The notes under the pieces: generated by a model | Seen by the model: the letters and a program-made list of their open reading frames with translations, nothing else | What the model was told of the DNA's origin: nothing | Database searches by the model: none | From: Microbacterium testaceum | GTDB lineage: Bacteria; Actinomycetota; Actinomycetes; Actinomycetales; Microbacteriaceae | Assembly (NCBI RefSeq): GCF_006539145.1 | Contig: NZ_BJML01000006.1 | Coordinates: 1 to 64,000 of the forward strand | Direction: 5' to 3' | Length of the DNA stretch: 64,000 bases | Position numbers and translations under genes: made by a program | Shown: piece after piece, positions 1 to 64,000 of the stretch | How the letters are laid out: each line of letters starts with the position of its first letter | How positions within the stretch are numbered: position 1 is the first letter of the stretch

Positions 1-3
1 GAA

Positions 4-67
4 GCAACAGAATCGGATGCCGGGAGTCCTGGCATCCGATGGTGGTGCACGTCTCCGATTCTGTTGC
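4..67. repeat. Intergenic inverted-repeat element, family A
   Basis: Two 14-base arms (core CAACAGAATCGGA) at 4-17 and 54-67 are perfect inverted copies with 36 bases between them. A second hairpin is nested on the left side: 13-21 and 31-39 pair through GGATGCC and GGCATCC. The element lies just beyond the tRNA-Glu terminator and contains no gene. Its plan matches the other inverted-repeat elements at 1.0, 16.3, 23.2, 50.4, 60 and 61.8 kb, but its arm sequence is different and only this copy is seen. Confidence 0.7.
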
Positions 68-91
68 GAAGTCCGGGCATCCCCTGCCAAC

Positions 92-126
92 GAAAAATGC
101 CCCGACCATTCGGTCGAGGCATTTTC
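92..126 (-). terminator. Terminator behind tRNA-Glu
   Basis: A hairpin pairs the GAAAAATGCC side (from 92) with the GGCATTTTC side (to 126) around a short ATT loop. Read on the minus strand it lies 5 bases beyond the tRNA and ends in an A/T-rich arm, as expected of an intrinsic terminator. Confidence 0.7.
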
Positions 127-130
127 GTGT

Positions 131-206
131 TGGTGACCCCAGCGGGATTCGAACCCGCGTTACCGCCGTGAGAGGGCGGCGTACTAGGCCGCTATACGAT
201 GGGGCC
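131..206 (-). tRNA. tRNA-Glu (anticodon CTC)
   Basis: The minus strand folds as a complete tRNA. The acceptor GGCCCCA pairs with TGGGGTC, followed by discriminator A and a genome-encoded CCA. The anticodon stem encloses the loop CTCTCAC, which gives CTC (glutamate). The T arm GCGGG-TTCGAAT-CCCGC is canonical. Length is 76 bases including CCA. A good promoter lies just upstream (224-252). Confidence 0.95.
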
Positions 207-223
207 GCGTCGTCAACCATTCA

Positions 224-252
224 AGTATGCATGACAGTTGACGCCCACGCAA
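224..252 (-). promoter_or_regulatory. Probable tRNA-Glu promoter
   Basis: On the minus strand TTGCGT (complement of 247-252) is followed after exactly 17 bases by CATACT (complement of 224-229). This is a fair match to -35 and -10 boxes. Transcription would start about 10 bases before the tRNA 5' end. Confidence 0.55.
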
Positions 253-393
253 AATCGAGGCCGAGGCGTCGACTTCTCGGGCGTGTCCGGCCACGGTACC
301 GCGAGATGGCCTCGCGCGGAAGAGCCGTTAGACGCTGTTCACCCACCGCGCCAGCGCTTGCTCCACTCCGGCGTGCAGGAGTTGACTCGTCTC

Positions 394-1032
394 ATGCGCC
401 TCACGAAGCACGAACACGCCGCCCTCGTCCTCGCCGAATCCGGTCACTCGCTCGTGATCGACCCGGGCAGCTTCACCTCGCCCCTCGAAGAGCTGACGAA
501 CCTCGACGGCATCGTCATCACCCACGAGCACGCCGACCACTGGACGCCCGAGCACCTCACCCGCCTGCAGAAGGCCCACCCCGGCGTGCCGATCTACGGC
601 CCCGAAGGGGTGCGCGACGCCGCGGCCGGTTTCGACGTCACCGTGGTGCACCCGGGCGACACCCTCGACCTCGGGCCCTTCCACCTGGAGTTCTTCGGCG
701 GGAAGCACGAGGTCATCCACTCCTCCATCCCCGTGGTCGACAACGTCGGCGTTCTCGTCAACGACGCGGTGTACTACCCGGGCGATTCGTTCGCGGTCCC
801 CAAGCACAAGAAGGTCGAGCTGCTCGCCGCCCCCGTCGGCGCCCCGTGGCTCAAGGTCGGCGACGCCATCGACTACGTGCTCGCGGTCAAGCCCGAACGC
901 GTCTTCGCTACCCACGACATGACCCTCTCGGTCGCCGGAAAGCAGATGGGCGACGCGCGCCTCACCTGGGCCGTGGAGCAGAACGGCGGCTCGTTCGTCG
1001 ACCTGAAGCCGGGCGACTCCGTCGAGGTCTGA
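394..1032 (+). CDS. MBL-fold metal-dependent hydrolase
   Basis: A protein of 212 aa of the metallo-beta-lactamase superfamily. The motif THEHADHW near residue 50 is the HxHxDH zinc-binding signature. A later YYPGDSF segment supplies the conserved metal-bridging Asp, and THDM near the end gives a late His. This compact form resembles the UlaG/UPF0173-like single-domain hydrolases of actinobacteria, whose substrates are mostly unknown. ATG 394 was chosen because AGGAG (377-381) precedes it and homology-like sequence begins there; a longer frame from 238 has no domain-like content. It stands alone, convergent with the fructose operon. Substrate cannot be told from sequence. Confidence 0.85.
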   Translation: MRLTKHEHAALVLAESGHSLVIDPGSFTSPLEELTNLDGIVITHEHADHWTPEHLTRLQKAHPGVPIYGPEGVRDAAAGFDVTVVHPGDTLDLGPFHLEFFGGKHEVIHSSIPVVDNVGVLVNDAVYYPGDSFAVPKHKKVELLAAPVGAPWLKVGDAIDYVLAVKPERVFATHDMTLSVAGKQMGDARLTWAVEQNGGSFVDLKPGDSVEV

Positions 1033-1040
1033 CGGCCCCA

Positions 1041-1130
1041 GCGTGCCAAACTCCTGAGAAGTTCACGGGCGTGCGTCCCGAACCGCCGAACACCAACATC
1101 CGTCGTTGACTTCTCAGGAGTTTCGTACGC
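1041..1130. repeat. Inverted-repeat element, AACTCCTGA family, copy 1
   Basis: Core arms AAACTCCTGAGAAGT (1048-1062) and its exact reverse complement (1109-1123) enclose 46 bases. Similarity continues outward as GCGTRCS. The same terminal sequence recurs at 60.04 and 60.23 kb. The element fills the gap between the convergent MBL hydrolase and ptsH, next to the fru operon terminator, so it could also act as a terminator for the hydrolase gene. Confidence 0.75.
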
Positions 1131-1145
1131 CTCGATCTCGCAGAA

Positions 1146-1186
1146 ACACCGGATGCCACGAGCCCTGGGGCCGTGGCATCCGGTGT
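1146..1186 (-). terminator. Terminator of the fructose operon
   Basis: A perfect 15-bp stem (1146-1160 with 1172-1186) built around GGATGCC/GGCATCC is followed on the minus strand by the complement of AAAGA, giving a short T run. It lies 16 bases beyond the ptsH stop codon. Confidence 0.8.
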
Positions 1187-1202
1187 TCTGTGAAGAGGTG
1201 CG

Positions 1203-1472
1203 TTACTGCGCGTCGAGATCGGTCTCGAGAAGGGCGACGAGCTCGTCGAGCGCCTGCTCGGCGCCGTCGCCCTCGGCCTTCAGCGTCACGACGGTGCCGT
1301 GACCGGCGCCGAGGCCCATGAGCGAGAGGATGCTGCCGGCGTTGAGGTCGGCACCGCCCTCGGCGGCGATCGTGACGGGGATCTTCTTCTCCTGCACAGC
1401 CTGCACGAAGAGCTTCGCGGGGCGTGCGTGGAGGCCCGAGGCGCTCGCGATGGTGGCCTGACGTTCTGCCAT
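1203..1472 (-). CDS. ptsH: Phosphocarrier protein HPr
   Basis: A protein of 89 aa, the usual HPr length. The active-site motif GLHARPA places the phosphorylated histidine at residue 15. Ser47 in GSILSLMGLG occupies the regulatory serine position of Gram-positive HPr. It carries phosphate from enzyme I to the sugar-specific EII, here most likely the adjacent FruA. It is the last gene of the fruR-fruK-fruA-ptsH operon, 27 bases after fruA, and is followed by a strong terminator. No ptsI is present in this window, so enzyme I must be encoded elsewhere. Confidence 0.97.
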   Translation of the reverse strand: MAERQATIASASGLHARPAKLFVQAVQEKKIPVTIAAEGGADLNAGSILSLMGLGAGHGTVVTLKAEGDGAEQALDELVALLETDLDAQ

Positions 1473-1499
1473 GGTGAATCCTTCCGATTCGACGGGGTG

Positions 1500-3566
1500 T
1501 TACGCAGCGACCGTGGCTACGGGAGCAGCCTCGGCGACGGCGGCGTCCTGCGTGCTGCGGCCGATGCCCTTGAGGGCGACGACGATCAGCGCAGTCACGA
1601 CGGTACCCGCCACGATTGCGAGGGCGAAACCCCAGAAGGGGTTGATCGCGAAGAACACGAAGATGCCGCCGTGGGGGGCGAACGACTGCACCGACAGCAG
1701 CATGCTCAGACCACCCGTGATCGCGCCGCCCACCATCGAGGCGGGGATGACGCGCAGCGGGTCGGCAGCGGCGAACGGAATCGCGCCCTCGGAGATGAAC
1801 GAGGCGCCGAGCAGCCACGCGGCGGCGCCGTTCTCGCGCTCGACCGGGGTGAACTTCTTGCGGGCGAGCAGCGTCGAGGCGAGGGCCATCGCGAGCGGCG
1901 GGACCATACCGGCGGCCATGACCGCGGCCATGATGAGGTACGGCGTCGTGTTCGTCTGGGTCGCGGCGGCCAGGCCGGTCGTGGCGAAGACGTAGGCGAC
2001 CTTGTTGACGGGGCCACCGAGGTCGAAGCACATCATGAGGCCGAGGATGACACCGAGCACGATGGCGCCGGCGCCGCTGGCGGCGAGCGAGGTCAGGCCG
2101 TCGGTGAGGGCGGCCATGAGAGCGGCGATCGGGCGGCCGAGGAACAGGATCATCAGGCCCGAGGCGAAGATCGATCCCAGGAACGGCACGATCACGACAG
2201 GCATGAGGCCGCGCAGCCACCGCGGGGCGTCGAAGCGACCCAGCCACCAGGCGATGAAGCCCGCGAGCAGACCGCCGATGATGCCGCCGATGAAGCCGGC
2301 GTTCATGAGCACGGCCACGGCGCCGGCGACGAAGCCGGGGGCGATACCGGGGCGGTCGGCGATCGCATAGGCGATGAAGCCGGCCAGCACGGCCACGATG
2401 AAGCCCATCGAGGTCGCACCGATCATGAAGGCGACCGAACCCAGGTACTGCCCGACGGGGCCGAACGACGAGGTGATGTTCTCGGTCGGGAGATCCCACA
2501 GGGAGTTCTGGATGATGACGTTCGAGGCGTTCTTGGTGACCTCGTAGCCGCCGAGCAGGAAGCCCAGGGCGATGAGCAGACCACCGCCGGCGACGAACGG
2601 GATCATGTAGCTGACACCGGTGAGCAGCCACCGCTGGATGCGACGGCCCACCGACTGCTGCGCTGCGGGAGCATCGGACGCGGATGCCGCGGCGGCACCG
2701 CCCTGCACGCGTGCGGCGTTCGGGTTGTCGCTCGCGGCGAGGGCCTCGGCGATGAGCTGCTTCGGCTGCTCGATGCCGCGCTTGACGCCGGCGCGGACGA
2801 CGGGCTTGCCGGCGAAGCGCTGGGGCTCGCGCACGTCGACGTCGACCGCGAAGATCACGGCGTCGGCGTCGTCGATGACGCTCTGCGGAAGCGCCTTGTA
2901 GCCGCTGGAGCCCTGGGGCTCGACGACGAGCTCGACCCCCTCGGTCTCGGCGCCGGCGGCGGTGAGCGCGTCAGCGGCCATGAAGGTGTGGGCGATACCG
3001 GTGGCGCAGGCGGTGACGGCGACGATCTTCTTCGTCTTCACGGCCGTGCGGGCCTCGGCGCGCGTCGCGGCCGGGGCCGCTGCGGCGGGCGCTGCGGCCG
3101 CGACCGGCGTCTCGGCCGGGCTGATGGCATCCGTGATGATCCGGACGGCCTCGGCGGGCGTCTGCGCCGAACGCAGGCCCGACATGAAGTCGTTGTTCAT
3201 GAGGCTGCGCGCGAGCTGCGACAGCACCGACAGGTGGGCCTCGTCGGCACCTTCGGGGGCCGCGATGAGGAACACGATGTCGGCGGGGCCGTCGGGGGCG
3301 CCGAAGTCGACGCCCGGGGTCAACCGCGCGAAGGCGAGGGTGGGCTCGGTGACCGAGGCGCTGCGCGCGTGCGGGATGCCGATGCCGCCGGGCAGGCCGG
3401 TCTCGTCCTTCTGCTCGCGGGCCCAGGCGTCGTCGAACAGCTCTTGCGCACTGCGCGCGCGGCCCTGCGCGACGACGCGCTCGGCCAGAGCGCGGATCAC
3501 CGACTGCTTGTCGGTGCCCAGGGGCACGTCGAGGGTGACGAGCTCCGGAGTGATGATGTCGGACAT
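1500..3566 (-). CDS. fruA: PTS fructose transporter, fused EIIABC
   Basis: A fused permease of 688 aa that imports fructose and phosphorylates it at C1. Domain order is EIIA (about 1-150, active His66 in GIGIPHARS), EIIB (about 178-280, active Cys187 in VTACATGIAHT) and the membrane EIIC (about 315-680, starting QRWLLTGVSYMIPF, with many hydrophobic helices). An Ala/Pro-rich linker (about 152-170) joins A to B and another joins B to C. GGAGG stands 9 bases before the ATG. It lies 18 bases after fruK, whose kinase uses its product, and is followed by ptsH. Confidence 0.97.
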   Translation of the reverse strand: MSDIITPELVTLDVPLGTDKQSVIRALAERVVAQGRARSAQELFDDAWAREQKDETGLPGGIGIPHARSASVTEPTLAFARLTPGVDFGAPDGPADIVFLIAAPEGADEAHLSVLSQLARSLMNNDFMSGLRSAQTPAEAVRIITDAISPAETPVAAAAPAAAAPAATRAEARTAVKTKKIVAVTACATGIAHTFMAADALTAAGAETEGVELVVEPQGSSGYKALPQSVIDDADAVIFAVDVDVREPQRFAGKPVVRAGVKRGIEQPKQLIAEALAASDNPNAARVQGGAAAASASDAPAAQQSVGRRIQRWLLTGVSYMIPFVAGGGLLIALGFLLGGYEVTKNASNVIIQNSLWDLPTENITSSFGPVGQYLGSVAFMIGATSMGFIVAVLAGFIAYAIADRPGIAPGFVAGAVAVLMNAGFIGGIIGGLLAGFIAWWLGRFDAPRWLRGLMPVVIVPFLGSIFASGLMILFLGRPIAALMAALTDGLTSLAASGAGAIVLGVILGLMMCFDLGGPVNKVAYVFATTGLAAATQTNTTPYLIMAAVMAAGMVPPLAMALASTLLARKKFTPVERENGAAAWLLGASFISEGAIPFAAADPLRVIPASMVGGAITGGLSMLLSVQSFAPHGGIFVFFAINPFWGFALAIVAGTVVTALIVVALKGIGRSTQDAAVAEAAPVATVAA

Positions 3567-3584
3567 TGTCAGTGACCTCCGTGG

Positions 3585-4550
3585 TCAGGATGTTGCGATG
3601 GGGGTGGGGAATTCGGTGACGGCGATCGCACCCGCGGGCAGATCGTCGGGAGTCGGCGCCTGCGTGCCCGGAAGAGTGGCGGCGGCCGCTCCGTAGGCGA
3701 TGCTGCGCGCGAGACGGTCGGGGGCCGAGGCCCCTTCGAGGTCGGCCAGCAGGTAGCCGGCGAGCGAGCTGTCGCCCGCGCCGACGGTGCTGGCGACCTG
3801 GATCTTGGGGGCGCGTCCGCGCCAGGTTCCCTGGGCCGTGAACAGCAGGGCGCCGTCGGCGCCGAGGGTCACGAGGGCGGATGCCACACGGGCCGGCACC
3901 AGAGACTGGGCGCGGCGCGAAGCCGTCGCGAGGAGGTCGTCGTCGGACGCAGGATCGTCTCCGACGAGTTCCGCCAGCTCTTCGTGGTTCGGCTTGATGA
4001 GGTCGGGCCGGGCGGTCTCGACGACCGCGGCAAGAGCGGGACCGGAGGCGTCGACCGCGATGAGCGGGGCCGCGCTCCCCCACTTCGCACGAACGGCGGC
4101 GATGAGATCTGCGTAGAACGTGAACGGGACGCCGGGAGGCAGCGACCCCGCGAGGACGAGCCACGTGGCGCCCTCCGAGGCGGCGACGACGCCGGCGACG
4201 AGCGCTTCGGCCTCGGTGACCGAGAGCTCCGCGCCGGGCAGGTTGAGCTTGGTGGTCTCACCCGCGGGGTCGGTGATCGTGAGGTTGGCGCGGGCACGGC
4301 CGGCCACCTCGATCACGTCGAGCTCGATACCGGTGTCTTCGAGGAGCATGCGGTACGGGTCATGGGCGTTGACCGGCACCACCGCGCGGGCTGGGGCACC
4401 GGCCGCCGAGACGACGCGGGCGACGTTCACGCCCTTGCCGCCGGCATCTTCGCGCGAGGACACAGCGCGCTGAACCTCCCCGGGCTGCAGGGCCTCGGAC
4501 AGCACGACGGCCCGGTCGGCGGAGGGGTTGGCGGTCAGTGTGACGATCAT
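3585..4550 (-). CDS. fruK: 1-phosphofructokinase
   Basis: A protein of 321 aa of the PfkB/ribokinase family. It converts fructose-1-phosphate, the product of FruA, into fructose-1,6-bisphosphate. PfkB signature 1 appears as AGGKGVNVARV near residue 38, and signature 2 as VGAGDSSLAGYL near residue 255 with the catalytic Asp. The start codon overlaps the fruR stop codon by 4 bases (ATGA), so the two genes are translationally coupled. Confidence 0.95.
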   Translation of the reverse strand: MIVTLTANPSADRAVVLSEALQPGEVQRAVSSREDAGGKGVNVARVVSAAGAPARAVVPVNAHDPYRMLLEDTGIELDVIEVAGRARANLTITDPAGETTKLNLPGAELSVTEAEALVAGVVAASEGATWLVLAGSLPPGVPFTFYADLIAAVRAKWGSAAPLIAVDASGPALAAVVETARPDLIKPNHEELAELVGDDPASDDDLLATASRRAQSLVPARVASALVTLGADGALLFTAQGTWRGRAPKIQVASTVGAGDSSLAGYLLADLEGASAPDRLARSIAYGAAAATLPGTQAPTPDDLPAGAIAVTEFPTPIATS

Positions 4551-5332
4551 GCGACGCGCACCTCGATGTCGGCGGCCTCGAGGGCCTCGGAAAGCGCCGC
4601 GGGAGGAGCGGCGTCGGTGACGAGCACGTCGAGCTCGTCGAGTCGGGCGAAGCGCACGAGCAGCTCCTCGCCGAACTTGGCCGCGTCGGCGACGAGAACG
4701 ACGCGACGGGCGGACTGGATGATCGCCGCCTTGACAGCGGCCTCATCGGGGTCGGGGGTGCTCAGGCCGAACTCCACGCTCAGGCCGTTCGTCCCCACGA
4801 ACGCGATGTCGGGACGGAGCTGGCCGATGGTGCGCACCGTGTGGGCGCCGACCGCGGCCGCGGTGACACCTCGGACGCGCCCGCCGATCGTGGTGAGCGA
4901 CAGGCGTTCTTCGCCGGCGAGCAGGTGCGCGGCCTCGAGCGAATGCGTCACGACCTCGACTGCGCTGATACCCCCACCGAGAGCGGACGGCAGAAGCGAG
5001 GCGACAGCTGCGGGCGTGGTGCCGGCGTCGAGGAAGATCGAACCGCGGAAATCGGAGCCGAGCAGGGCCACGGCCTCGGCGGCGATGGCACGCTTCGCGT
5101 CTCGGTGACGCTCTCGACGCTCGGTGAGCGGGGACTCCGCCGTACTGGCACGGCCGATGTCGACCGCGCCGCCGTGGACACGACGGAGAGAACCGAGCCC
5201 CTCGAGCCGGTCGAGGTCGCGACGAACGGTCTCCGTCGTGACGTCGAAGCGACGAGCCAGATCGACGACGCTGACGCGTCCGATCTCGCGCAGTTCGCGC
5301 TCGATGAGCTGCTGGCGCTCCATTGCGTACAC
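4547..5332 (-). CDS. fruR: DeoR-family repressor of the fructose operon
   Basis: A protein of about 261 aa with an N-terminal DeoR winged-helix motif (RVSVVDLARRFDVTTETVRR, about 19-38) and a C-terminal sugar-phosphate sensing domain (DAGTTPAAVASLL near 100 is the typical phosphate-binding loop). GTG 5332 is preferred because it gives the usual MYAxERQQ start and is preceded by AGGGGA at good spacing; an open frame reaches back to 5407 and an ATG lies at 5323. It heads the fru operon and probably represses it in the absence of fructose-1-phosphate. Three phased repeats overlap its promoter. Confidence 0.9.
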   Translation of the reverse strand: MYAMERQQLIERELREIGRVSVVDLARRFDVTTETVRRDLDRLEGLGSLRRVHGGAVDIGRASTAESPLTERRERHRDAKRAIAAEAVALLGSDFRGSIFLDAGTTPAAVASLLPSALGGGISAVEVVTHSLEAAHLLAGEERLSLTTIGGRVRGVTAAAVGAHTVRTIGQLRPDIAFVGTNGLSVEFGLSTPDPDEAAVKAAIIQSARRVVLVADAAKFGEELLVRFARLDELDVLVTDAAPPAALSEALEAADIEVRVA

Positions 5333-5355
5333 GGGGATCCCCTTCGAAGATTCCC

Positions 5356-5386
5356 ACACGATACAACACGAAACCACACACGGCAA
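5356..5386 (-). promoter_or_regulatory. fruR promoter with three phased operator repeats
   Basis: On the minus strand TTGCCG (complement of 5381-5386) and TATCGT (complement of 5358-5363) are 17 bases apart. On the plus strand three ACACGAWA-like units start at 5356, 5366 and 5376, exactly one DNA turn apart, and cover the -10 box and spacer. DeoR-type regulators commonly bind such arrays, so autoregulation by FruR is inferred. Confidence 0.5.
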
Positions 5387-5468
5387 CAGATTCGCGACAC
5401 CCCGCACGACGCCGCGGGCGACGGCACTCCCCCACGAACGAAGAGACCGGTCCGGCGCGCGCAGCGAG

Positions 5469-5487
5469 TGAGGCTATCCTTACCCGT
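5469..5487 (+). promoter_or_regulatory. Possible iron box over the ABC importer promoter
   Basis: The 19 bases at 5469-5487 match the DtxR/IdeR consensus (TTAGGTTAGCCTAACCTAA) at about 12 of 19 positions, including AGG-TA and ACC. They contain TATCCT (5475-5480), a plausible -10 box. This would make the following importer iron-repressed. The site is 48 bases before the first gene. Confidence 0.4.
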
Positions 5488-5534
5488 GGTCCGCCGTCGG
5501 GCCGCTCGTTCCACGATCCCTACGGAGTTCCCGG

Positions 5535-6581
5535 ATGCCACGCGCCCGCGCCCTCGCCTTCCCGCTCGTCCTCGTGACCGCCGCCGCCCTGCTCGCCGGG
5601 TGCGGCGCCTCGGAGGTCGTCCCCGAAGCTTCGGCCTCCTCGACCGGAGAGGGCGCCACCGCCTACCCGCTGACGCTTCAGAACTGCGGGCGCGAGATCA
5701 CGGTCGACAAGGCGCCCAGCCGGGTCGTCTCGCTCGACCAGGACTCCACCGAGATCCTGTTGTCGCTGGGCCTGCAGGACCGGATGGTCGGCACGGCATC
5801 CTGGACCGATCCGGTTCTCGACACGCTCGCCGACGCGAACGCCGCGGTCCCGCGCCTGTCGGACAACGCTCCCTCGTACGAGGTCGTTCTCGGCACCGAC
5901 CCCGACTTCGTGACCGCCTCGTTCGGTCGCCACTTCGCCCAGGGCGGCGTCGCGACCCGTGACCGCTTCGCCGAGACCGGCGTCGCGTCGTACCTCTCTC
6001 CCACCGATTGCGACGGCGACGTGAGCTTCAACGCGGGCGGCAAGCGCACCTCACCCCTCACGGTCGACACGCTCTACGGCGAGATCCGCGACCTCGCGCG
6101 CATCTTCGACGTGTCAGATCGTGGCGAGACGCTGGTCCAGTCGCTGCAGCAGCGTGCCGCGGCCGCGACCGAGGGCATCGACTTCGAGGGCCACACCGTG
6201 GCCTTCTGGTTCGCCGACACCAAGACCCCGTACGTCGCCGGAGGCTTCTCGAACGCGGCTCTGTTGGCATCCACCACCAAAATGACCAATGTGTTCGCGT
6301 CGCAGACGGACGACTGGCCCGCGGTGGGCTGGGAGAGCCTGGTGTCGGCCGACCCGGACGTGCTCGTGCTGGGCGACCTGCAGCGCGACCGTTTCCCCGG
6401 CGACCGGCTCGCCGACAAGATCGCCTTCCTCGAGAGCGATCCGCTGACCAGCACCATGACCGCTGTGAAGAACAAGCGCTACATCGCGCTGCACGGCGCC
6501 GAGCTCAACCCGTCGATCCGCTTCGTCGACGCGCTCGACAAGATCCGCGCCTGGTGGGATGAGAACGGGAGCACGCTCTGA
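5535..6581 (+). CDS. Siderophore-type ABC transporter substrate-binding lipoprotein
   Basis: A protein of 348 aa with a lipoprotein signal peptide ending LLAGC (lipid-anchored Cys23). The mature part has the FecB/BtuF-type fold pattern: APSRVVSLDQDSTEILLSLGL early and DALDKIRAWW at the C terminus. It should capture an iron-siderophore, heme or corrinoid complex outside the membrane and pass it to the permease encoded next. GGAG stands 7 bases before the ATG. The possible iron box upstream favours an iron complex. The TIGR-type F420-0 transporters are a related alternative, so the ligand is open. Confidence 0.85.
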   Translation: MPRARALAFPLVLVTAAALLAGCGASEVVPEASASSTGEGATAYPLTLQNCGREITVDKAPSRVVSLDQDSTEILLSLGLQDRMVGTASWTDPVLDTLADANAAVPRLSDNAPSYEVVLGTDPDFVTASFGRHFAQGGVATRDRFAETGVASYLSPTDCDGDVSFNAGGKRTSPLTVDTLYGEIRDLARIFDVSDRGETLVQSLQQRAAAATEGIDFEGHTVAFWFADTKTPYVAGGFSNAALLASTTKMTNVFASQTDDWPAVGWESLVSADPDVLVLGDLQRDRFPGDRLADKIAFLESDPLTSTMTAVKNKRYIALHGAELNPSIRFVDALDKIRAWWDENGSTL

Positions 6582-7633
6582 GTACGGGGCTCGTCTCGCG
6601 CGCGCGGCTCGGACGGGGCTCGGCGGGTCTCGGCGTCGTGCTCGCCCTCGTCGGGCTCGTGGTGCTGGTGGTCTCCGTCGGCGTCGCCGTCACGTTGGGA
6701 CCAGCCGACGTCTCCCTGGTGAACGTTCGTGACGTGCTGCTGAATCACCTCGGACTCGCCGACATCCCGGTCAAAGCCGCGAAGAATGCGATCGTGTGGG
6801 AGGAGCGCCTCCCCCGCGCCCTCGTCGCGGCGTGCGCCGGGGCCGGGCTCGCCCTCTGCGGCGTGGTCATGCAGTCGCTCCTGCGCAACCCCCTCGCCGA
6901 GCCGTTCGTGCTCGGCGTGTCGTCGGGAGCGTCGACCGGCGCCGTCGTGATCGGCGTGCTCGGAATCGGCGGCGGAGTGCTCGGCCTCTCGGGCGGGGCC
7001 TTCGTCGGCGCGCTCGTGGCCTTCGGCCTCGTGCTGCTGCTCTCTCGCTTCACCTCGGGCGGCACCTCCGGCGTCATCCTGGCCGGTGTCGCCAGCACCC
7101 AATTCTTCTCGGCACTGACCTCGCTCGTGGTGTTCGCCGTGGCCGACAGCGACGAGACGCGCGGGGTGATGTTCTGGCTCCTCGGCTCGCTCGAGGGCAT
7201 GCGGTGGGACAAGGTCGCGCTCTGCGCCGTGGTGGTCGTCGTCGGCGGCGCCGTGTGCTTGTTCGCCGCGCGCGCCCTCGATGCCTTCACGTTCGGCGAC
7301 GATGTGGCCGCCTCCCTCGGCATCCCGGTCGCTCGCACGCGCATCGGCCTGCTCATCGTGACAGCGCTCATGACCGCCGCCCTCGTCAGCGTCGTCGGCG
7401 CGGTCGGCTTCGTCGGGCTCGTCGTGCCGCACGCAGTCCGCCTGATGGTCGGCCAACGTCACGCGCGCGTCGTTCCGCTCGCAGCGGTCGTCGGCGCCGT
7501 CTTCATGGTGTGGGTGGATGCCGCGACCCGCACCCTCTTCGCGCCCACGCCCCTGCCTGTCGGTGTAGGAACGGCGCTGGTGGGCGTCCCGGTCTTCGTG
7601 GCCCTGCTCGTTCGACGCAAGGGGCGCGCATGA
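6578..7633 (+). CDS. FecCD-family ABC transporter permease
   Basis: A very hydrophobic protein of about 351 aa with the FecCD pattern: LPRALVAACAGAGLALCG, NPLAEPFVLGVSSGA and the C-terminal GFVGLVVPHAVRLMVG cytoplasmic coupling segment. It forms the membrane channel for the upstream binding protein. The first ATG/GTG in frame is GTG 6638, but that start falls inside helix 1. CTG 6578 overlaps the previous stop (CTGA), has GGGAG 6 bases upstream, and adds a basic leader STGLVSRARLGRG before helix 1, so a CTG start is proposed. If wrong, the gene is 6638-7633. Confidence 0.85.
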   Translation: MSTGLVSRARLGRGSAGLGVVLALVGLVVLVVSVGVAVTLGPADVSLVNVRDVLLNHLGLADIPVKAAKNAIVWEERLPRALVAACAGAGLALCGVVMQSLLRNPLAEPFVLGVSSGASTGAVVIGVLGIGGGVLGLSGGAFVGALVAFGLVLLLSRFTSGGTSGVILAGVASTQFFSALTSLVVFAVADSDETRGVMFWLLGSLEGMRWDKVALCAVVVVVGGAVCLFAARALDAFTFGDDVAASLGIPVARTRIGLLIVTALMTAALVSVVGAVGFVGLVVPHAVRLMVGQRHARVVPLAAVVGAVFMVWVDAATRTLFAPTPLPVGVGTALVGVPVFVALLVRRKGRA

Positions 7634-8403
7634 CGCTCGAAGCCCGCGAGGTGCGCTGGACGCGCGGGGGAACCCTCGTCGTCGACGGCGTCTCGCTGCA
7701 TCCCGAGCCCGGGACCACCGTGGGCCTGCTCGGGCCCAACGGCTCGGGCAAATCTTCGCTGCTGCGCCTGTTGCAGGGCGCGGCGCGACCGGACTCCGGC
7801 GACGTCCTGCTCGACGAGCGGCCCCTGACGCAGTGGCGCCGCCGCGATCTCGCCCGCACGGTCGCGGTGGTCACGCAGCACGCCGAGACCGACGCCGACA
7901 TCGTCGTCCGAGATGTCGTGCGCCTCGGCCGCACGCCGCACCGCCCGGTGTGGGGCGGGTCGACCAGCGGCGACGAGGAGGCGATCGACGCGGCGCTCGA
8001 GCGGGTCGCCCTGACGGACAAGGCCGATCGCCTCTGGCACACCCTGTCCGGCGGAGAGCGTCAGCGTGCGCAGATCGCCCGCGCTCTCGCGCAGGAGCCC
8101 CGCGAGCTGCTGCTCGACGAGCCGACGAACCACCTCGACATCCGCCATCAGCTCGACGTCCTCGCCCTCGTCGCCGCCCTCCCCGTGACGAGCATCATCG
8201 CGCTGCACGACCTCAATCTCGCCGCGACCTACTGCGACAGCGTGCTCGTGCTCCGCGCCGGCCGTGTCGTGGCGGCGGGGGCTCCCGCCCAGGTGCTCAC
8301 GCCGGCGCTCATCGCCGACGTCTACGAGGTGAAGGCACGAGTGATCCCGGATGCCGAGACGGGGCGCTCCACGATCCTGTTCGACGGGCCGCTGGCGTCC
8401 TGA
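7630..8403 (+). CDS. Siderophore-type ABC transporter ATP-binding protein
   Basis: A protein of 257 aa. Walker A GPNGSGKS is at 35-42, the signature LSGGERQR near 141, Walker B LLLDEPTNHLD near 161 and the switch His in ALHDLNLA near 192. It powers the FecCD-type permease. The start overlaps the permease stop by 4 bases (ATGA), completing a three-gene importer operon. Confidence 0.93.
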   Translation: MTLEAREVRWTRGGTLVVDGVSLHPEPGTTVGLLGPNGSGKSSLLRLLQGAARPDSGDVLLDERPLTQWRRRDLARTVAVVTQHAETDADIVVRDVVRLGRTPHRPVWGGSTSGDEEAIDAALERVALTDKADRLWHTLSGGERQRAQIARALAQEPRELLLDEPTNHLDIRHQLDVLALVAALPVTSIIALHDLNLAATYCDSVLVLRAGRVVAAGAPAQVLTPALIADVYEVKARVIPDAETGRSTILFDGPLAS

Positions 8404-8421
8404 TCCTTCTCGTCCGTCCTC

Positions 8422-8844
8422 TCAGGGGGCGACGACGGACAGGGTGAAGCGGATCGTCTTGCCGTCGGGGCCCGTGAGGGTGGCGGCGGTCTTGCCGACA
8501 GCGTGCGGCAGGAAGCCGGGGCGGAACACCGAGCCCTCGGAAGGCCCTCCCGGCGAGAAGTCGGCGATCGCCACATCGGTCGTCGACCCGGTCCACTCGG
8601 CCTCGGTGCCGTCGGGGACGGCGAGCACGAGCGAGGTGCCGATCTTGACGGTGGCGTCTTTGCCGTCGAGGTCCTCGGGAGAGACGACCGTGGGCGCGAA
8701 GGCCTGGTCGTCCGCCGATGCGGAAGGACTCGGCGCTTGCGCCGCGGGTGCGACGGGAGTGTCGGATGCGGCGGGCGCGCAGCCCGTGAGCAGAACGCCG
8801 GCCGTCACGACCAGGGCGAGCCGAAGAGCGAGGGAGCGCTTCAC
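8422..8844 (-). CDS. Small putative lipoprotein
   Basis: A protein of 140 aa. The N terminus KRSLALRLALVVTAGVLLTGC is a lipoprotein signal with the lipidated Cys near residue 22. It is followed by an Ala/Pro/Ser linker and a beta-rich domain (EAEWTGSTTDVA; PGFLPHAVGKTAATLTGPDG) that resembles a single immunoglobulin-like or proteinase-inhibitor-like sandwich. GTG 8844 is chosen for the AAGAAGG ribosome-binding site 7 bases upstream. Function unknown; it is convergent with the ABC importer. Confidence 0.75.
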   Translation of the reverse strand: MKRSLALRLALVVTAGVLLTGCAPAASDTPVAPAAQAPSPSASADDQAFAPTVVSPEDLDGKDATVKIGTSLVLAVPDGTEAEWTGSTTDVAIADFSPGGPSEGSVFRPGFLPHAVGKTAATLTGPDGKTIRFTLSVVAP

Positions 8845-8936
8845 GAGGACCTTCTTCCGCGAGGAGGGGGACGGCCCGCGTCCCCGCTCGGATGCTAACC
8901 CGCGAAGTCTTTGATCGCGCCGAGCGCGCGCCGGGT

Positions 8937-9119
8937 TCAGTCGCCGAGAGGGATCTCTACCGAGGTCACCGACGAACCGCCGAGGTCGAGCAGCCCGGGC
9001 ACGGCCGCAGGCTGCTCGTCGTCGGGCAGGAGTTCGGCCCGGGTCTTCGGCCGCGCGGGTTCGCCGGGGAGCCCGGCCCACTCGCTCGGTTCCTCGGGTC
9101 GCTGTACGAAGAGTCCCAT
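8937..9119 (-). CDS. Small conserved-looking protein, 60 aa
   Basis: A protein of 60 aa rich in Pro, Glu and Asp (starts MGLFVQRPEEPSEWAGLPGE) without a signal or membrane segment. GGAGG stands 8 bases before the ATG, which argues that it is translated. It lies between the small lipoprotein and the esterase on the same strand. Similar small proteins occur in related bacteria to my recollection; no function is known. Confidence 0.65.
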   Translation of the reverse strand: MGLFVQRPEEPSEWAGLPGEPARPKTRAELLPDDEQPAAVPGLLDLGGSSVTSVEIPLGD

Positions 9120-9146
9120 GGAGCTATCCTCCCCCCGATCCGCGGC

Positions 9147-10061
9147 TCACGGCAGAGGGTGGGCTGTGAAGAAGGTTTCGATCAGGGTCGTCGCCGAGAT
9201 CGCCGTCTCGCCCGAGCCCGCCGCTCCCGGCCACACGTGCCCTCCCCCGTCGATCCGGTAGTGCACCAGGGCACCGCGGTCGTGGCATCCGGTCCACGTC
9301 TGCCTCTCGACTCCCGTCGCAACCGATTCCGAGCGCGGATCGGCGGCGCAGCCATTGCGCGTCGCCACCCGCGATAGCCAGAGCGACACCGGGGCGACGG
9401 TCGCGTCGTGCCGGATGCCGCCGTCGTAGGGGATGACGTCGTCGGCGGTGCCGTGGAACTCGATCACCGGCACCGGGGAGCCACTCGCGCACGGCGGATT
9501 GGTCGCGGGGTAGATCGCCCCGGAGACGACGGCGAAAGCGGCGATGCGTTCGGGGAGGGCGCACGACAGCAACGACACGAACCCGCCGCCGTTCGAGATC
9601 CCGGCGGCGAACACGCGTTTCGGGTCGATGCAGAGACGCGACTCCACGTCGTCGAGGAGGGCGGTGGTGAAGGCCACGTCGTCCTCGCCCGACGAGTACG
9701 GCGCCCCCTGCCAGCCGACGCCCGCCGCGGTGCTCGCCGCCTGCGGGTAGACGACGATCGCGCCGCTGCCGTCGAGGCCGCTGAGCTGCTCGAGCTGCCC
9801 GGGCGGCATGCGGTATCCGGCGAAGGCGAGGATGAGCGGCGTCGGAGTCTGCGCCGTCATCGTCGCCGGGACGTGCACGGTGTATCCACGGGCCGCGCCG
9901 TCGACCGTCACCGCGAGCGGGATGCTCATGCCCGGTTCCAGGGACGGATTCGCGTCGCAGCCGGATGCCGTGGGGGGCTCGCTCGTGCCCGCCCCGCATC
10001 CCGCCAGCACCGTGCCCGCCACGACCAGGGCGGCGAGGGCGACGAGCGGGCGGAGGCGCAT
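9147..10061 (-). CDS. LpqC-like secreted esterase/PHB depolymerase-family lipoprotein
   Basis: A protein of 304 aa with a lipoprotein signal (VAGTVLAGC, Cys22) and an alpha/beta-hydrolase domain of the feruloyl esterase/polyhydroxybutyrate depolymerase type. The nucleophile elbow is GISNGGG (about 175), the acid lies in FHGTADDVIPYDGG (about 215) and the catalytic His in GGGHVWPG near 280. The protein should act on ester substrates at the outer face of the membrane, as LpqC is thought to do. A TAGGAT -10 box ends 6 bases before the ATG, so its mRNA is probably leaderless. Confidence 0.88.
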   Translation of the reverse strand: MRLRPLVALAALVVAGTVLAGCGAGTSEPPTASGCDANPSLEPGMSIPLAVTVDGAARGYTVHVPATMTAQTPTPLILAFAGYRMPPGQLEQLSGLDGSGAIVVYPQAASTAAGVGWQGAPYSSGEDDVAFTTALLDDVESRLCIDPKRVFAAGISNGGGFVSLLSCALPERIAAFAVVSGAIYPATNPPCASGSPVPVIEFHGTADDVIPYDGGIRHDATVAPVSLWLSRVATRNGCAADPRSESVATGVERQTWTGCHDRGALVHYRIDGGGHVWPGAAGSGETAISATTLIETFFTAHPLP

Positions 10062-10142
10062 CGGGTCATCCTACGGTTCGCCCGCAACGGCGCGGAGAAG
10101 CCTCACGCATGCGGCCACCTGCGGCAGCCCCCATGGCACGCG

Positions 10143-10177
10143 AAAGGCCCGGGATCTTTCGATCACCGGGCCTTTTC
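10143..10177 (-). terminator. Terminator behind tRNA-Gln
   Basis: AAAGGCCCGG pairs with CCGGGCCTTT around a loop of about 14 bases. On the minus strand the stem starts about 7 bases after the tRNA 3' end and its descending arm ends in TTTC. Confidence 0.75.
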
Positions 10178-10183
10178 GCAAAG

Positions 10184-10255
10184 CTGGGGTACCTGGACTC
10201 GAACCAAGAACAACGGAACCAGAAACCGCCGTGTTGCCAATTACACCATACCCCA
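10184..10255 (-). tRNA. tRNA-Gln (anticodon CTG)
   Basis: The minus strand has acceptor TGGGGTA pairing with TACCCCA, discriminator G and no encoded CCA, 72 bases long. The anticodon loop TTCTGGT gives CTG. The top pair of the anticodon stem is a T-T mismatch beside the loop, tolerable in tRNA-Gln. The T arm is canonical. It sits beside gltX, whose product in actinobacteria also charges tRNA-Gln with glutamate. Confidence 0.93.
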
Positions 10256-10470
10256 ATGGCTTCGAGCCGTAACTCGTGCCGAGGATCAAGCTTACGTGAC
10301 GCGGAGCCATGCGCCAAACCGGGGCCCCGCCCCGCGCGTCCCGGGCGCGTCCAGGGCGGCCCGTCTCGAGGGCGCCGACCTCAGAGAACCGCGTGGAGAT
10401 CGGACCTCCGGCGGGAGAATCTTCGATCCGCGTCGCATGCTCCGAGTTCCGCTCCCCCGCGCGCCGGAAA

Positions 10471-10510
10471 CCAGCGATCCCCGCGACAGCGAAGTCGCAG
10501 GGATCGCTGG
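10471..10510 (-). terminator. Terminator of gltX
   Basis: CCAGCGATCC (10471-10480) pairs perfectly with GGATCGCTGG (10501-10510), and GCGAC/GTCGC extends the stem inward. It starts 6 bases beyond the gltX stop. The remaining bases from 10256 to 10470 show no gene. Confidence 0.75.
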
Positions 10511-10516
10511 GGCGTC

Positions 10517-12025
10517 TCAGCCCAGGTGCGCCACCAGCGCCTCGAGGCGACGGATCGACTCGGCCTTGCCGAGCAGTTCCATCGACTCGAACAGCGGCGG
10601 CGAGATGCGACGTCCGGTGAGGGCGACGCGGGGCGGACCGTAGGCCACGCGAGGCTTGAGCCCCAGGTCGTCGACGAGCGCACCCGACAGCGCCTCCTGG
10701 ACGGCAGCGGCGCTGAAGTCGTCGACCCCCTCAAGAGCGCGGACGGATGCCGCGAGCACCTCGGCCGCGTTCGCGGGAAGGCCCTTGAGCGCGTCCTCGG
10801 CGTAATCGACGTCGGAGACGAAGAGGAAGCCGAGCATGCCGGGGACCTCCCCCAGCAGCTGCACGCGCTCCTGCACGAGCGGCGCCGCCTGGGCGATGAT
10901 CGCGCGGTGCTCGTCGCTCGGCTGCTCGGCGATGTATCCCGCACCCGCGAGATAGGGGACGATCCGGGCGGCGAAGTCCTCGGCATCCAGCATCCGGATG
11001 TGGTCACCGTTGATGGCTTCGGCCTTCTTCTGGTCGAAGCGTGCGGGGTTGGGGTTCACGTCGGCGATGTCGAAGGCGGCGATCATCTCGTCGAGCGAGA
11101 AGACGTCGCGGTCGGCGGACAGCGACCAGCCGAGCAGCGAGAGGTAGTTCAGCAGCCCCTCGTGGATGAAGCCCTTCTCGCGCTGCAGGAACAGGTCGGC
11201 CTGCGGGTCGCGCTTGGAGAGCTTCTTGTTGCCGGTCTCGCCGAGCACGAGCGGCATGTGCCCGAACCGGGGCAGGTAATCGGTCACGCCGGCGTCGAGG
11301 AGGGCGCGGTACAGCGCGAGCTGACGGGCCGTGGACGGCATGAGGTCCTCCCCGCGGATGACGTGGGTGATCCCCATGAGCGCGTCGTCGACCGGGTTCA
11401 CGAAGGTGTAGAGCGGGATGCCGCCGGCGCGAACGATCACGAAGTCGGGGAACGAGCCCGCGGGGAAGGTCACCTCGCCGCGGATGAGGTCGACGAAGGT
11501 GAGGTCTTCGTCGGGAACGCGCACGCGCCACGCGGGCTCGCGCCCCTCGGCACGGAAGGCGGCCTTCTGCTCGTCGGTGAGGTCGCGGTCGTAGTTGTCG
11601 TAGCCGAGCTGCTTGGCGCGGCCGTTGGCCTCGTTGCGTGCGTCGATCTCTTCGGCGGTGGAGTAACTCTCGTACACCGCCCCCGCGGCGATGAGCTTGT
11701 CGAGCACGCCGCGGTAGATCTCGTGGCGCTGCGACTGGCGGTACGGCGCGTGCGGGCCGCCGACCTCGACGCCCTCGTCCCAATCGATGTTCATCCACCG
11801 CAGCGCCTCGAGGAGCTGCTGGTAGCTCTCTTCGCTGTCTCGCGCGGCGTCGGTGTCTTCGATACGGAAGACCAGCTTGCCGCCGTTGTGCCGGGCATAG
11901 GCCCAGTTGAACAGGACGGTGCGGATGAGACCGACGTGCGGCAACCCCGTGGGTGAGGGGCAGAAGCGGACGCGAACGTCGGCGCCGGTGGCGGTCGTGG
12001 TGCGGGGATCGGGCGTGGCAGACAT
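10517..12025 (-). CDS. gltX: Glutamyl-tRNA synthetase
   Basis: A class I synthetase of 502 aa. The HIGH-type motif is [13 protein letters not shown] (about 23-35) and the KMSKS-type motif is KLSKR near 262. It attaches glutamate to tRNA-Glu and, as in most actinobacteria lacking GlnRS, probably also to tRNA-Gln for later amidation by GatCAB; the neighbouring tRNA-Gln gene fits this. TAGGAT lies 7 bases before the ATG, suggesting a leaderless mRNA. The length is normal for the family. Confidence 0.97.
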
Positions 12026-12035
12026 CCCCTCGATC

Positions 12036-12998
12036 CTATCGGCGGGCGCTGTCGCTTCCCGAGTGCCGCAGATGATCGGCCAGGATCTCGCCCACGACCT
12101 CGAGTGCGGCTCCGACCGCGGGCACGTGCTCGGCTCCCCGAGCGGTGATCACGTGCAGGGTCCGCGCTTCGGCGGCGGGCAGCCGGGGAGCAGCGATCCC
12201 CGACAGCATCGGGAGCGATGCCACGGCCATCCGCGGCAGGATCGCCATGCCCACCCCCTGGGCGACGAGGTTCTCGACGGCGATGAAGTTGTCGGTCTCG
12301 AACGCGATATCGGGCGTGAATCCGGCACGGCCGCACGCCTCGAGCAGGTGCCCGCGGCACTGCGGGCACCCCGCGATCCACCGCTCCCCCGCGAGTTGCG
12401 AGAGGTCGATGGGGTCGTGGGCGGCCGCGGGGTGGTCCGTGGGCACGACCACCACCGTGTCGTCGTCCCCGATGAGTCGGGACGAGAGTCCGGATGCCGC
12501 CGACTCCAGGTGTTCGCGTCGATCGCCCGGATAGCTGTAGATGAGCGCGATGTCGGCGCGATTCTCGCGCACGGCGGCGATGGCCTCGGGCGGCTCGGCC
12601 TCGACGAAGCTGATGGACACACCCGGCCGGCGAGCGGTCACGGCGGCGATGACGCGCGGAACGACCGTCGACGACGCCGACGGGAAGGCGGCGATCCGTA
12701 CGCGACCGGCCCGCAGACCACGCAGCTCGGCCAGGTCTCCGGCGGCGGCGTCGAGCGCCGTGGTGACGGCGGCCGCGTGACGGGCGAGCATCGACCCCGC
12801 CTCGGTGAGACGCACGCCTCGACCGACACGTTCGACGATCGGCATCCCGGCGCGCCTTTCGAGGCGGCGAAGCTGCTGGCTCACCGCGGGTTGACTGTAA
12901 CCGAGCGCTCGGGCAGCGGCGGTGATCGAACCGGTGTCGGCGATGGCCTTGACCACCCGCAGGGCGTTCGCGTCGAGGGAGTCGTCGATCTCGGCCAT
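12036..12998 (-). CDS. LysR-family transcriptional regulator
   Basis: A protein of 320 aa. The N-terminal LysR helix-turn-helix reads [36 protein letters not shown] (given here only as its location, about 10-45). The rest is the periplasmic-binding-like effector domain. ATG 12998 is chosen over the upstream frame start at 13037 because TTATGT lies 6 bases before it (leaderless pattern) and the family usually begins there. It is divergent from the class V aminotransferase, which it probably controls. Confidence 0.9.
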
Positions 12999-13004
12999 TC
13001 CCAC

Positions 13005-13039
13005 ACATAAGCAGAGGTGATGGTTCTCATGCAACACCT
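13005..13039. promoter_or_regulatory. Divergent control region, LysR gene/aminotransferase
   Basis: The 80-base gap holds TTATGT as the -10 of the LysR gene (complement of 13005-13010) and an interrupted inverted repeat AGGTG (13015-13019)/CACCT (13035-13039). LysR regulators bind imperfect dyads in such gaps. The match is weak. Confidence 0.3.
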
Positions 13040-13078
13040 GTTCTAGTGCAATGTCAGGCGCGAGGCGATCCTGGTTTC

Positions 13079-14167
13079 ATGAGCAGCCTCGCCTCGCACT
13101 TCGCCGGTGGCCGCGACTACCTCGCGGCCTGCACCCTCGGCCTGCCCTCGCGCGCCACGGTGGCCGCGGTCCGCGCCGACCTCGAGTCCGCGGCATCCGG
13201 ACGCCCCGATGTCGTCGCCGCGTCGCAGGCCGTCGAAGAGGCGCGGGCCTCGTTCGCGCACCTCGTGAGCTCCCCGGTCGGTGACGTCGCGATCGGCTCG
13301 CAGACGTCGGTGCAGGTCGCACTCCTCGCCGCCGCCGCACCCGACGGCGCCGAGGTGCTGTGCGCCGAGGGCGACTTCTCGTCTCTCATCGCCCCCTTCG
13401 CTCACGCGGGCCGGCGCGTACGCCTGCGCACCGCTCCCCTGCACGAGCTCGCCGCCGCGATCTCACCCGACACCTGGCTCGTGGCATTCTCGCTCGTGCA
13501 GTCGGCGACCGGAGAGGTCGCGGACGCCGCGCGCATCGCCGCCGCAGCGGCTCGCAGCGGCGCCCGCACGCTGTGCGACCTGACACAGGCCGCCGGATGG
13601 CTCCCGGTCGACGCGACGATGTTCGACGCGACCGTCTGCCACGCCTACAAGTGGCTCTGCTGCCCGCGCGGGGTGTCGTTCCTCACCCTCGCGCCCGCCT
13701 TCGCGAGCGAGATCCGCCCCGTGCAGGCCGGGTGGTACTCGGGCGACGACCCGTGGGCGTCGTGCTACGGCACCGGCGGCCCGCTCGCCCCCGACGCTCG
13801 TCGATTCGACGTCTCGCCCGCATGGCAGGCGTTCGTCGGAGCGGCACCGGCCCTGGCCCTGTTCGCCGACGCCGACATCACCGCGACCTACGCCCACGTC
13901 ACGAGCCTGGCCGCCCGCTTTCGCGACGGATTGGGCCTGGAGCAGCCCGAGCGTCCCTCGGCGATCGTGACCTGGCCGGATGCCACGGGCGAAGCGCTCG
14001 CGCAGCTCACGGCCCACGGGATCACGGCGTCGGGCCGCGCGGGCCGCGCCCGCGTGGCGTTCCACGTCTTCAACGACGAACTCGACGTCGATCGCGCGCT
14101 GCACGCGCTCGGCGTGCGTGGCGCCGAGGACCTGTCGCCGTTCGACGGTCTGGTCTACGCGATCTGA
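13079..14167 (+). CDS. Class V aminotransferase-fold PLP enzyme
   Basis: A protein of 362 aa. The PLP-binding Lys is in CHAYKWL near residue 193, preceded by the Asp of LCDLTQAAGW that contacts the pyridine ring and by the QxxxG turn of the class V fold. It most resembles isopenicillin-N epimerase/cysteine desulfurase-like proteins of unknown substrate. It lacks an obvious NifS/SufS active-site Cys loop; the two Cys after the PLP Lys (KWLCCPRG) are in the wrong place for that. ATG 13079 has only a weak ribosome-binding site; GTG 13046 in the same frame is the alternative. Divergent from a LysR regulator. Confidence 0.82.
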   Translation: MSSLASHFAGGRDYLAACTLGLPSRATVAAVRADLESAASGRPDVVAASQAVEEARASFAHLVSSPVGDVAIGSQTSVQVALLAAAAPDGAEVLCAEGDFSSLIAPFAHAGRRVRLRTAPLHELAAAISPDTWLVAFSLVQSATGEVADAARIAAAAARSGARTLCDLTQAAGWLPVDATMFDATVCHAYKWLCCPRGVSFLTLAPAFASEIRPVQAGWYSGDDPWASCYGTGGPLAPDARRFDVSPAWQAFVGAAPALALFADADITATYAHVTSLAARFRDGLGLEQPERPSAIVTWPDATGEALAQLTAHGITASGRAGRARVAFHVFNDELDVDRALHALGVRGAEDLSPFDGLVYAI

Positions 14168-14213
14168 AAGACGCGTCTCACAGCTCGGACGCCTCGACCG
14201 TCGCCGCTACGAC

Positions 14214-15485
14214 TCACGCGACGCCCGAGGACTGGCGCGAGCGGACGACGACCGCGCCCACGCAGACGGCGGCGACCGGCACCAGCGCCCAGAGCGCGAG
14301 ACCGTCGTAGCCGACCGCCCCGAGGACCAGGCCGGCCAGTACCGAGCCCGCGGCCGCACACGCCGTCATGAGCGTGTCGCTCCGGCCCTGACGGCGCGGG
14401 CGAAGCGAGAGAGGCGTCGCCTCGGTCAACAGGGCCGAACCCGAGACGGTGGCCGCGCTCCAGCCGAGACCGAGCAGCACGAGGGCCACGAGCACCCCGG
14501 CCTGCGAGTCGGGCAGTAGCGCCGCGACAGCCAGCGACGCCGCGAGCAGTACCTGGCCGAGGACGATGACGCCGACGCGCCCGACGCGGTCGGCGAGAAC
14601 ACCGAAGACGGGCGAGAGCCCGTACATTCCGAACACGTGCGCGGAGATCGTGATGCCGACGGCGAGGGTCACGGCATCCGGAGCGACGATGTGCGAGAGG
14701 TGGACCGGAGTCATCGCCATGACCGAGGCCATGGTCACGTGCGACGCCGCGACGGCCAACATCGCGAATCGCGCGACACCCGGTCGGTCGGCCTGGGGAG
14801 CGGGAGCGGTGACGGATGCCGAGGCCTCCCGCTCGACGCGTTGGGCCAACAGCAACGGGTCGGGTCGCAGCACGAGCACGTACAGCGCGAACGCGCAGAC
14901 CTGGGCCGCGAACGAGAAGAGGTAGGCGCCGGTCAGGCGCGGCATCCCGATGCTGGCCCCGATGAGCTCGCCGGGCGCGAGCAGGAGCGGGCCGACGACC
15001 CCGCCGACGGTCGTCGCCCAGACGACCGTCGCCAGGTCGCGCCCGCGGCGGGCGGTACTCGCGAGGTCGGTGGCGGCGAAACGCGACTGCAGGGTCGCGG
15101 CGTTCCCCGCGCCGATGAGGGCGATTCCGACGAGCAGCAGCGGGAACAGGCGGAGTGCGGCGGCCGCGATGACCACGGCGATGCCGATCAGGGCCGCGAC
15201 GTTTCCCGTGGTGAGCGCCACACGCCGACCACGACGACCGGCCAGGCGAGCCAGCGGGATCGCGGTGAGAGCCGCGCCAAGGGTGACCGAGGCCGTGGCG
15301 AGGCCCGACAGGGCCTCCTGCCCCGATAGGTCAGCGGCGAGCAGTGCCCCGAGCGAGAGGGTCGCCCCGAAAGCGACGCCCGTGAGCACCTGGCCCGCGG
15401 CGAGCACCCGGACCGTCCGGCGCTGGGTGACGGCGAGGTCGCGCTCGGTGAGCGCGGCGCCCGCCGCCACAGGGGAGTCAGGCAT
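14214..15485 (-). CDS. MFS transporter
   Basis: A protein of 423 aa with about 12 hydrophobic helices. The motif LARLAGRRGRRVALTTGN after helix 2 is the MFS loop 2-3 signature, and VFGVLADRVGRVGVIV its C-half counterpart. It is probably a proton-driven exporter of a small molecule. ATG 15485 overlaps the end of the FAH-family gene by 8 bases, so the two are co-transcribed. It converges on the class V aminotransferase with a 46-base gap. Confidence 0.87.
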   Translation of the reverse strand: MPDSPVAAGAALTERDLAVTQRRTVRVLAAGQVLTGVAFGATLSLGALLAADLSGQEALSGLATASVTLGAALTAIPLARLAGRRGRRVALTTGNVAALIGIAVVIAAAALRLFPLLLVGIALIGAGNAATLQSRFAATDLASTARRGRDLATVVWATTVGGVVGPLLLAPGELIGASIGMPRLTGAYLFSFAAQVCAFALYVLVLRPDPLLLAQRVEREASASVTAPAPQADRPGVARFAMLAVAASHVTMASVMAMTPVHLSHIVAPDAVTLAVGITISAHVFGMYGLSPVFGVLADRVGRVGVIVLGQVLLAASLAVAALLPDSQAGVLVALVLLGLGWSAATVSGSALLTEATPLSLRPRRQGRSDTLMTACAAAGSVLAGLVLGAVGYDGLALWALVPVAAVCVGAVVVRSRQSSGVA

Positions 15486-16245
15486 CGCGCGCCGTGTTGC
15501 GCAGGATGCCGATGCCACTCACCTCGACCTCGACGGTGTCGCCGGCCTCGAACGGACCGACGCCGGCCGGCGTGCCCGTGAGGATGAGGTCGCCGGGGAG
15601 GAGCGTGAACACCGCGGAGGCGTACGCGACGAGCGCGCCGATGCCGTGGATCATGTCGGAGACCGGGCCCTGCTGACGCACCTCGCCGTTGACGCGCGTG
15701 GTGATCGCCGCGGAGTCGAGGTCGAGATCGGTCTCGATGACGGGCCCGACGGGGCAGAAGGTGTCGAATCCCTTGGCGCGCGACCACTGACCGTCGGTGC
15801 GTTGCAGGTCGCGAGCCGTGATGTCGTTGGCGACGGTGTAGCCGAAGATGTAGTCACTGGCGCGCTCAGCGGAAACGTTCTTCGCGATACGGCCGATCAC
15901 GACGGCGAGCTCGCCCTCGTAGTCGGTGTGCGAGCTCAGGCTCGTGGGGCGCACGATCACGTCGTTCGGCCCGATGACCGACGTGTTCGGCTTGAGGAAC
16001 ATAAGCGGTTCGGCCGGTGCCTCGCCGCCCATCTCCGCGGCGTGGTCGTGGTAGTTCTTGCCGATGCAGACGACCTTCGAACGCGGGATCACCGGCGCGA
16101 GCAGGGCCGCATCGGCGAGCGGGACGCGCTCCCCCGTCGTCTCGAACCCGGCGAACATCGGGTCTCCGGCGAGGACCACGAGTTCGCCGTCGTCGACGAT
16201 CCCGTAGCGAAGGGCATCCTGGTAGCTGAATCGAGCGATCTTCAC
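15478..16245 (-). CDS. Fumarylacetoacetate hydrolase family protein
   Basis: A protein of 255 aa, the size of the single-domain FAH family (HpcE C-half, fumarylpyruvate hydrolase and similar). Signatures include CIGKNYHDHAAEMG, the metal ligands in HTDYEGELAVVIG and LLPGDLILTGTPAGVG. It should cleave or decarboxylate a 2,4-dioxo acid using Mg or Mn; the substrate is not clear. The GTG start is 6 bases behind TAGGCT (complement of 16252-16257), a leaderless pattern. The MFS gene follows in the same transcript. Confidence 0.88.
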   Translation of the reverse strand: MKIARFSYQDALRYGIVDDGELVVLAGDPMFAGFETTGERVPLADAALLAPVIPRSKVVCIGKNYHDHAAEMGGEAPAEPLMFLKPNTSVIGPNDVIVRPTSLSSHTDYEGELAVVIGRIAKNVSAERASDYIFGYTVANDITARDLQRTDGQWSRAKGFDTFCPVGPVIETDLDLDSAAITTRVNGEVRQQGPVSDMIHGIGALVAYASAVFTLLPGDLILTGTPAGVGPFEAGDTVEVEVSGIGILRNTARDA

Positions 16246-16344
16246 GGAGCCAGCCTATCCGCGGCCCCCGACATCCCACCGCGTCCGCCGAGGCCTCACC
16301 CACGCTCAACCACCCGCATGTGCGCCCGACGTGGCGCCGCTCCC

Positions 16345-16419
16345 CCACGCATAAACGCGATCCGCGCTCATAAACACGCGCACCACGCGTTTTTCGCCGC
16401 AGATCGCGTTTATGCGTGG
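16345..16419. repeat. Inverted-repeat element, CATAAACGCGATC family, copy 1
   Basis: Perfect 18-base arms (16345-16362 and 16402-16419) surround an inner, partly decayed second stem. The first 40 bases are identical to copy 2 at 16561. It lies in the 487-base gap between ilvE and the FAH-family gene, which otherwise holds only repeats and the ilvE terminator. Confidence 0.8.
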
Positions 16420-16465
16420 AACCCGCTGCCGCTCCCCCACGCTCGACACACGACAACCGCGCCGG

Positions 16466-16556
16466 GCGCCGCTACCCCGGGCGTCACGCCGCGCGACGCC
16501 ACCCCGTGCGCCGCTACCCCGGGCGTCACGCCGCACGCCGCCACCCCAGGCGCCGC
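16466..16556. repeat. GC-rich degenerate tandem array
   Basis: A 27-base block starting GCGCCGCTACCCCGGGCG occurs exactly at 16466-16492 and 16508-16534 (period 42), and shorter variants (GCGCCGCCACCCC) follow to about 16556. The array separates the two inverted-repeat elements. No long open frame of codon-like quality follows the repeats. Confidence 0.75.
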
Positions 16557-16560
16557 CACC

Positions 16561-16634
16561 CCACGCATAAACGCGATCCGCGCTCATAAACACGCGCACC
16601 CCGCGTTTATGAGCGCAGATCGCGTTTATACACG
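16561..16634. repeat. Inverted-repeat element, CATAAACGCGATC family, copy 2
   Basis: The outer arms 16561-16578 and 16618-16634 match except for the last few bases, and the inner arm GCGCTCATAAA (16580-16590) pairs perfectly with 16606-16616. The element can thus fold into one nearly continuous hairpin of about 34 pairs. Copy 1 keeps the outer stem but has lost the inner one. Confidence 0.8.
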
Positions 16635-16687
16635 CTCGTCGGGCCAGGACCCCACCGCACGCCGTCGCGGACGGTGAGCGGATACGA

Positions 16688-16720
16688 CGGAGGGACCCCC
16701 GGCATCCGGGAGCCCCTCCG
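16688..16720 (-). terminator. Terminator of ilvE
   Basis: CGGAGGG (16688-16694) pairs with CCCTCCG (16714-16720), with an inner CCCGG/CCGGG stem enclosing GGCATCC. It lies 13 bases beyond the ilvE stop. Confidence 0.65.
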
Positions 16721-16732
16721 TGTGCGCGACGC

Positions 16733-17839
16733 TCAGGCGTCGAGGCGGTACAGCCAGCCGTGCTTGTCTTCGGCGCGGCCGTACTGGATGTTCGTGAGCT
16801 CCTCGCGCAGTTCGAGCGCGAGAGTGCCGGTGGGCTGCTCGTCGATGAAGTCACGGCCCTTGAGCACACCGATCGGGGTGACGACCGCGGCGGTGCCGCA
16901 CGCGAACACCTCGACGATGTCTCCGGATGCCACTCCCTGGCGCCACTCGTCCAGCGAGACGTTGCGGCCCACGACGTGGTGACCGCGGTCGCGAGCGAGC
17001 TGCAGGAGCGAGTCGCGCGTGATCCCCTCGAGGATCGAGTCGGACTGCGGGGTCACGATCGTGCCGTCCTTGTAGACGAACACGACGTTCATACCGCCGA
17101 GCTCCTCGACATTGCGGTCTTGGTCGAGGAAGACGACCTGATCGCACTCGTTCTCGTAGGCCTCCGACTGCGGCAGCAGGCTGGCGGCGTAGTTGCCGCC
17201 GGTCTTGGCCGCGCCCGTGCCGCCCTTGCCGGCGCGCGAGTAGTCCTCGCTGAGCCAGATCGAGACGGGCTTCACGCCACCCTTGAAGTACGCGCCCGCG
17301 GGGCTGGCGATCAGGTAGTAGGCGACCTTGTGCGCGGGGCGGACCCCGAGGAACGCCTCTTTCGCGAACATGAACGGACGCAGGTACAGGCTCTGGTCCT
17401 CACCCGAGGGAACCCACGCGCCGTCGACGGCGATGAGCTCCTTCAGCGACTGCAGGAAGTACGGCACCGGCAGCTCGGGAAGGGCGAGTCGTCGCGCAGA
17501 GCGCTGCAGGCGGCGACCGTTCTGGTCGGGGCGGAAGGTATGCACCGAGCCGTCGGCGTGGCGATAAGCCTTGATGCCCTCGAAGATCTCCTGGCCGTAG
17601 TGCAGGACCGCGGCGGCCGGGTCGAGTGAGATCGGGCCGTAGGGCGAGACGCGCGGGCGGTGCCAGCCGCCGCGGACCGACCAGCAGATGTCGACCATAT
17701 GGTCGGTGAAGCTCTGCCCGAAGCCGGGATTGGCGAGGACCGCGTCGCGGTCGGTCGTGCTCCTGGCCGCGAGGTTGCGCGTGACGGAGAACTCGAGCGG
17801 TTCGAGTCCGGTGTCGGGATCGGTGTCGATGGTGGTCAT
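16733..17839 (-). CDS. ilvE: Branched-chain amino acid aminotransferase
   Basis: A fold-type IV PLP enzyme of 368 aa that performs the last step of valine, leucine and isoleucine synthesis. The PLP Lys is in GTGAAKTGGNYAASL near 210, and the phosphate-binding loop GTAAVVTPIG is near 315. The 360-370 aa length fits the actinobacterial/eukaryotic-type IlvE. It follows leuB by 54 bases on the same strand and is closed by a terminator. Confidence 0.96.
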   Translation of the reverse strand: MTTIDTDPDTGLEPLEFSVTRNLAARSTTDRDAVLANPGFGQSFTDHMVDICWSVRGGWHRPRVSPYGPISLDPAAAVLHYGQEIFEGIKAYRHADGSVHTFRPDQNGRRLQRSARRLALPELPVPYFLQSLKELIAVDGAWVPSGEDQSLYLRPFMFAKEAFLGVRPAHKVAYYLIASPAGAYFKGGVKPVSIWLSEDYSRAGKGGTGAAKTGGNYAASLLPQSEAYENECDQVVFLDQDRNVEELGGMNVVFVYKDGTIVTPQSDSILEGITRDSLLQLARDRGHHVVGRNVSLDEWRQGVASGDIVEVFACGTAAVVTPIGVLKGRDFIDEQPTGTLALELREELTNIQYGRAEDKHGWLYRLDA

Positions 17840-17893
17840 TCGTTGTCCAAAGCTTCTCGAGTGCCGGAGGCGATGCTCGCCGATCGGTCCAGG

Positions 17894-18943
17894 TTACGCC
17901 TGGACGCGTTCGGCGATGGCGTCGCCGATCTGGGCGGTGGTGCGGACCCCGTCGCGGCTGGCGATGTCGTCCTCGACCGCGCGGGTCACGCGGGCGGCCT
18001 CGTCGGTCAGCCCGAGGTGATCGAGCAGGAGGGCGACGGAGAGGATCGCGGCCGTGGGGTCGGCCTTCTGGCTTCCCGCGATGTCGGGCGCCGAACCGTG
18101 CACGGGCTCGAACATCGAGGGGAACGCGCCGTCGGGGTTGATGTTGCCCGAAGCGGCGAGGCCGATGCCACCGGTGACGGCGCCGGCCAGGTCGGTCAGG
18201 ATGTCGCCGAAAAGGTTGTCGGTGACGATCACGTCGAAGCGGCTCGGGTTCGTGACCAGGAAGATGGTTGCCGCGTCGACGTGCAAGTAGTCTACGGCGA
18301 CACCGGGGAACTCGGATGCCACGGCGTCGACAATCCGCTTCCACATACCGCCCGCGTGCACGAGCACGTTGGTCTTGTGCACGAGCGTGAGCTTCTGCCG
18401 GCGACGCTCCGCGAGGGCGAAGGCGTAGCGGACCACGCGCTCGACGCCGTAAGCGGTGTTGACGGAGGTCTCGTTCGCGACCTCGTGCGCCGTCCCGCGG
18501 CGGATCGAGCCGCCGTTGCCGACGTAGGGCCCCTCGGTACCCTCGCGCACCACGACGAAGTCGATCTCGCCCGGCTCGGCGAGCGGCCCGGTGGCGCCCG
18601 GGTAGAGCTTCGACGGGCGGAGATTGACGTAGTGGTCGAGCTCGAAACGAAGCTTCAACAGCAGGCCGCGCTCGATGTTCGCATCTTTGAGTCGGGGATC
18701 GCCGGGCACTCCCCCGACGGCGCCGAGCAGGATCGCGTCGTGCGCGGCGATCGCGGCAAGGTCGTCGTCGGTGAGCGTGTCGCCCGTCTCGAGGAAGCGA
18801 CCTGCGCCGAGGGAGAACGGCGTCTTCTCGAACGAGACGTCGGATGCCGCGGTGACGGCGTCGAGCACCTTCACGGCCTCGGCGACGACCTCGGGACCGA
18901 TGCCGTCACCGGGGATGACGGCCAGCTTCACGACACGCGACAT
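17894..18943 (-). CDS. leuB: 3-isopropylmalate dehydrogenase
   Basis: An enzyme of 349 aa for the third step of leucine synthesis, oxidising and decarboxylating 3-isopropylmalate with NAD. The start [19 protein letters not shown] and the metal/substrate segment [19 protein letters not shown] with ASGNIN are diagnostic of the isocitrate/isopropylmalate dehydrogenase family. AGGAG precedes the ATG. The 349 aa length fits the short actinobacterial LeuB. Confidence 0.96.
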
Positions 18944-18967
18944 CGCTCTCCTCAGAGCTCGGGCACG

Positions 18968-20503
18968 TCACTGCTTCGACGTGCTGCGGGATCCTCCCAG
19001 GGTAGTGGCAGCGATGACCGCGGCCACGACGATCAGCGCCGCGCCGATCAGCGCGGTGACGACGACGCCGGAGTCGAAAGCGTGTGCAGCGGCGGTGCGC
19101 AGGGCATCGGCCAGGGCGACGTCGTCGAGGGTGTTCGAGACGGCCACCGCGCCGGCGAGGGTCTCTCGGGCGGCGTGGGCCGCGGCATCCGGAAGCCCGG
19201 CGGGCAGGACGAGCTGCGCCCGGTAGAACGCGGCGAGGATGCCTCCGAGCACAGCTGTGCCCAGGACGGCACCCACCTCGTAGGCGGTCTCGGAGACCGC
19301 GCTGGCCGCGCCGGCCTTCGCAGAAGGGGCACTGGAGAGGATCAGTTCGTTCGAGACCGTCTCGGCGGCGCCGATTCCGATACCCAGCAGGGCGAACGCG
19401 ACGATCAGCAGCGTCAGGTCGCCCGTGGAGACCGCGACCATGATGTACGCGACGACCGAGAACGACAGGGCGACGGGCACGACGATCTGCGACGGGAATC
19501 GCTTCGCCACGGGCACGACCGCGAGCCCCGAGATGATCATGAGAACGAGCCCCGGCAGGAGAGCGAACCCCGCGACCATCGGGGAGAGACCGACGACCAG
19601 TTGCAGGTGCTGAGCGACGAAGTACAAGAAGCCGACGAGTCCGACGACGCTCAGCAGGTTCACCAGGATCGCGCCGGAGAACGTGCCCTGGCGGAACAGT
19701 GTCATGTCGAGCATGGGCGTCGTCAAGCGGCGCTGACGCCGGACGAACAGCCACCCGAACACCACCCCGACGACGAACAGCACAGGAGCGAGCGACATCG
19801 GGCCGTCGACGGCGAGCTTCTTGATGCCGTAGACGATCGGCACCATTGTCGCGAGCGAGAGGAGAACGCTGAGGGGGTCGAACCGGCCCGGCTGGGGGTC
19901 GCGACTCTCGGGCACGAAGAACGGCGCGAGAACGACGAGCGGCACGAGCACCGGCACGGCCATCAGGAAGACCGAGCCCCAGGTGAAGTGCTCGAGCAGG
20001 AATCCGCCGACGATCGGACCGAGTGCGGCCCCCGCAGAGAATCCGGAGGCCCACACGGCGATCGCGATCCGGCGCTGGTCGCGGTCGCGGAAGATGCTGC
20101 GCAGCAGAGACAGGGTGGACGGCATGAGCATGGCGCCGAAGACGCCCATGAGCGCGCGCCCGGTGATCAACAGGGCCGCGGTGGGGGCGAACGCCGACAG
20201 CGCCGACACCGCCGCGAAACCGGTCGCACCGATGAGCAGCATGCGGCGGCGACCGAAACGATCGCCCAGCGTGCCCATCGTCACGAGGAGTCCGGCGAGG
20301 ACGAGCGGGTAGACGTCGATGATCCACAGCTGCTCGATGCTCGAGGGCTGGAGCGACAGCGCGATCTCGGGCAGCGCGAAGCTCAGCACCGTGTTGTCGA
20401 CCGAGACGAGCAGCACGGGCAGCATGAGCACCGCCAGCGCGAACCATCCCCGCCAACCGGCGCGGGTCACGGAGATTTCCGAGGTGGGCAACGAGGTGAG
20501 CAT
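18968..20503 (-). CDS. DHA2-type MFS drug exporter
   Basis: A protein of 511 aa with about 14 hydrophobic helices, typical of the EmrB/QacA (DHA2) exporters. Signatures include LPVLLVSVDNTVLSFALPEI in helix 1, LGDRFGRRRMLLIG in loop 2-3 and the helix-5 motif ALGPIVGGFLLEH. It probably exports toxic organic cations or antibiotics. ATG 20503 was chosen because it starts just before helix 1; the frame continues upstream without domain content. It is divergent from a TetR repressor with a palindromic operator between them. Confidence 0.92.
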   Translation of the reverse strand: MLTSLPTSEISVTRAGWRGWFALAVLMLPVLLVSVDNTVLSFALPEIALSLQPSSIEQLWIIDVYPLVLAGLLVTMGTLGDRFGRRRMLLIGATGFAAVSALSAFAPTAALLITGRALMGVFGAMLMPSTLSLLRSIFRDRDQRRIAIAVWASGFSAGAALGPIVGGFLLEHFTWGSVFLMAVPVLVPLVVLAPFFVPESRDPQPGRFDPLSVLLSLATMVPIVYGIKKLAVDGPMSLAPVLFVVGVVFGWLFVRRQRRLTTPMLDMTLFRQGTFSGAILVNLLSVVGLVGFLYFVAQHLQLVVGLSPMVAGFALLPGLVLMIISGLAVVPVAKRFPSQIVVPVALSFSVVAYIMVAVSTGDLTLLIVAFALLGIGIGAAETVSNELILSSAPSAKAGAASAVSETAYEVGAVLGTAVLGGILAAFYRAQLVLPAGLPDAAAHAARETLAGAVAVSNTLDDVALADALRTAAAHAFDSGVVVTALIGAALIVVAAVIAATTLGGSRSTSKQ

Positions 20504-20517
20504 GAGGGAGTCCGTTT

Positions 20518-20539
20518 CTAAACCGTCCAGCCGGTATAG
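20518..20539. promoter_or_regulatory. TetR operator candidate
   Basis: CTAAACCG (20518-20525) and CGGTATAG (20532-20539) form an inverted repeat with 7 of 8 positions matching and a 6-base centre. It covers TATAGT, a likely -10 box for the tetR-type gene, and lies 15 bases before the exporter start. Confidence 0.55.
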
Positions 20540-20581
20540 TGACAGAGCAGGCCACCCCGCCGCCAGTACGATCGAGGAGTC

Positions 20582-21124
20582 ATGAGCCGCCCCCCTCTCG
20601 CCCGCGAAGCCGTCCTCGACGCCTTCAGCCGCATCCTCGTCGACGAGGGCGAGCGCGCCGCCACGATGGATGCCACCGCGCGCGGCGCCGGGGTGTCGAA
20701 AGGTGGACTGCTCTACCACTTCAGCTCGAAGAGCGCTCTCGAGGCGGCGCTCGTCGAACGGCTCGAGCGGCTCGCCGACGAAGACGTCGCCGAGATCGAG
20801 AGGTCGGACGAGGGGGTCGTCGCCGCACACCTGCGCTCCTCGCAGAACACCGGTTCGCCGCTTGACGTCACCATCCTCGCCGTGTCCCGCCTCGCCCAGA
20901 ACGGCAGCGACGCCGCTACGGCATCGCTCCGCCGCGTCCGCGAGCTGTGGGAGAACAGCCTCCGCGCGCACACCCGTGACGAGACGGCGCTGCAGATGGT
21001 GCTGCTGGTGAGCGACGGGCTGTACTTCAACGCCGTTCTCGATCTGAACGCACTGCCCGGGCCGACTCTCGAGGGTGCCGACCTCGATGCGCTCATCGCC
21101 CGCGTCGTCGCCGCGACCACGTAA
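20582..21124 (+). CDS. TetR-family transcriptional repressor
   Basis: A protein of 180 aa. The N-terminal helix-turn-helix includes ATMDATARGAGVSKGGLLYH (about 27-46), the TetR signature, followed by FSSKSALEAAL. The C-terminal ligand domain contains the TetR_C_37-like stretch. It is divergent from the DHA2 exporter and probably represses both itself and the pump until the pump substrate binds. Confidence 0.92.
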   Translation: MSRPPLAREAVLDAFSRILVDEGERAATMDATARGAGVSKGGLLYHFSSKSALEAALVERLERLADEDVAEIERSDEGVVAAHLRSSQNTGSPLDVTILAVSRLAQNGSDAATASLRRVRELWENSLRAHTRDETALQMVLLVSDGLYFNAVLDLNALPGPTLEGADLDALIARVVAATT

Positions 21125-21144
21125 AGCGCGGCCGAGGGCCCGGG

Positions 21145-21336
21145 TCAGTCTCGCTGCCGCTCCGCCCGCCGTTCGCGGCGCTCGCGCCGAAGGTCCATGA
21201 CCACGCCGAGCAGGATCAACACTCCCCCGATCACGCCGAGGAGGCCCCAGGGGGTGCGGCGCACGACATCGGCCACCCCCGCGACGAGGAAGAGGATGCC
21301 GAGACAGGCGGAGACGACGCGAAGGACCAGGGCCAC
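21145..21336 (-). CDS. Small two-helix membrane protein
   Basis: A protein of 63 aa with two hydrophobic helices (about 5-22 and 30-47) and a very basic tail (DLRRERRERRAERQRD). The GTG start has no strong ribosome-binding site. It is convergent with the TetR gene. Function unknown; the positive tail should face the cytoplasm. Confidence 0.6.
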   Translation of the reverse strand: MALVLRVVSACLGILFLVAGVADVVRRTPWGLLGVIGGVLILLGVVMDLRRERRERRAERQRD

Positions 21337-21409
21337 TCGCGCAGTGTGAACCCCTCGATTTTGCGCGGGCCCTGAATCTCCGACGCGCCGGCCCAGAACA
21401 ACGGAAGAG

Positions 21410-21433
21410 GGGGCCGCCGCAGCGACCCCCTCC
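21410..21433 (-). terminator. Possible terminator of serA
   Basis: GAGGGGG (from about 21407) pairs with CCCCCTC (to about 21432) about 17 bases beyond the serA stop. It is short and lacks a clear T run. Confidence 0.45.
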
Positions 21434-21449
21434 CCCTGACGACCGGGCC

Positions 21450-23054
21450 TCAGCCCTCGACGATGTCGATCTGCCGAAACAGGTCGGCGCCGACGGCCTC
21501 GCGCATGGCGCCGAGGATCTCGTCGGGAACGGGCGAGTCCACCGTCAGCACCGAGAGCGCACGACCCGTGGCATCCGGTGCCGCCACCTGGAGGCCCGCG
21601 ATGTTGATGCCCGCCTCCCCCAGCTTCTGGCCGTAGATCGCGACGATGCCCGGACGGTCGGCGTAGCGCATGACGACGTGGTGCTGTTCGATGGGCACCT
21701 CGATCTCGTAGCCGTTGATCGAGACGACCTTCGGGACCATCCGCGTGCCGGCGAGCGTGCCCGCGACCTCGAGCGTGGACCCGTCGGCCAGGGTGCCGCG
21801 GAGGATGGTGATGTTGCGGTAGAGCGGGCTCTCGGCCTCGACGACCAGACGCGCCTCGACACCGCGCTGTTCGGCGAACAGCGGGGCGTTGACGTACGAG
21901 ACGCTCTCGCTGACGATCCGGCTGAAATAGCCCTTCAGCGCGGCCAGGCGGTAGACGCTGACGTCGTACTGCGCGAGCTCTCCGCGCACCTCGATGTCCA
22001 GGCTCGTGAGCGCGCTGTCCGCGAGACCGCTGAAGAACTGGCCGAGCATTTCGACGAGGGCGATACCGGGACGCACGAAGGGATCGATCGCACCGCCCGC
22101 GACGTTCACGGCATCCGGGACGAGGTCTCCCTCGAGCGCCAGCTTGACCGAGCGCGCGACCGAGACGCCGGCCTTCTCTTGCGCTTCCTCGGTGCTCGCG
22201 CCGAGGTGGGGCGTGACGACGACGTTCGGCAGGTCGAGGAGCTTGCGCGCGGGGCCGCCCTCGACCGGGGGCTCTGTCGTGAAGACATCGAGTCCGGCGC
22301 CCGCGATCTCACCGGCCGTGAGCGCGTCGAAGAGCGCCTCTTCGTCGATGAGACCACCGCGAGCGACGTTGACGACATAGGCGGTCTTCTTCATACGACG
22401 CAGCTGCTCGGCGCCGATCATGCCCGTCGTCTCGGGGGTCTTCGGCATGTGGATCGTGACGAAGTCGCTCTGCTCGAGCAGTTCGTCGAGAGAGACGAGC
22501 TGCACGCCGAGCTGCTGCGCGCGAGCCGCGGTGACGTACGGGTCGTACGCGATGACGCGCATGTCGAAACCCTGCAGACGTGCGGCGATGAGCGCGCCGA
22601 TACGACCGAGACCGATGATGCCGATCGTCTTCTCGAACAGCTCGGTGCCGGTGAACGAGCTGCGCTTCCACAGGCCCTGCGCGAGCGAGGCGTGCGCCGC
22701 CGGGATGCGGCGCGCGAGGCTCAGGACGTGCCCGACCGTCAGCTCGGCAGCCGAGATGATGTTGGAGGTCGGCGCGTTGACGACCATGACACCGGCCGCG
22801 GTCGCCGACTTGATGTCGACGTTGTCGAGGCCGACACCGGCGCGGGCGACCACCTTCAGCGACGGCGCGGCCGCGAGGGCCTCGGCGTCGATCTGAGTGG
22901 CCGAGCGCACGAGCACCGCGTGCGCCTCGGCCAGAGCCGAGAGCAGCGCGGGGCGGTCGGTCCCGTCGACGTTGCGCACGTCGAAGTCGGGGCCGAGCGC
23001 GTCGATCGTGGCGGGAGAGAGTTCTTCGGCGATGAGCACGACGGGCTTCGTCAC
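21450..23054 (-). CDS. serA: D-3-phosphoglycerate dehydrogenase
   Basis: A protein of 534 aa, the long actinobacterial form that starts serine synthesis. The NAD-binding loop is IIGLGRIGALIAARL near 148, the catalytic region includes VARGGLIDEEAL near 232 and the catalytic His is in VTPHLGAST near 280. An allosteric substrate-binding domain and a C-terminal ACT domain (HHVVMRYADRPGIVAIYG) follow, the usual site of serine feedback. GTG 23054 has AAGGA 7 bases upstream. An inverted-repeat element lies 170 bases upstream. Confidence 0.96.
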   Translation of the reverse strand: MTKPVVLIAEELSPATIDALGPDFDVRNVDGTDRPALLSALAEAHAVLVRSATQIDAEALAAAPSLKVVARAGVGLDNVDIKSATAAGVMVVNAPTSNIISAAELTVGHVLSLARRIPAAHASLAQGLWKRSSFTGTELFEKTIGIIGLGRIGALIAARLQGFDMRVIAYDPYVTAARAQQLGVQLVSLDELLEQSDFVTIHMPKTPETTGMIGAEQLRRMKKTAYVVNVARGGLIDEEALFDALTAGEIAGAGLDVFTTEPPVEGGPARKLLDLPNVVVTPHLGASTEEAQEKAGVSVARSVKLALEGDLVPDAVNVAGGAIDPFVRPGIALVEMLGQFFSGLADSALTSLDIEVRGELAQYDVSVYRLAALKGYFSRIVSESVSYVNAPLFAEQRGVEARLVVEAESPLYRNITILRGTLADGSTLEVAGTLAGTRMVPKVVSINGYEIEVPIEQHHVVMRYADRPGIVAIYGQKLGEAGINIAGLQVAAPDATGRALSVLTVDSPVPDEILGAMREAVGADLFRQIDIVEG

Positions 23055-23224
23055 GGATGCGTCCTTCGAAACGGTGCTGGGGGCTGCCGCGCACCGTCGC
23101 ACACCACCGGCGCGAACCGGGCGCGCGACCCGTGCGGGCCGTCTGCCAGCCTAGCGCGGGGGCGACGCCGCACCCGACCGTGTGACGGCGGACGACAGGG
23201 CAGCGGGCGGACGCTCAGCATCGC

Positions 23225-23289
23225 GAGACTGCATCTCGCTGACGAACCCGCGTCAGAATGACGCCCACCTGTCAGCGGGGTGCAGTCTC
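23225..23289. repeat. Inverted-repeat element, GAGACTGCA family
   Basis: Arms of 19 bases (23225-23243 and 23271-23289) match at 17 positions. The 27-base interior contains its own hairpin GCGTCA-GAA-TGACGC, so a cruciform or three-way structure is possible. It lies in the 293-base gap upstream of serA and downstream of a membrane-protein gene. Apart from this element no gene is seen there. Confidence 0.72.
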
Positions 23290-23347
23290 CCGCCCATGGG
23301 CGCCGCACCGGGCAGAAGGAGGTCCCGGATGCCGGAAACCCGCCGCG

Positions 23348-23686
23348 TCAACCGCCGTACAGACCGTACGACGTGGTGCCGTAGCCGACGATCGCGAGCC
23401 AGAACGCGGCGGAGAGCGTCAGGCCAGCGAGCAGAACGACCGCGAGTTCGCCCGCCTTGCGGCGCTGGCCGATCGCGAAGGCGACGCCGAACGCGAGGAG
23501 GGGGAACACGATCGGCAGGATGTAGACGAACCAGCCCAGGCCGTTGAGCCCGAGCGGGCCGTTGACCTGCTGGATGAGCAGAGCGACCGAGCTCCAGACG
23601 ACGTAGGCGTAGAAGAGTCCGAACAGGCCCGAGATTGTGACGAGGAGCCAGGTCGGCAGGTGGCGGGTGCGGGCGGGGGTGCTCAT
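23348..23686 (-). CDS. Small membrane protein
   Basis: A protein of 112 aa with three hydrophobic helices (about 13-35, 46-68 and 80-102) separated by a basic loop (GQRRKAGE). ATG 23686 overlaps the stop of the upstream gene by 4 bases (ATGA). Both genes probably encode interacting membrane proteins. No family recognised. Confidence 0.75.
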   Translation of the reverse strand: MSTPARTRHLPTWLLVTISGLFGLFYAYVVWSSVALLIQQVNGPLGLNGLGWFVYILPIVFPLLAFGVAFAIGQRRKAGELAVVLLAGLTLSAAFWLAIVGYGTTSYGLYGG

Positions 23687-24225
23687 GCGAAAGCTCCCAA
23701 CGACAGGAAGGGCCAGGGAACGAGCAGCACGATTCCCACGATCAGCAACAGGAACCGCTGCCAGGTGCGCCACTTACGGGTCAGTGCGAGCACCGCGACG
23801 AACCACACGACGGGCGCGAGGGCGGCACCGATCGTGAGCGCGATGACGGTCACCGACGGGATGGGAAGCCCCAGCCCGTTCAGGCGGAGTCCCGCGAGCA
23901 GCCACCCGATCGCGAAGAGAAGGAAGGTCGCCGCGACCATGCCGATGCCGACGAGGCCGACGTTTCCGAGGGGCGCCGCGTGGCCGGCATCCAGCTCCTC
24001 GCCATCGGTCACCGCGACGGCGGTCGGCTCGGAAGCGGCAGGCTCAGGATGCCGGGCGACCGGCGCTGCGGCGGGCGCTTCGGGCTGCAGGGGCTCGAGG
24101 GGCTCGGCTTCGACCCGCGGCTCGGTCTCGGCGGAACGCGTCGGCGCAGGCTTGTCGCCGACGTCGAGGGTGGGGTCGTCGTCACCGCCCCAGGACAGGG
24201 CGTCGTCATCGCGCGGAGTGCTCAC
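23683..24225 (-). CDS. Membrane protein with acidic, proline-rich N terminus
   Basis: A protein of 180 aa. Residues 1-85 are acidic and rich in Pro/Glu/Ala (disordered), and three hydrophobic helices follow (about 88-112, 118-145 and 152-172). Pro/Ala/Glu-rich segments of this kind are sometimes misannotated as DNA polymerase III tau; nothing supports that here. It is followed with a 4-base overlap by another small membrane protein, forming a two-gene unit between ilvC and serA. Confidence 0.75.
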   Translation of the reverse strand: MSTPRDDDALSWGGDDDPTLDVGDKPAPTRSAETEPRVEAEPLEPLQPEAPAAAPVARHPEPAASEPTAVAVTDGEELDAGHAAPLGNVGLVGIGMVAATFLLFAIGWLLAGLRLNGLGLPIPSVTVIALTIGAALAPVVWFVAVLALTRKWRTWQRFLLLIVGIVLLVPWPFLSLGAFA

Positions 24226-24317
24226 GGGACCACGCTAGCGGCGCTCCCCCGCGCCCGGGTCGCGCCCCGCCGATCGCCGGGGTCCGCGGCATCCAGACCC
24301 GAACGACGCCGCGGAGA

Positions 24318-24359
24318 ACGCGAACGCCCCGGAACCGCGGGGTCCCGGGGCGTTCGCGT
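24318..24359 (-). terminator. Terminator of the ilv operon
   Basis: ACGCGAACGCCCC (24318-24330) and GGGGCGTTCGCGT (24347-24359) form a perfect 13-bp stem 8 bases beyond the ilvC stop. It ends the ilvD-ilvB-ilvN-ilvC transcript. Confidence 0.75.
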
Positions 24360-24367
24360 CGGACGGA

Positions 24368-25968
<1,601 letters not shown>

Positions 25969-25969
25969 C

Positions 25970-27778
25970 TCAGTCCTCCTGCTCGTTGAAGGTGGGCGAG
26001 TGATCGCGCGCGTACTGGACGTAGCTGTTGCTGACGCCCTGCGGGACCATCGGCCACACCATCGCGTCGGCGCTCACGACGAAGTCGATGACGACCGGGC
26101 GGTCGTTCGTGTCGAGCGCGAGCTGGATGGCCGCATCGATCTCGTCTTCCTTTTCGACGCGGATCGCCAGGCACCCGTACGCCTCGGCCAGCTTGACGAA
26201 GTCGGGGACGCGGCGCGTGCCGTGACCCGTGTTCAGGTCGGTGTTGGAGTGGCGTCCGTCGAAGAACAGCGTCTGCCACTGGCGCACCATGCCGAGCGAG
26301 GAGTTGTTGATGATCGCGACCTTGATCGGGATGTCGTTGATGACGCAGGTCGCGAGCTCCTGGTTGGTCATCTGGAAGCAGCCGTCGCCGTCGATCGCCC
26401 ACACGGCTCGCTCGGGCTGGGCCACCTTGGCGCCCATGGCCGCGGGCACGGCGTACCCCATGGTGCCTGCGCCGCCGGAGTTCAGCCACGCGTTGGGGCG
26501 CTCGTACTTGATGAACTGCGCGGCCCACATCTGGTGCTGGCCCACGCCCGAGGCGAAGACGCCCTCGGGTCCGGTCATCTCGCCGATGCGCTGGATGACG
26601 TATTGCGGCGAGAGCAGACCATCGGTGGTGGGCGTGTACCCGAGCGGGAATTCCTCGCGGAGGCCGTTCAGGTAGGTCCACCACTCGGTGTAGTCATGCG
26701 GGTTCTCGGCGTCGGCGGCCCGGAAGGCGGCGTCGAGGTCGACGAGCACCTCTTTCAGATCGCCCACGATCGGTACGTCCGCCGTGCGGATCTTGGAGAT
26801 CTCGGCGGGGTCGATGTCGACGTGCACCACCTGGGCGTGGGGGGCGAACAGCGCCGCCTTGCCGGTCACACGGTCGTCGAAGCGGGCACCCAGCGAAACG
26901 ATGAGGTCGCTCTCCTGCAACGCCAGCACCGCGGGAACGGTGCCGTGCATACCGGGCATGCCGAGGTGCTGCTCGTGCGAGTCGGGGAACGCACCGCGCG
27001 CCATGAGAGTCGTGACCACCGGTGCACCGGTCGCCTCGGCCAGCACCTTCAGCTCGGCCGACGCGTTCGCTCGAATGGTGCCGCCGCCGACGTAGAGCAC
27101 GGGCTTCTTGGCGGTGGCGAGCAGCTGGGCCGCGGCCTGGATCTGCTTGCCGTGGGCCTTGGTGACGGGCCGGTAGCCGGGGAGCTCGACCTTGGGGGGC
27201 CAGACGAACGGCGCCTCGGCCTGCTGCGCGTCCTTCGTGATGTCGACGAGCACGGGACCGGGGCGACCGGTCGAGGCGATCTCGAACGCCGCGGCGATCG
27301 CGCCGGGGATCTCGTCGGCCGACTTCACCAGGAAGGAGTGCTTGGTGATCGGCATGGTGATGCCGACGATGTCGGCCTCCTGGAAGGCATCCGTTCCCAT
27401 GAGCGTCGAGAACACCTGGCCGGTGATGCACACGAGCGGCACCGAGTCCATGTAGGCATCGGCGATCGCAGTGACGAGATTGGTCGCGCCGGGGCCCGAC
27501 GTCGCGATGGCGACGCCGACCTTGCCGGAGGCGGCGGCGTAGCCCTCGGCCGCGTGGCCGGCGCCCTGCTCGTGACGCACGAGGATGTGGCGCACGTGCT
27601 CGTCGTCCATGAGCGGGTCGTAGACGGGCATGATCGCCCCGCCCGGCAGACCGAAGACATCGGTGACGCCGAGCAGGTCGAGCGATCGGACGACCGCCTG
27701 CGCGCCGGTCATCACGGGCGCCGGAGCGGTGCGGGCGGGCGGCCGCGGCACGGCCGTCGTTGAGGAATCGATGGACAT
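25970..27778 (-). CDS. ilvB: Acetolactate synthase large subunit
   Basis: A ThDP-dependent enzyme of 602 aa that joins two pyruvates, or pyruvate with 2-oxobutyrate. The catalytic Glu is in [13 protein letters not shown] near 70, and the ThDP/Mg motif [15 protein letters not shown] begins near 458. Active-site sequence [15 protein letters not shown] is typical. It follows ilvD by 45 bases; no leader peptide or T-box structure is visible in this gap, so control by attenuation is not supported here. Confidence 0.97.
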
Positions 27779-27823
27779 GGGAGTACCTCGAGAACCGGGA
27801 GAAGGTGAGAAGGGGGACGGCCG

Positions 27824-29542
27824 TCAGCCCGTGACCGCGCCCTCCGCGGCGGAGTGCACGAGCTTGGAGTACTTGGCCAGAACGCCACGGGTATAGCGCG
27901 GGGGAAGCGGTTCCCAGCCTTCGCGGCGGGAACTCAGCTCGGCGTCATCGACGATCAAGTCGAGAGTGCGAGCGGCGATATCGACCCGTATCAGATCACC
28001 ATCGCGCACGAAGGCGATAGGACCTGCGTCCACCGCTTCGGGAGCTATGTGGCCGATGCACAGGCCGGTTGTGCCGCCTGAGAATCGTCCGTCCGTCAAC
28101 AGTAGTACATCTTTTCCGAGCCCCGCGCCCTTGATGGCGGCGGTGATCGCGAGCATCTCGCGCATACCGGGACCGCCCTTGGGGCCCTCGTAGCGGATGA
28201 CCACGACGTCGCCGGCGGTGATCTCGCCCGCCTCGAGGGCGTCCATCGCGCCGCGCTCGCGCTCGAACACGCGAGCGGGACCCTCGAAGACGTTGCCGTC
28301 GAAGCCCGCCGACTTCACCACGGCACCCTCGGGGGCCATCGAGCCGTGCAGGATCGTGATGCCGCCGGTGGCGTGGATCGGGTCGTCGAACGAGTGGATG
28401 ACCTTGCCGTCGACCGGGTCGGGGTTCAGGTCGGCGAGGTTCTCGGCGAGCGTCTTGCCCGTGACGGTGAGCGCGTCGCCGTGGAGCAGACCCTCGTCGA
28501 GCATGGCCTTCATGATGACCGGGATGCCGCCGTGCCGGTCGACGTCGTTCATCACGTACTGACCGAAGGGCTTCATGTCGGCCACGTGCGGCGTGCGGTC
28601 GCCGATGCGGTTGAAGTCGTGCAGGTTCAGCTCGACCTCGGCCTCGTTCGCGATGGCGAGCAGGTGCAGCACGACGTTGGTCGAGCCGCCGAGCGCCATG
28701 GCGAGGGCGATGGCGTTCTCGAACGCCTCTTTGGTGAGGATGTCGCGAGTGGTGATGCCCTGCCGCAGCAGGTTGACGACGGCCTCTCCCGAGCGGTGGG
28801 CGAAGTAGTCGCGGCGGCGGTCGGCGGAGGGCGGGGCGGCCGAACCCGGGAGGCTGAGACCGAGCGCCTCGGCGACCGATGCCATGGTGTTGGCGGTGTA
28901 CATGCCACCGCACGCGCCCTCACCGGGCGCGATCGCGCACTCGATGCGCTTGAGGTCGGCCTCGCTCATCTTGCCCGCGAGGCACGCGCCGACGGCCTCG
29001 AACGAGTCGATGATCGTGACGTCCTTCTCGGTGCCGTCGCTGAGCTTGACCCAGCCCGGCGCGATCGAACCCGCGTAGAGGAAGACGCTCGAGAGATCGA
29101 GTCGAGCGGATGCCATGAGCATGCCCGGGATCGACTTGTCGCAGCCCGCGAGCAGCACGGACCCGTCGAGGCGCTCGGCCATCATGACGGTCTCGACGCT
29201 GTCGGCGATGACCTCGCGCGAGACGAGCGAGAAGTGCATGCCCTCGTGGCCCATCGAGATGCCGTCGGAGACGGAGATGGTGCCGAACTGGAGCGGGTAG
29301 CCGCCGCCGGCGTGCACCCCCTCTTTCGCACCCTGCGCGAGGCGATCGAGGCTGAGGTTGCAGGGGGTGATCTCGTTCCAGCTCGACGCGATGCCGATCT
29401 GGGGCTTGTCCCAGTCCTCGTCGCCCATGCCGACCGCGCGGAGCATTCCGCGGGAGGTGGTGGCTTCGATGCCGTCGGTGACGACGCGACTGCGGGGCTT
29501 GATGTCGAACTCGCCGGTGTTCGGATTCTGCGGTGCGGGCAT
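27824..29542 (-). CDS. ilvD: Dihydroxy-acid dehydratase
   Basis: An Fe-S dehydratase of 572 aa in the branched-chain pathway. The cluster/metal Cys are in [12 protein letters not shown] (near 131) and [15 protein letters not shown] (near 205), with the C-terminal [16 protein letters not shown]. The ATG lies 6 bases behind TAGACT (complement of 29549-29554), so the ilvDBNC transcript probably begins at the start codon. It heads the ilv operon. Confidence 0.97.
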
Positions 29543-29606
29543 TGTCGAAGTCTATTGCGCGCGCCGACGACGTGACGCGAACGGGGCGGGTCGAACCGGC
29601 GTCGAT

Positions 29607-30386
29607 TCAGTGGATGTGCGCTCGGCGCAGGCGTGCGACGTCATCCAGCACCGCCACGAAGGCGTCGATGTCCTCCACGCGCAGCGTCGCCGCGGTGTCT
29701 CCCCCGCCCACGCGCACGCCGAGGTCACCGGCATCCAGGGAGCTCAGAGCATCTTCATCGGTGACGTCGTCGCCGGCGAAGAGCACGGCCGTCGCCCCGA
29801 CGCGCTCGCGCAACCGTGCCACGGCGGAATCCTTGCCCTCGTGTCGGAACGAGAACTCGAGGATGTCGTGTCCGGTGCGTCGACGCCACGACGGCGCCTC
29901 CGCCGCGAGCAGCTGGTCCACGAGCGATCGCGCGGCGTCGGCGGTGTCGGCATCCGCGGTGCGCGTGTGCACGCCGAGGCCGTACTCTTTCGGCTCGATC
30001 CAGACCCCCTGCATGTCGGCGGTGCGGTCCGTGACGTCTTTCTGCAGGCGGTCACGCAAGGCGATGTCGGTCTCGTCGTCGCCGGCAGCCTGGGCACCCG
30101 CCCCGGGAATCCAGAACTGCGCGCCATGCGAGCCCGCGAGCCAGATGGGCGAGGAATCGTCGTGCTCGGAGATCTCGCGCAGGTGTCCGAGCGAGCGCCC
30201 CGAGACCAGCGCGACGACCGTGCGCGGAAGCATCGCGAGGGCGTCGACCGCGACCCGGGCACCCGGGGTCATCCGCGCCGACATCGGCTCGTCGACGAGC
30301 GGCGACAGCGTGCCGTCGAAGTCGAGGGCGACGAGGAGCGTGTCGGTGGTGGCGACGGCCTCGACGGTCGCGTCTGCTGCGGTCAC
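29607..30386 (-). CDS. otsB: Trehalose-6-phosphate phosphatase
   Basis: A HAD-superfamily phosphatase of 259 aa that removes phosphate from trehalose-6-phosphate. HAD motif I is ALDFDGTLSPL (near 25), motif II lies in VALVSGRS, and motif IV is FAGDDVTDEDAL near 205. GTG 30386 is chosen because it overlaps the stop of the preceding mini-ORF (GTGA) and gives a normal N terminus; the open frame extends to 30578 but inside otsA. It works directly after OtsA. Confidence 0.93.
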   Translation of the reverse strand: MTAADATVEAVATTDTLLVALDFDGTLSPLVDEPMSARMTPGARVAVDALAMLPRTVVALVSGRSLGHLREISEHDDSSPIWLAGSHGAQFWIPGAGAQAAGDDETDIALRDRLQKDVTDRTADMQGVWIEPKEYGLGVHTRTADADTADAARSLVDQLLAAEAPSWRRRTGHDILEFSFRHEGKDSAVARLRERVGATAVLFAGDDVTDEDALSSLDAGDLGVRVGGGDTAATLRVEDIDAFVAVLDDVARLRRAHIH

Positions 30387-30451
30387 TCGGCATCCACCCC
30401 TCTCGTGACGCCGGCAGCGGTCACGTCGAACGTCACGTCGGCGGCGGTCAT
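30383..30451 (-). CDS. 22-aa mini-ORF coupled between otsA and otsB
   Basis: A 23-codon frame starts at ATG 30451 overlapping the otsA stop (ATGA) and ends at TGA 30383-30385 overlapping the otsB GTG start (GTGA). Its first five residues, MTAAD, match the otsB start (MTAAD with GTG read as Met) and its last three, DAE, match the otsA end. At the DNA level about 30 bases around each start are nearly identical (GATGCCGARTGACCGC and onward), with a 67-base offset. This is best explained as a tandem duplication of the gene junction that leaves translation coupled through a mini-gene. A function of the peptide itself is not claimed. Confidence 0.55.
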   Translation of the reverse strand: MTAADVTFDVTAAGVTRGVDAE

Positions 30452-31938
30452 TCGGCATCCGTTTCGTCGATGGGCTCGCGTTCGGGGACCGAACCGTCGT
30501 CGCCCTCGCCGACCTCGGCCGCCGCGGCGGCGCTCGACGATTTCTCGTGGAAGACCGACAGCGCGTCGAGGAACTCACGCGACCAGTCCTCGACGTCGTG
30601 GTCGCGCACGCGCTTTCGCAGGGCGCGCATGCGGCGGCCCTGCTCGGCGGCGGGCATGTCGATCGCCCGCAGGATCTGGTCTTTCAGGCCGTCGATGTCG
30701 TGAGGGTTGACGAGCAGCGCGCTGCCCATCTCGTCGGCGGCCCCCGCGAACTCGCTCAGCACGAGCACGCCGCGGTTGTCGATGCGGCTGGCGACGTACT
30801 CCTTCGCGACGAGGTTCATCCCGTCGCGGAGCGCCGTCACGAGCATGACGTCGGCGGCGAGGAACAGGGCGACCATCTCTTCGCGCGGGTACGACTGGTG
30901 CAGGTAGCGGATGGCCGTGTGCGTGGTGGTGTCGTAGTCGCCGTTGATGCGCCCGACGGTCATCTCGATCTCGTCGCGCAACTGCACGTAGGCATCGACC
31001 CTCTCGCGGCTCGGGCTCGCCACCTGCACGAGGGTCGCGTCCTCGACGGTGGCCCGACCATCTTCGAGCAGCTCGCCCCACGCCTTCAGACGGTGGCGAA
31101 TGCCTTTGGTGTAGTCCAGGCGGTCGACGCCCAGGAGGATCTTGCGGGGGTTGCCGAGACCCTCGCGGATCTCCTTCGCGCGCTGCTGGATCTCGGGCTT
31201 CTGCGCGAGCTCGATGTAGGAGTCGGCGTCGATCGAGATGGGGAACGCCTTCGCGAGAGCCACGCGCGTGCCGCCCGCGGAGTCGGGGACCAGGATGCCG
31301 CTGGCTTTGGTCTCGTATCGCAGCTGACGCCGCACGGCCCGGGCGAAATTGCCGGCATCCGCCACGCGCTGGAAGCCGATGACATCGGCGCCGAGCAGCC
31401 CCTCGAGCACCTGTTTGCGCCAGGGCAGCTGCGAGTACAGGCCGTAGGCGGGGAACGGGATGTGGTGGAAGTAGCCGATCGTCAGGTCGGGGCGGAGTTC
31501 GCGCAGCAGTTTGGGAACGAGCTGGAGCTGGTAGTCCTGCACCCAGACGATCCCGCCTTCGGCGGTGACGTCGGCGGCGGCACGGGCGAAGCGCTCGTTC
31601 ACCTTGACGTAGGCGTCCCACCACGCGCGCTTGTACGTGGGCGCGGCGATGACGTCGTGGTAGAGCGGCCAGATGGTGTCGTTCGAGAAGCCCTCGTAGT
31701 ACAGCTGCACGTCTGCGGCCGACAGGGGCACCGGAACGAGGTGCGTGCCCTCGAAGTCGAAGGGCTCGACGGTCACATCGGCTTGTCCCGCCCACCCGAC
31801 CCACGCGCCCTCGGCGCTGCGCATCACCGGTTCGAGCGCGGTGACGAGACCACCGGGTGAGCGTCTCCACCCCTCTCCGTCGGGGGTGCGATCGACGGGC
31901 AGTCGGTTGGCGACGACGACGAAATCGGCCTGGGGCAC
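30448..31938 (-). CDS. otsA: Trehalose-6-phosphate synthase
   Basis: A GT20 glycosyltransferase of 496 aa. It joins a nucleotide-activated glucose to glucose-6-phosphate. The start [11 protein letters not shown] with SPGGLVTAL, the central [16 protein letters not shown] and GYFHHIPFP, and [11 protein letters not shown] (near 265) are diagnostic. The C-terminal 40 residues are an acidic, Ala/Glu-rich tail ([15 protein letters not shown]). A GGAGG ribosome-binding site precedes the ATG and TTAGCCT further upstream is a likely -10. Together with otsB it makes trehalose, an osmoprotectant and precursor in actinobacteria. Confidence 0.96.
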
Positions 31939-32082
31939 AGGTCCTCCTCGGGGATCTTCCTCAGGCTAACAGCGGGTGCGATCGCGTCGAGGGGGTGGAC
32001 GGATTGCGCGAGGTCGTTCCGGGAATCGACCCGCTCCTGTCAAGGTCCGACGCCGGAGCGCCCCGCTCGATAGGTTGGGCGC

Positions 32083-32337
32083 ATGCGGCAGTACATCTTC
32101 GGAACCGGTCTTCTCAGCGCCATCACCGGCGGCATCACCCTCTTGAGGGGCCTCAAGAACGACGAGCCGTTCACCTGGCGCACGGCGCTGGCATGGCTCA
32201 GCTGGGGCATCACGCTGGCTCTCGCGATCGGCGCGGTCGTCGACACGCGTCGCGCGCGCCGGGGGCGCGTGATCGCGGGCGACTCCCCCGTCTCCAAGAA
32301 GCAGGAGAAGCTCTTCAAGAAGCGCCTCGCACGCTGA
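32083..32337 (+). CDS. Small membrane protein
   Basis: A protein of 84 aa with a short N-terminal hydrophobic stretch (YIFGTGLLSAITGGITLL) and a second helix (TALAWLSWGITLALAIGAVV), then a basic tail ending KKQEKLFKKRLAR. TAGGTT at 32071-32076 stands 6 bases before the ATG, a leaderless arrangement. Similar small proteins occur in related bacteria; function unknown. Confidence 0.75.
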   Translation: MRQYIFGTGLLSAITGGITLLRGLKNDEPFTWRTALAWLSWGITLALAIGAVVDTRRARRGRVIAGDSPVSKKQEKLFKKRLAR

Positions 32338-32349
32338 CTTCACGACGGC

Positions 32350-32389
32350 CGGAGGGATGCCGTGGCCTCGAGGTCGCGGCATCCCTCCG
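32350..32389. terminator. Bidirectional terminator
   Basis: CGGAGGGATGCCG (32350-32362) and CGGCATCCCTCCG (32377-32389) are a perfect 13-bp stem containing the GGATGCC/GGCATCC pair. It sits between the convergent small membrane protein and thiolase genes. Confidence 0.78.
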
Positions 32390-32407
32390 CCGTGGGTGCG
32401 GGTGACG

Positions 32408-33595
32408 TCAGCGGGTCAGGATCAGCGCGTCGCCCTGACCCCCACCGCCGCAGAGCGCGACCGCGGCCGTACCGCTGCCCCGCCGCACCAGCTCGTGCAC
32501 GGCGTGCACGACGAGGCGGTTGCCCGACGCGCCGATCGGGTGACCGATCGCGATGCCGCCGCCGTGCGGGTTGACGACCTCGTCGGAGAGGCCGAGCTCG
32601 GCCTGCGAGCGGGCGACGACCGCGCCGAAGGCTTCGTTGATCTCGACGAGATCGAGCTCGGAGGCCGAGATCTGCTGCTTCTCGAGCGCCCGGGCGATCG
32701 CGCGGGCGGGCTGGTCGTGCAGGGAGTTGTCGGGGCCGGCGACCTGACCTGAGGCGCCGACGACGGCCAGCACATCCCACCCGCGCTCGGCGGCGATCGC
32801 TCGGGTGGTGACGACCACCGCCGACGCGCCGTCGGAGATCTGCGAGGCGTTGCCCGCGGTGATCGAGCCGCCCTCGATGAAGGCGGGGCGCAGCTTCGCG
32901 AGCGTCTCGACCGTCGTGTCGGCGCGGATGCCCTCGTCGGCGGTGACCACGACCGGGTCGCCCTTCCGCTGCGGGATCGACACCGGCACGATCTCGGCGT
33001 CGAAGATCCCCTCCGCTTGCGCGGCGGCGGCGCGCTGGTGGGAGCGCGCGGCCACGGCATCCTGAGCTTCGCGCGTGACCTCGTACCGGGCGTTCGCGCG
33101 CTCGGTCGACGCGCCCATGCTCTCGCGGTCGTAGGCGTCGGTGAGGCCGTCGAATGCCAGGTGGTCGAGCACCTCGACCGAGCCGTACGCGTAGCCGTCG
33201 CGCGAGTTCATCAACAGGTGCGGGGCGCGGGTCATGGACTCCATACCCGCGGCGACGACGACGGTGGCGTCGCCGAGGCGCAGCATGCGCGCGGCGTCGA
33301 TGATCGCCGTGAGGCCCGAGAGGCAGACCTTGTTGATCGTGGCGCTGTGCACGTCCCATCCGATACCCGCGGCGATCGCGGCCTGTCGCGCGGCGTTCTG
33401 CCCGGCCCCGGCCTGCAGCACCTGGCCGACGAGCACCGCATCGACGGTGTCGGCCGGGATGCCGCCGCGCTCGAGCGCCCCGCGGATCGCGGTAGCGCCG
33501 AGCTGCACCGCGGTGAGCGGGGCGAGCTGGCCCTTCAAGCGCCCCTGCGGGGTCCGGGCGGCGGCGACGATGACGACGTCGTTCTCGGTGGTCAT
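32408..33595 (-). CDS. Acetyl-CoA C-acetyltransferase (thiolase)
   Basis: A thiolase of 395 aa. The nucleophilic Cys is in [11 protein letters not shown] near 88, the catalytic His in [16 protein letters not shown] near 350 and the second Cys in [12 protein letters not shown] near 381. The N terminus [15 protein letters not shown] fits AtoB-type acetoacetyl-CoA thiolases better than the beta-ketoadipyl PcaF type. It should split acetoacetyl-CoA into two acetyl-CoA. It overlaps the upstream CoA-transferase B gene by 4 bases (ATGA). Confidence 0.92.
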
Positions 33596-34242
33596 GCGAT
33601 CTCCTCGGTGAGTCTCACGGTCAGCGCGGGCTCGGTGGCGTCCCGCACCTCGTCGACGCTCACCCCGGGGGCGAGCTCGACGAGCACGAGTCCATCCTCC
33701 GTCACATCGAGGACGGCGAGGTCGGTGATGATGCGATCGACGACGCCGCGGCCGGTGAGCGGCAGCGAGCACTCGTCGACGATCTTCGGCGAGCCGTCGC
33801 GGGCGACGTGCTCCATCAGCACGATCACGCGGGCGGCGCCGTGGACGAGGTCCATCGCTCCGCCCGGGCCCTTCACCATCTTGCCCGGGATCATCCAGTT
33901 GGCCAGGTCTCCGGATGCCGACACCTGCATCGCCCCGAGGATCGCGGCGTCGATCTTGCCGCCGCGGATCATTCCGAAGCTCAGCGCCGAGTCGAAGAAC
34001 GCCGACCCCGGGAGGGTGGTCACGGTCTCTTTGCCGGCGTTGATGAGGTCGGCATCCACGGCATCTTCGGTCGGGTAGGGACCGACGCCGAGGATGCCAT
34101 TCTCTGACTGGAGCACGACCGTCACACCGTCGGGCACGTAGTTGGGCACGAGGGTGGGCAGGCCGATGCCGAGGTTGACGTAGGAGCCGTCCGCGAGCTC
34201 GCGAGCGGCGCGGGCGGCCATTCCGGTGCGGGAGAGAACCAT
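33592..34242 (-). CDS. 3-oxoacid CoA-transferase subunit B
   Basis: A protein of 216 aa with the catalytic Glu of family I CoA-transferases in [10 protein letters not shown] near 48 and the [11 protein letters not shown]-type segment ([15 protein letters not shown]). With subunit A it moves CoA from succinyl-CoA to acetoacetate, or possibly to another 3-oxo acid. Its ATG overlaps the stop of subunit A by one base (TGATG). It lies between subunit A and the thiolase, which gives a complete route from acetoacetate to acetyl-CoA. Confidence 0.92.
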
Positions 34243-35015
34243 CAGCGGGTCTGCTCACTCACGGTGCGCTTCTCGATGCGCTTGGGGATGTCGGGGCCGA
34301 CCTCGACGATGCGGTGCACGTAGACACCGGGGAGGTGCACGGCATCCGGATCCAGCTCGCCGGGTTCGACGAGGTGCTCGACCTGAACGATGCAGGTGCG
34401 GCCGGCCATCGCGGCGAGGGGGTTGAAGGCGCGCGCGGCCTTGCGGAAGACGAGGTTGCCGTGACGATCGGCCTTGTAGGCGTGCACGAGCGAGAAATCG
34501 GTGGTGATGGCCTCTTCGAGCACGAACTCGCGTTGCTCGCCGTTCACCTCGAACGTACGCACGTCCTTGACCGGCGACGCCACCGCGATGCCGCCTGCCC
34601 CGTCGTAGCGACGCGGCAGGCCGCCCTCGGCGACCTGGGTGCCCACGCCGGTCTGCGTGTAGAAGGCCGCGATCCCCGACCCGCCGGCCCGGAGCTTCTC
34701 GGCGAGGGTGCCCTGCGGGGTGAGCTCGAGCTCGAGTTCGCCCGAGAGGAACTGCCGTTCGAACTCCTTGTTCTCGCCGACGTACGACGAGGTCATCTTG
34801 CGGATGCGGCCGGCCCCGAGCAGGACACCGAGCCCCCAGTCGTCGACGCCGCAGTTGTTCGACACGACCGACAGGTCGCGGGTCCCCTGGGCGAGCAGAG
34901 CCTCGATGAGGGCGACGGGGTTGCCCGAGAGTCCGAACCCTCCGACGGCGAGCGACGCTCCGTCGGGGATGTCGGCGACGGCCTCGGCGGCCGAAGCGAC
35001 GGTCTTGTCGATCAC
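34242..35015 (-). CDS. 3-oxoacid CoA-transferase subunit A
   Basis: A protein of 257 aa. [16 protein letters not shown] near 20 is the CoA-binding glycine loop of family I CoA-transferases, and [13 protein letters not shown] the conserved segment that follows. GTG 35015 is chosen for AAGGAG five bases upstream. First gene of the CoA-transferase A-B/thiolase operon. It is divergent from an IclR regulator, which probably controls it. Confidence 0.92.
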
Positions 35016-35106
35016 GCGAACTCCTTCGTTTCGTGCTCCTACGGTGCGCCGGGTGGGCCCGCGGCGTCGACCGCGCTCTTGCCATGTGGATGACGCGGGG
35101 CATAGC

Positions 35107-35121
35107 GTCCACATCGTGGAC
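35107..35121. promoter_or_regulatory. IclR operator candidate at the iclR-type start codon
   Basis: GTCCAC-ATC-GTGGAC is a perfect 6-bp dyad that includes the GTG start. A wider dyad ATGTGGA (35084-35090)/TCCACAT (35108-35114) overlaps it. TAGCGT (35103-35108) is a plausible -10 box seven bases before the GTG. Binding here would control the regulator and, from 35084, the divergent CoA-transferase operon. Confidence 0.5.
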
Positions 35122-35898
35122 ACTGCATCGCGATCCGTTCCCGGCGCCCAGGCCATCTCGCGTGCCGCTCGACTCCTGCGCCTCGTCACGGCCGCGGGCG
35201 AGACCGGCGCGCCGGTCGGCGACCTCGCGCGCGACGCCGATCTGACGCGACCGACCGCGTATCGCCTCCTCAGCGCCCTCCGCGCCGAGGGGCTCGTCGA
35301 CCGCGACGAGCCGACCGGTCACTGGCTGCCGGGGCCGGAGCTCTACCTGATGGGGAGTGTCGCGGCATCCCGGTTCGACATCACCTCGACCGCGCGCGAC
35401 ATCGTGCGCTCCCTGGCGGTGCGAACCGAGGAGAGCGCCTTCCTGTCGGTGCGGCGCGGCGACGAGACGGTGTGCCTGGTGCGCGAGGACGGGAGCTTCC
35501 CGATCCGCTCGTTCGTGCTGTCGGAGGGGGTGCGCTTTCCGCTCGGGGTGGCCTCGGCGGGGTTGGCGATCCTCGCATTCCTGCCGTCGAGCGAGGTGGA
35601 TGCCTATCTCGAGCGACATCCGGAGCTCCCCGAGAAGTGGGGGGTGTCACACTCCCCCGGGCGTCTGCGCGCGCGGATCCGTGACACGCAGGCGCGCGGA
35701 TACGCGGTGAACCCTGGGCTGATCGTCGAGGGGAGCTACGGCCTCGGCGCGGCCGTGTTCACCCGCGCGGGCGACCCGCAGTGGGCTCTCAGCCTGACAG
35801 GGGTGGAGTTCCGCTTCGGCGGCGAGCGCCTCGCGGAGCTCGGACGCATCCTTCTCGCGCACGCACATCAGTTGTCTACGCGCATCGCCGCCCGGTGA
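35116..35898 (+). CDS. IclR-family transcriptional regulator
   Basis: A protein of 260 aa with an N-terminal winged helix (APVGDLARDADLTRPTAYRL, about 26-45) and a C-terminal IclR effector domain (FPLGVASAGLAILAFLP; the GYAVNPGLIVEGSYGLGA segment is the family signature). GTG 35116 fits a leaderless start behind TAGCGT. It is divergent from the CoA-transferase/thiolase operon and probably senses a substrate or product of acetoacetate breakdown. Confidence 0.9.
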   Translation: MDTASRSVPGAQAISRAARLLRLVTAAGETGAPVGDLARDADLTRPTAYRLLSALRAEGLVDRDEPTGHWLPGPELYLMGSVAASRFDITSTARDIVRSLAVRTEESAFLSVRRGDETVCLVREDGSFPIRSFVLSEGVRFPLGVASAGLAILAFLPSSEVDAYLERHPELPEKWGVSHSPGRLRARIRDTQARGYAVNPGLIVEGSYGLGAAVFTRAGDPQWALSLTGVEFRFGGERLAELGRILLAHAHQLSTRIAAR

Positions 35899-35912
35899 TC
35901 CCGTCCGATTAG

Positions 35913-35938
35913 ATACCCCAGGTATATACCGGGGGTAT
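35913..35938. promoter_or_regulatory. MarR operator, 26-bp palindrome
   Basis: ATACCCC-A-GGTATATACC-G-GGGGTAT is palindromic over 26 bases apart from one central-flanking pair. It ends inside TATACT (35936-35941), a -10 box 7 bases before the ATG of the marR-type gene. Autorepression is the likely role. Confidence 0.7.
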
Positions 35939-35948
35939 ACTTCTTGAT

Positions 35949-36476
35949 ATGACCCGCCACGACGACCTGCAGACCCTTCTGCTCGCGGTGCACGCCCTCA
36001 CCCGCGTCGCGGCTCTCGACACCCAGACCGACGCCCCCGCCGCGCAGTGGCGCACGCTGACGCTCCTGCGCGACCACGGTCCTCAGCGGCTGGGCGATCT
36101 CGCGACACTCAGTCGCGTGACGCAGCCCGGCATGACCCGCCTCGTTCACCAGATGGACGAGGCGGGACTCGTCGAGCGCCGCCGCCTGCCCGACGACTCG
36201 CGCGTCAGCGTGATCGCCGCCACGGCGAAGGGCCTCGACGCGCTGGCCGGGTGGTACGAGCAGTTCCGCGCGGCCCTCGCGCCGCACGTGGCCGACCTCT
36301 CCGAGAGGGAGTGGGATGCCGTGGGCGTCGCCGCCGCCGCGCTCTCGCTCCGCGTGGGGATGGCGCCGACGTCCGCGGGTCGAAACGAAACCACCGACGA
36401 CGAAGACGACGCCGATCCGACCGAAGATCGCGGAGCCCCCACGGGATCCGCAGAAGAACAGGAGGTGGTCCGGTGA
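35949..36476 (+). CDS. MarR-family transcriptional regulator
   Basis: A protein of 175 aa. The winged helix spans RLGDLATLSRVTQPGMTRLV (about 45-65) with the wing LVERRRLPDDSRVSVIAAT. An acidic tail of about 35 residues (ETTDDEDDADPTEDRG) is an extension beyond the normal 140-150 aa MarR length. TATACT seven bases before the ATG makes a leaderless transcript. The palindrome over that promoter is the probable operator, and the coupled MFS exporter is the probable target. Confidence 0.92.
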   Translation: MTRHDDLQTLLLAVHALTRVAALDTQTDAPAAQWRTLTLLRDHGPQRLGDLATLSRVTQPGMTRLVHQMDEAGLVERRRLPDDSRVSVIAATAKGLDALAGWYEQFRAALAPHVADLSEREWDAVGVAAAALSLRVGMAPTSAGRNETTDDEDDADPTEDRGAPTGSAEEQEVVR

Positions 36477-37714
36477 GTGCCGGTACCGCAGCAGTCAGCA
36501 AGGCGCCCAGCGTCTGGAAACAGCCCGCGCAGGTCTGGGCCGTCGCCTTCGCATGCGTCGTCGCGTTCATGGGCATCGGTCTCGTCGACCCGATCCTTCC
36601 CGCGATCGCGGACTCCCTGAAGGCCACCCCGGTCGAGACGGAACTGCTGTTCACCAGCTACCTCGTCGTGACCGGTCTGGCGATGCTCATCACCAGCTGG
36701 ATCTCGAGCCGCATCGGCGCCAAGGCGACCCTGCTCGTCGGTCTCGGGTTGATCGTCGTGTTCGCGTTCTTCTGCGCCATCAGCGGCAGTGTCGACGCGG
36801 TGATCGGCTTCCGCGCCGGATGGGGTCTGGGTAACGCCCTGTTCATCTCGACCGCGCTGGCGACGATCGTGGGCGCCGCATCCGGCGGGAGCTCCGCCGC
36901 GATCATCCTCTACGAAGCCGCGCTGGGCCTCGGCATCGCCGTGGGACCGCTGCTCGGCGGCATCCTGGGTGAAGTCAGCTGGCGTGGGCCGTTCTTCGGC
37001 GTCGTCGTTCTGATGGCCATCGCGTTCCTCGCGGTGGCGGTCCTGCTGCGCGGCCCCAAGCCCGTGCGCACCCCACTCCCCTTCAGCGCGCCGTTCCGCG
37101 CCCTGGGCCGCCCGGCGCTGGCGATCCTCGCGGCGACCGCGCTGTTCTACAACATCGGCTTCTTCACGCTGCTTGCGTTCTCGCCGTTCCCCCTCGGGTT
37201 CGGGGCGATGGGCATCGGCCTGACCTTCTTCGGTTGGGGCGTGGGCCTGGCGATCACGAGCGTCTGGGTCGCTCCCCTGCTGCTGCGTCGCCTGCGACTG
37301 ACGACGGTCCTGCTGATCGCCCTGCCGCTGCTGGCCCTCGACCTGCTCGTCGCCGCGTTCATCGTGTCGTCGGCCGTCGCTCTGGTCGTGTGCATCATCG
37401 TGGGCGGCCTGGTGCTGGGTGTCGTGAACACCGCGCTCACCGAAGCGGTCATGGAAGCCACCGACCTTCCCCGCTCGGTCGCGTCGTCGGCCTACTCCGC
37501 CGTGCGCTTCCTGGGCGGTGCGGTCGCTCCCCCGCTCGCCGCTCTGCTGTGGCACGCCTACGGCGCCGGAGTGCCCTACGTGATGGCCGCCGTGTCGGTC
37601 GTGATCGCGAGCGCGTGCATCCTCTTCGGGCGGCGTCTTCTCGCCCACGTCGACGGATCGCACGCGGATGCCGCTGACGAGGGTGCCGCCGTTCTCATCG
37701 GGGACGCGGCCTGA
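36473..37714 (+). CDS. MFS exporter coupled to MarR
   Basis: A protein of 413 aa with about 12 helices. Helix 1 contains FMGIGLVDPILPAIADSL, the DHA1 motif, and loop 2-3 has SSRIGAKATLLVGL. The GTG start overlaps the marR stop (GTGA) and has AGGAGG six bases upstream. A MarR-controlled exporter of this type usually removes an antibiotic or other toxic compound; the substrate is not known. Confidence 0.9.
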   Translation: MSAGTAAVSKAPSVWKQPAQVWAVAFACVVAFMGIGLVDPILPAIADSLKATPVETELLFTSYLVVTGLAMLITSWISSRIGAKATLLVGLGLIVVFAFFCAISGSVDAVIGFRAGWGLGNALFISTALATIVGAASGGSSAAIILYEAALGLGIAVGPLLGGILGEVSWRGPFFGVVVLMAIAFLAVAVLLRGPKPVRTPLPFSAPFRALGRPALAILAATALFYNIGFFTLLAFSPFPLGFGAMGIGLTFFGWGVGLAITSVWVAPLLLRRLRLTTVLLIALPLLALDLLVAAFIVSSAVALVVCIIVGGLVLGVVNTALTEAVMEATDLPRSVASSAYSAVRFLGGAVAPPLAALLWHAYGAGVPYVMAAVSVVIASACILFGRRLLAHVDGSHADAADEGAAVLIGDAA

Positions 37715-37736
37715 CGCCAGGGAGCAACGCCCGACA

Positions 37737-37769
37737 CGGAGGGGCCGGCCGAAAGGTGCGGCCCCTCCC
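37737..37769 (+). terminator. Terminator of the MarR/MFS operon
   Basis: GGAGGGGCCG and CGGCCCCTCC (to 37769) pair around GCCGAAAGGTG. It lies about 23 bases beyond the MFS stop. Confidence 0.6.
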
Positions 37770-37913
37770 TGCATGCCGGACGTGACCTCGACGATCCTGG
37801 GCGATGCCGTGTCGGGCCGGATCAGCAACGCCCTCACCTCGCCGAATCTTCTGGTGCAGGTGCCGTAGGCGCCACGACCCGCCAGTGCGGAGACCACCCG
37901 TCCCGCACACGAA

Positions 37914-37950
37914 CATCCCCTCCGTCCGGCGAATCGCCGCGGAGGGGATG
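37914..37950. terminator. Strong terminator hairpin beside the NUDIX gene
   Basis: CATCCCCTCCG (37914-37924) and CGGAGGGGATG (37940-37950) form an 11-bp stem, extended inward by CGGCG/CGCCG around AAT. It sits 31 bases beyond the stop of the minus-strand NUDIX gene and can serve both strands. The rest of 37715-37981 shows no gene. Confidence 0.65.
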
Positions 37951-37981
37951 CTTCGTGGGCGTGCCGGGGAAGGGGGCGGTT

Positions 37982-38521
37982 CTAGGCGCCGTCGACGCGG
38001 TCGCGCATCTCTGCGACCCGTTGCTCCAGCGTCTCCCACAGCTGATCGAACCGGGCGTTCCATGGCGTCGCGAACACACCGTCCTGCCATCGCTGGTGCA
38101 CGACGTCGAGGGTGACCCACTCGGCATCCTGAACCTCCTCCGGGTCGGGCACGGGCACCGGCTCTCCCTCGATGCGAGCCACCCACAGGTCGAACAGGGC
38201 TCTCTCTTCCACGACGCGTCCGACGAGCACGAGATCGTCGGGAGCCCGCACCATCCCGGTCTCTTCGGCGAGCTCGCGCACCGCGCCCGTACGGCTGGTC
38301 TCTCCGCGTAGGGCACTGCCGGCGGGAAACTCCCACGCCAACGGGTAATCCTTGCCCGCGGCCCGCAGGCTCATCAAGACCCGCCCACTCGACGACACCA
38401 GGCACACGGATGCCACGATGTGGAACGACCCCGTCGGCACGGGACCATCGCCGCGTCGGTGCAGAGTTCCCGTCGGGGTGCCCTGGATGTCGGTGACATC
38501 CCACATCTCGTCGTCGGCCAT
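37982..38521 (-). CDS. NUDIX hydrolase
   Basis: A protein of 179 aa with a perfect NUDIX box: G-x5-E-x7-REL-x-EE-x-G (starts GSALRGE near residue 67, then RELAEETG). The N-terminal 40 residues (MWDVTDIQGTPTGTLHRRGD) resemble the Idi-like/YfcD NUDIX type. It hydrolyses a nucleoside diphosphate linked to X; the substrate is unknown. GGGAGG precedes the ATG by six bases. Confidence 0.9.
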   Translation of the reverse strand: MADDEMWDVTDIQGTPTGTLHRRGDGPVPTGSFHIVASVCLVSSSGRVLMSLRAAGKDYPLAWEFPAGSALRGETSRTGAVRELAEETGMVRAPDDLVLVGRVVEERALFDLWVARIEGEPVPVPDPEEVQDAEWVTLDVVHQRWQDGVFATPWNARFDQLWETLEQRVAEMRDRVDGA

Positions 38522-38678
38522 GGGAACCTCCCGGGTTCGTCGTGCGCCGCGTGCGGCGCGTCGTTCCATCCTGCCGGGCACCGGAACCCCGCGCAGGAGG
38601 ATTGCGCAGGGTAGACGCGGCGATTTGAAAGGCGCGGGATCCCCCAGTAGCGTTCCGAGCCGGGGGTCACGGGGAATC

Positions 38679-39593
38679 ATGCTGCTGTTGTCGGTGGGGA
38701 TCGTCATCGTCTCTGTCGCTGTCGCCATCGTCGTCGCTGCGTACTCCTTCGCCCGACCCCTCCCCCTGGATCCCCGCGCCGCCGCGTTGAGAATCGCCGC
38801 CGCGGCCGCGGCGCTCTCCGTCGGGTCGGCCGTCATGCGTCTCATCGGAGACCGCGATGTGAACGTCGTCTCCGTCACCTTCCCCGCCGACACCACGTTC
38901 GTTGTGTCCATCGGCCTCATGTGCGTCGCGATGACCATGGTGCGGCAGCGTCTCGCACGCTTCGCAGCGGGCGCGACACTCCTCGCGGGGCTGACGGTCG
39001 CCACGAGTTCGGTGTTGCTTCCACCTGACGCAGCGCGCATCGTGCTCCTCTGCACGCTGGCCCTCGCCTGCGGCGCCTGCGCGACACTGGCACTGCACAA
39101 CACGGTCTTACCCCGGCCACCCCGCATCGTCATCGCCGTCGCAACGGCCTTCTACGCCCTCCACTGCGCCACGCGCGCGCTGGCTTTTCTGACGAACGGG
39201 TCGGACGCCGTCTTCGGCGCCGCGCCATTCGGCGTGAGCTCCTTGGCTGCGGCGCTCCTCGCCAACGCACTCGTCGCCGCCGCGATCGTCATGCTTTTCC
39301 TGCCCGTCGCCCGAGAGACCACAGCCGTCTCACGAGCGTGGACGACCTTGACCATCGCGGACTGGCGTCTCGTGGTCGACGCCTACGGAATCCTGCGCGC
39401 TCGAGAACTCGTCTCCGAGCTTCAGATCGCCGTACGCGATCGAGACCCCGACGCCCGGAACGCGCGCCACGGCATCTCTACGACCCTCTCGTCACCGATG
39501 CAGGTGCTCACGACATATCTGCCCTACGAGTACGGATGGCAGCCGCACGAGATCGCGCTCATCGCGGAACTGACGGAGCAACGCGCCGCCTGA
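38679..39593 (+). CDS. Seven-helix membrane protein of unknown function
   Basis: A protein of 304 aa with seven hydrophobic helices (first about 2-23, last about 198-218) followed by an 85-residue soluble C terminus (TIADWRLVVDAYGILRARE; QVLTTYLPYEYGWQPHE). The layout recalls membrane sensors that usually carry a GGDEF or kinase domain, but the C-terminal part shows no such motif. ATG 38679 begins exactly before helix 1 and follows a small hairpin (GATCCCCC/GGGGGTC). Confidence 0.65.
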   Translation: MLLLSVGIVIVSVAVAIVVAAYSFARPLPLDPRAAALRIAAAAAALSVGSAVMRLIGDRDVNVVSVTFPADTTFVVSIGLMCVAMTMVRQRLARFAAGATLLAGLTVATSSVLLPPDAARIVLLCTLALACGACATLALHNTVLPRPPRIVIAVATAFYALHCATRALAFLTNGSDAVFGAAPFGVSSLAAALLANALVAAAIVMLFLPVARETTAVSRAWTTLTIADWRLVVDAYGILRARELVSELQIAVRDRDPDARNARHGISTTLSSPMQVLTTYLPYEYGWQPHEIALIAELTEQRAA

Positions 39594-39745
39594 CGCATGG
39601 GCGCGTGCCAAGGCGAATGAGACCCCCGCGAGAACTGAGGCGCGAGGGCGCCACACCGTCTTCACGGTTCTTCGCACGTCGCGTACGCGATCACGCATGC
39701 GGCGCGTGCCAGAATCGCCGCACGCGATTCCATTGGGGGGGGCAC

Positions 39746-40063
39746 ATGAAGACTGGGCAGCGCGGCTTTGCTATCACCGGCCTCCTGGTCGGCGGGGCAG
39801 CCCTTCTCGTGGGGGGCACGGTGCTCACCGTGATCAAGGGGTCTCAGATCATCGGCATGGGTGTCCAGGTGTTCGGGGCGTGGTTCAGCTACGTGCCCAT
39901 CTTCGCCGAAGCCACTCCGAAGCCGATACCGGCCTATGACTTCTTCTGGCCCGCGCTCACGCTCGTCGGAGGGTTGGCCGCGTTCTTCCTGGGCTGGGTA
40001 GTCATCATCAGGGGTACAGCGCTTGCTTGGCCGACTCGATTCGACCGCTCGCTTCTGAAGTGA
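39746..40063 (+). CDS. Small two-helix membrane protein
   Basis: A protein of 105 aa with helices at about 8-28 and 68-92 and a loop containing a Pro-rich stretch (TPKPIPAYDFF). ATG 39746 is preceded by a run of eight G, an acceptable ribosome-binding site. The gene ends just before the tRNA-Lys terminator, which would also stop it. No family recognised. Confidence 0.6.
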   Translation: MKTGQRGFAITGLLVGGAALLVGGTVLTVIKGSQIIGMGVQVFGAWFSYVPIFAEATPKPIPAYDFFWPALTLVGGLAAFFLGWVVIIRGTALAWPTRFDRSLLK

Positions 40064-40086
40064 TCTTGCATCCGCAGAACGACGAA

Positions 40087-40120
40087 CCGCCCCGCACCAG
40101 TGATGCCTGGTGCGGGGCGG
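40087..40120. terminator. Terminator behind tRNA-Lys
   Basis: A perfect 14-bp stem (40087-40100 with 40107-40120) with loop TGATGC. It lies 7 bases beyond the tRNA on the minus strand and 23 bases beyond the stop of the plus-strand membrane protein gene, so it can serve both. Confidence 0.78.
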
Positions 40121-40127
40121 TAACTTG

Positions 40128-40200
40128 TGCACCCCCTGGGACTTGAACCCAGAACCCACTGATTAAGAGTCAGTTGCTCTGCCGATTGAGCTAGAGGTGC
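40128..40200 (-). tRNA. tRNA-Lys (anticodon CTT)
   Basis: The minus strand has acceptor GCACCTC pairing with GGGGTGC, discriminator A and no encoded CCA, 73 bases long. The stem ACTGA/TCAGT encloses the loop CTCTTAA, giving CTT. The T arm is canonical. Confidence 0.95.
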
Positions 40201-40303
40201 GTTCCGTTCGGCCGAAGTTTCGCTCTCCGCGCCGAGGAATGACACTACCAGTCGTGACTCGAGCACACCAAATCGAGCCAGGAGTGCCGGTTATCCTTGA
40301 GCC

Positions 40304-41128
40304 GTGTCCTCCTTCGAAGAGCCCGCCGCGCCCCTCGCGGACCTGACCGACGATCTCGCGCTCGCCCTCCGTCTGGCCGATGCCGCCGACGCGGTCGCCA
40401 TGGAGCGCTTCGATTCCGCAGACCTCCGGATCGACACGAAGCCCGACCGCACGCACGTCACCGAGGCCGACCTCGCCACCGAGCGCGCGATCCGTCAGAT
40501 CCTGGATGCCGAGCGCCCCGGCGACTCCGTCCTCGGTGAGGAATACGGCACCTCGGGCGACACATCCCGCCGCTGGGTCATCGACCCCATCGACGGCACC
40601 CACAACTACATGCGGGGAATTCCCGTCTGGGCGACGCTCATCGCCCTGACCGTCGACGGCGTCCCCCGGGTCGGTGTCGTCAGTCAGCCCGCCATCGGCC
40701 GACGCTGGTGGGCCGCTGACGGCCACGGCGCGTGGACCACCACCACCGCCGGCGACACCCGACGCATCTCCGTCTCCGCGATCGACAAGGTCTCGGCATC
40801 CAGCATCAGCTTCCAGAGCATCGAGCAGTGGGACGACGTCGACCTCGTCCCCACCCTCGAGAAGCTCGCACGGGCCGTGTGGCGCGACCGCGCGTACGGC
40901 GACGCTCTCCCGTACATGTGGCTCGCCGAGGGCCGCCTCGAGCTCGTCGCCGAGTTCGGTGTGAAGGAGTACGACATCGCGGCGATCGCCCCGATCGTCC
41001 GTGAGGCCGGCGGACGCTTCACGGCGTTCGACGGAACCGACCGTCTCGACGCCGGGTCATCTCTCGCGACGAACGGCATTCTGCACGACGACTTCTTCGC
41101 CCTGCTGCACGAGGAGGGCCCCCGATGA
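40304..41128 (+). CDS. hisN: Inositol monophosphatase family protein, probable histidinol-phosphatase
   Basis: A protein of 274 aa. The Mg ligands are in GEEYG (near 79) and WVIDPIDGTHNYMRG (near 91), with the C-terminal signature EYDIAAIAPIVREAGG near 226. The sequence fits the actinobacterial HisN type that supplies the histidinol-phosphate phosphatase step, though other sugar monophosphates are possible. The GTG start lies 6 bases behind TATCCT (leaderless pattern). The next gene overlaps its stop by 4 bases. Confidence 0.85.
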   Translation: MSSFEEPAAPLADLTDDLALALRLADAADAVAMERFDSADLRIDTKPDRTHVTEADLATERAIRQILDAERPGDSVLGEEYGTSGDTSRRWVIDPIDGTHNYMRGIPVWATLIALTVDGVPRVGVVSQPAIGRRWWAADGHGAWTTTTAGDTRRISVSAIDKVSASSISFQSIEQWDDVDLVPTLEKLARAVWRDRAYGDALPYMWLAEGRLELVAEFGVKEYDIAAIAPIVREAGGRFTAFDGTDRLDAGSSLATNGILHDDFFALLHEEGPR

Positions 41129-41694
41129 AGCGCGCACGCACACCCCTGCTGATCACCACCGGTCTGCTCGCGGCGCTCGTGCTCGCGGGCTGCACCTCGA
41201 CGCCCGACGCCGCTCCGAGCGTCGCAGCCAGCGCGACCGCGACCGACCTTCCCGCACCTGACACCGACACCAGCGCGACGCCGACGACGGCTCCGATCGA
41301 TCCGACCTGCGAGAACATCATCCCGAAGTCCACCGTCGACGACTTCAAGAGCCTCGGGTGGACCTCGCAGGAAGAGCCGTTCCGCATCGGCGCGACCGCC
41401 CTCGACGACGGCATCCAGTGCAAGTGGGGCGACGCGAAGGTCGCCTCCGACCGCGTGCAGATCTTCGGTTGGGCCCCCATCGACGACGCGACCGCGCAGC
41501 AGGCGGAGAAAGACCTCGTCGCCTCCGGCTGGAAGCTGGAGCGCGACGCCACCGGCGATTACGTCACCGAGAACCCCGACTGGCTCGGCGGTCGCGGTGC
41601 CGACGGCTACGGCCTGACCTATCTCTTCGGTGACGGCTGGGTGAAGTTCGCCGACACCCGCCAGAGTCTCCTCCTCGTCGAGACGCCTCAGTAG
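41125..41694 (+). CDS. Putative lipoprotein, paralogue of the one at 43978
   Basis: A protein of 189 aa with a lipoprotein signal (LLAALVLAGC, Cys23), a Ser/Thr/Pro linker and a domain of about 135 aa starting DPTCENIIPKSTVDDF. The domain has two Cys (CENII and IQCKWGD) that could pair, and the segment FGWAPIDDATAQQAEKDL. The same layout and wording (WAPIDEAAAQSAQKYL) occur in the lipoprotein at 43978-44589, so the two are paralogues. It is coupled to hisN by ATGA. Function unknown. Confidence 0.78.
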   Translation: MKRARTPLLITTGLLAALVLAGCTSTPDAAPSVAASATATDLPAPDTDTSATPTTAPIDPTCENIIPKSTVDDFKSLGWTSQEEPFRIGATALDDGIQCKWGDAKVASDRVQIFGWAPIDDATAQQAEKDLVASGWKLERDATGDYVTENPDWLGGRGADGYGLTYLFGDGWVKFADTRQSLLLVETPQ

Positions 41695-41712
41695 CACGCG
41701 CGTCCCGCCGGC

Positions 41713-41967
41713 TCACCGGTACGGGTTCGCCGCCGCCACATCCTGAGCCGCTGCGAATCCCTCGTCCCACGCGTCTCCGCGCGCCTCGAGGCCTCGCCAG
41801 AGTTCGTCGGCCTGCAGGATGCGTTGTGCGAACGCGACCCAGTCGCTCCACCCGCCCTCGACCGGGGCGTCGCCGCCTCGCCCTTCGGCCCGCCACCGCG
41901 CCGACTCGGGAACGGCGTCGAGGTGGAAGGGACCGACATCGATGCGGGTGTGACGCGGATCGGGCAT
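41713..41967 (-). CDS. Small protein, 84 aa, unknown
   Basis: A soluble, acidic protein of 84 aa (starts MPDPRHTRIDVGPFHLDAV; ends AAQDVAAANPYR). TAGCGT stands 6 bases before the ATG on the minus strand, a leaderless pattern, which supports it as real. It is divergent from the DUF6891-like gene with only 30 bases between starts. No family recognised. Confidence 0.62.
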   Translation of the reverse strand: MPDPRHTRIDVGPFHLDAVPESARWRAEGRGGDAPVEGGWSDWVAFAQRILQADELWRGLEARGDAWDEGFAAAQDVAAANPYR

Positions 41968-41997
41968 TCCCCGACGCTAGCTGGTTCACTGGGACGC

Positions 41998-42729
41998 ATG
42001 GGATTCCTGGATCGCCTGTTCGGCAAGAATGTCCCCGCCCCGCAGGCCGCTCCCCCCGCGACCGACGCTGCCCTCGCGGAGCTCAGACGGACAGCTCAGG
42101 ATGCCATCATCCCCGGCTTCCGCGACTTCGATGAGGTCGTGCAGCAGGTGCAGGACGTCCACGAGCTCGACGATGCTGCAACGGCCGAGGCCGTGGTGCG
42201 CGAGGTCTGGGCCGAGCGCCGCCGCGTGCAGGAGGGGTGGCCGTCCGTCACGGAGGGCGACCGCCTGCGCACGGCGTTCGCGATCCTCGAGGCACGTGGT
42301 TTCGTCGCCCGCGCCGACTTCACCTGCTGCAATACGTGCGGAACCGCTGAGATCGACGACGAGCGCACGCCCGCGCCGAACGACGAGACGGGTGCACCGC
42401 AGTTCCGCGAGTGGGCCTACACCTTCTTCCACCAGCAGGACGCCGAGCGACTCGCCGAGGAGCCCGCGCACCTGTTCCTCACTTTCAGCGCCTTCGCGCC
42501 CCTGCGCGATCTCGACCCCGGGCTTCTCGCGGCGGCCGACGTCGGTGACGAGGCCGCGCGCAGCGAGGTCTGGCGACAGACCGATGCCCGCGTCGGGCGG
42601 ATCGTCGCCGACGCTCTCGCCGAGGCCGGCCTGCCGGTCGAGTGGGACGGCGATCCCGCCCACCGCATCGTGATCCCCCTCCCCCAGTGGCGCAACCGCC
42701 TTCCCGGCACCGCCCCCGCGACCGCGTAG
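41998..42729 (+). CDS. DUF6891-like protein
   Basis: A protein of 243 aa. The segment ADFTCCNTCGTAEIDDE near 110 (two Cys, then Cys) and the later AYTFFHQQDAERL are hallmarks I associate with DUF6891. The short N-terminal MGFLDRLFGKN is typical of proteins with a membrane-peripheral amphipathic helix. The start ATG 41998 lies 15 bases behind TAGCTG. Function unknown. Confidence 0.72.
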   Translation: MGFLDRLFGKNVPAPQAAPPATDAALAELRRTAQDAIIPGFRDFDEVVQQVQDVHELDDAATAEAVVREVWAERRRVQEGWPSVTEGDRLRTAFAILEARGFVARADFTCCNTCGTAEIDDERTPAPNDETGAPQFREWAYTFFHQQDAERLAEEPAHLFLTFSAFAPLRDLDPGLLAAADVGDEAARSEVWRQTDARVGRIVADALAEAGLPVEWDGDPAHRIVIPLPQWRNRLPGTAPATA

Positions 42730-42739
42730 GCACGACGCG

Positions 42740-42781
42740 GCGGGCACGGCACAGCGGGCACGGCACAGCGGGCACGGCTCA
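42740..42781. repeat. Three 14-bp tandem repeats
   Basis: GCGGGCACGGCACA occurs twice exactly (42740-42753, 42754-42767) and once with one or two changes (42768-42781). It lies between the DUF6891-like stop and the TAGGCT -10 box of the YaeQ gene, so copy number could affect that promoter. Confidence 0.8.
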
Positions 42782-42810
42782 GCCCGCACGACAACGTAGG
42801 CTCGACCCTC

Positions 42811-43350
42811 GTGGCTATCGGCTCGACCATTCACCAGTTCACCGTGCAGCTCTCCGACGTCGATCGCGGCGTCTACGACGAGCTGGCGTTACGCGTCGCT
42901 CGGCACCCGTCGGAGACCGCTCCGTACATGCTGACGCGCGTGCTCGCCTACTGCCTCGAGTACGAGGAGGGCATCGGCTTCAGCGAGGGCGTCGCCGCGA
43001 CCGACGAGCCGGCCGTGATGATCCGCGACCTCACGGGCGCCCTGGTGGCGTGGGTCGAGGTCGGGGCTCCGGATGCCGCGCGCCTGCACACCGGCAGCAT
43101 GAAGGCCGAGCGCGTCGCGATCTACACGCACCGCGATCCCGACAAGGTCGCCGCCCCGTGGGCGGGAAAGCGCATCCACCGCGCCGAGGAGGTGCTCTTG
43201 CACAGCTTCGAGCCCGGCTTCGTCGAGAAGCTCGCGGATGCCATCGAGCGACGCAACACCGCGACTCTGACGCGCACCGAGGGGCGCATCTACCTGGAGC
43301 TGAACGGCGTTGCCGGCGAGAGCGACATCCACACGCGCTCCGCGGGCTGA
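42811..43350 (+). CDS. YaeQ family protein
   Basis: A protein of 179 aa matching the full YaeQ family (start STIHQFTVQLSDVDRGVYDEL; ARHPSETAPYMLTRVLAYCL; DLTGALVAWVEVG). YaeQ has a nuclease-like PD-(D/E)XK fold; the acidic and Lys residues of that fold are present around EGIGFSEG and VEVG but no activity is firmly known. GTG start 8 bases after TAGGCT (42797-42802). Confidence 0.88.
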   Translation: MAIGSTIHQFTVQLSDVDRGVYDELALRVARHPSETAPYMLTRVLAYCLEYEEGIGFSEGVAATDEPAVMIRDLTGALVAWVEVGAPDAARLHTGSMKAERVAIYTHRDPDKVAAPWAGKRIHRAEEVLLHSFEPGFVEKLADAIERRNTATLTRTEGRIYLELNGVAGESDIHTRSAG

Positions 43351-43362
43351 TCCCGGAACCAA

Positions 43363-43406
43363 GAAAGCCCCCACCCCCGCCGAAACGGGCGAAGATGGGG
43401 GCTTTC
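43363..43406. terminator. Bidirectional terminator between yaeQ-type gene and ssrA
   Basis: GAAAGCCCCCA and TGGGGGCTTTC form a perfect 11-bp stem with a long loop that contains a second small stem (CGCC/GGCG). It lies 13 bases after the YaeQ stop and 19 bases beyond ssrA. Confidence 0.78.
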
Positions 43407-43424
43407 TCACGTGACGATGGTTCG

Positions 43425-43791
43425 TGGAGCTGGGGGGAATCGAACCCCCGTCCAACGCTGGGTCTCCGCGTTTTCTCCGGGCGCAGTCTGTGCAGACGTT
43501 CTGCTCGGCTCCGACCTTTGTCACAGACACCTAAGTCGACAAGCCCAGCCTGGGAAAAGTCCCGCGTGACGTCCAGACGCCGTCACACAGCAAGACCCCT
43601 AAATGACGCCAGATTCCGTGGCGGGGTCACACACGGTCTGACGGACTATCGGGCTCGCTTACGCAGCGAGGGCGAAGTCAGTGCGCTTAGCATTGGCACT
43701 TATTGTTTTGCAGGGAGCGTTTACGAGATAACCCCACATCCTCGGCCCGCTTTTCGCGGGTTCGCAGGCGCTGTCGAAACCGATCAGCCCC
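43425..43791 (-). ncRNA. ssrA: Transfer-messenger RNA
   Basis: The minus strand starts GGGGCTGATCGGTTTCGACAG and ends in the tRNA-like T arm GGGGGTTCGATTCCCCCCAGCTCC plus discriminator A without encoded CCA (quoted here only as landmarks). The 5' GGGGCTG pairs with the 3' CAGCTCC. The tag-reading frame ends ANAKRTDFALAA followed by TAA, with a likely GCC resume codon. It frees stalled ribosomes together with SmpB, encoded 1.5 kb away. Length 367 bases is normal. Confidence 0.95.
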
Positions 43792-43977
43792 GGGAACTCC
43801 GTGAAGGAGCGACCATCGTCACGCTGTTGAGTTACCACCTCGGGAGCCGTAAGCACCCGAGCGTCACAGTCTACAACGCTTCACAGCGCACGATGATTCC
43901 TGCCCCGTGCACAACGATTCAATGACGACGGCGGAAACCGCCATTCCGCGCTGTTCGCTCTCGCTAGCGTGAGCGTC

Positions 43978-44589
43978 ATGGCCAACCGCCCTCTCCTCCC
44001 CGTCGTCCTCATCGTGACGGGTGTCCTCAGCCTCTCGGCATGCTCGGCGGCGAACACGCCTGCCGCAGAGACGTCGGCGCCCGCGGCATCCCCCGTTTCG
44101 AGTGCTCCGTCTGCGAGCCCGGCTGCCGAACCCCGCAGCACCCCCGACGCCGCGCCCCCTGTCTTCACGTCATGCGACGAGGCGATCACGCCGGAGTTCC
44201 GGCAGATGGTCGCCGATAACGGGTGGGTGGGGTGGAACATGGTCGGCCAGCAGATCGGGCACAGCCCCTTCGACGTCTTCCCCAGCGGAGCTCCCACGGG
44301 CCAGCTGAGCTGCCGCTTCGGTGCGGGGCCCGAGGTCGCGACCGACAACGTGCTCGACCTCGCGTGGGCGCCGATCGACGAGGCTGCCGCGCAGTCCGCG
44401 CAGAAGTATCTCGCCGAGGCGGGGTTCCAGCGCATCGAAAGCACGGGCGCAACGCAGTGGGCCACCCGCCCCGGCGACGGCGGCTGGGCGGACGATGACG
44501 GCTGGGGCGAGACGTATTCATTCACCGGAACCGACGTCCGCTGGGCGGTGACCCGCGAGGATCTCGCCTACATCGCTCCTGCGGCCTGA
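43978..44589 (+). CDS. Putative lipoprotein, paralogue of the one at 41125
   Basis: A protein of 203 aa with a lipoprotein signal (VTGVLSLSAC, Cys near 21), a long Ala/Ser/Pro linker and a domain starting VFTSCDEAITPEF. Cys at TSCDE and LSCRFG align with those of the paralogue, as does LAWAPIDEAAAQSAQ. TAGCGT lies 7 bases before the ATG. It and the next gene separate ssrA from smpB. Function unknown. Confidence 0.76.
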   Translation: MANRPLLPVVLIVTGVLSLSACSAANTPAAETSAPAASPVSSAPSASPAAEPRSTPDAAPPVFTSCDEAITPEFRQMVADNGWVGWNMVGQQIGHSPFDVFPSGAPTGQLSCRFGAGPEVATDNVLDLAWAPIDEAAAQSAQKYLAEAGFQRIESTGATQWATRPGDGGWADDDGWGETYSFTGTDVRWAVTREDLAYIAPAA

Positions 44590-44653
44590 CGAGCACCTTT
44601 CGGCACGGGCGGTCGTCCTCCGCCGTCCCGCCCGCGTCCCGTAGGCTCACCGC

Positions 44654-45307
44654 ATGAGCGACGTCGTCATCACCGTCCGGGGCGAGAGCAACGCCCGCGT
44701 CCGCGCTGAAGAGGCCGCCGTCCGGGTCACGGTCTCGACCGACGGACCGGCTCGCGGTCCGGTCGTCGAACGGGCGCAGGAGCGCGCGGCGAGCGTTCAG
44801 GACGGCTTGGTCGCGCATCTCCGCTCCGGTGAGGTGTCCGAGTGGTCGAGCGCCCGCGTGTCGGTCTGGTCCGATCGCCCCTGGAACAACGAGGGCGCGC
44901 AACTCCCCCTCGTCCACCATGCGGCCGTGGAACTGTCCGCCACCTTCACCGATGCCGGAGCCCTGTCCTGGTGGCTCGGCGACGTCGCGGAGTCCGATGA
45001 CGTTCAGGTCACCGCGGTGGAGTGGCGCCTGTCCCCCACCACCCGCGCCCGTGTCGAGCGCGAGGTGGCCGCCGACGCCGTCCACGTGGCCGTGGAACGC
45101 GCGACCGCGTATGCGGACGCTCTCGGGCTGGCATCCGTCTCCGCCGTCGAGATCGCGGATGCCGGCTTGCTCGCCGCCCACCCCGAGACTCCGGCACCGC
45201 TGGGCGCACGCATGATGGCCGCGTCCGCCGGCGGACCGTCGTTCAGCCTGCAGCCTCCCGAGATCGTGGTCACCTCGGTCGTGGAGGGGCGTTTCCGAGC
45301 GGAGTGA
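44654..45307 (+). CDS. SIMPL domain protein (DUF541)
   Basis: A protein of 217 aa. It opens VVITVRGESNARVRAEEAAV and contains RVEREVAADAVHVAVERATAYADALGL, the standard start and central helix of the SIMPL/DUF541 family. There is no signal peptide, so it is cytoplasmic here, unlike the secreted BP26-like members. TAGGCT stands 6 bases before the ATG (leaderless). Role unknown; family members are linked to stress tolerance. Confidence 0.87.
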   Translation: MSDVVITVRGESNARVRAEEAAVRVTVSTDGPARGPVVERAQERAASVQDGLVAHLRSGEVSEWSSARVSVWSDRPWNNEGAQLPLVHHAAVELSATFTDAGALSWWLGDVAESDDVQVTAVEWRLSPTTRARVEREVAADAVHVAVERATAYADALGLASVSAVEIADAGLLAAHPETPAPLGARMMAASAGGPSFSLQPPEIVVTSVVEGRFRAE

Positions 45308-45327
45308 CGCCGGGGCGTCGAAGCGGG

Positions 45328-45804
45328 CTAGTCGCCCAGCCGGTTCTTCGTCCGCATCGCACGTTCGGCTTCGCGCTTGTCTTCGCGCTCGCGGATCGTC
45401 TGACGCTTCTCGAACTCGCGCTTGCCCTTGGCGACCGCGATCTCGACCTTGGCGCGCCCATCGAGGAAGTACAGCCGCAGCGGAACGAGGGTGTAACCGC
45501 CCGCCGATACGGCGTGGGAGAGCTTGATGATCTCTTCTTTGTGCAGCAGCAGCTTGCGCGTGCGCTTGGCCGAGTGGTTCGTCCAGTGCCCCTGCGAGTA
45601 CTCCGGAATGTGCACGGCATCGAGGAAGGCCTGACCGCCGTCGATGTAGGCGTAGCCGTCGGTGAGGTTCGCGCGCCCCTGACGCAGCGACTTCACCTCG
45701 GTGCCCGTGAGCACCAATCCGGCTTCGTACGTCTTTTCAATGGCGTAGTCGTGGCGCGCCTTCTTGTTCGACGCGATGAGCTTCTCACCCTGCTCACGAG
45801 GCAT
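45328..45804 (-). CDS. smpB: SsrA-binding protein
   Basis: A protein of 158 aa, the normal SmpB length. Key segments are [36 protein letters not shown] and the basic C-terminal tail [15 protein letters not shown]. It brings tmRNA to stalled ribosomes. GGAGG stands 7 bases before the ATG. It follows ftsX by 85 bases in the conserved order prfB-ftsE-ftsX-smpB. Confidence 0.97.
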
Positions 45805-45889
45805 GGTGCCACCTCCTCATGATCATGGGCACACAGAGCCTTACAGTCTACCCACACCGGATGGCGGCCAAGCGCGACACCGCGAGATG

Positions 45890-46807
45890 TCAGGCCCGCA
45901 GCCAGCGCCGGATGGCGAAGCTGGCACTCAGCGCCGCGAGCACGATGCCGATGACGATGAGAAGCGGGATCACGATCGCGACATCCGCGAAATCCACCCA
46001 CGAGGTGATGAAGGCGATCCGGTCTCTCAGGTACTGGTTCACGCCGACGCCGACGATCGCCCATACCGCCACGCTCGCGAGTGCCGACCCGATGAGGGCC
46101 GCCAGCACGCCCTCGACGATGAACGGTGTCTGGATGAACCGGTTGGACGCGCCCACCAGGCGCATGATCCCGAGCTCCTTGCGTCTCGCGAACGCCGACA
46201 GACGGATGGTCGTGGCGATCAGCAGCACGGCGGCGATCAGCATGAGCCCGGCGATTCCGACCGCGACGTAGGTGGCGACGGTCAGCGCCTGGAACAGGGG
46301 TTCGAGGTATTGCAGCTGATCGGTGACAGCCTCGACCCCGTTCTGCCCGCTGAAGGCCTCGGCGATCACGTCGGACTGGCTCTGATCCACGAGGTTGATG
46401 CTGAAGGTCGCGTTGAACTGGTCCGCGGTCACGACGCCGGCGATGTCGTCGGGAAGCTGCTGCTTCGCGTTCTCGAAGACCTGGTCGCTGGTCTGGAACG
46501 TGTAGTCGCGGATCAGCGGTGCGAGCGCCTGACCATCGAGCGTCGCCTTGACGGCGTCGATCTGGTCCTGGGTCGCCGGCTCCCCGGCCACGCAGGTCGG
46601 AGCATTCGATGAAGCCGCGCACATGAACACCGCCACCTGGGCGCGGTCGGCCCAGTACGACTGCATCTTGCCGATCTGCATCTGCATGAGCATCGCGGCG
46701 CCGACGAAGGTCAGCGACACGAAGGTGACGAGGATGACCGAGATCACCATCGACGCGTTGCGGCGGAGACCGGTGAACGCCTCCGACAGGATGAGCCCGA
46801 ATCTCAT
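45890..46807 (-). CDS. ftsX: Cell division protein FtsX
   Basis: A protein of 305 aa with the FtsX layout: one N-terminal helix (about 18-42), an extracellular domain of about 140 aa with two Cys ([16 protein letters not shown]) and three C-terminal helices. With FtsE it activates cell-wall hydrolases at the division site. The ATG overlaps the ftsE stop by 4 bases (ATGA). Confidence 0.96.
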
Positions 46808-47862
46808 GACGTGGGTCCCACTTCGTCGTTGCGGTCTTTCTTCTCGCCCAGGCCGAGCCGGTCGGCGAGACCGAGAGCATCGACGTCGGGGCGGGTGACC
46901 GGGATGGAGCGTGTGTTCGTGCCGGGCTCGCGCGGCTCGGCTGCAGACGCCTCGGGCTCGGAGTCTTCGGCGGGAACCTCGGATGCCACGGGAGCAGCGG
47001 AAGCAACCGGCGCATCCGACCGTGGCGCGGCGGGCGGAGCATCGACACCCGGCTTCGTCAACGGTTCGACCGGGCCCGTGAGCCCGGTGACCTCGCGCTG
47101 CACCTCGAGGACGGCCGTGAGGGCCGCGACCGCGGCCGCACCGCGCTCGACCTCGGGCGCCAGGCGCGGGAGGCTCGACGTGTCGCCGTAGCCGCCGTGA
47201 CGCTCGTCACGCACCATCTCGCCGCCGCTGAGCTCGATCACGCGACGCTGCATCTGGTCGACGAACCCGGCCTCGTGGGTGGCCATGACGACGGTCGTCC
47301 CACCGGCGTTGATGCGCGCGAGAAGGCGCATGATGTCGATCGACGTACCGGGGTCAAGGTTTCCGGTCGGCTCATCGGCGAGCAGCACCTGCGGACGGTT
47401 GACGAGCGCGCGGGCGATCGCCACGCGCTGCTGCTCCCCACCCGACAGCTCGTGCGGCAGCCGCTTCTCTTTGCCGTCGAGGCCGACGAGCGCCAGCACC
47501 TCGGGCACGGCCTGCTGGATGAACCCGCGCGAGGCGCCGGTCACCTGCAGGGTGAAGGCGACGTTCTGATGCACCGTCTTGTTCGGCAGCAGGCGGAAAT
47601 CCTGGAACACCGAACCGATGTGACGGCGGAAGTAGGGAACCTTGCGGTTCGACAGCGTGCGCAGGTCGCGACCGAGCACGACGACGCGGCCGTCGCTGGG
47701 AGTCTCGGCGCGCAGGATGAGCTGCAGGCACGACGACTTGCCGGAGCCCGACGCGCCGACGAGGAAGACGAACTCCCCGCGCTGCACTTCGAAGTCGACG
47801 GCGTTCAGGGCGGGCTTCGCGGTGCCGCGATACCGCTTGGTGACGTTCTCGAACCGGATCAT
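46804..47862 (-). CDS. ftsE: Cell division ATP-binding protein FtsE, with C-terminal extension
   Basis: A protein of 352 aa. Residues 1-225 are a normal FtsE ABC domain: Walker A GASGSGKS (36-43), signature LSGGEQQR near 140, Walker [14 protein letters not shown] near 160 and the switch His in ATHEAGF. The remaining 125 residues are an extension: a helix ([19 protein letters not shown]), an Ala/Pro/Glu linker and a terminal block [25 protein letters not shown] precedes the ATG by 9 bases. Confidence 0.95.
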
Positions 47863-47927
47863 GGCTCGATGAGCCTAAGCGCGGGCACCGAGCACGCGGA
47901 GAGGACGCGCCGTGTCGCGAAACCGAG

Positions 47928-47969
47928 AGAGCCCTATGGATGCCGGTTCAGCGGCATCCACAGGGCTCT
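47928..47969 (-). terminator. Terminator of prfB
   Basis: A 17-bp stem with one mismatch (47928-47944 with 47953-47969) combines AGAGCCCT/AGGGCTCT with GGATGCC/GGCATCC. It lies 19 bases beyond the prfB stop and separates it from the ftsE promoter. Confidence 0.75.
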
Positions 47970-47988
47970 TGTCACTCGTGGAGAGCGC

Positions 47989-49098
47989 TCAGTCGTCGTC
48001 CTTGCGCTTGCGCCAGCGGATGCCGGCCGCGATCAATCCGTCGAGGTCGCCGTCGAAGACCACCGCGGGGTTTCCGACCTCGTAACCGGTGCGCAGGTCT
48101 TTCACGAGCTGCTGACCGTAGAGGAAGTACGAGCGCATCTGGTCGCCCCAGCTCGCCGTGATCGTGCCGGCGAGTTCTTTCTTCTTCGCGGCCTCTTCTT
48201 CGCGCTTGAGCAGGAGCAGTCGCGTCTGGAGCACGCGCATGGCGGCCGCGCGGTTCTGGATCTGCGATTTCTCGTTCTGCATCGAGACGACGAGGCCCGT
48301 GGGCAGGTGCGTGATGCGCACGGCGGAGTCGGTCGTGTTGACCGACTGGCCGCCGGGACCGGACGAGCGGAACACGTCGACACGGATGTCGCCCTCGGGG
48401 ACCTCGACTTCGACGGCCTCTTCCATCACGGGGATGACCTCGACCGCGGCGAAGCTCGTCTGACGCTTGTCGGCGCCGCCGAAGGGGCTGATGCGCGCGA
48501 GACGGTGCGTCCCTGCTTCGACCGACAGCGTGCCGTAGGCGTAGGGAACGTCGACCTCGAAGGTGGCCGACTTGATGCCGGCGCCTTCGGCGTAGGACGT
48601 ATCCATGACCTTGACGGGGTACTTGTGGCGCTCGGCCCAGCGCAGGTACATGCGCAGCAGCATCTCGGCGAAGTCGGTGGCGTCGTCGCCGCCGGCGCCG
48701 GAGCGGATCGTGACGACCGCGGAGCGCGGGTCGTATTCGCCGTCGAGGAGCGTCTGCACCTCGAGCTGGCCGATCACATCTTTCAGCGAGGCGAGTTCGC
48801 GACGAGCCTCGTCGGCCGACTCCTCGTCCTCCATCTCGATCGCGAGCCCGACCAGCACCTCGAGGTCGTCGAGACGCTGCTCGATCTCCGAGACGCGCTT
48901 GAGCTCCGCTTGGCGGTGGCTGAGGCGGCTGGTGACCTTCTGAGCGTTCTCGACGTCGTCCCAGAGGTCGGGGGCACCGGCCTCGTCGCTGAGGCGTTCG
49001 ATGTCGGCTTTGAGTGCGTCGACGTCGACCACGGCCTGGATATCGGCGAAGGTCGAGCGCAGCGCCTGGATGTCGGCGGTCAAATCGAGTTCGAGCAT
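47989..49098 (-). CDS. prfB: Peptide chain release factor 2
   Basis: A protein of 369 aa. The stop-codon reading motif SPF is in [14 protein letters not shown] near 206, and the catalytic GGQ in [15 protein letters not shown] near 247. The reading frame is continuous from the ATG, so the programmed +1 frameshift used by many prfB genes is absent. TAGGCT lies 9 bases before the ATG, giving a leader of at most a few bases. It begins the ftsE-ftsX-smpB gene group but has its own terminator. Confidence 0.97.
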
Positions 49099-49124
49099 TT
49101 GAGATCAAGCCTATCGTGGAGACA

Positions 49125-50408
49125 GTGACAGCCGACTCTCCCCGGAACGTGCTGGTGCGCTTCGCACCGATGATCTACGGCCCCACCCTTCTCTTCGCCC
49201 TGGGCGAGGGCGCCGTGATCCCCCTCATCCCCGTGATCGCGAACCGCCTCGGCGCCGACGTCGCCCTGGCCGCGCTCGTGGCGGCCGCTCTCGTGGTCGG
49301 TCAGCTGTGCGGGAACATCCCCGCCGGATGGGCCGTCGCCCGCTTCGGCGAGCGCCTGACGATGGGGGTCGCCGGCATCATCGTGCTCGCCGGACTCCTC
49401 GGCATCGTCTTCGCGCAGTCGCTGGCGTTCTTCACCGCCGCGGTGTTCCTCATCGGCTTCTGCGCGGCCTCGTTCGCCCTCGCGCGTCACTCGTTCATGA
49501 CCACGCGCGTTCCCCTGACCTTCCGCGCTCGCGCTCTGTCACTCCTGGGCGGCACGTTCCGCCTGGGCATGTTCGTCGGCCCGTTCATCTCGGCGGCCCT
49601 CTTGGCGATCTTCGGCTCCGAGACGGCGTCCATCGTCTTCTTCGCGGTCTGCCAGGTCGCGACGATCCTGCTCGTGTTCTTCGGCCCGGATCCCGAGAAG
49701 GCCGTCCCCGTGGGCGCGGGCTCGCCCACCGGCCGCGGAGCGGGCGACTCGCGCGACGCGGAAGACACGGGCGAACCCGTCACCGGAGCGATCCCCACCG
49801 TTGAGCGGGTCGGGGTGTTCCGCACGATGTGGCGGTACCGCGGCGTGCTCGCGCGCCTGGGCCTCGCCGCCTCGTCGCTGTCGGCCGTTCGCTCGGCACG
49901 CCAGGTGGTCCTGCCCCTGTGGGGTGTCTCCCTCGGACTGGATGCCGGCACGATCGCCGTGGTCGTGGGTGTCTCGGGGGCGATCGACTTCGCCCTCTTC
50001 TACGCGAGCGGCCAGGTCATGGACCGCTTCGGTCGCCTGTGGGCGGCCCTTCCCGCCATGGTCCTCATGGGCGCGGGCTTCTTCGCCCTGTCGTTCACGC
50101 ACGAGCTGTCTTCGGCGGCCATGTGGTACGCGATGTTCGCGGCGGTTCTGGGCGTCGGCAACGGCCTGTCCAGCGGCATCCTGCTCACTCTCGGCGCCGA
50201 TGTGGCGCCTCCGACCGACCCCGCGGCGTTCCTCGGATCATGGCGGACCCTGACGGATGCCGGTGGCGCGGTGGCCCCGTTGATCGTCTCGGCCTTGACG
50301 GCCGTCGCGTCCCTGTCGGTCGGTGTCGGCGCGATGGGTCTGGTCGCGGTGCTCGGCGCCGCGGGCTTCATCCGGTGGGTGCCCCGATACGTGCCGCGCT
50401 CCCGCTGA
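49125..50408 (+). CDS. MFS transporter
   Basis: A protein of about 427 aa with about 12 helices and the loop 2-3 motif VARFGERLTMGVAG. A central acidic loop (GDSRDAEDTGEPV) divides the halves. GTG 49125 is 7 bases after TATCGT and is preferred; GTG 49116 is possible. It is divergent from prfB with 26 bases between the starts, so the promoters overlap. Substrate unknown. Confidence 0.85.
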   Translation: MTADSPRNVLVRFAPMIYGPTLLFALGEGAVIPLIPVIANRLGADVALAALVAAALVVGQLCGNIPAGWAVARFGERLTMGVAGIIVLAGLLGIVFAQSLAFFTAAVFLIGFCAASFALARHSFMTTRVPLTFRARALSLLGGTFRLGMFVGPFISAALLAIFGSETASIVFFAVCQVATILLVFFGPDPEKAVPVGAGSPTGRGAGDSRDAEDTGEPVTGAIPTVERVGVFRTMWRYRGVLARLGLAASSLSAVRSARQVVLPLWGVSLGLDAGTIAVVVGVSGAIDFALFYASGQVMDRFGRLWAALPAMVLMGAGFFALSFTHELSSAAMWYAMFAAVLGVGNGLSSGILLTLGADVAPPTDPAAFLGSWRTLTDAGGAVAPLIVSALTAVASLSVGVGAMGLVAVLGAAGFIRWVPRYVPRSR

Positions 50409-50418
50409 CCGCACCACA

Positions 50419-50486
50419 CCCGCGTGAGGGGCCACTTCCTGTCGCTTCGGGCACCCCACGGCGACAGATTCAGACCCTCACGCGGG
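50419..50486. repeat. Inverted-repeat element, CGTGAGGGGCC family, copy 1
   Basis: CCCGCGTGAGGG (50419-50430) is the exact inverse of 50475-50486, and the inner CTGTCGC (50439-50445) pairs with GCGACAG (50461-50467). It fills the gap between two convergent genes, so it may also end transcription. It shares CGTGAGGGGCC with the element at 61.8 kb. Confidence 0.72.
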
Positions 50487-50495
50487 AGGGCGCAC

Positions 50496-51515
50496 TTACT
50501 CCGCGACGCGGATCAGGACCTTGCCCAGCGCACCCTGCTCGACGGCGTCGTGCGCCGCGGCAGTGTCGTCCAGCACGAACCACGTGAGCGGGAGCCCGGC
50601 GTCCTCCCCGACCGGGAGCGCTCCGTCGGCGACGGCGGCGGCGACGTCTTCGGCGGCGGCGAGCAGCGCCCGCTCCCCCACCGTGTACAGCAGCAGGCCC
50701 TGCCAGCGCACGTTCTTCGCGAAGCTCTCGCGCACGCGGGCCGTGAAGTCGGCCCCGCCGTTGTCGGCGTAGTAGCCGATCGTTCCGTGGTTGGCGACCA
50801 CCTCGACGTCGAGGCCGGCGTTGTCGGCGATGGCGACCTCGACGATGTGCTCGACGCCGTTCGGGGCGAGCTCCCGGATGCCGTCGGCCAGCGTCTCGCT
50901 CGGGTACTGCAGCACGTGGTGGGCGCCGGCCGCGCGAGCCAGGGCCTCCTTCTCATCACTGCTCACGGTGGCGATGACCGTGGCTCCGGCCCACGCGGCG
51001 AGCTGGATCGCGGCGTGACCGACGGCCCCGGCACCGCCCTGCACGAGCACGGTGCGACCGGCGAGCGCACCGGGGGCCAGACGCGAGGGTCCGTCCTCGT
51101 GCACGGTCAGGGCGCGATGCGCGGTCATCGCGGGGACTCCGAGGCTGGCGCCGAGCTCGAACGACGCGCTGTCGGGCAGGGGTACCGCGCGCGAAGCGGG
51201 AAGGACGGTGTACTGCGCCGCCGTGCCGAACGGACGCTGGTGGGCGGCGAGGTACACCCACACCCGCTGACCGACCGACAGCGTGTCCACGCCGGCGCCG
51301 ATGGCATCCACCACTCCCGCCCCGTCCTGGTTCGGGGTGACCTCGTCGAAGGGCAGCGGGCGCCCGGTCGTCGCGCGGGCCTTCCAGTCGGTGGGGTTCA
51401 CGCCCGACACGGTGAGGCGCACGCGCACCTCGCCCGCGGCGGGCTCGGGCAGCGGTCTGTCCTCGAGCGAGAGGACGGAGGAGTCACCGGGCTGGGAGTA
51501 CGTGATCGCCTTCAT
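50496..51515 (-). CDS. NADPH:quinone reductase-like MDR oxidoreductase
   Basis: A protein of 339 aa of the medium-chain dehydrogenase family. The coenzyme loop is VLVQGGAGAVGHAAIQLA near 152, and SGVNPTDWKAR (near 38) is the quinone-oxidoreductase N-terminal signature. No catalytic zinc-ligand Cys are in the usual place, so it is the zinc-free quinone reductase type. ATG 51515 starts the standard MKAITYSQPG; upstream frame ignored. Substrate is likely a quinone or other alpha,beta-unsaturated carbonyl. Confidence 0.88.
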   Translation of the reverse strand: MKAITYSQPGDSSVLSLEDRPLPEPAAGEVRVRLTVSGVNPTDWKARATTGRPLPFDEVTPNQDGAGVVDAIGAGVDTLSVGQRVWVYLAAHQRPFGTAAQYTVLPASRAVPLPDSASFELGASLGVPAMTAHRALTVHEDGPSRLAPGALAGRTVLVQGGAGAVGHAAIQLAAWAGATVIATVSSDEKEALARAAGAHHVLQYPSETLADGIRELAPNGVEHIVEVAIADNAGLDVEVVANHGTIGYYADNGGADFTARVRESFAKNVRWQGLLLYTVGERALLAAAEDVAAAVADGALPVGEDAGLPLTWFVLDDTAAAHDAVEQGALGKVLIRVAE

Positions 51516-51642
51516 GCGAGGATCCAGCGTCGAAACGGCCCGAGACATTCCTTGGGCGTGTCGCGGCGCGCGGGACGAGCGCGGCGTTTGACGGCGGCTT
51601 CACAACGTCGGAGCGCTGCGCCCGCTTAGAATGAGCACACTC

Positions 51643-51724
51643 GCGGGAGTGGTGAAATCGGTAGACACGCAGGATTTAGGTTCCTGTGCCTTCGGGCGTG
51701 GGGGTTCAAGTCCCCCCTTCCGCA
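51643..51724 (+). tRNA. tRNA-Leu (anticodon TAG)
   Basis: The acceptor GCGGGAG pairs with CTTCCGC (one G-T), discriminator A, no encoded CCA, 82 bases. The stem CAGGA/TCCTG encloses TTTAGGT, giving TAG. A long variable arm (TGCCTTCGGGCG) fits a class II leucine tRNA. Confidence 0.95.
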
Positions 51725-51772
51725 CGGTGACCGCCACCTCCAGCACCGACCTTCCGACCCGACGGGACCGAT

Positions 51773-52522
51773 GTGATCCACACCACCAGCTCGTTGCTCC
51801 CGTGGCTCGACCCCGCGACGATCATCACCAACTCGCAGCCGTGGGCGCTGCTCGTCGTATGCTTCATCATCTTCGCCGAGACCGGTCTGCTCATCGGCTT
51901 CCTGCTGCCGGGCGACACCCTGCTGATCATGGCGGGCCTGCTGTCGCACTCGACCGACGCCGCCCCGAACGGCGTGTTCGGGCTCAACGCCTGGTGGGTC
52001 GCCCTCGCGATCGGTTTCGCGGCGTTCGTCGGCGGCGAGGTCGGGTACTTCATCGGCCACAAGGCCGGTCCGTCGATCTTCGAACGCAAAGAGTCTGGAC
52101 TGTTCAGCAAGAAGAACGTCGAGCGCACGAACGCCTTCTTCGAGCGCTTCGGTGGCCTGACCGTCATCCTCGCCCGCTTCGTTCCGGTCGTGCGCACCTT
52201 CGCGCCGATCGCCGCGGGTGTCGGCCACATGCCGTGGAAGAAGTACTCGCTGTACAACTTCATCGGCGCGGTTATCTGGGGCATCGGCCTCACGATGATC
52301 GGCTACCTGGTCGGCTACATCCCCTTCATCCGCGACATTGTCACCGAGTACATCGACGTGATCCTGCTCGCCGCCGTCGCCGGCACGGCGATCTTCATCG
52401 CGATCCACTACTTCCGCGAGCGCGCCGCCGCCAAGCGCGAGGGTGCCGTCACCCCCGCCGAGGCCGAATCGCTCACCCTCGATGCGAAGACCCTCGAAGA
52501 CGGCGACCAGCCGACGCGCTAA
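51773..52522 (+). CDS. DedA family membrane protein
   Basis: A protein of 249 aa with the DedA pattern: ETGLLIGFLLPGDTLL near 37, GGEVGYFIGHKAGP near 87 and the re-entrant motif ARFVPVVRTFAPIAAGVGHM near 137. These proteins act as lipid scramblases or flippases of the inner membrane. A charged tail follows the last helix. The GTG start has no strong ribosome-binding site. Its stop overlaps the stop of ku by 3 bases, so the two genes are tail-to-tail. Confidence 0.92.
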   Translation: MIHTTSSLLPWLDPATIITNSQPWALLVVCFIIFAETGLLIGFLLPGDTLLIMAGLLSHSTDAAPNGVFGLNAWWVALAIGFAAFVGGEVGYFIGHKAGPSIFERKESGLFSKKNVERTNAFFERFGGLTVILARFVPVVRTFAPIAAGVGHMPWKKYSLYNFIGAVIWGIGLTMIGYLVGYIPFIRDIVTEYIDVILLAAVAGTAIFIAIHYFRERAAAKREGAVTPAEAESLTLDAKTLEDGDQPTR

Positions 52523-53400
52523 GACGCCTTCGCGTTCTTCTTCTTGGCCGCCGGCTTCGTGTCGGCGGCCTTGCCTTTCTCGTCGGTCTTGCCGGTGTCC
52601 GCGCCGCCCGATCGGGCCGCGCGACTGCGCTCGACGCTCGCGCGAAGGGCCTCCATCAGATCGATGACCTCGCCGCCGTCTTCTTCTTCCTTCTTGCCGA
52701 AGGTCGCGTCGGTGTCGATCGCGTCGCCCTGCTCGAGCTTCGCGTCGATGAGGGTACGCAACTCCGACTGGTACTCGTCGGTGAACTCCTCGGGGTCGAA
52801 GTCCTTCGAGAAGCTGTCGACGAGCGATGCCGACATCTCGAGCTCCTTCGCCGAGATCCGCACGCTCTCGTCCAGCGACGGGAACGCCGCCTCGCGCACC
52901 TCGTCGGCCCACAGCAACGTCTGCAGCACGAGCACGTCGCCGCGCACGCGTAAGGCCGCGAGCCGGGTCTTCTGCCGGAGCGAGAAGCGGACGATCGCGG
53001 TGCGGTCGGTCTGCTCCAGTGTCTTGCGCAGCAGGACATAAGCCTTGGGCGACGAGGAGTCGGGCTCGAGGTAGTACGCCTTGTCGAGCGTCAGCAGGTC
53101 GACCTGGTCGCTCGGCACGAACTCGACGACCTCGATCTCGCGACTGCGCTCGCTGGGCAGCGACGCCAGGTCGTCCTTGGTCAGCACGACCGTCTGCTCG
53201 CCGTCGTCGTAGGCCTTGTCGATGTCCTGGTAGGGCACCACTTCGCCGTCGACCTCGCAGATCCGCTGGTAACGGATCCGCCCGCCGTCCTTGTTGTGCA
53301 CCTGGTGCAGCGAGACGTCGTGGTCTTCGGTGGCGGAGTACACCTTCACGGGCACGTTGACGAGGCCGAAGGTCAGGGCGCCCTTCCAGATCGATCGCAT
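52519..53400 (-). CDS. ku: Non-homologous end-joining protein Ku
   Basis: A protein of 293 aa starting MRSIWKGALTFGLVNVPVKVY, the bacterial Ku signature, followed by the Ku core (KAYYLEPDSSSPKAYVLLR). The C-terminal 40 residues are rich in Lys and Ala (AADTKPAAKKKNAKAS), the type of tail that binds DNA and influences threading. It holds broken DNA ends and recruits LigD, encoded divergently 195 bases away. The much longer open frame reaching 54594 is the antisense of ligD. Confidence 0.96.
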   Translation of the reverse strand: MRSIWKGALTFGLVNVPVKVYSATEDHDVSLHQVHNKDGGRIRYQRICEVDGEVVPYQDIDKAYDDGEQTVVLTKDDLASLPSERSREIEVVEFVPSDQVDLLTLDKAYYLEPDSSSPKAYVLLRKTLEQTDRTAIVRFSLRQKTRLAALRVRGDVLVLQTLLWADEVREAAFPSLDESVRISAKELEMSASLVDSFSKDFDPEEFTDEYQSELRTLIDAKLEQGDAIDTDATFGKKEEEDGGEVIDLMEALRASVERSRAARSGGADTGKTDEKGKAADTKPAAKKKNAKAS

Positions 53401-53595
53401 GCGACCAGTGAACACCGGATGGGGCGCGAATGCCGAGACCCTTGCGGACCGGGTGCGCGCCCGTCCCACGCCGGCCACACCCATGCGGCAGGCCCCCACC
53501 GCTCTACCCCGGACTCGCCCCTGTCCACCGGAACCCGCACCGCGTGCTCGCAACCCCCTGGGCACGCGCCACCGTCCTCGCTCTACGCTGGGGCG

Positions 53596-56031
53596 ATGAC
53601 GGAGCAGACGGTGCGCATCGGCGGTCGCCGCCTGCGCCTGTCGAACCTCGACAAGGTGCTCTACCCCGAGACCGGCACCACCAAGGGCGAGGTGATCGAC
53701 TACTACTCGCGGGTCGCTCCCCTGCTGCTCCCTCACGTCGCCGACCGCCCGGTGACCCGCAAACGCTGGCCCGACGGAGTGGGAACGGATGCCAGCCCGG
53801 GCGAACCGTTCTTCGCCAAGGCTCTCGAGCCGGGCGCTCCGGCCTGGGTGCGCCGCCTCTCGATCGATCATTCCTCGGGCGCGAAGGACTACCCCCTCGT
53901 CGACGACCTGCCGACCCTCGTCTACCTCGCACAGGTCGCGAGTCTGGAGCTGCACGTGCCGCAGTGGCGCTTCTCGGGCGACGGCGAACGGCAGAACCCA
54001 GACCGTCTCGTGCTCGACCTCGATCCGGGGCCCGGGGTCGGTCTCGTCGAGTGCGCCGAGGTGGCGCGGTGGGCCCGAGCGATCCTGCAGGACATCGGCC
54101 TCGACCCCCTCCCGGTCACCAGCGGAAGCAAAGGGATCCACCTCTACGCGCGCCTCGACGGACGACAGTCCAGCGACGCGGCCAGCGCCGTCGCGAGGGA
54201 GCTCGCGCGCGCGATCGAGGCCGACCATCCCGACCTCGTCGTCAGTCAGATGTCGAGAGCTGCGCGCCCGGGGAAAGTGTTCATCGACTGGAGTCAGAAC
54301 AACGGCGCGAAGACGACGATCGCGCCCTACTCGCTCCGCGGCCGCCCTCACCCCTACGTCGCCGCCCCGCGCACCTGGGCAGAACTCGACGACCCGCACC
54401 TCCGCCACCTGTTGTTCACCGAGGTTCTCGAGCGTCCCGACGACCCGCTGGCTCCCGTCGACGCGACGCACGGACCGCTGCGCGCGTACCTCGCCAAGCG
54501 CACCGCCGGGAAGACTCCCGAGCCCGTGCCCGAGAATCCGCATGGCACTCCCGCTCGCGAGGGACTTGCCCGCTTCGTCATCCAAGAGCACCACGCCTCA
54601 CGTCTGCACTGGGACCTCCGGCTCGAACGCGACGGCGTGCTCGTCAGCTGGGCCGTGCCGAAGGGCGTGCCCTCGACCACCGCGAAGAACAGTCTCGCCG
54701 TCATGACCGAGGATCACCCCCTGCCGTACCTCGATTTCGCCGGAGAGATCCCCCGCGGAGAGTACGGCGCGGGCACCATGACCGTCTGGGACACCGGCAC
54801 CTACGAACTCGAGAAGTGGCGCGACGACGAGGTGATCGCGACCCTCGAGGGCCGCGGCGACGGCCCCCTCGGTCGCGTGCGGCTCGCGCTCATCCGCACC
54901 GAGGGGCGGGGCGAGAAGTCGCAGTGGTTGCTGCACCGGATGAAGACGGATGCCGATGGCCGCCCGCAGAGCGACGGAGCGCCCGTCGTGCCCCGGGATC
55001 ACCGTTCCACCAGCCCCGAGGTCGCGATCTCCTCGGCCCCCGCTGCCCCGCCGACCGCCGCCGAACTCACGCCGATGCTCGCCCGTTCCGCGACCGCCGG
55101 TATGGCCCGCGCCGCCGCCGAACGCTGGGGCGGCACACCCTGGGTGGAGATGAAGTGGGATGGCATCCGGGGTATGGGGATCTGGGATGGAGAACGATTG
55201 CAGTTGCGCTCCCGCAACGGCGTCGATCTGACCGCGGCCTACCCCGAGCTCACGAGCGTCCACCTGGGGCTCGGGCGCACCCCCGCGGTGTTCGACGGCG
55301 AGATCGTCGCCCTCGACGAGCAGGGTCGACCGAGCTTCCCTCTCCTGCAGAAGCGGATGAACCTCGCGAAGCCGCGCGAGATCGCTCACGAGGCCGAGCG
55401 CACCCCCGTTCACCTGTACCTGTTCGATGTGCTGTCCGTGGGAGGGCGCGATGTGGCATCGCTCCCCCTGTTCGAACGGCGCGGGATGCTCGAGACGCTG
55501 GCCGAGGAAGCCGGCGGCCCGGTCGTCGTTCCTCCCGTGTTCGACGACGTGGATGCCGCGGTCTCGACGAGCGGTCGTTTCGGCCTCGAAGGGATCGTGG
55601 TGAAAGACCCGGGCTCGATCTATCGTCGTGGCGTGCGATCGGAGCAATGGCTCAAGGTGAAGCATTCGCGGACGCAGGAGGTCGTGATCGGCGGGATCCG
55701 ACCGGGCAAGGGCAACCGCGAGGGCTCGATCGGCTCCCTGCTGGTGGGGATACCCACGGAGCGCGGGCTGCAGTACGCGGGCCGGGTGGGCTCGGGATTC
55801 GGCGAGCGGACCCTGGCCCGGCTGACCGAGGTGCTCGAGCCGCTGCACGCCGACACGAACCCGTTCATCGGTGTGCCGGCCGCCGATGCGCGCGACGCCC
55901 TGTGGGTGCAGCCCACCCTCGTGGCGGAGGTCGAGTTCGCGGAGTTCACCCCCGGCGGGATCCTCCGACAGGCGCGGTGGCGCGGGCTCCGTCCGGACAA
56001 GTCGCCCGCCGAGGTCGTGCACGAGAACTGA
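53596..56031 (+). CDS. ligD: Multifunctional NHEJ DNA ligase LigD
   Basis: A protein of 811 aa with three domains in the order polymerase/primase (about 10-290; VLDLDPGPG, TSGSKGIHLYARL), 3'-phosphoesterase (about 328-480; QEHHASRLHWDLRLERDG) and ATP-dependent ligase (about 505-811). The AMP-accepting Lys520 is in EMKWDGIRG. This Pol-PE-Lig order is that of Mycobacterium rather than of Pseudomonas. It fills, trims and seals DNA breaks held by Ku. ATG 53596 lies 6 bases behind TACGCT (leaderless). Confidence 0.96.
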   Translation: MTEQTVRIGGRRLRLSNLDKVLYPETGTTKGEVIDYYSRVAPLLLPHVADRPVTRKRWPDGVGTDASPGEPFFAKALEPGAPAWVRRLSIDHSSGAKDYPLVDDLPTLVYLAQVASLELHVPQWRFSGDGERQNPDRLVLDLDPGPGVGLVECAEVARWARAILQDIGLDPLPVTSGSKGIHLYARLDGRQSSDAASAVARELARAIEADHPDLVVSQMSRAARPGKVFIDWSQNNGAKTTIAPYSLRGRPHPYVAAPRTWAELDDPHLRHLLFTEVLERPDDPLAPVDATHGPLRAYLAKRTAGKTPEPVPENPHGTPAREGLARFVIQEHHASRLHWDLRLERDGVLVSWAVPKGVPSTTAKNSLAVMTEDHPLPYLDFAGEIPRGEYGAGTMTVWDTGTYELEKWRDDEVIATLEGRGDGPLGRVRLALIRTEGRGEKSQWLLHRMKTDADGRPQSDGAPVVPRDHRSTSPEVAISSAPAAPPTAAELTPMLARSATAGMARAAAERWGGTPWVEMKWDGIRGMGIWDGERLQLRSRNGVDLTAAYPELTSVHLGLGRTPAVFDGEIVALDEQGRPSFPLLQKRMNLAKPREIAHEAERTPVHLYLFDVLSVGGRDVASLPLFERRGMLETLAEEAGGPVVVPPVFDDVDAAVSTSGRFGLEGIVVKDPGSIYRRGVRSEQWLKVKHSRTQEVVIGGIRPGKGNREGSIGSLLVGIPTERGLQYAGRVGSGFGERTLARLTEVLEPLHADTNPFIGVPAADARDALWVQPTLVAEVEFAEFTPGGILRQARWRGLRPDKSPAEVVHEN

Positions 56032-56052
56032 TCCTCGTGAGACCTGGACCGT

Positions 56053-56754
56053 TCAGTCGTCGACGACGATCCATTCGCCGAAACGGCGGAATCCGGATGC
56101 CAGCGCGAGAGCCACCGACGGCGCGTTGTCGAGCTGGCACCGGTACTGGGGTTCGTACCCGCGCTCCAGCGCGTCGGCAGCCATCGCCAGCACCGTCGCT
56201 CGCGCCAGTCCGCGCCCACGGAATTCCGGCAACGTGATGACGCCGAGGTCGGCGAGTCGCGTGCCCGTCCAGGGATACATGCTCGCCGCCGCCGCCAGCG
56301 TGCCGTCGACGAACGTGCCGAACACCAGCCAGTGGTCGAGCTCGACGAAAGCCTCGTCGAGGTCGTCTTCGGGTGCTGCTGCGGCGAGAGCGGCGAAGGC
56401 GTCCGTGTCGTCGGCCGTCAGTCGACGCGTGCTCGACTCCGGCTCGGGAGCGGTGACGTTCGCGTGCTCCTCCATCGGAAGGTAGAAGAGGTGGTCGGGG
56501 TCGTTCAGGGAGATTCCCGCCGCGTCGATACGCTGCAGGACGTCGTCCGCCGAGAGCCTTTCCCCGTCGGAGACACCGACCTGCGCCGCCCGCTCCGGGC
56601 TCACCGACACGATGACCGCGCCCTCACCGGTGCGCAGGATCGACACAGACCGATTCTCGGGCAGTTTCGGATCGACGACGACGACCGCCTCGTCGTCCGA
56701 GAGGGAGCTCGCCGAGCCCGGCAGCCAATGGTCGATCACGAGAGAGGAGAACAT
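56053..56754 (-). CDS. GNAT-family N-acetyltransferase
   Basis: A protein of 233 aa. The acetyl-CoA loop is PEFRGRGLARATVLAM near 176, preceded by the GVITL strand. The N-terminal 100 residues form a separate domain without a clear family. Acceptor unknown. It faces ligD tail-to-tail with 21 bases between stops. Confidence 0.83.
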   Translation of the reverse strand: MFSSLVIDHWLPGSASSLSDDEAVVVVDPKLPENRSVSILRTGEGAVIVSVSPERAAQVGVSDGERLSADDVLQRIDAAGISLNDPDHLFYLPMEEHANVTAPEPESSTRRLTADDTDAFAALAAAAPEDDLDEAFVELDHWLVFGTFVDGTLAAAASMYPWTGTRLADLGVITLPEFRGRGLARATVLAMAADALERGYEPQYRCQLDNAPSVALALASGFRRFGEWIVVDD

Positions 56755-56807
56755 ACGGAACCTTCCGGGGATGCGGGTGCCTGTGCCCGAAGGCTATCCG
56801 ACCGCGC

Positions 56808-57725
56808 TCACGCGTGACGCGAATCGTGCTCCACGTGCCCCGCGGGCTCGAGTTGGAACGTCGAGTGTGCGACATCGAAATGATCGGCGAGGCACGTCTG
56901 GAGCGAGCCGAGGATCGCGGCGGCACGGCCGTCGGCGAGCGCGGCATCGTCGACGATCACGTGGGCGCTGAAGACCGGGGCGCCGCGAGTGAGCTGCCAC
57001 ACGTGCACGTCATGCACGTCGACCACCCCGTCGGCCTCGCGCAGATGTTCCCGGATCTCGGCCACGTGCACCCCGACCGGGGCCGACTCCGTCAGCACCA
57101 CGACGACCTCGCGCAGCAGGCCGATGGCCCGCGGAACGATGAGTATCGCGATCAGCAGAGAGGCGATGGCATCCGCCTGCGTGAACCCCGTCGTCACGAT
57201 GACGAGGGCCGCGACGATCACCGCGACCGATCCGATGAGATCTCCCAGCACCTCGAGGTACGCGCCACGCACGTTGATGCTGCGCTTCTGCGCGCGTGAC
57301 AGCAGGAACATCGACACGGCGTTGGCGATCATGCCGACGGTGGCGACGACGAGCATCAGCCCGCCCTGCACCTCCGCCTCGGCCGGGGTGAGCAGGCGCT
57401 GCACCGCTTCGACACCGACCCACGCGCACAGCACGATCAGGATCACGCCGTTCGCGAGAGCGCCGAGCACCTCTGCGCGCTGGTACCCGAAGGTGCGCCG
57501 ATCATCGGCGGGCCGTGCGGCGATCGCGGTGGCGATGAGTGCGACCACCAGCGCCGCGGCGTCGGTGAACATGTGCGCGGCGTCGGCGAGGAGCGCGAGC
57601 GAGCCCGTGAGGATGGCTCCGACGATCTGCACCACCATCACCGTGGCGGTCAGCGCCAGGGCCGTCGCGAGCAGGCGCCTGTTGCCGGCATCCCGGATGC
57701 CGCCGGAGGGCGCGTGATCGTGCAT
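56808..57725 (-). CDS. Cation diffusion facilitator metal exporter
   Basis: A CDF protein of 305 aa (CzcD/ZitB type). Six helices are followed by a C-terminal cytoplasmic domain. Metal-site residues are in LADAAHMFTDAAAL (His and Asp, near 50) and in the later helix 5. It exchanges Zn, Co or Cd for protons. TAGCCT stands 6 bases before the ATG (leaderless). The His/Asp-rich start MHDHAPSGG may bind metal. Confidence 0.93.
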   Translation of the reverse strand: MHDHAPSGGIRDAGNRRLLATALALTATVMVVQIVGAILTGSLALLADAAHMFTDAAALVVALIATAIAARPADDRRTFGYQRAEVLGALANGVILIVLCAWVGVEAVQRLLTPAEAEVQGGLMLVVATVGMIANAVSMFLLSRAQKRSINVRGAYLEVLGDLIGSVAVIVAALVIVTTGFTQADAIASLLIAILIVPRAIGLLREVVVVLTESAPVGVHVAEIREHLREADGVVDVHDVHVWQLTRGAPVFSAHVIVDDAALADGRAAAILGSLQTCLADHFDVAHSTFQLEPAGHVEHDSRHA

Positions 57726-57805
57726 AGCTCCAGGCTAGAGCGGTCATAGGCTCCGCTGCGGGGGTTCGGCGCAGTCGGGAATGAGAACCGGTGTCGGTCT
57801 CGTTC

Positions 57806-58402
57806 TCAGAGCCCCCGAAGCAGCGGCGCCAGCTCCCGGAACGCCCGCGCCCGGTGCGACGCGGCGTTCTTCTCCGCCGCCGTCCACTCGCCGACCGTCC
57901 GCTCCTGTCCAGCCGGCTGACCGTCGGGGACGAAGATCGGGTCGTAGCCGAATCCACCGGGGCCCGCCGGCGCGGTCGCCAGCCGGCCGGGCCAGCGGCC
58001 CTCGACCGTCTGCTCGGTGCCATCCGGATGCACGAGCGCGATCACCGACACGAACTGTGCCGTACGGTGCGGGTCGGCCACATCGGAGAGCTGATCGAGC
58101 AGCAGCTCGAGATTCGCCGTGGCGTCCTTCTTGTGCCCGGCCCAGTACGCCGAGAAGACCCCCGGCGATCCGCCCAACACGTCGACGGCCACGCCGGAGT
58201 CGTCGGCCAGCGCCGGCAGACCCGTGTGCGCCGCCGCCGCTCGCGCCTTGATCAGTGCGTTCGCGGCGAAGGTGACGCCGTCTTCGATCGGCTCCGGACC
58301 GTCGTAGCCGACCACCTCAAGGTCGGGACGCACCTCGGCGACGATCGCCTGGAACTCCTCGACCTTGTGCGCGTTGTGCGTGGCCAGAACGATGCGAGAC
58401 AC
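57806..58402 (-). CDS. rdgB: XTP/dITP diphosphatase
   Basis: A HAM1/RdgB enzyme of 198 aa that removes non-canonical purine triphosphates. Signatures are VLATHNAHKVEEF at the start, LADDSGVAVDVLGG near 65 and GGFGYDPIFVPDG near 152. GTG 58402 begins one base after the rph stop. Last gene of murI-rph-rdgB. Confidence 0.96.
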   Translation of the reverse strand: MSRIVLATHNAHKVEEFQAIVAEVRPDLEVVGYDGPEPIEDGVTFAANALIKARAAAAHTGLPALADDSGVAVDVLGGSPGVFSAYWAGHKKDATANLELLLDQLSDVADPHRTAQFVSVIALVHPDGTEQTVEGRWPGRLATAPAGPGGFGYDPIFVPDGQPAGQERTVGEWTAAEKNAASHRARAFRELAPLLRGL

Positions 58403-58403
58403 G

Positions 58404-59129
58404 TCAGCCCTCGAGCACCGAGGTCTGGATGCCGCGCAGCTCGGCGCAGCCGTTCACACCCAGCTCGAGCAGCTGATCGAGCTCGCGCTTGTCGAACGGC
58501 GCGCCCTCGGCGGTGCCCTGCACCTCGACGAACAGGCCACGGCCGGTGACGACGACGTTCATGTCGGTCTCGGCCCGCACGTCCTCGACGTAGGCCAGGT
58601 CGAGCATGGGCTCACCGTCGATGATGCCCACCGAGACCGCGGCGACCGAGTCGCGCAGCACCTCGGCCCGCTGACCGATGAACTTCTTCTCGCGCCCCCA
58701 GGCGATGGCATCCGCCAAGGCCACGTACGCACCCGTGATCGCGGCGGTGCGCGTGCCCCCGTCGGCCTGCAGCACGTCGCAGTCGATCACGATCGTGTTC
58801 TCGCCGAGCGCTTTGGTGTCGACGACGGCGCGAAGCGCACGACCGATCAGGCGCGAGATCTCGTGGGTGCGCCCGCCGACCTTGCCCTTGATCGACTCGC
58901 GGTCGTTGCGGCTGTTCGTGGCGCGCGGGAGCATCGCGTACTCCGCCGTGACCCAGCCCTTGCCCTTGCCGGTCAGCCAGCGCGGAACACCGTTCGTGAA
59001 CGACGCGGTGCACAGCACCTTGGTGCCGCCGAACGTGACGAGGGCCGAGCCCTCGGCGTGAGCCGACCAGCCGCGCTCGATGGTGACGGGACGGAGCTGG
59101 TCGTTGGTGCGACCGTCTTTGCGGGTCAT
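58404..59129 (-). CDS. rph: Ribonuclease PH
   Basis: A phosphorolytic 3' exonuclease of 241 aa that trims tRNA ends. Diagnostic segments are [20 protein letters not shown], the [19 protein letters not shown] near 126 and [17 protein letters not shown] near 180. It lies between murI and rdgB, a widely conserved order. Confidence 0.97.
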
Positions 59130-59164
59130 GGGTCCTCCAGAGGAACGGGAATGGATGCCGCGAC

Positions 59165-59983
59165 TCAGCGCGGCAGGTCGATGGCGCCGGTCTGCACGAG
59201 CTGCACCTCCCGCACCTCGCGGCCCATGAGACGGTGAGCCAGGCGCAGGAAATCGTCGGCGGATGAGCCGGTGGCCTCGTAGCGGGCGGTGGGCACGGCA
59301 TCCGGAGTCGCGAGAAGGTCACGCGACACGAGCTGGCGGTACACGTCTTTCGCGGTCTCGCTGTCGCTCGAGACCAGGCTCACCTCGGAGCCCATCACGT
59401 AACTGATGGCGCCCTCGAGGAACGGGTAGTGCGTGCAGCCGAGCACGAGAGTGTCGACGCCGGCGTGACGGAGCGGCGCGAGGTACCGTTCGGCCGTGGC
59501 GAGCACGTCGGGTGAGTCGGTGACGCCGGCCTCGACGAACTCGACGAAGCGCGGGCACGCCTCGGCGAACACCGTCAGGCGCTCGTTGACTTCGAGCATG
59601 TCCTGGTAGGCGCGCGAACCGATCGTGCCGACGGTGCCGATCACACCGATGCGGCCGTTGCGGGTGGTCGACATGGCGGTGCGGACGGCGGGGCCGATGA
59701 CCTCGACCACCGGGACGTCGTAGCGCTCGCGCGCGTCGCGGAGCATCGCGGCCGAGGCGGTGTTGCACGCGATCACGAGCATCTTCACGCCCTGTTCGAC
59801 GAGGGTGTCGAGCACCTCGAGCGCGTATTTGCGGACGTCGGCGATGGGTTTGGGGCCGTAGGGCGAGCGGGCGGTGTCGCCGATGTAGAGGATGGACTCG
59901 CGCGGCAGCTGCTGAGAGACGGCCCGGGCGACGGTGAGTCCGCCGACCCCTGAGTCGAAGATCCCGATCGGCGCGTCGTTCAT
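59165..59983 (-). CDS. murI: Glutamate racemase
   Basis: An enzyme of 272 aa that makes D-glutamate for peptidoglycan. The start [17 protein letters not shown] and the two catalytic Cys segments, [11 protein letters not shown] (near 72) and [13 protein letters not shown] (near 184), are intact. TAGGCT lies 8 bases before the ATG. It heads the murI-rph-rdgB group and is divergent from the nicotinate phosphoribosyltransferase gene across a 403-base gap filled with repeats. Confidence 0.97.
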
Positions 59984-60037
59984 AGGGCTCCAGCCTACCG
60001 GGAGGGGGTGGGACGGGCTGGTCTGCGGCGTCGCGTG

Positions 60038-60123
60038 GTACCGAACTCCTGAGAAACGAGGCGAAGAGCCGCCATGTGCTGCCGTTCGGCCGTCTCACGG
60101 TCGAAAAGTCAGGAGTTTCGCAC
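60038..60123. repeat. Inverted-repeat element, AACTCCTGA family, copy 2
   Basis: Ends GTACCGAACTCCTGA (60038-60052) and the inverse of GTGCGAAACTCCTGA (60109-60123) match at 12 of 15 positions. The interior is related to that of copy 3 in reverse orientation (both contain GCCATG and TGCCGT). It lies upstream of murI. Confidence 0.78.
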
Positions 60124-60230
60124 GACGCGGCGCGGGGGTGGCGCGAGGGTGGCCGGCGGCGCGAGGGTGGCCGGGGACGCGGGTGCGGCGCGCGGGTGGC
60201 CCGGGACGCGGGTGGCCGCGGGCGCGGGGC
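60124..60230. repeat. GC-rich degenerate tandem array between two inverted repeats
   Basis: About six diverged units of roughly 17 bases around GCGCGAGGGTGGCCGG fill the space between copies 2 and 3. The region is almost purely G and C and has no convincing gene. Confidence 0.7.
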
Positions 60231-60317
60231 GTGCGAAACTCCTGAGGAAATCCGACGGTTCGCGGTGCCACGGCATCCATGGCTCGCATCCGCCCCGAAA
60301 GTTCAGGAGTTCGGTAC
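60231..60317. repeat. Inverted-repeat element, AACTCCTGA family, copy 3
   Basis: GTGCGAAACTCCTGA (60231-60245) is the exact inverse of the right end of copy 2, and its right end (60303-60317) is the exact inverse of the left end of copy 2. Copies 2 and 3 are therefore an inverted pair, about 280 bases in all. It ends 70 bases before the start of the phosphoribosyltransferase gene. Confidence 0.78.
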
Positions 60318-60386
60318 GCCGGGCGGCGACTGTCAAGCGCGGGGGTCCGCGCGGGCACGGCCACGGGGCCGCAATATGCTGGCGCC

Positions 60387-61712
60387 ATGAGCCGCAGCAC
60401 CGCCCTGCACACCGACCGTTACGAACTCACGATGCTCGACGCGGCGCTCCGCGACGGCACGGCCTCGCGCCGTTGCGTGTTCGAGGTGTTCGGCCGACGC
60501 CTGTCGGGTGGGCGCCGGTTCGGCGTGGTCGCGGGGACGGGGCGTCTGCTCGAAGCGATCCGGGACTTCCGATTCGGCGACGACGAGCTGCGTTACCTTC
60601 GCGACAACCGGGTGGTGGATGCCACGACCCTCGACTTCCTGGCCGATTACCGGTTCACGGGCTCGGTGACGGGCTACCGCGAGGGCGAGGTCTACTTCCC
60701 CGGCTCTCCCCTGCTCACGATCGAGGGGACATTCGCCGAGGCCGTGCTGCTCGAGACGCTCGCGCTCAGCATCCTGAACTACGACTCCGCCGTCGCCACC
60801 GCGGCCGCCCGCATGAGCGTGGCCGCGGGTGACCGGCCGCTCGCCGAGATGGGTTCGCGTCGCGCGAGCGAGGAGGCCGCTGTCGCAGCCGCTCGCGCGG
60901 CGTACATCGCCGGCTTCTCGGCGACCAGCAATCTCGAGGCCGGCCGTCGCTGGGGCGTGCCGACCATGGGCACGGCTGCTCACGCGTGGACGCTGCTGCA
61001 CGACAGCGAGGAGGACGCGTTCCGCTCTCAGGTCGACGCGCTCGGCGCGGGAACGACCCTGCTCATCGACACCTACGACATCACCGAGGGCGTGAAGACG
61101 GCCGTCCGCGTCGCCGGCACCGATCTGGGCGGGGTGCGCATCGACTCGGGTGACCTGCCGATCGTCGCGGGCGAGGTACGCGCGCTCCTCGACGAGCTGG
61201 ACGCGACGAACACGCGCATCACCGTCACGAGCGACCTCGACGAGTACGCGCTCGCGGCTCTGGCGGCCTCCCCCGTCGACTCGTACGGCGTGGGCACCTC
61301 GGTCGCGACCGGGTCGGGCGTGCCGACCGCGGGGCTCGTCTTCAAGCTCGTGGCGCGCGAGGCCGCCGACGGTTCGTGGGTGGGCGTGGCCAAGGCATCC
61401 GCACAGAAGGCCTCCCACGGCGGGCGCAAGGCCGCCTTCCGCACGCTGGACTCGGGCACGGCGACCTCGGAGCTCGTCGTCGTCAGCGATGGGTTCGAGG
61501 AGCTCTCGACGGCGGCGGAGCACCCCGACGCCCGCGCCCTGCAGGCGATGCTCATGCAGAACGGAGAGGCGGATGCCGGCGCTCTCGGCTCAGCCGGCGT
61601 GCAGGCTGCTCGGGCGCACCATTCGCGCGTCCGCGAGGAGCTCCCCGTTCGCGCGCTCGCGTTGAGCAAGGCCGACCCCGCGCTGCCGACGGAATATCGC
61701 GAGGCGGTCTAG
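60387..61712 (+). CDS. pncB: Nicotinate phosphoribosyltransferase
   Basis: A protein of 441 aa that couples nicotinate to phosphoribosyl pyrophosphate for NAD salvage. Signatures are HTDRYELTMLDAAL at the start, FEVFGRRL, ASEEAAVAAARAAYIAGF near 155 and VRIDSGDLP near 250. TATGCT (60375-60380) is 6 bases before the ATG, so the mRNA is probably leaderless. Confidence 0.94.
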   Translation: MSRSTALHTDRYELTMLDAALRDGTASRRCVFEVFGRRLSGGRRFGVVAGTGRLLEAIRDFRFGDDELRYLRDNRVVDATTLDFLADYRFTGSVTGYREGEVYFPGSPLLTIEGTFAEAVLLETLALSILNYDSAVATAAARMSVAAGDRPLAEMGSRRASEEAAVAAARAAYIAGFSATSNLEAGRRWGVPTMGTAAHAWTLLHDSEEDAFRSQVDALGAGTTLLIDTYDITEGVKTAVRVAGTDLGGVRIDSGDLPIVAGEVRALLDELDATNTRITVTSDLDEYALAALAASPVDSYGVGTSVATGSGVPTAGLVFKLVAREAADGSWVGVAKASAQKASHGGRKAAFRTLDSGTATSELVVVSDGFEELSTAAEHPDARALQAMLMQNGEADAGALGSAGVQAARAHHSRVREELPVRALALSKADPALPTEYREAV

Positions 61713-61755
61713 CGACGCACGGCTGGCCCGCGCGCGGCGTCGTCCGTCGCACGGA

Positions 61756-61820
61756 CACGCGAGGGGCCGACAGACGTCGCCGAGCGCAAGCCGGCGTGAC
61801 TTCTCTCGGCCCCTCACGTG
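61756..61820. repeat. Inverted-repeat element, CGTGAGGGGCC family, copy 2
   Basis: The 15-base arms 61756-61770 and 61806-61820 match at 14 positions, with 35 bases between. On the minus strand it begins CACGTGAGGGGCC, sharing 11 bases with the element at 50.4 kb. It lies between two convergent genes and may serve as their terminator. Confidence 0.72.
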
Positions 61821-61833
61821 GGAGCCAGGAACC

Positions 61834-62100
61834 TCAGTTGATGAGGGACTCGTAGATCTCTTTGCACTGCGGGCAGACCGGGAACTTCTCGGGGTCGCGC
61901 CCGGGCGTCCATTTCTTGCCGCACAGGGCCCGAACCGGCTTGCCGCTGAGGGCGGACTCGAGGATCTTGTCCTTCTTCACGTAATGCGAGAAACGCTCGT
62001 GGTCACCGGGCTCGATGTTCTCTTCGCGGATGAGCTCTTCGAGCTCACGATCCAGGGTCGCGAGACCCCCGCTGTCGGGACTGTCGAGAGGCGTGCTCAT
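61834..62100 (-). CDS. DUF3039 domain protein
   Basis: A protein of 88 aa with the pattern ALCGKKW...FPVCPQCKEIY: one Cys, then a CxxC pair, probably a small zinc site. This matches DUF3039, a family confined to actinobacteria. TACACT lies 8 bases before the ATG. Function unknown. Confidence 0.88.
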   Translation of the reverse strand: MSTPLDSPDSGGLATLDRELEELIREENIEPGDHERFSHYVKKDKILESALSGKPVRALCGKKWTPGRDPEKFPVCPQCKEIYESLIN

Positions 62101-62151
62101 GGAGAGCCAGTGTAGCCGCGGTCAGCCCCGAACGGTCGGCCGGGACCGAGG

Positions 62152-63714
62152 TCAGGTCGCTTCTGCGAACTCCATGAGGCGCGTTCCGCGGCGCTCGAAC
62201 AGCGCCGCGCCGATGGCGACACCGGCCACGAGCACGATCGCTCCCGCACCGACGCCGACCCACAGGGCGATAATCGTGTCGACGGTCTCGCCGTTGATCG
62301 CCTGCCAGGTCAGCCACGCGGCGGGCGACGCCGCGGCGATCGCGCCGACCATCACGAGGCCCTGGGCCACGACGCCGCCAGAGCCCGTGCGCTGCGGCTG
62401 TTGGAAGGGGCTGTCGCCCGGCCGCGAGACCGCGTACGGCGCCACGACCGACGAGATGCTCGACAGGCCCAGACCGGCGAGGAACAGTGCCGCGCACACG
62501 CCGACCATGGCGGGGAAGATCGCCCAGCGCCCGTGGGCCACGACGGCGAGCGGCAGCGTGACGGCGAGGATCGGGATGCCGATGAGCAGCACGGGCACGA
62601 GACGCCCGATGCGGTCGGGAGCGCCGCGCATGCCGCTGGCGATGTGCATCCAGAGGGCGGTGGAGTCGTAGGCGAGGTCGTTGTGCGGCAGCCACCCGAA
62701 GAACAACGCCATGATCGGCACCGGCAGCAGCACGGCGAGCTCGAACGGGACGCCCGCGACGAGCAGCGGCACCGTCGAGACGACGGCGGCGATCGGCACG
62801 ATGATGACGTTGACGAGGTAACGGCGGTCGCGCAGCCAGTACGAGAGGCTGCGGGCGGCGACCGCTCCCCCGGGCGTGCCGGGAAGGATGGCGAACCACC
62901 CGAGGCCTCCCCGCTCGCGCACGGCGACCGGTCGGCGGGTGGTGGTCAGCAGGACGTCGACGAGCACGAACCAGGCGAGCGCCAGCAGGACAACGGTGGC
63001 CAGCGCCACGACGAAGCTGCCGACGGCCGCTCCGGCCGAGGGAGCCAGGGCGATGCCCCATGCGGCGCCGATCGGCGTCCACGCGAGCACCTCGGCGGCC
63101 GAGGCGAGCTGCGAGGGCACGACACCCCGCCACTCGAGCGAACCGAGGAAGACACCCACCGGCACGACGACGACGAGCACCGCGATCAGGTACACGCCGA
63201 CGAGTTCACGCGACTGTCGCGGCCGCTGCACGAGGGCGCCGAGCGCCATGCTCACGCGAGCGAACAGCACGCAGGTGGCGAGGCCCAGGACGACGGATGC
63301 CACGCTCGCCCAGGCCGAGGCGCCGTGCGCGCCCCACGCGATGGCCAGGCTGACCCCGAGAACGAGAACCACCAGCACCGGCACGCTGAGGAATCCGGCG
63401 AGGAGCAGCGCTGCGGCCAGGGGCCGGGGCTCGGGACCGACGACGGCGAAACGTCGCGGGTCGAGGGGGTCGATCGAGGCGGTCACGGGAGGACCGACCG
63501 CGAAGCCGAGGGTCACCGCCGATCCCGCGAGAACGGTGACGACGGCCGTGGTGAGGGGGCTGGCATCCGCGAGACCGGCCGCGCTGCGGGCAGCTACGAC
63601 AGTGGCGGCGATCAGGATGACGATGCCGATGGCGCGCCGGAGGACTTCGCGCCGGTCGCCCCGGAGGGCGCCGAGCATCATCGCGAGTCTCAGGCGGAGA
63701 ACGTGTGCAACCAC
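62152..63714 (-). CDS. ABC exporter membrane protein
   Basis: A protein of 520 aa with at least 10 hydrophobic helices arranged in two halves, as in ABC-2 style exporter permeases with a fused duplication. The GTG start lies 25 bases inside the end of the upstream ATPase gene, so the two are translated together. A shorter start (ATG in MMLGALRGDRREV) is possible. The substrate is not evident. Confidence 0.82.
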   Translation of the reverse strand: MVAHVLRLRLAMMLGALRGDRREVLRRAIGIVILIAATVVAARSAAGLADASPLTTAVVTVLAGSAVTLGFAVGPPVTASIDPLDPRRFAVVGPEPRPLAAALLLAGFLSVPVLVVLVLGVSLAIAWGAHGASAWASVASVVLGLATCVLFARVSMALGALVQRPRQSRELVGVYLIAVLVVVVPVGVFLGSLEWRGVVPSQLASAAEVLAWTPIGAAWGIALAPSAGAAVGSFVVALATVVLLALAWFVLVDVLLTTTRRPVAVRERGGLGWFAILPGTPGGAVAARSLSYWLRDRRYLVNVIIVPIAAVVSTVPLLVAGVPFELAVLLPVPIMALFFGWLPHNDLAYDSTALWMHIASGMRGAPDRIGRLVPVLLIGIPILAVTLPLAVVAHGRWAIFPAMVGVCAALFLAGLGLSSISSVVAPYAVSRPGDSPFQQPQRTGSGGVVAQGLVMVGAIAAASPAAWLTWQAINGETVDTIIALWVGVGAGAIVLVAGVAIGAALFERRGTRLMEFAEAT

Positions 63715-64000
63715 TCGAGGCCCTCCACGTCGCCGAGCCCACCGGACAGCTCCCGGAAGCGCTCTTCGAGCGTTCCTTCGCCGCGCACCTCGTCGACGGT
63801 GCCCTCGGCGAGCACCTGCCCCGACACGATGACGGCCACGCGGGAGCAGACGCGCTCGACGAGTTCCATGCCGTGGCTCGAGAGGATGACGGTGCCCCCG
63901 TGCTCGACGTAGGTGCTCAGGATGTCGAGGATCACGCCGCTCGACACGGGGTCGACGGCCTCGAACGGCTCGTCGAGCACGAGCAGACGCGGGGAGTGGA
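63690..64000 (-). CDS. ABC exporter ATP-binding protein, C-terminal part
   Basis: The window ends inside this gene; about 103 C-terminal residues are present. Visible are Walker B LLVLDEPFEAVDP, the D-loop that follows and the switch His in LSSHGMELVERVCSRV. The 5' part lies beyond 64000. It should drive the adjacent membrane protein. Confidence 0.88.
   Translation of the reverse strand, partial: HSPRLLVLDEPFEAVDPVSSGVILDILSTYVEHGGTVILSSHGMELVERVCSRVAVIVSGQVLAEGTVDEVRGEGTLEERFRELSGGLGDVEGLEWLHTFSA

Follow-up and report, generated by a model that had tools for sequence, protein, structure and literature searches.

Paired inverted repeats beside murI of Microbacterium testaceum belong to a dispersed element family that may be served by a homing-type nuclease

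Two pairs of inverted repeats, with GC-rich DNA between them, lie in the gap between two divergent genes in a 64,000-nucleotide stretch of the Microbacterium testaceum genome (assembly GCF_006539145.1, contig NZ_BJML01000006.1, positions 1 to 64,000), which is referred to here as the window. The locus raises the question of what such pairs are and how they came to lie there. The original prediction described an inverted duplication of one element, like paired REPs or a composite mobile unit. The two neighbouring reading frames carry names taken from that prediction and from general knowledge, and the features are as follows, with strands for the genes.

1042..1129: element copy 1, short form; core 1049-1122 (74 bp)
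59165..59983, minus strand: reading frame, left neighbour, which we take to be murI (glutamate racemase)
59990..59997: CCAGCCTA block beside murI, bounding the insertion zone on the left
60037..60124: element copy 2, short form, exact arms; core 60044-60117 (74 bp)
60125..60229: tandem array, GC-rich and degenerate, that separates copies 2 and 3
60230..60318: element copy 3, short form, exact arms; core 60237-60311 (75 bp)
60331..60337: TGTCAAG block towards pncB, bounding the insertion zone on the right
60387..61712, plus strand: reading frame, right neighbour, presumably pncB (nicotinate phosphoribosyltransferase); ATG start taken at 60387

The family unit has inverted arms of about 17 bases with the core AACTCCTGA and a variable interior. 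Both 15-base end pairs of the original prediction are exact inverses at the level of letters, 60038-60052 being the reverse complement of 60303-60317 (GTACCGAACTCCTGA) and 60109-60123 that of 60231-60245 (TCAGGAGTTTCGCAC). The motif RAACTCCTGA occurs six times in the window compared with 0.16 expected, and 0 of 100 shuffles got to six. A third arm pair is present at 1048-1123, and this copy 1 sits between convergent genes according to an ORF heuristic. In copy 2, 56 bp separate the nine-letter cores and the arms measure about 17 bp, their limits being drawn from co-variation in 96 elements. The interior of copy 1 has a near-identical counterpart in the relative G367 and a similar one at L047, and the interior of copy 3 resembles the murI-gap copies of G367 in a comparison that took in some arm letters. 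The placement in a divergent gap, with murI on the minus strand to the left and pncB to the right, was also correct. The predicted reverse match of the interiors did not hold, as alignment of the copy 2 interior with the inverse of copy 3 gave p ~0.06 against shuffles and direct alignment ~0.08. With no significant likeness between the interiors, and with each unit being in itself a whole element with palindromic ends, an inverted duplication is unsupported. The GC-rich array was recovered as tandem repeats with periods of 16, 18, 29, and 45 within 60126-60229. It lies outside the units, and the gaps of relatives hold G-rich stretches of differing sequence, so the array need not belong to the element and probably is not part of it.

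The whole genome (3.59 Mb) contains six exact pairs, and the control gave none. The core AACTCCTGA is present 35 times (22 forward, 13 reverse) vs four for the reversed control. At the 29 loci checked, eight further single arms have a partner that matches in eight of nine letters at the family span, three have one that matches in seven of nine, and for the remaining seven the partner matches in just three to six letters. Judging by the near-matching partners, the elements of this genome appear to form a larger population that has partly decayed.

The gap was then compared across the 30 nearest murI loci, with that of M. testaceum itself (L278) counted among them, and pairs proved to be gained or lost among relatives. 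Gap length ranges from 38 to 517 bp. Exact AACTCCTGA pairs are present in seven of the 30 gaps, including two each in this genome and in L281 and one exact plus one imperfect pair each in L283 and L287. One gap holds an exact AACTCCGGA pair (L291), one a degenerate pair recognised by eye (L296), and one a single arm (L282). Pairs with other arms occur in two gaps, L279 and L292 (ACACAACGC..., GCACACCTC...), and these are perhaps further dialects; 18 of the 30 have no recognised pair. Among the 19 relatives' gaps listed of the 30, AGCCTA, which lies within the block beside murI, is present in all 19 and GTCAA of the pncB-side block in 15. The murI/pncB gap is a favoured or tolerated insertion zone.

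The original prediction of paired inverted-repeat units, apparently mobile, is borne out by their membership in a dispersed family that is also present in related genomes. A scan for exact pairs gave at least 119 loci, and the 80 listed include many Microbacterium, Frigoribacterium, and other Microbacteriaceae, together with scattered matches in unrelated genomes. Exact AACTCCTGA pairs occur in 12 of 149 genomes of the genus at 3-22 copies and in 12 of 299 genomes of the family, where some matches are non-members (G079 with span 79; G153 with span 71 at a contig end). With two mismatches allowed at a 74-bp span, 58 of the 149 genomes match, and the matches listed include tRNA matches (G327, G419); the reversed control gave one in one genome and otherwise 0 among the rows listed. 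Dialects of the arm, such as AACTCCGGA and AACTCCTCA, mostly have both arms altered together and the span kept, among the matches listed. The pattern AACTCC-N62-GGAGTT occurs at 569 places in 82 of the 149 genomes, and the places listed add dialect AACTCCACG and others. Chance or an assembly artefact could account for scattered matches in unrelated genomes, but as an explanation of the family it is scarcely credible, because the reversed control found 0 in all 149 genomes against the 569 places.

G378, which is the most densely populated genome, carries 57 pairs over 3.65 Mb. A motif-free scan of 1.2 Mb of it placed span 74 among the top spans, with 20 pairs where the mean was 5.2, and AACTCCTCAA was the most frequent (10). 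In the same scan, ACAACGGCGG (5) at span 78 is again a 74-bp AACGGCGG core, and spans 32-34 score equally high, as ordinary hairpins would. At spans of 60-100, 12 of the 17 AACTCC/GGAGTT pairs in the scanned 1.2 Mb are at span 74.

The architecture was examined in 101 non-redundant elements from scans that allowed spans of 64-94 or 58-88 bp, after omission of loci with GC below 0.6, elements 25 bp or less from a locus end, and 31 near-duplicates among 132. The core spans 72-75 bp or 84-86 bp in 96 of the 101 (72 bp in one, 73 in eight, 74 in 50, 75 in 13, 84 in two, 85 in 11, and 86 in 11), and the five off-class spans are 64, 79 twice, and 94 twice. The set of 96, from which these five are excluded, may include a few chance matches from other taxa. 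The long and short classes differ by one helical turn, and a palindrome near CCGCGGNATNCCGCGG lies at the centre of the 86-bp form. Co-variation between the arms in the 96 elements was seen at seven positions outside the nine-letter core and one inside, and hardly beyond nine outside, so the unit is taken as 88-90 bp. The consensus of the arm has no GTAG tag, and by inspection no hairpin lies within an arm.

Both murI copies as whole units fold better than shuffles (z -2.2 to -3.3), and many copies lie between convergent genes, as would be expected of structured RNAs or terminator-like hairpins selected in transcripts. However, the murI copies fold well as whole units because their arms pair, the interiors show no folding beyond that of shuffles in 72 short forms (mean z -0.13), and the 24 long forms, whose interiors reach a mean z of -1.38, carry the central palindrome. 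A covariance-model search of 59900-60450 against Rfam returned 0 matches at E up to 1, and two phased lengths would be unexpected for a loop. Selection as RNA is therefore very unlikely.

At three loci, pairs about 1.02 kb apart surround one gene, which is a candidate for the enzyme that serves the family. Searches with tblastn detected homologues beside elements in further lineages including other genera, with weak matches at L156, L164, and L161 and E 7e-6 at L125, in a set biased by loci that were mostly fetched by the element. The gene was absent from the output of gene-neighbour clustering around elements, perhaps through an ORF filter, and was detected by tblastn. Among 30 loci fetched by the protein (the best protein matches, one per genome), an adjacent pair of the same dialect is present in 22 and pairs are present on both sides in 17, in a count that took pairs starting AAC and so missed other dialects; the other eight have no adjacent pair by the same test. 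The control found chance pairs in four of 87 two-kb segments, which lay away from known AACTCC elements and hence measure chance pairs only. Homologues at E<=1e-20 are present in 127 of the 149 genus genomes. The 41 genomes with a close homologue (E<=1e-80) average 8.2 pairs and the 108 others 2.2 (p 9e-7, uncorrected for phylogeny). Fourteen of the 149 genomes, including M. testaceum, have at least three pairs yet no homologue at 1e-57, and one of these (G365) has 17; gene loss with lagging decay of the elements would explain them. In the M. testaceum genome, the close nuclease clade gave 0 matches at 1e-20, and two distant paralogues are present. In nine of 48 partly redundant rows, a reading frame ends in the next arm, where AACTCCTGA gives Asn-Ser and a TGA stop (L120, L218, L092, L220, L219, L041/L221, L164, and L161).

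Pfam matches of the protein are to REase_MTES_1575, DUF559, and AbiEi_4, mostly under their cut-offs, with DUF559 above its cut-off in L107. The winged-helix N-terminus matched PF13338 at E 1.8e-4, below the cut-off of that model, and the AbiEi models of PADLOC at E 7.4e-6. A defence library gave weak matches to AbiEi, DpdF, Hhe, and PDC-S37, NCBIfam gave one very weak match (E 0.027, far under its cut-off), and a profile search matched 3hrl, an endonuclease-like protein, at E 7.9e-6. Residues E203, D230, E240, D242, H247, D256, and D260 are invariant in all 28 aligned proteins, and these acidic and histidine residues are presumed to be catalytic. AlphaFold reached a pLDDT of 38.6 from a single sequence and a mean of 60.9 from a five-row alignment, in which the winged-helix and nuclease parts are mostly at 70-88. 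Foldseek searches with this modest model gave target-normalised TM scores of 0.80 for the catalytic domain of I-Bth0305I (3r3p) and 0.58 for Vsr (1vsr), and no match reached 0.001; the top match by E-value was AbiEi 6y8q (0.014), yet it superposed poorly (TM 0.19/0.26). The protein is taken as an AbiEi-type winged helix joined to a nuclease domain of predicted Vsr/EDxHD fold (REase_MTES_1575/DUF559).

Flanking inverted arms of a separate kind were assigned by eye, from among chance hits, to distant paralogues at L261 and L255 (AACGGCGG) and at L269 and L270 (GAGAACAGG). In a tree of 63 proteins, the dialects CACG (4), CTTC (2), CTGA (4), and AACGGCGG (2) fall in one branch, but CTGA, CGGA, and CTCA recur in separate branches, so that dialect and protein branch appear to agree in part. 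Beside one distant paralogue of M. testaceum (L254, C1:217578-218366), four of the five genomic copies of CCGAATCYGTTGC adjoin the gene, and by eye these arms form inverted pairs about 45 bp apart. The other paralogue has no flanking arm distinguishable from chance.

Evidence of movement comes from G386, in which two elements 1,154,281 bp apart have interiors that are 92% identical over 62 bp. Exact likeness continues for about 10 bp to the left and 8 bp to the right of the core before mismatches begin, the BLAST alignment ends 27 bp to the left and 42 bp to the right of the core, and apart from this the two neighbourhoods are unrelated. As the likeness reaches beyond the arms, the moved unit may exceed the segment from arm to arm. 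No second clear long-distance duplicate was found in G365, G432, or G384, the best candidate in G384 being 76% identical at 0.92 Mb with shuffles of up to 72%, and no empty site at base resolution was found for the G386 duplicate among relatives, which are too diverged. In a non-random sample of 47 neighbouring pairs, interiors are at least 80% identical in 12; among these, the interiors are more alike than the left flanks in 11 of 12 and than the right flanks in all 11 measured, and three flanks still reach 0.80-0.92. At L361 (G432:C1:909000-910100), three tandem elements have identical 79-bp spacers and interiors of 66-80% identity (shuffles reach 74%), and L067 is one further case of an identical spacer with differing interiors. 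Such cases suggest that interiors can be swapped or rewritten faster than their surroundings. The 153-bp spacing of L361 recurs at a second locus, L360. Judged from these alignments, the unit of copying is the element, with perhaps 10-40 bp around it, and it may also be the unit of replacement.

The pairs might alternatively be operators, in which sites of a regulator or nucleoid protein loop about 65 or 76 bp and have spread by ordinary duplication; the binder would perhaps be the AbiEi-type protein itself, repressing its own gene. The sites are inverted and phased, pairs flank the protein's own gene, and some lie in divergent regions, among them murI/pncB and a gap between a LacI-type regulator and a galT-like gene. 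An AbiEi antitoxin is also described, in the available text of one report, as repressing itself through cooperative binding to inverted repeats (PMC7319586). However, of 67 copies placed by the ORF heuristic, 30 are convergent, 17 tandem, and 5 divergent (13 are perhaps inside ORFs and two at locus edges), up to 57 occur per genome, presence is patchy among relatives at one locus, and duplicates have unrelated flanks. Operator pairs are unlikely, although they deserve more weight than any other rival considered here.

MITEs and Correia-type elements are short and non-coding and end in terminal inverted repeats. The present units share such repeats, so that they might be ordinary MITE-like elements moved by some transposase, with the nuclease gene merely a frequent neighbour. 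The dispersed duplicate and the element-bearing genomes without a close nuclease would agree with this. Yet a scan of 96 elements for target-site duplications gave no clear signal, the strongest signals lying inside the arms and one 3-bp signal at offset 12 (13 vs 4.7) appearing among about 150 tests, and pairs of the same dialect flank the nuclease gene on both sides in the 17 of 30 loci. Unlike MITEs and Correia-type elements, the units also have an interior that is not conserved and a fixed, phased span. A MITE-like origin is improbable, more so than operators.

REPIN-RAYT systems, according to the available text of two reports (PMC3116915, PMC3733652), consist of two inverted short repeats around a spacer, extragenic and both dispersed and clustered, and of a cognate enzyme gene flanked by repeats. 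The Microbacterium units are likewise inverted repeats around a spacer, dispersed and, by the ORF heuristic, mostly extragenic, and as in REPtrons the candidate enzyme gene is flanked by repeats. Unlike REPINs, their arms lack the GTAG tag and their two spans lie one helical turn apart, and unlike RAYT the candidate enzyme joins an AbiEi-type winged helix to a Vsr/EDxHD nuclease. A search for RAYT (Y1/HUH, PF01797) gave no match in any of 32 genomes, of which 19 or more bear elements, with a control that was positive in five of 14 well-known genomes. The predicted likeness to paired REPs therefore stands for the layout and fails for the enzyme, and the family is not classed as REPIN-RAYT, though it seemingly works alike.

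Other likenesses concern the protein. The homing endonuclease I-Bth0305I dimerises on a target of nearly 60 bp, according to a review (PMC3943268). The arm pairs, centred 65 or 76 bp apart, offer an analogy to that target, and the modest model shares the catalytic fold and the conserved acidic and histidine residues. Unlike EDxHD homing endonucleases, a family that is mostly phage- and intron-borne, the gene is free-standing with sites numbering up to dozens, and it does not destroy its target, complete pairs being present on both sides in 17 of the 30 loci. The winged-helix N-terminus resembles AbiEi of type IV toxin-antitoxin systems (in a match below cut-off), whereas the C-terminal domain here is a nuclease. 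REase_MTES_1575 (PF18741), which was named from M. testaceum and described within a multidomain HEPN/helicase protein (PMC3710099), belongs to the same family of Vsr-type nuclease domains, and the available part of that description makes no mention of repeats.

These comparisons favour REPIN-like miniature mobile DNA served by a homing-type nuclease, with the murI copies as members, at a probability of about 0.58. The arms would most likely be recognition sites of a dimeric winged-helix/Vsr nuclease. As a dimer, the protein would bind the two arms from the same face of the helix and would cut or nick the element, and repair would then copy the unit to near or distant sites. Because the cognate nuclease clade is absent from this genome, the copies in the murI/pncB gap are probably left over from earlier activity. 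The system is a possible new counterpart of REPIN-RAYT built on a different enzyme; newness is suggested by the failed REPIN-RAYT membership and by the open-licence literature, where a search, mostly of titles and starts of abstracts, found no published account of such nuclease-linked inverted pairs, and an earlier description may exist. A bolder proposal, which must be held tentatively with the odds against it, is a new class of mobile DNA in which a free-standing nuclease of Vsr/EDxHD and winged-helix type copies arm-bounded cassettes and reads its two arms in helical register. In such a class, the interiors would be exchangeable cassettes and each nuclease paralogue would use an arm dialect of its own. 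Among bacteria, REPIN-RAYT serves as the model of tiny replicators that a domesticated enzyme maintains, and a parallel system on an unrelated nuclease would mean that this lifestyle arose more than once. It would also point to what a common but functionally uncharacterised protein family may do, and its nucleases, with their differing arm dialects, would be a natural collection for studies of DNA recognition.

Two minor observations concern individual sets of pairs. A conserved-interior pair was considered as the promoter of the cognate gene and rejected, since it sits between the LacI-type regulator and the galT-like gene, a gene reading taken from translations for L189 and L196 only; in this gap (L189, L196, and listed places in G400, G365, and G384), the pair keeps much of its interior. 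In G378 (L380-L439), further sets of inverted pairs occur at span 67 (CGAGACTGCA 5, CGAAACACCA 4) and at span 74 (TTCAAAACTC 3).
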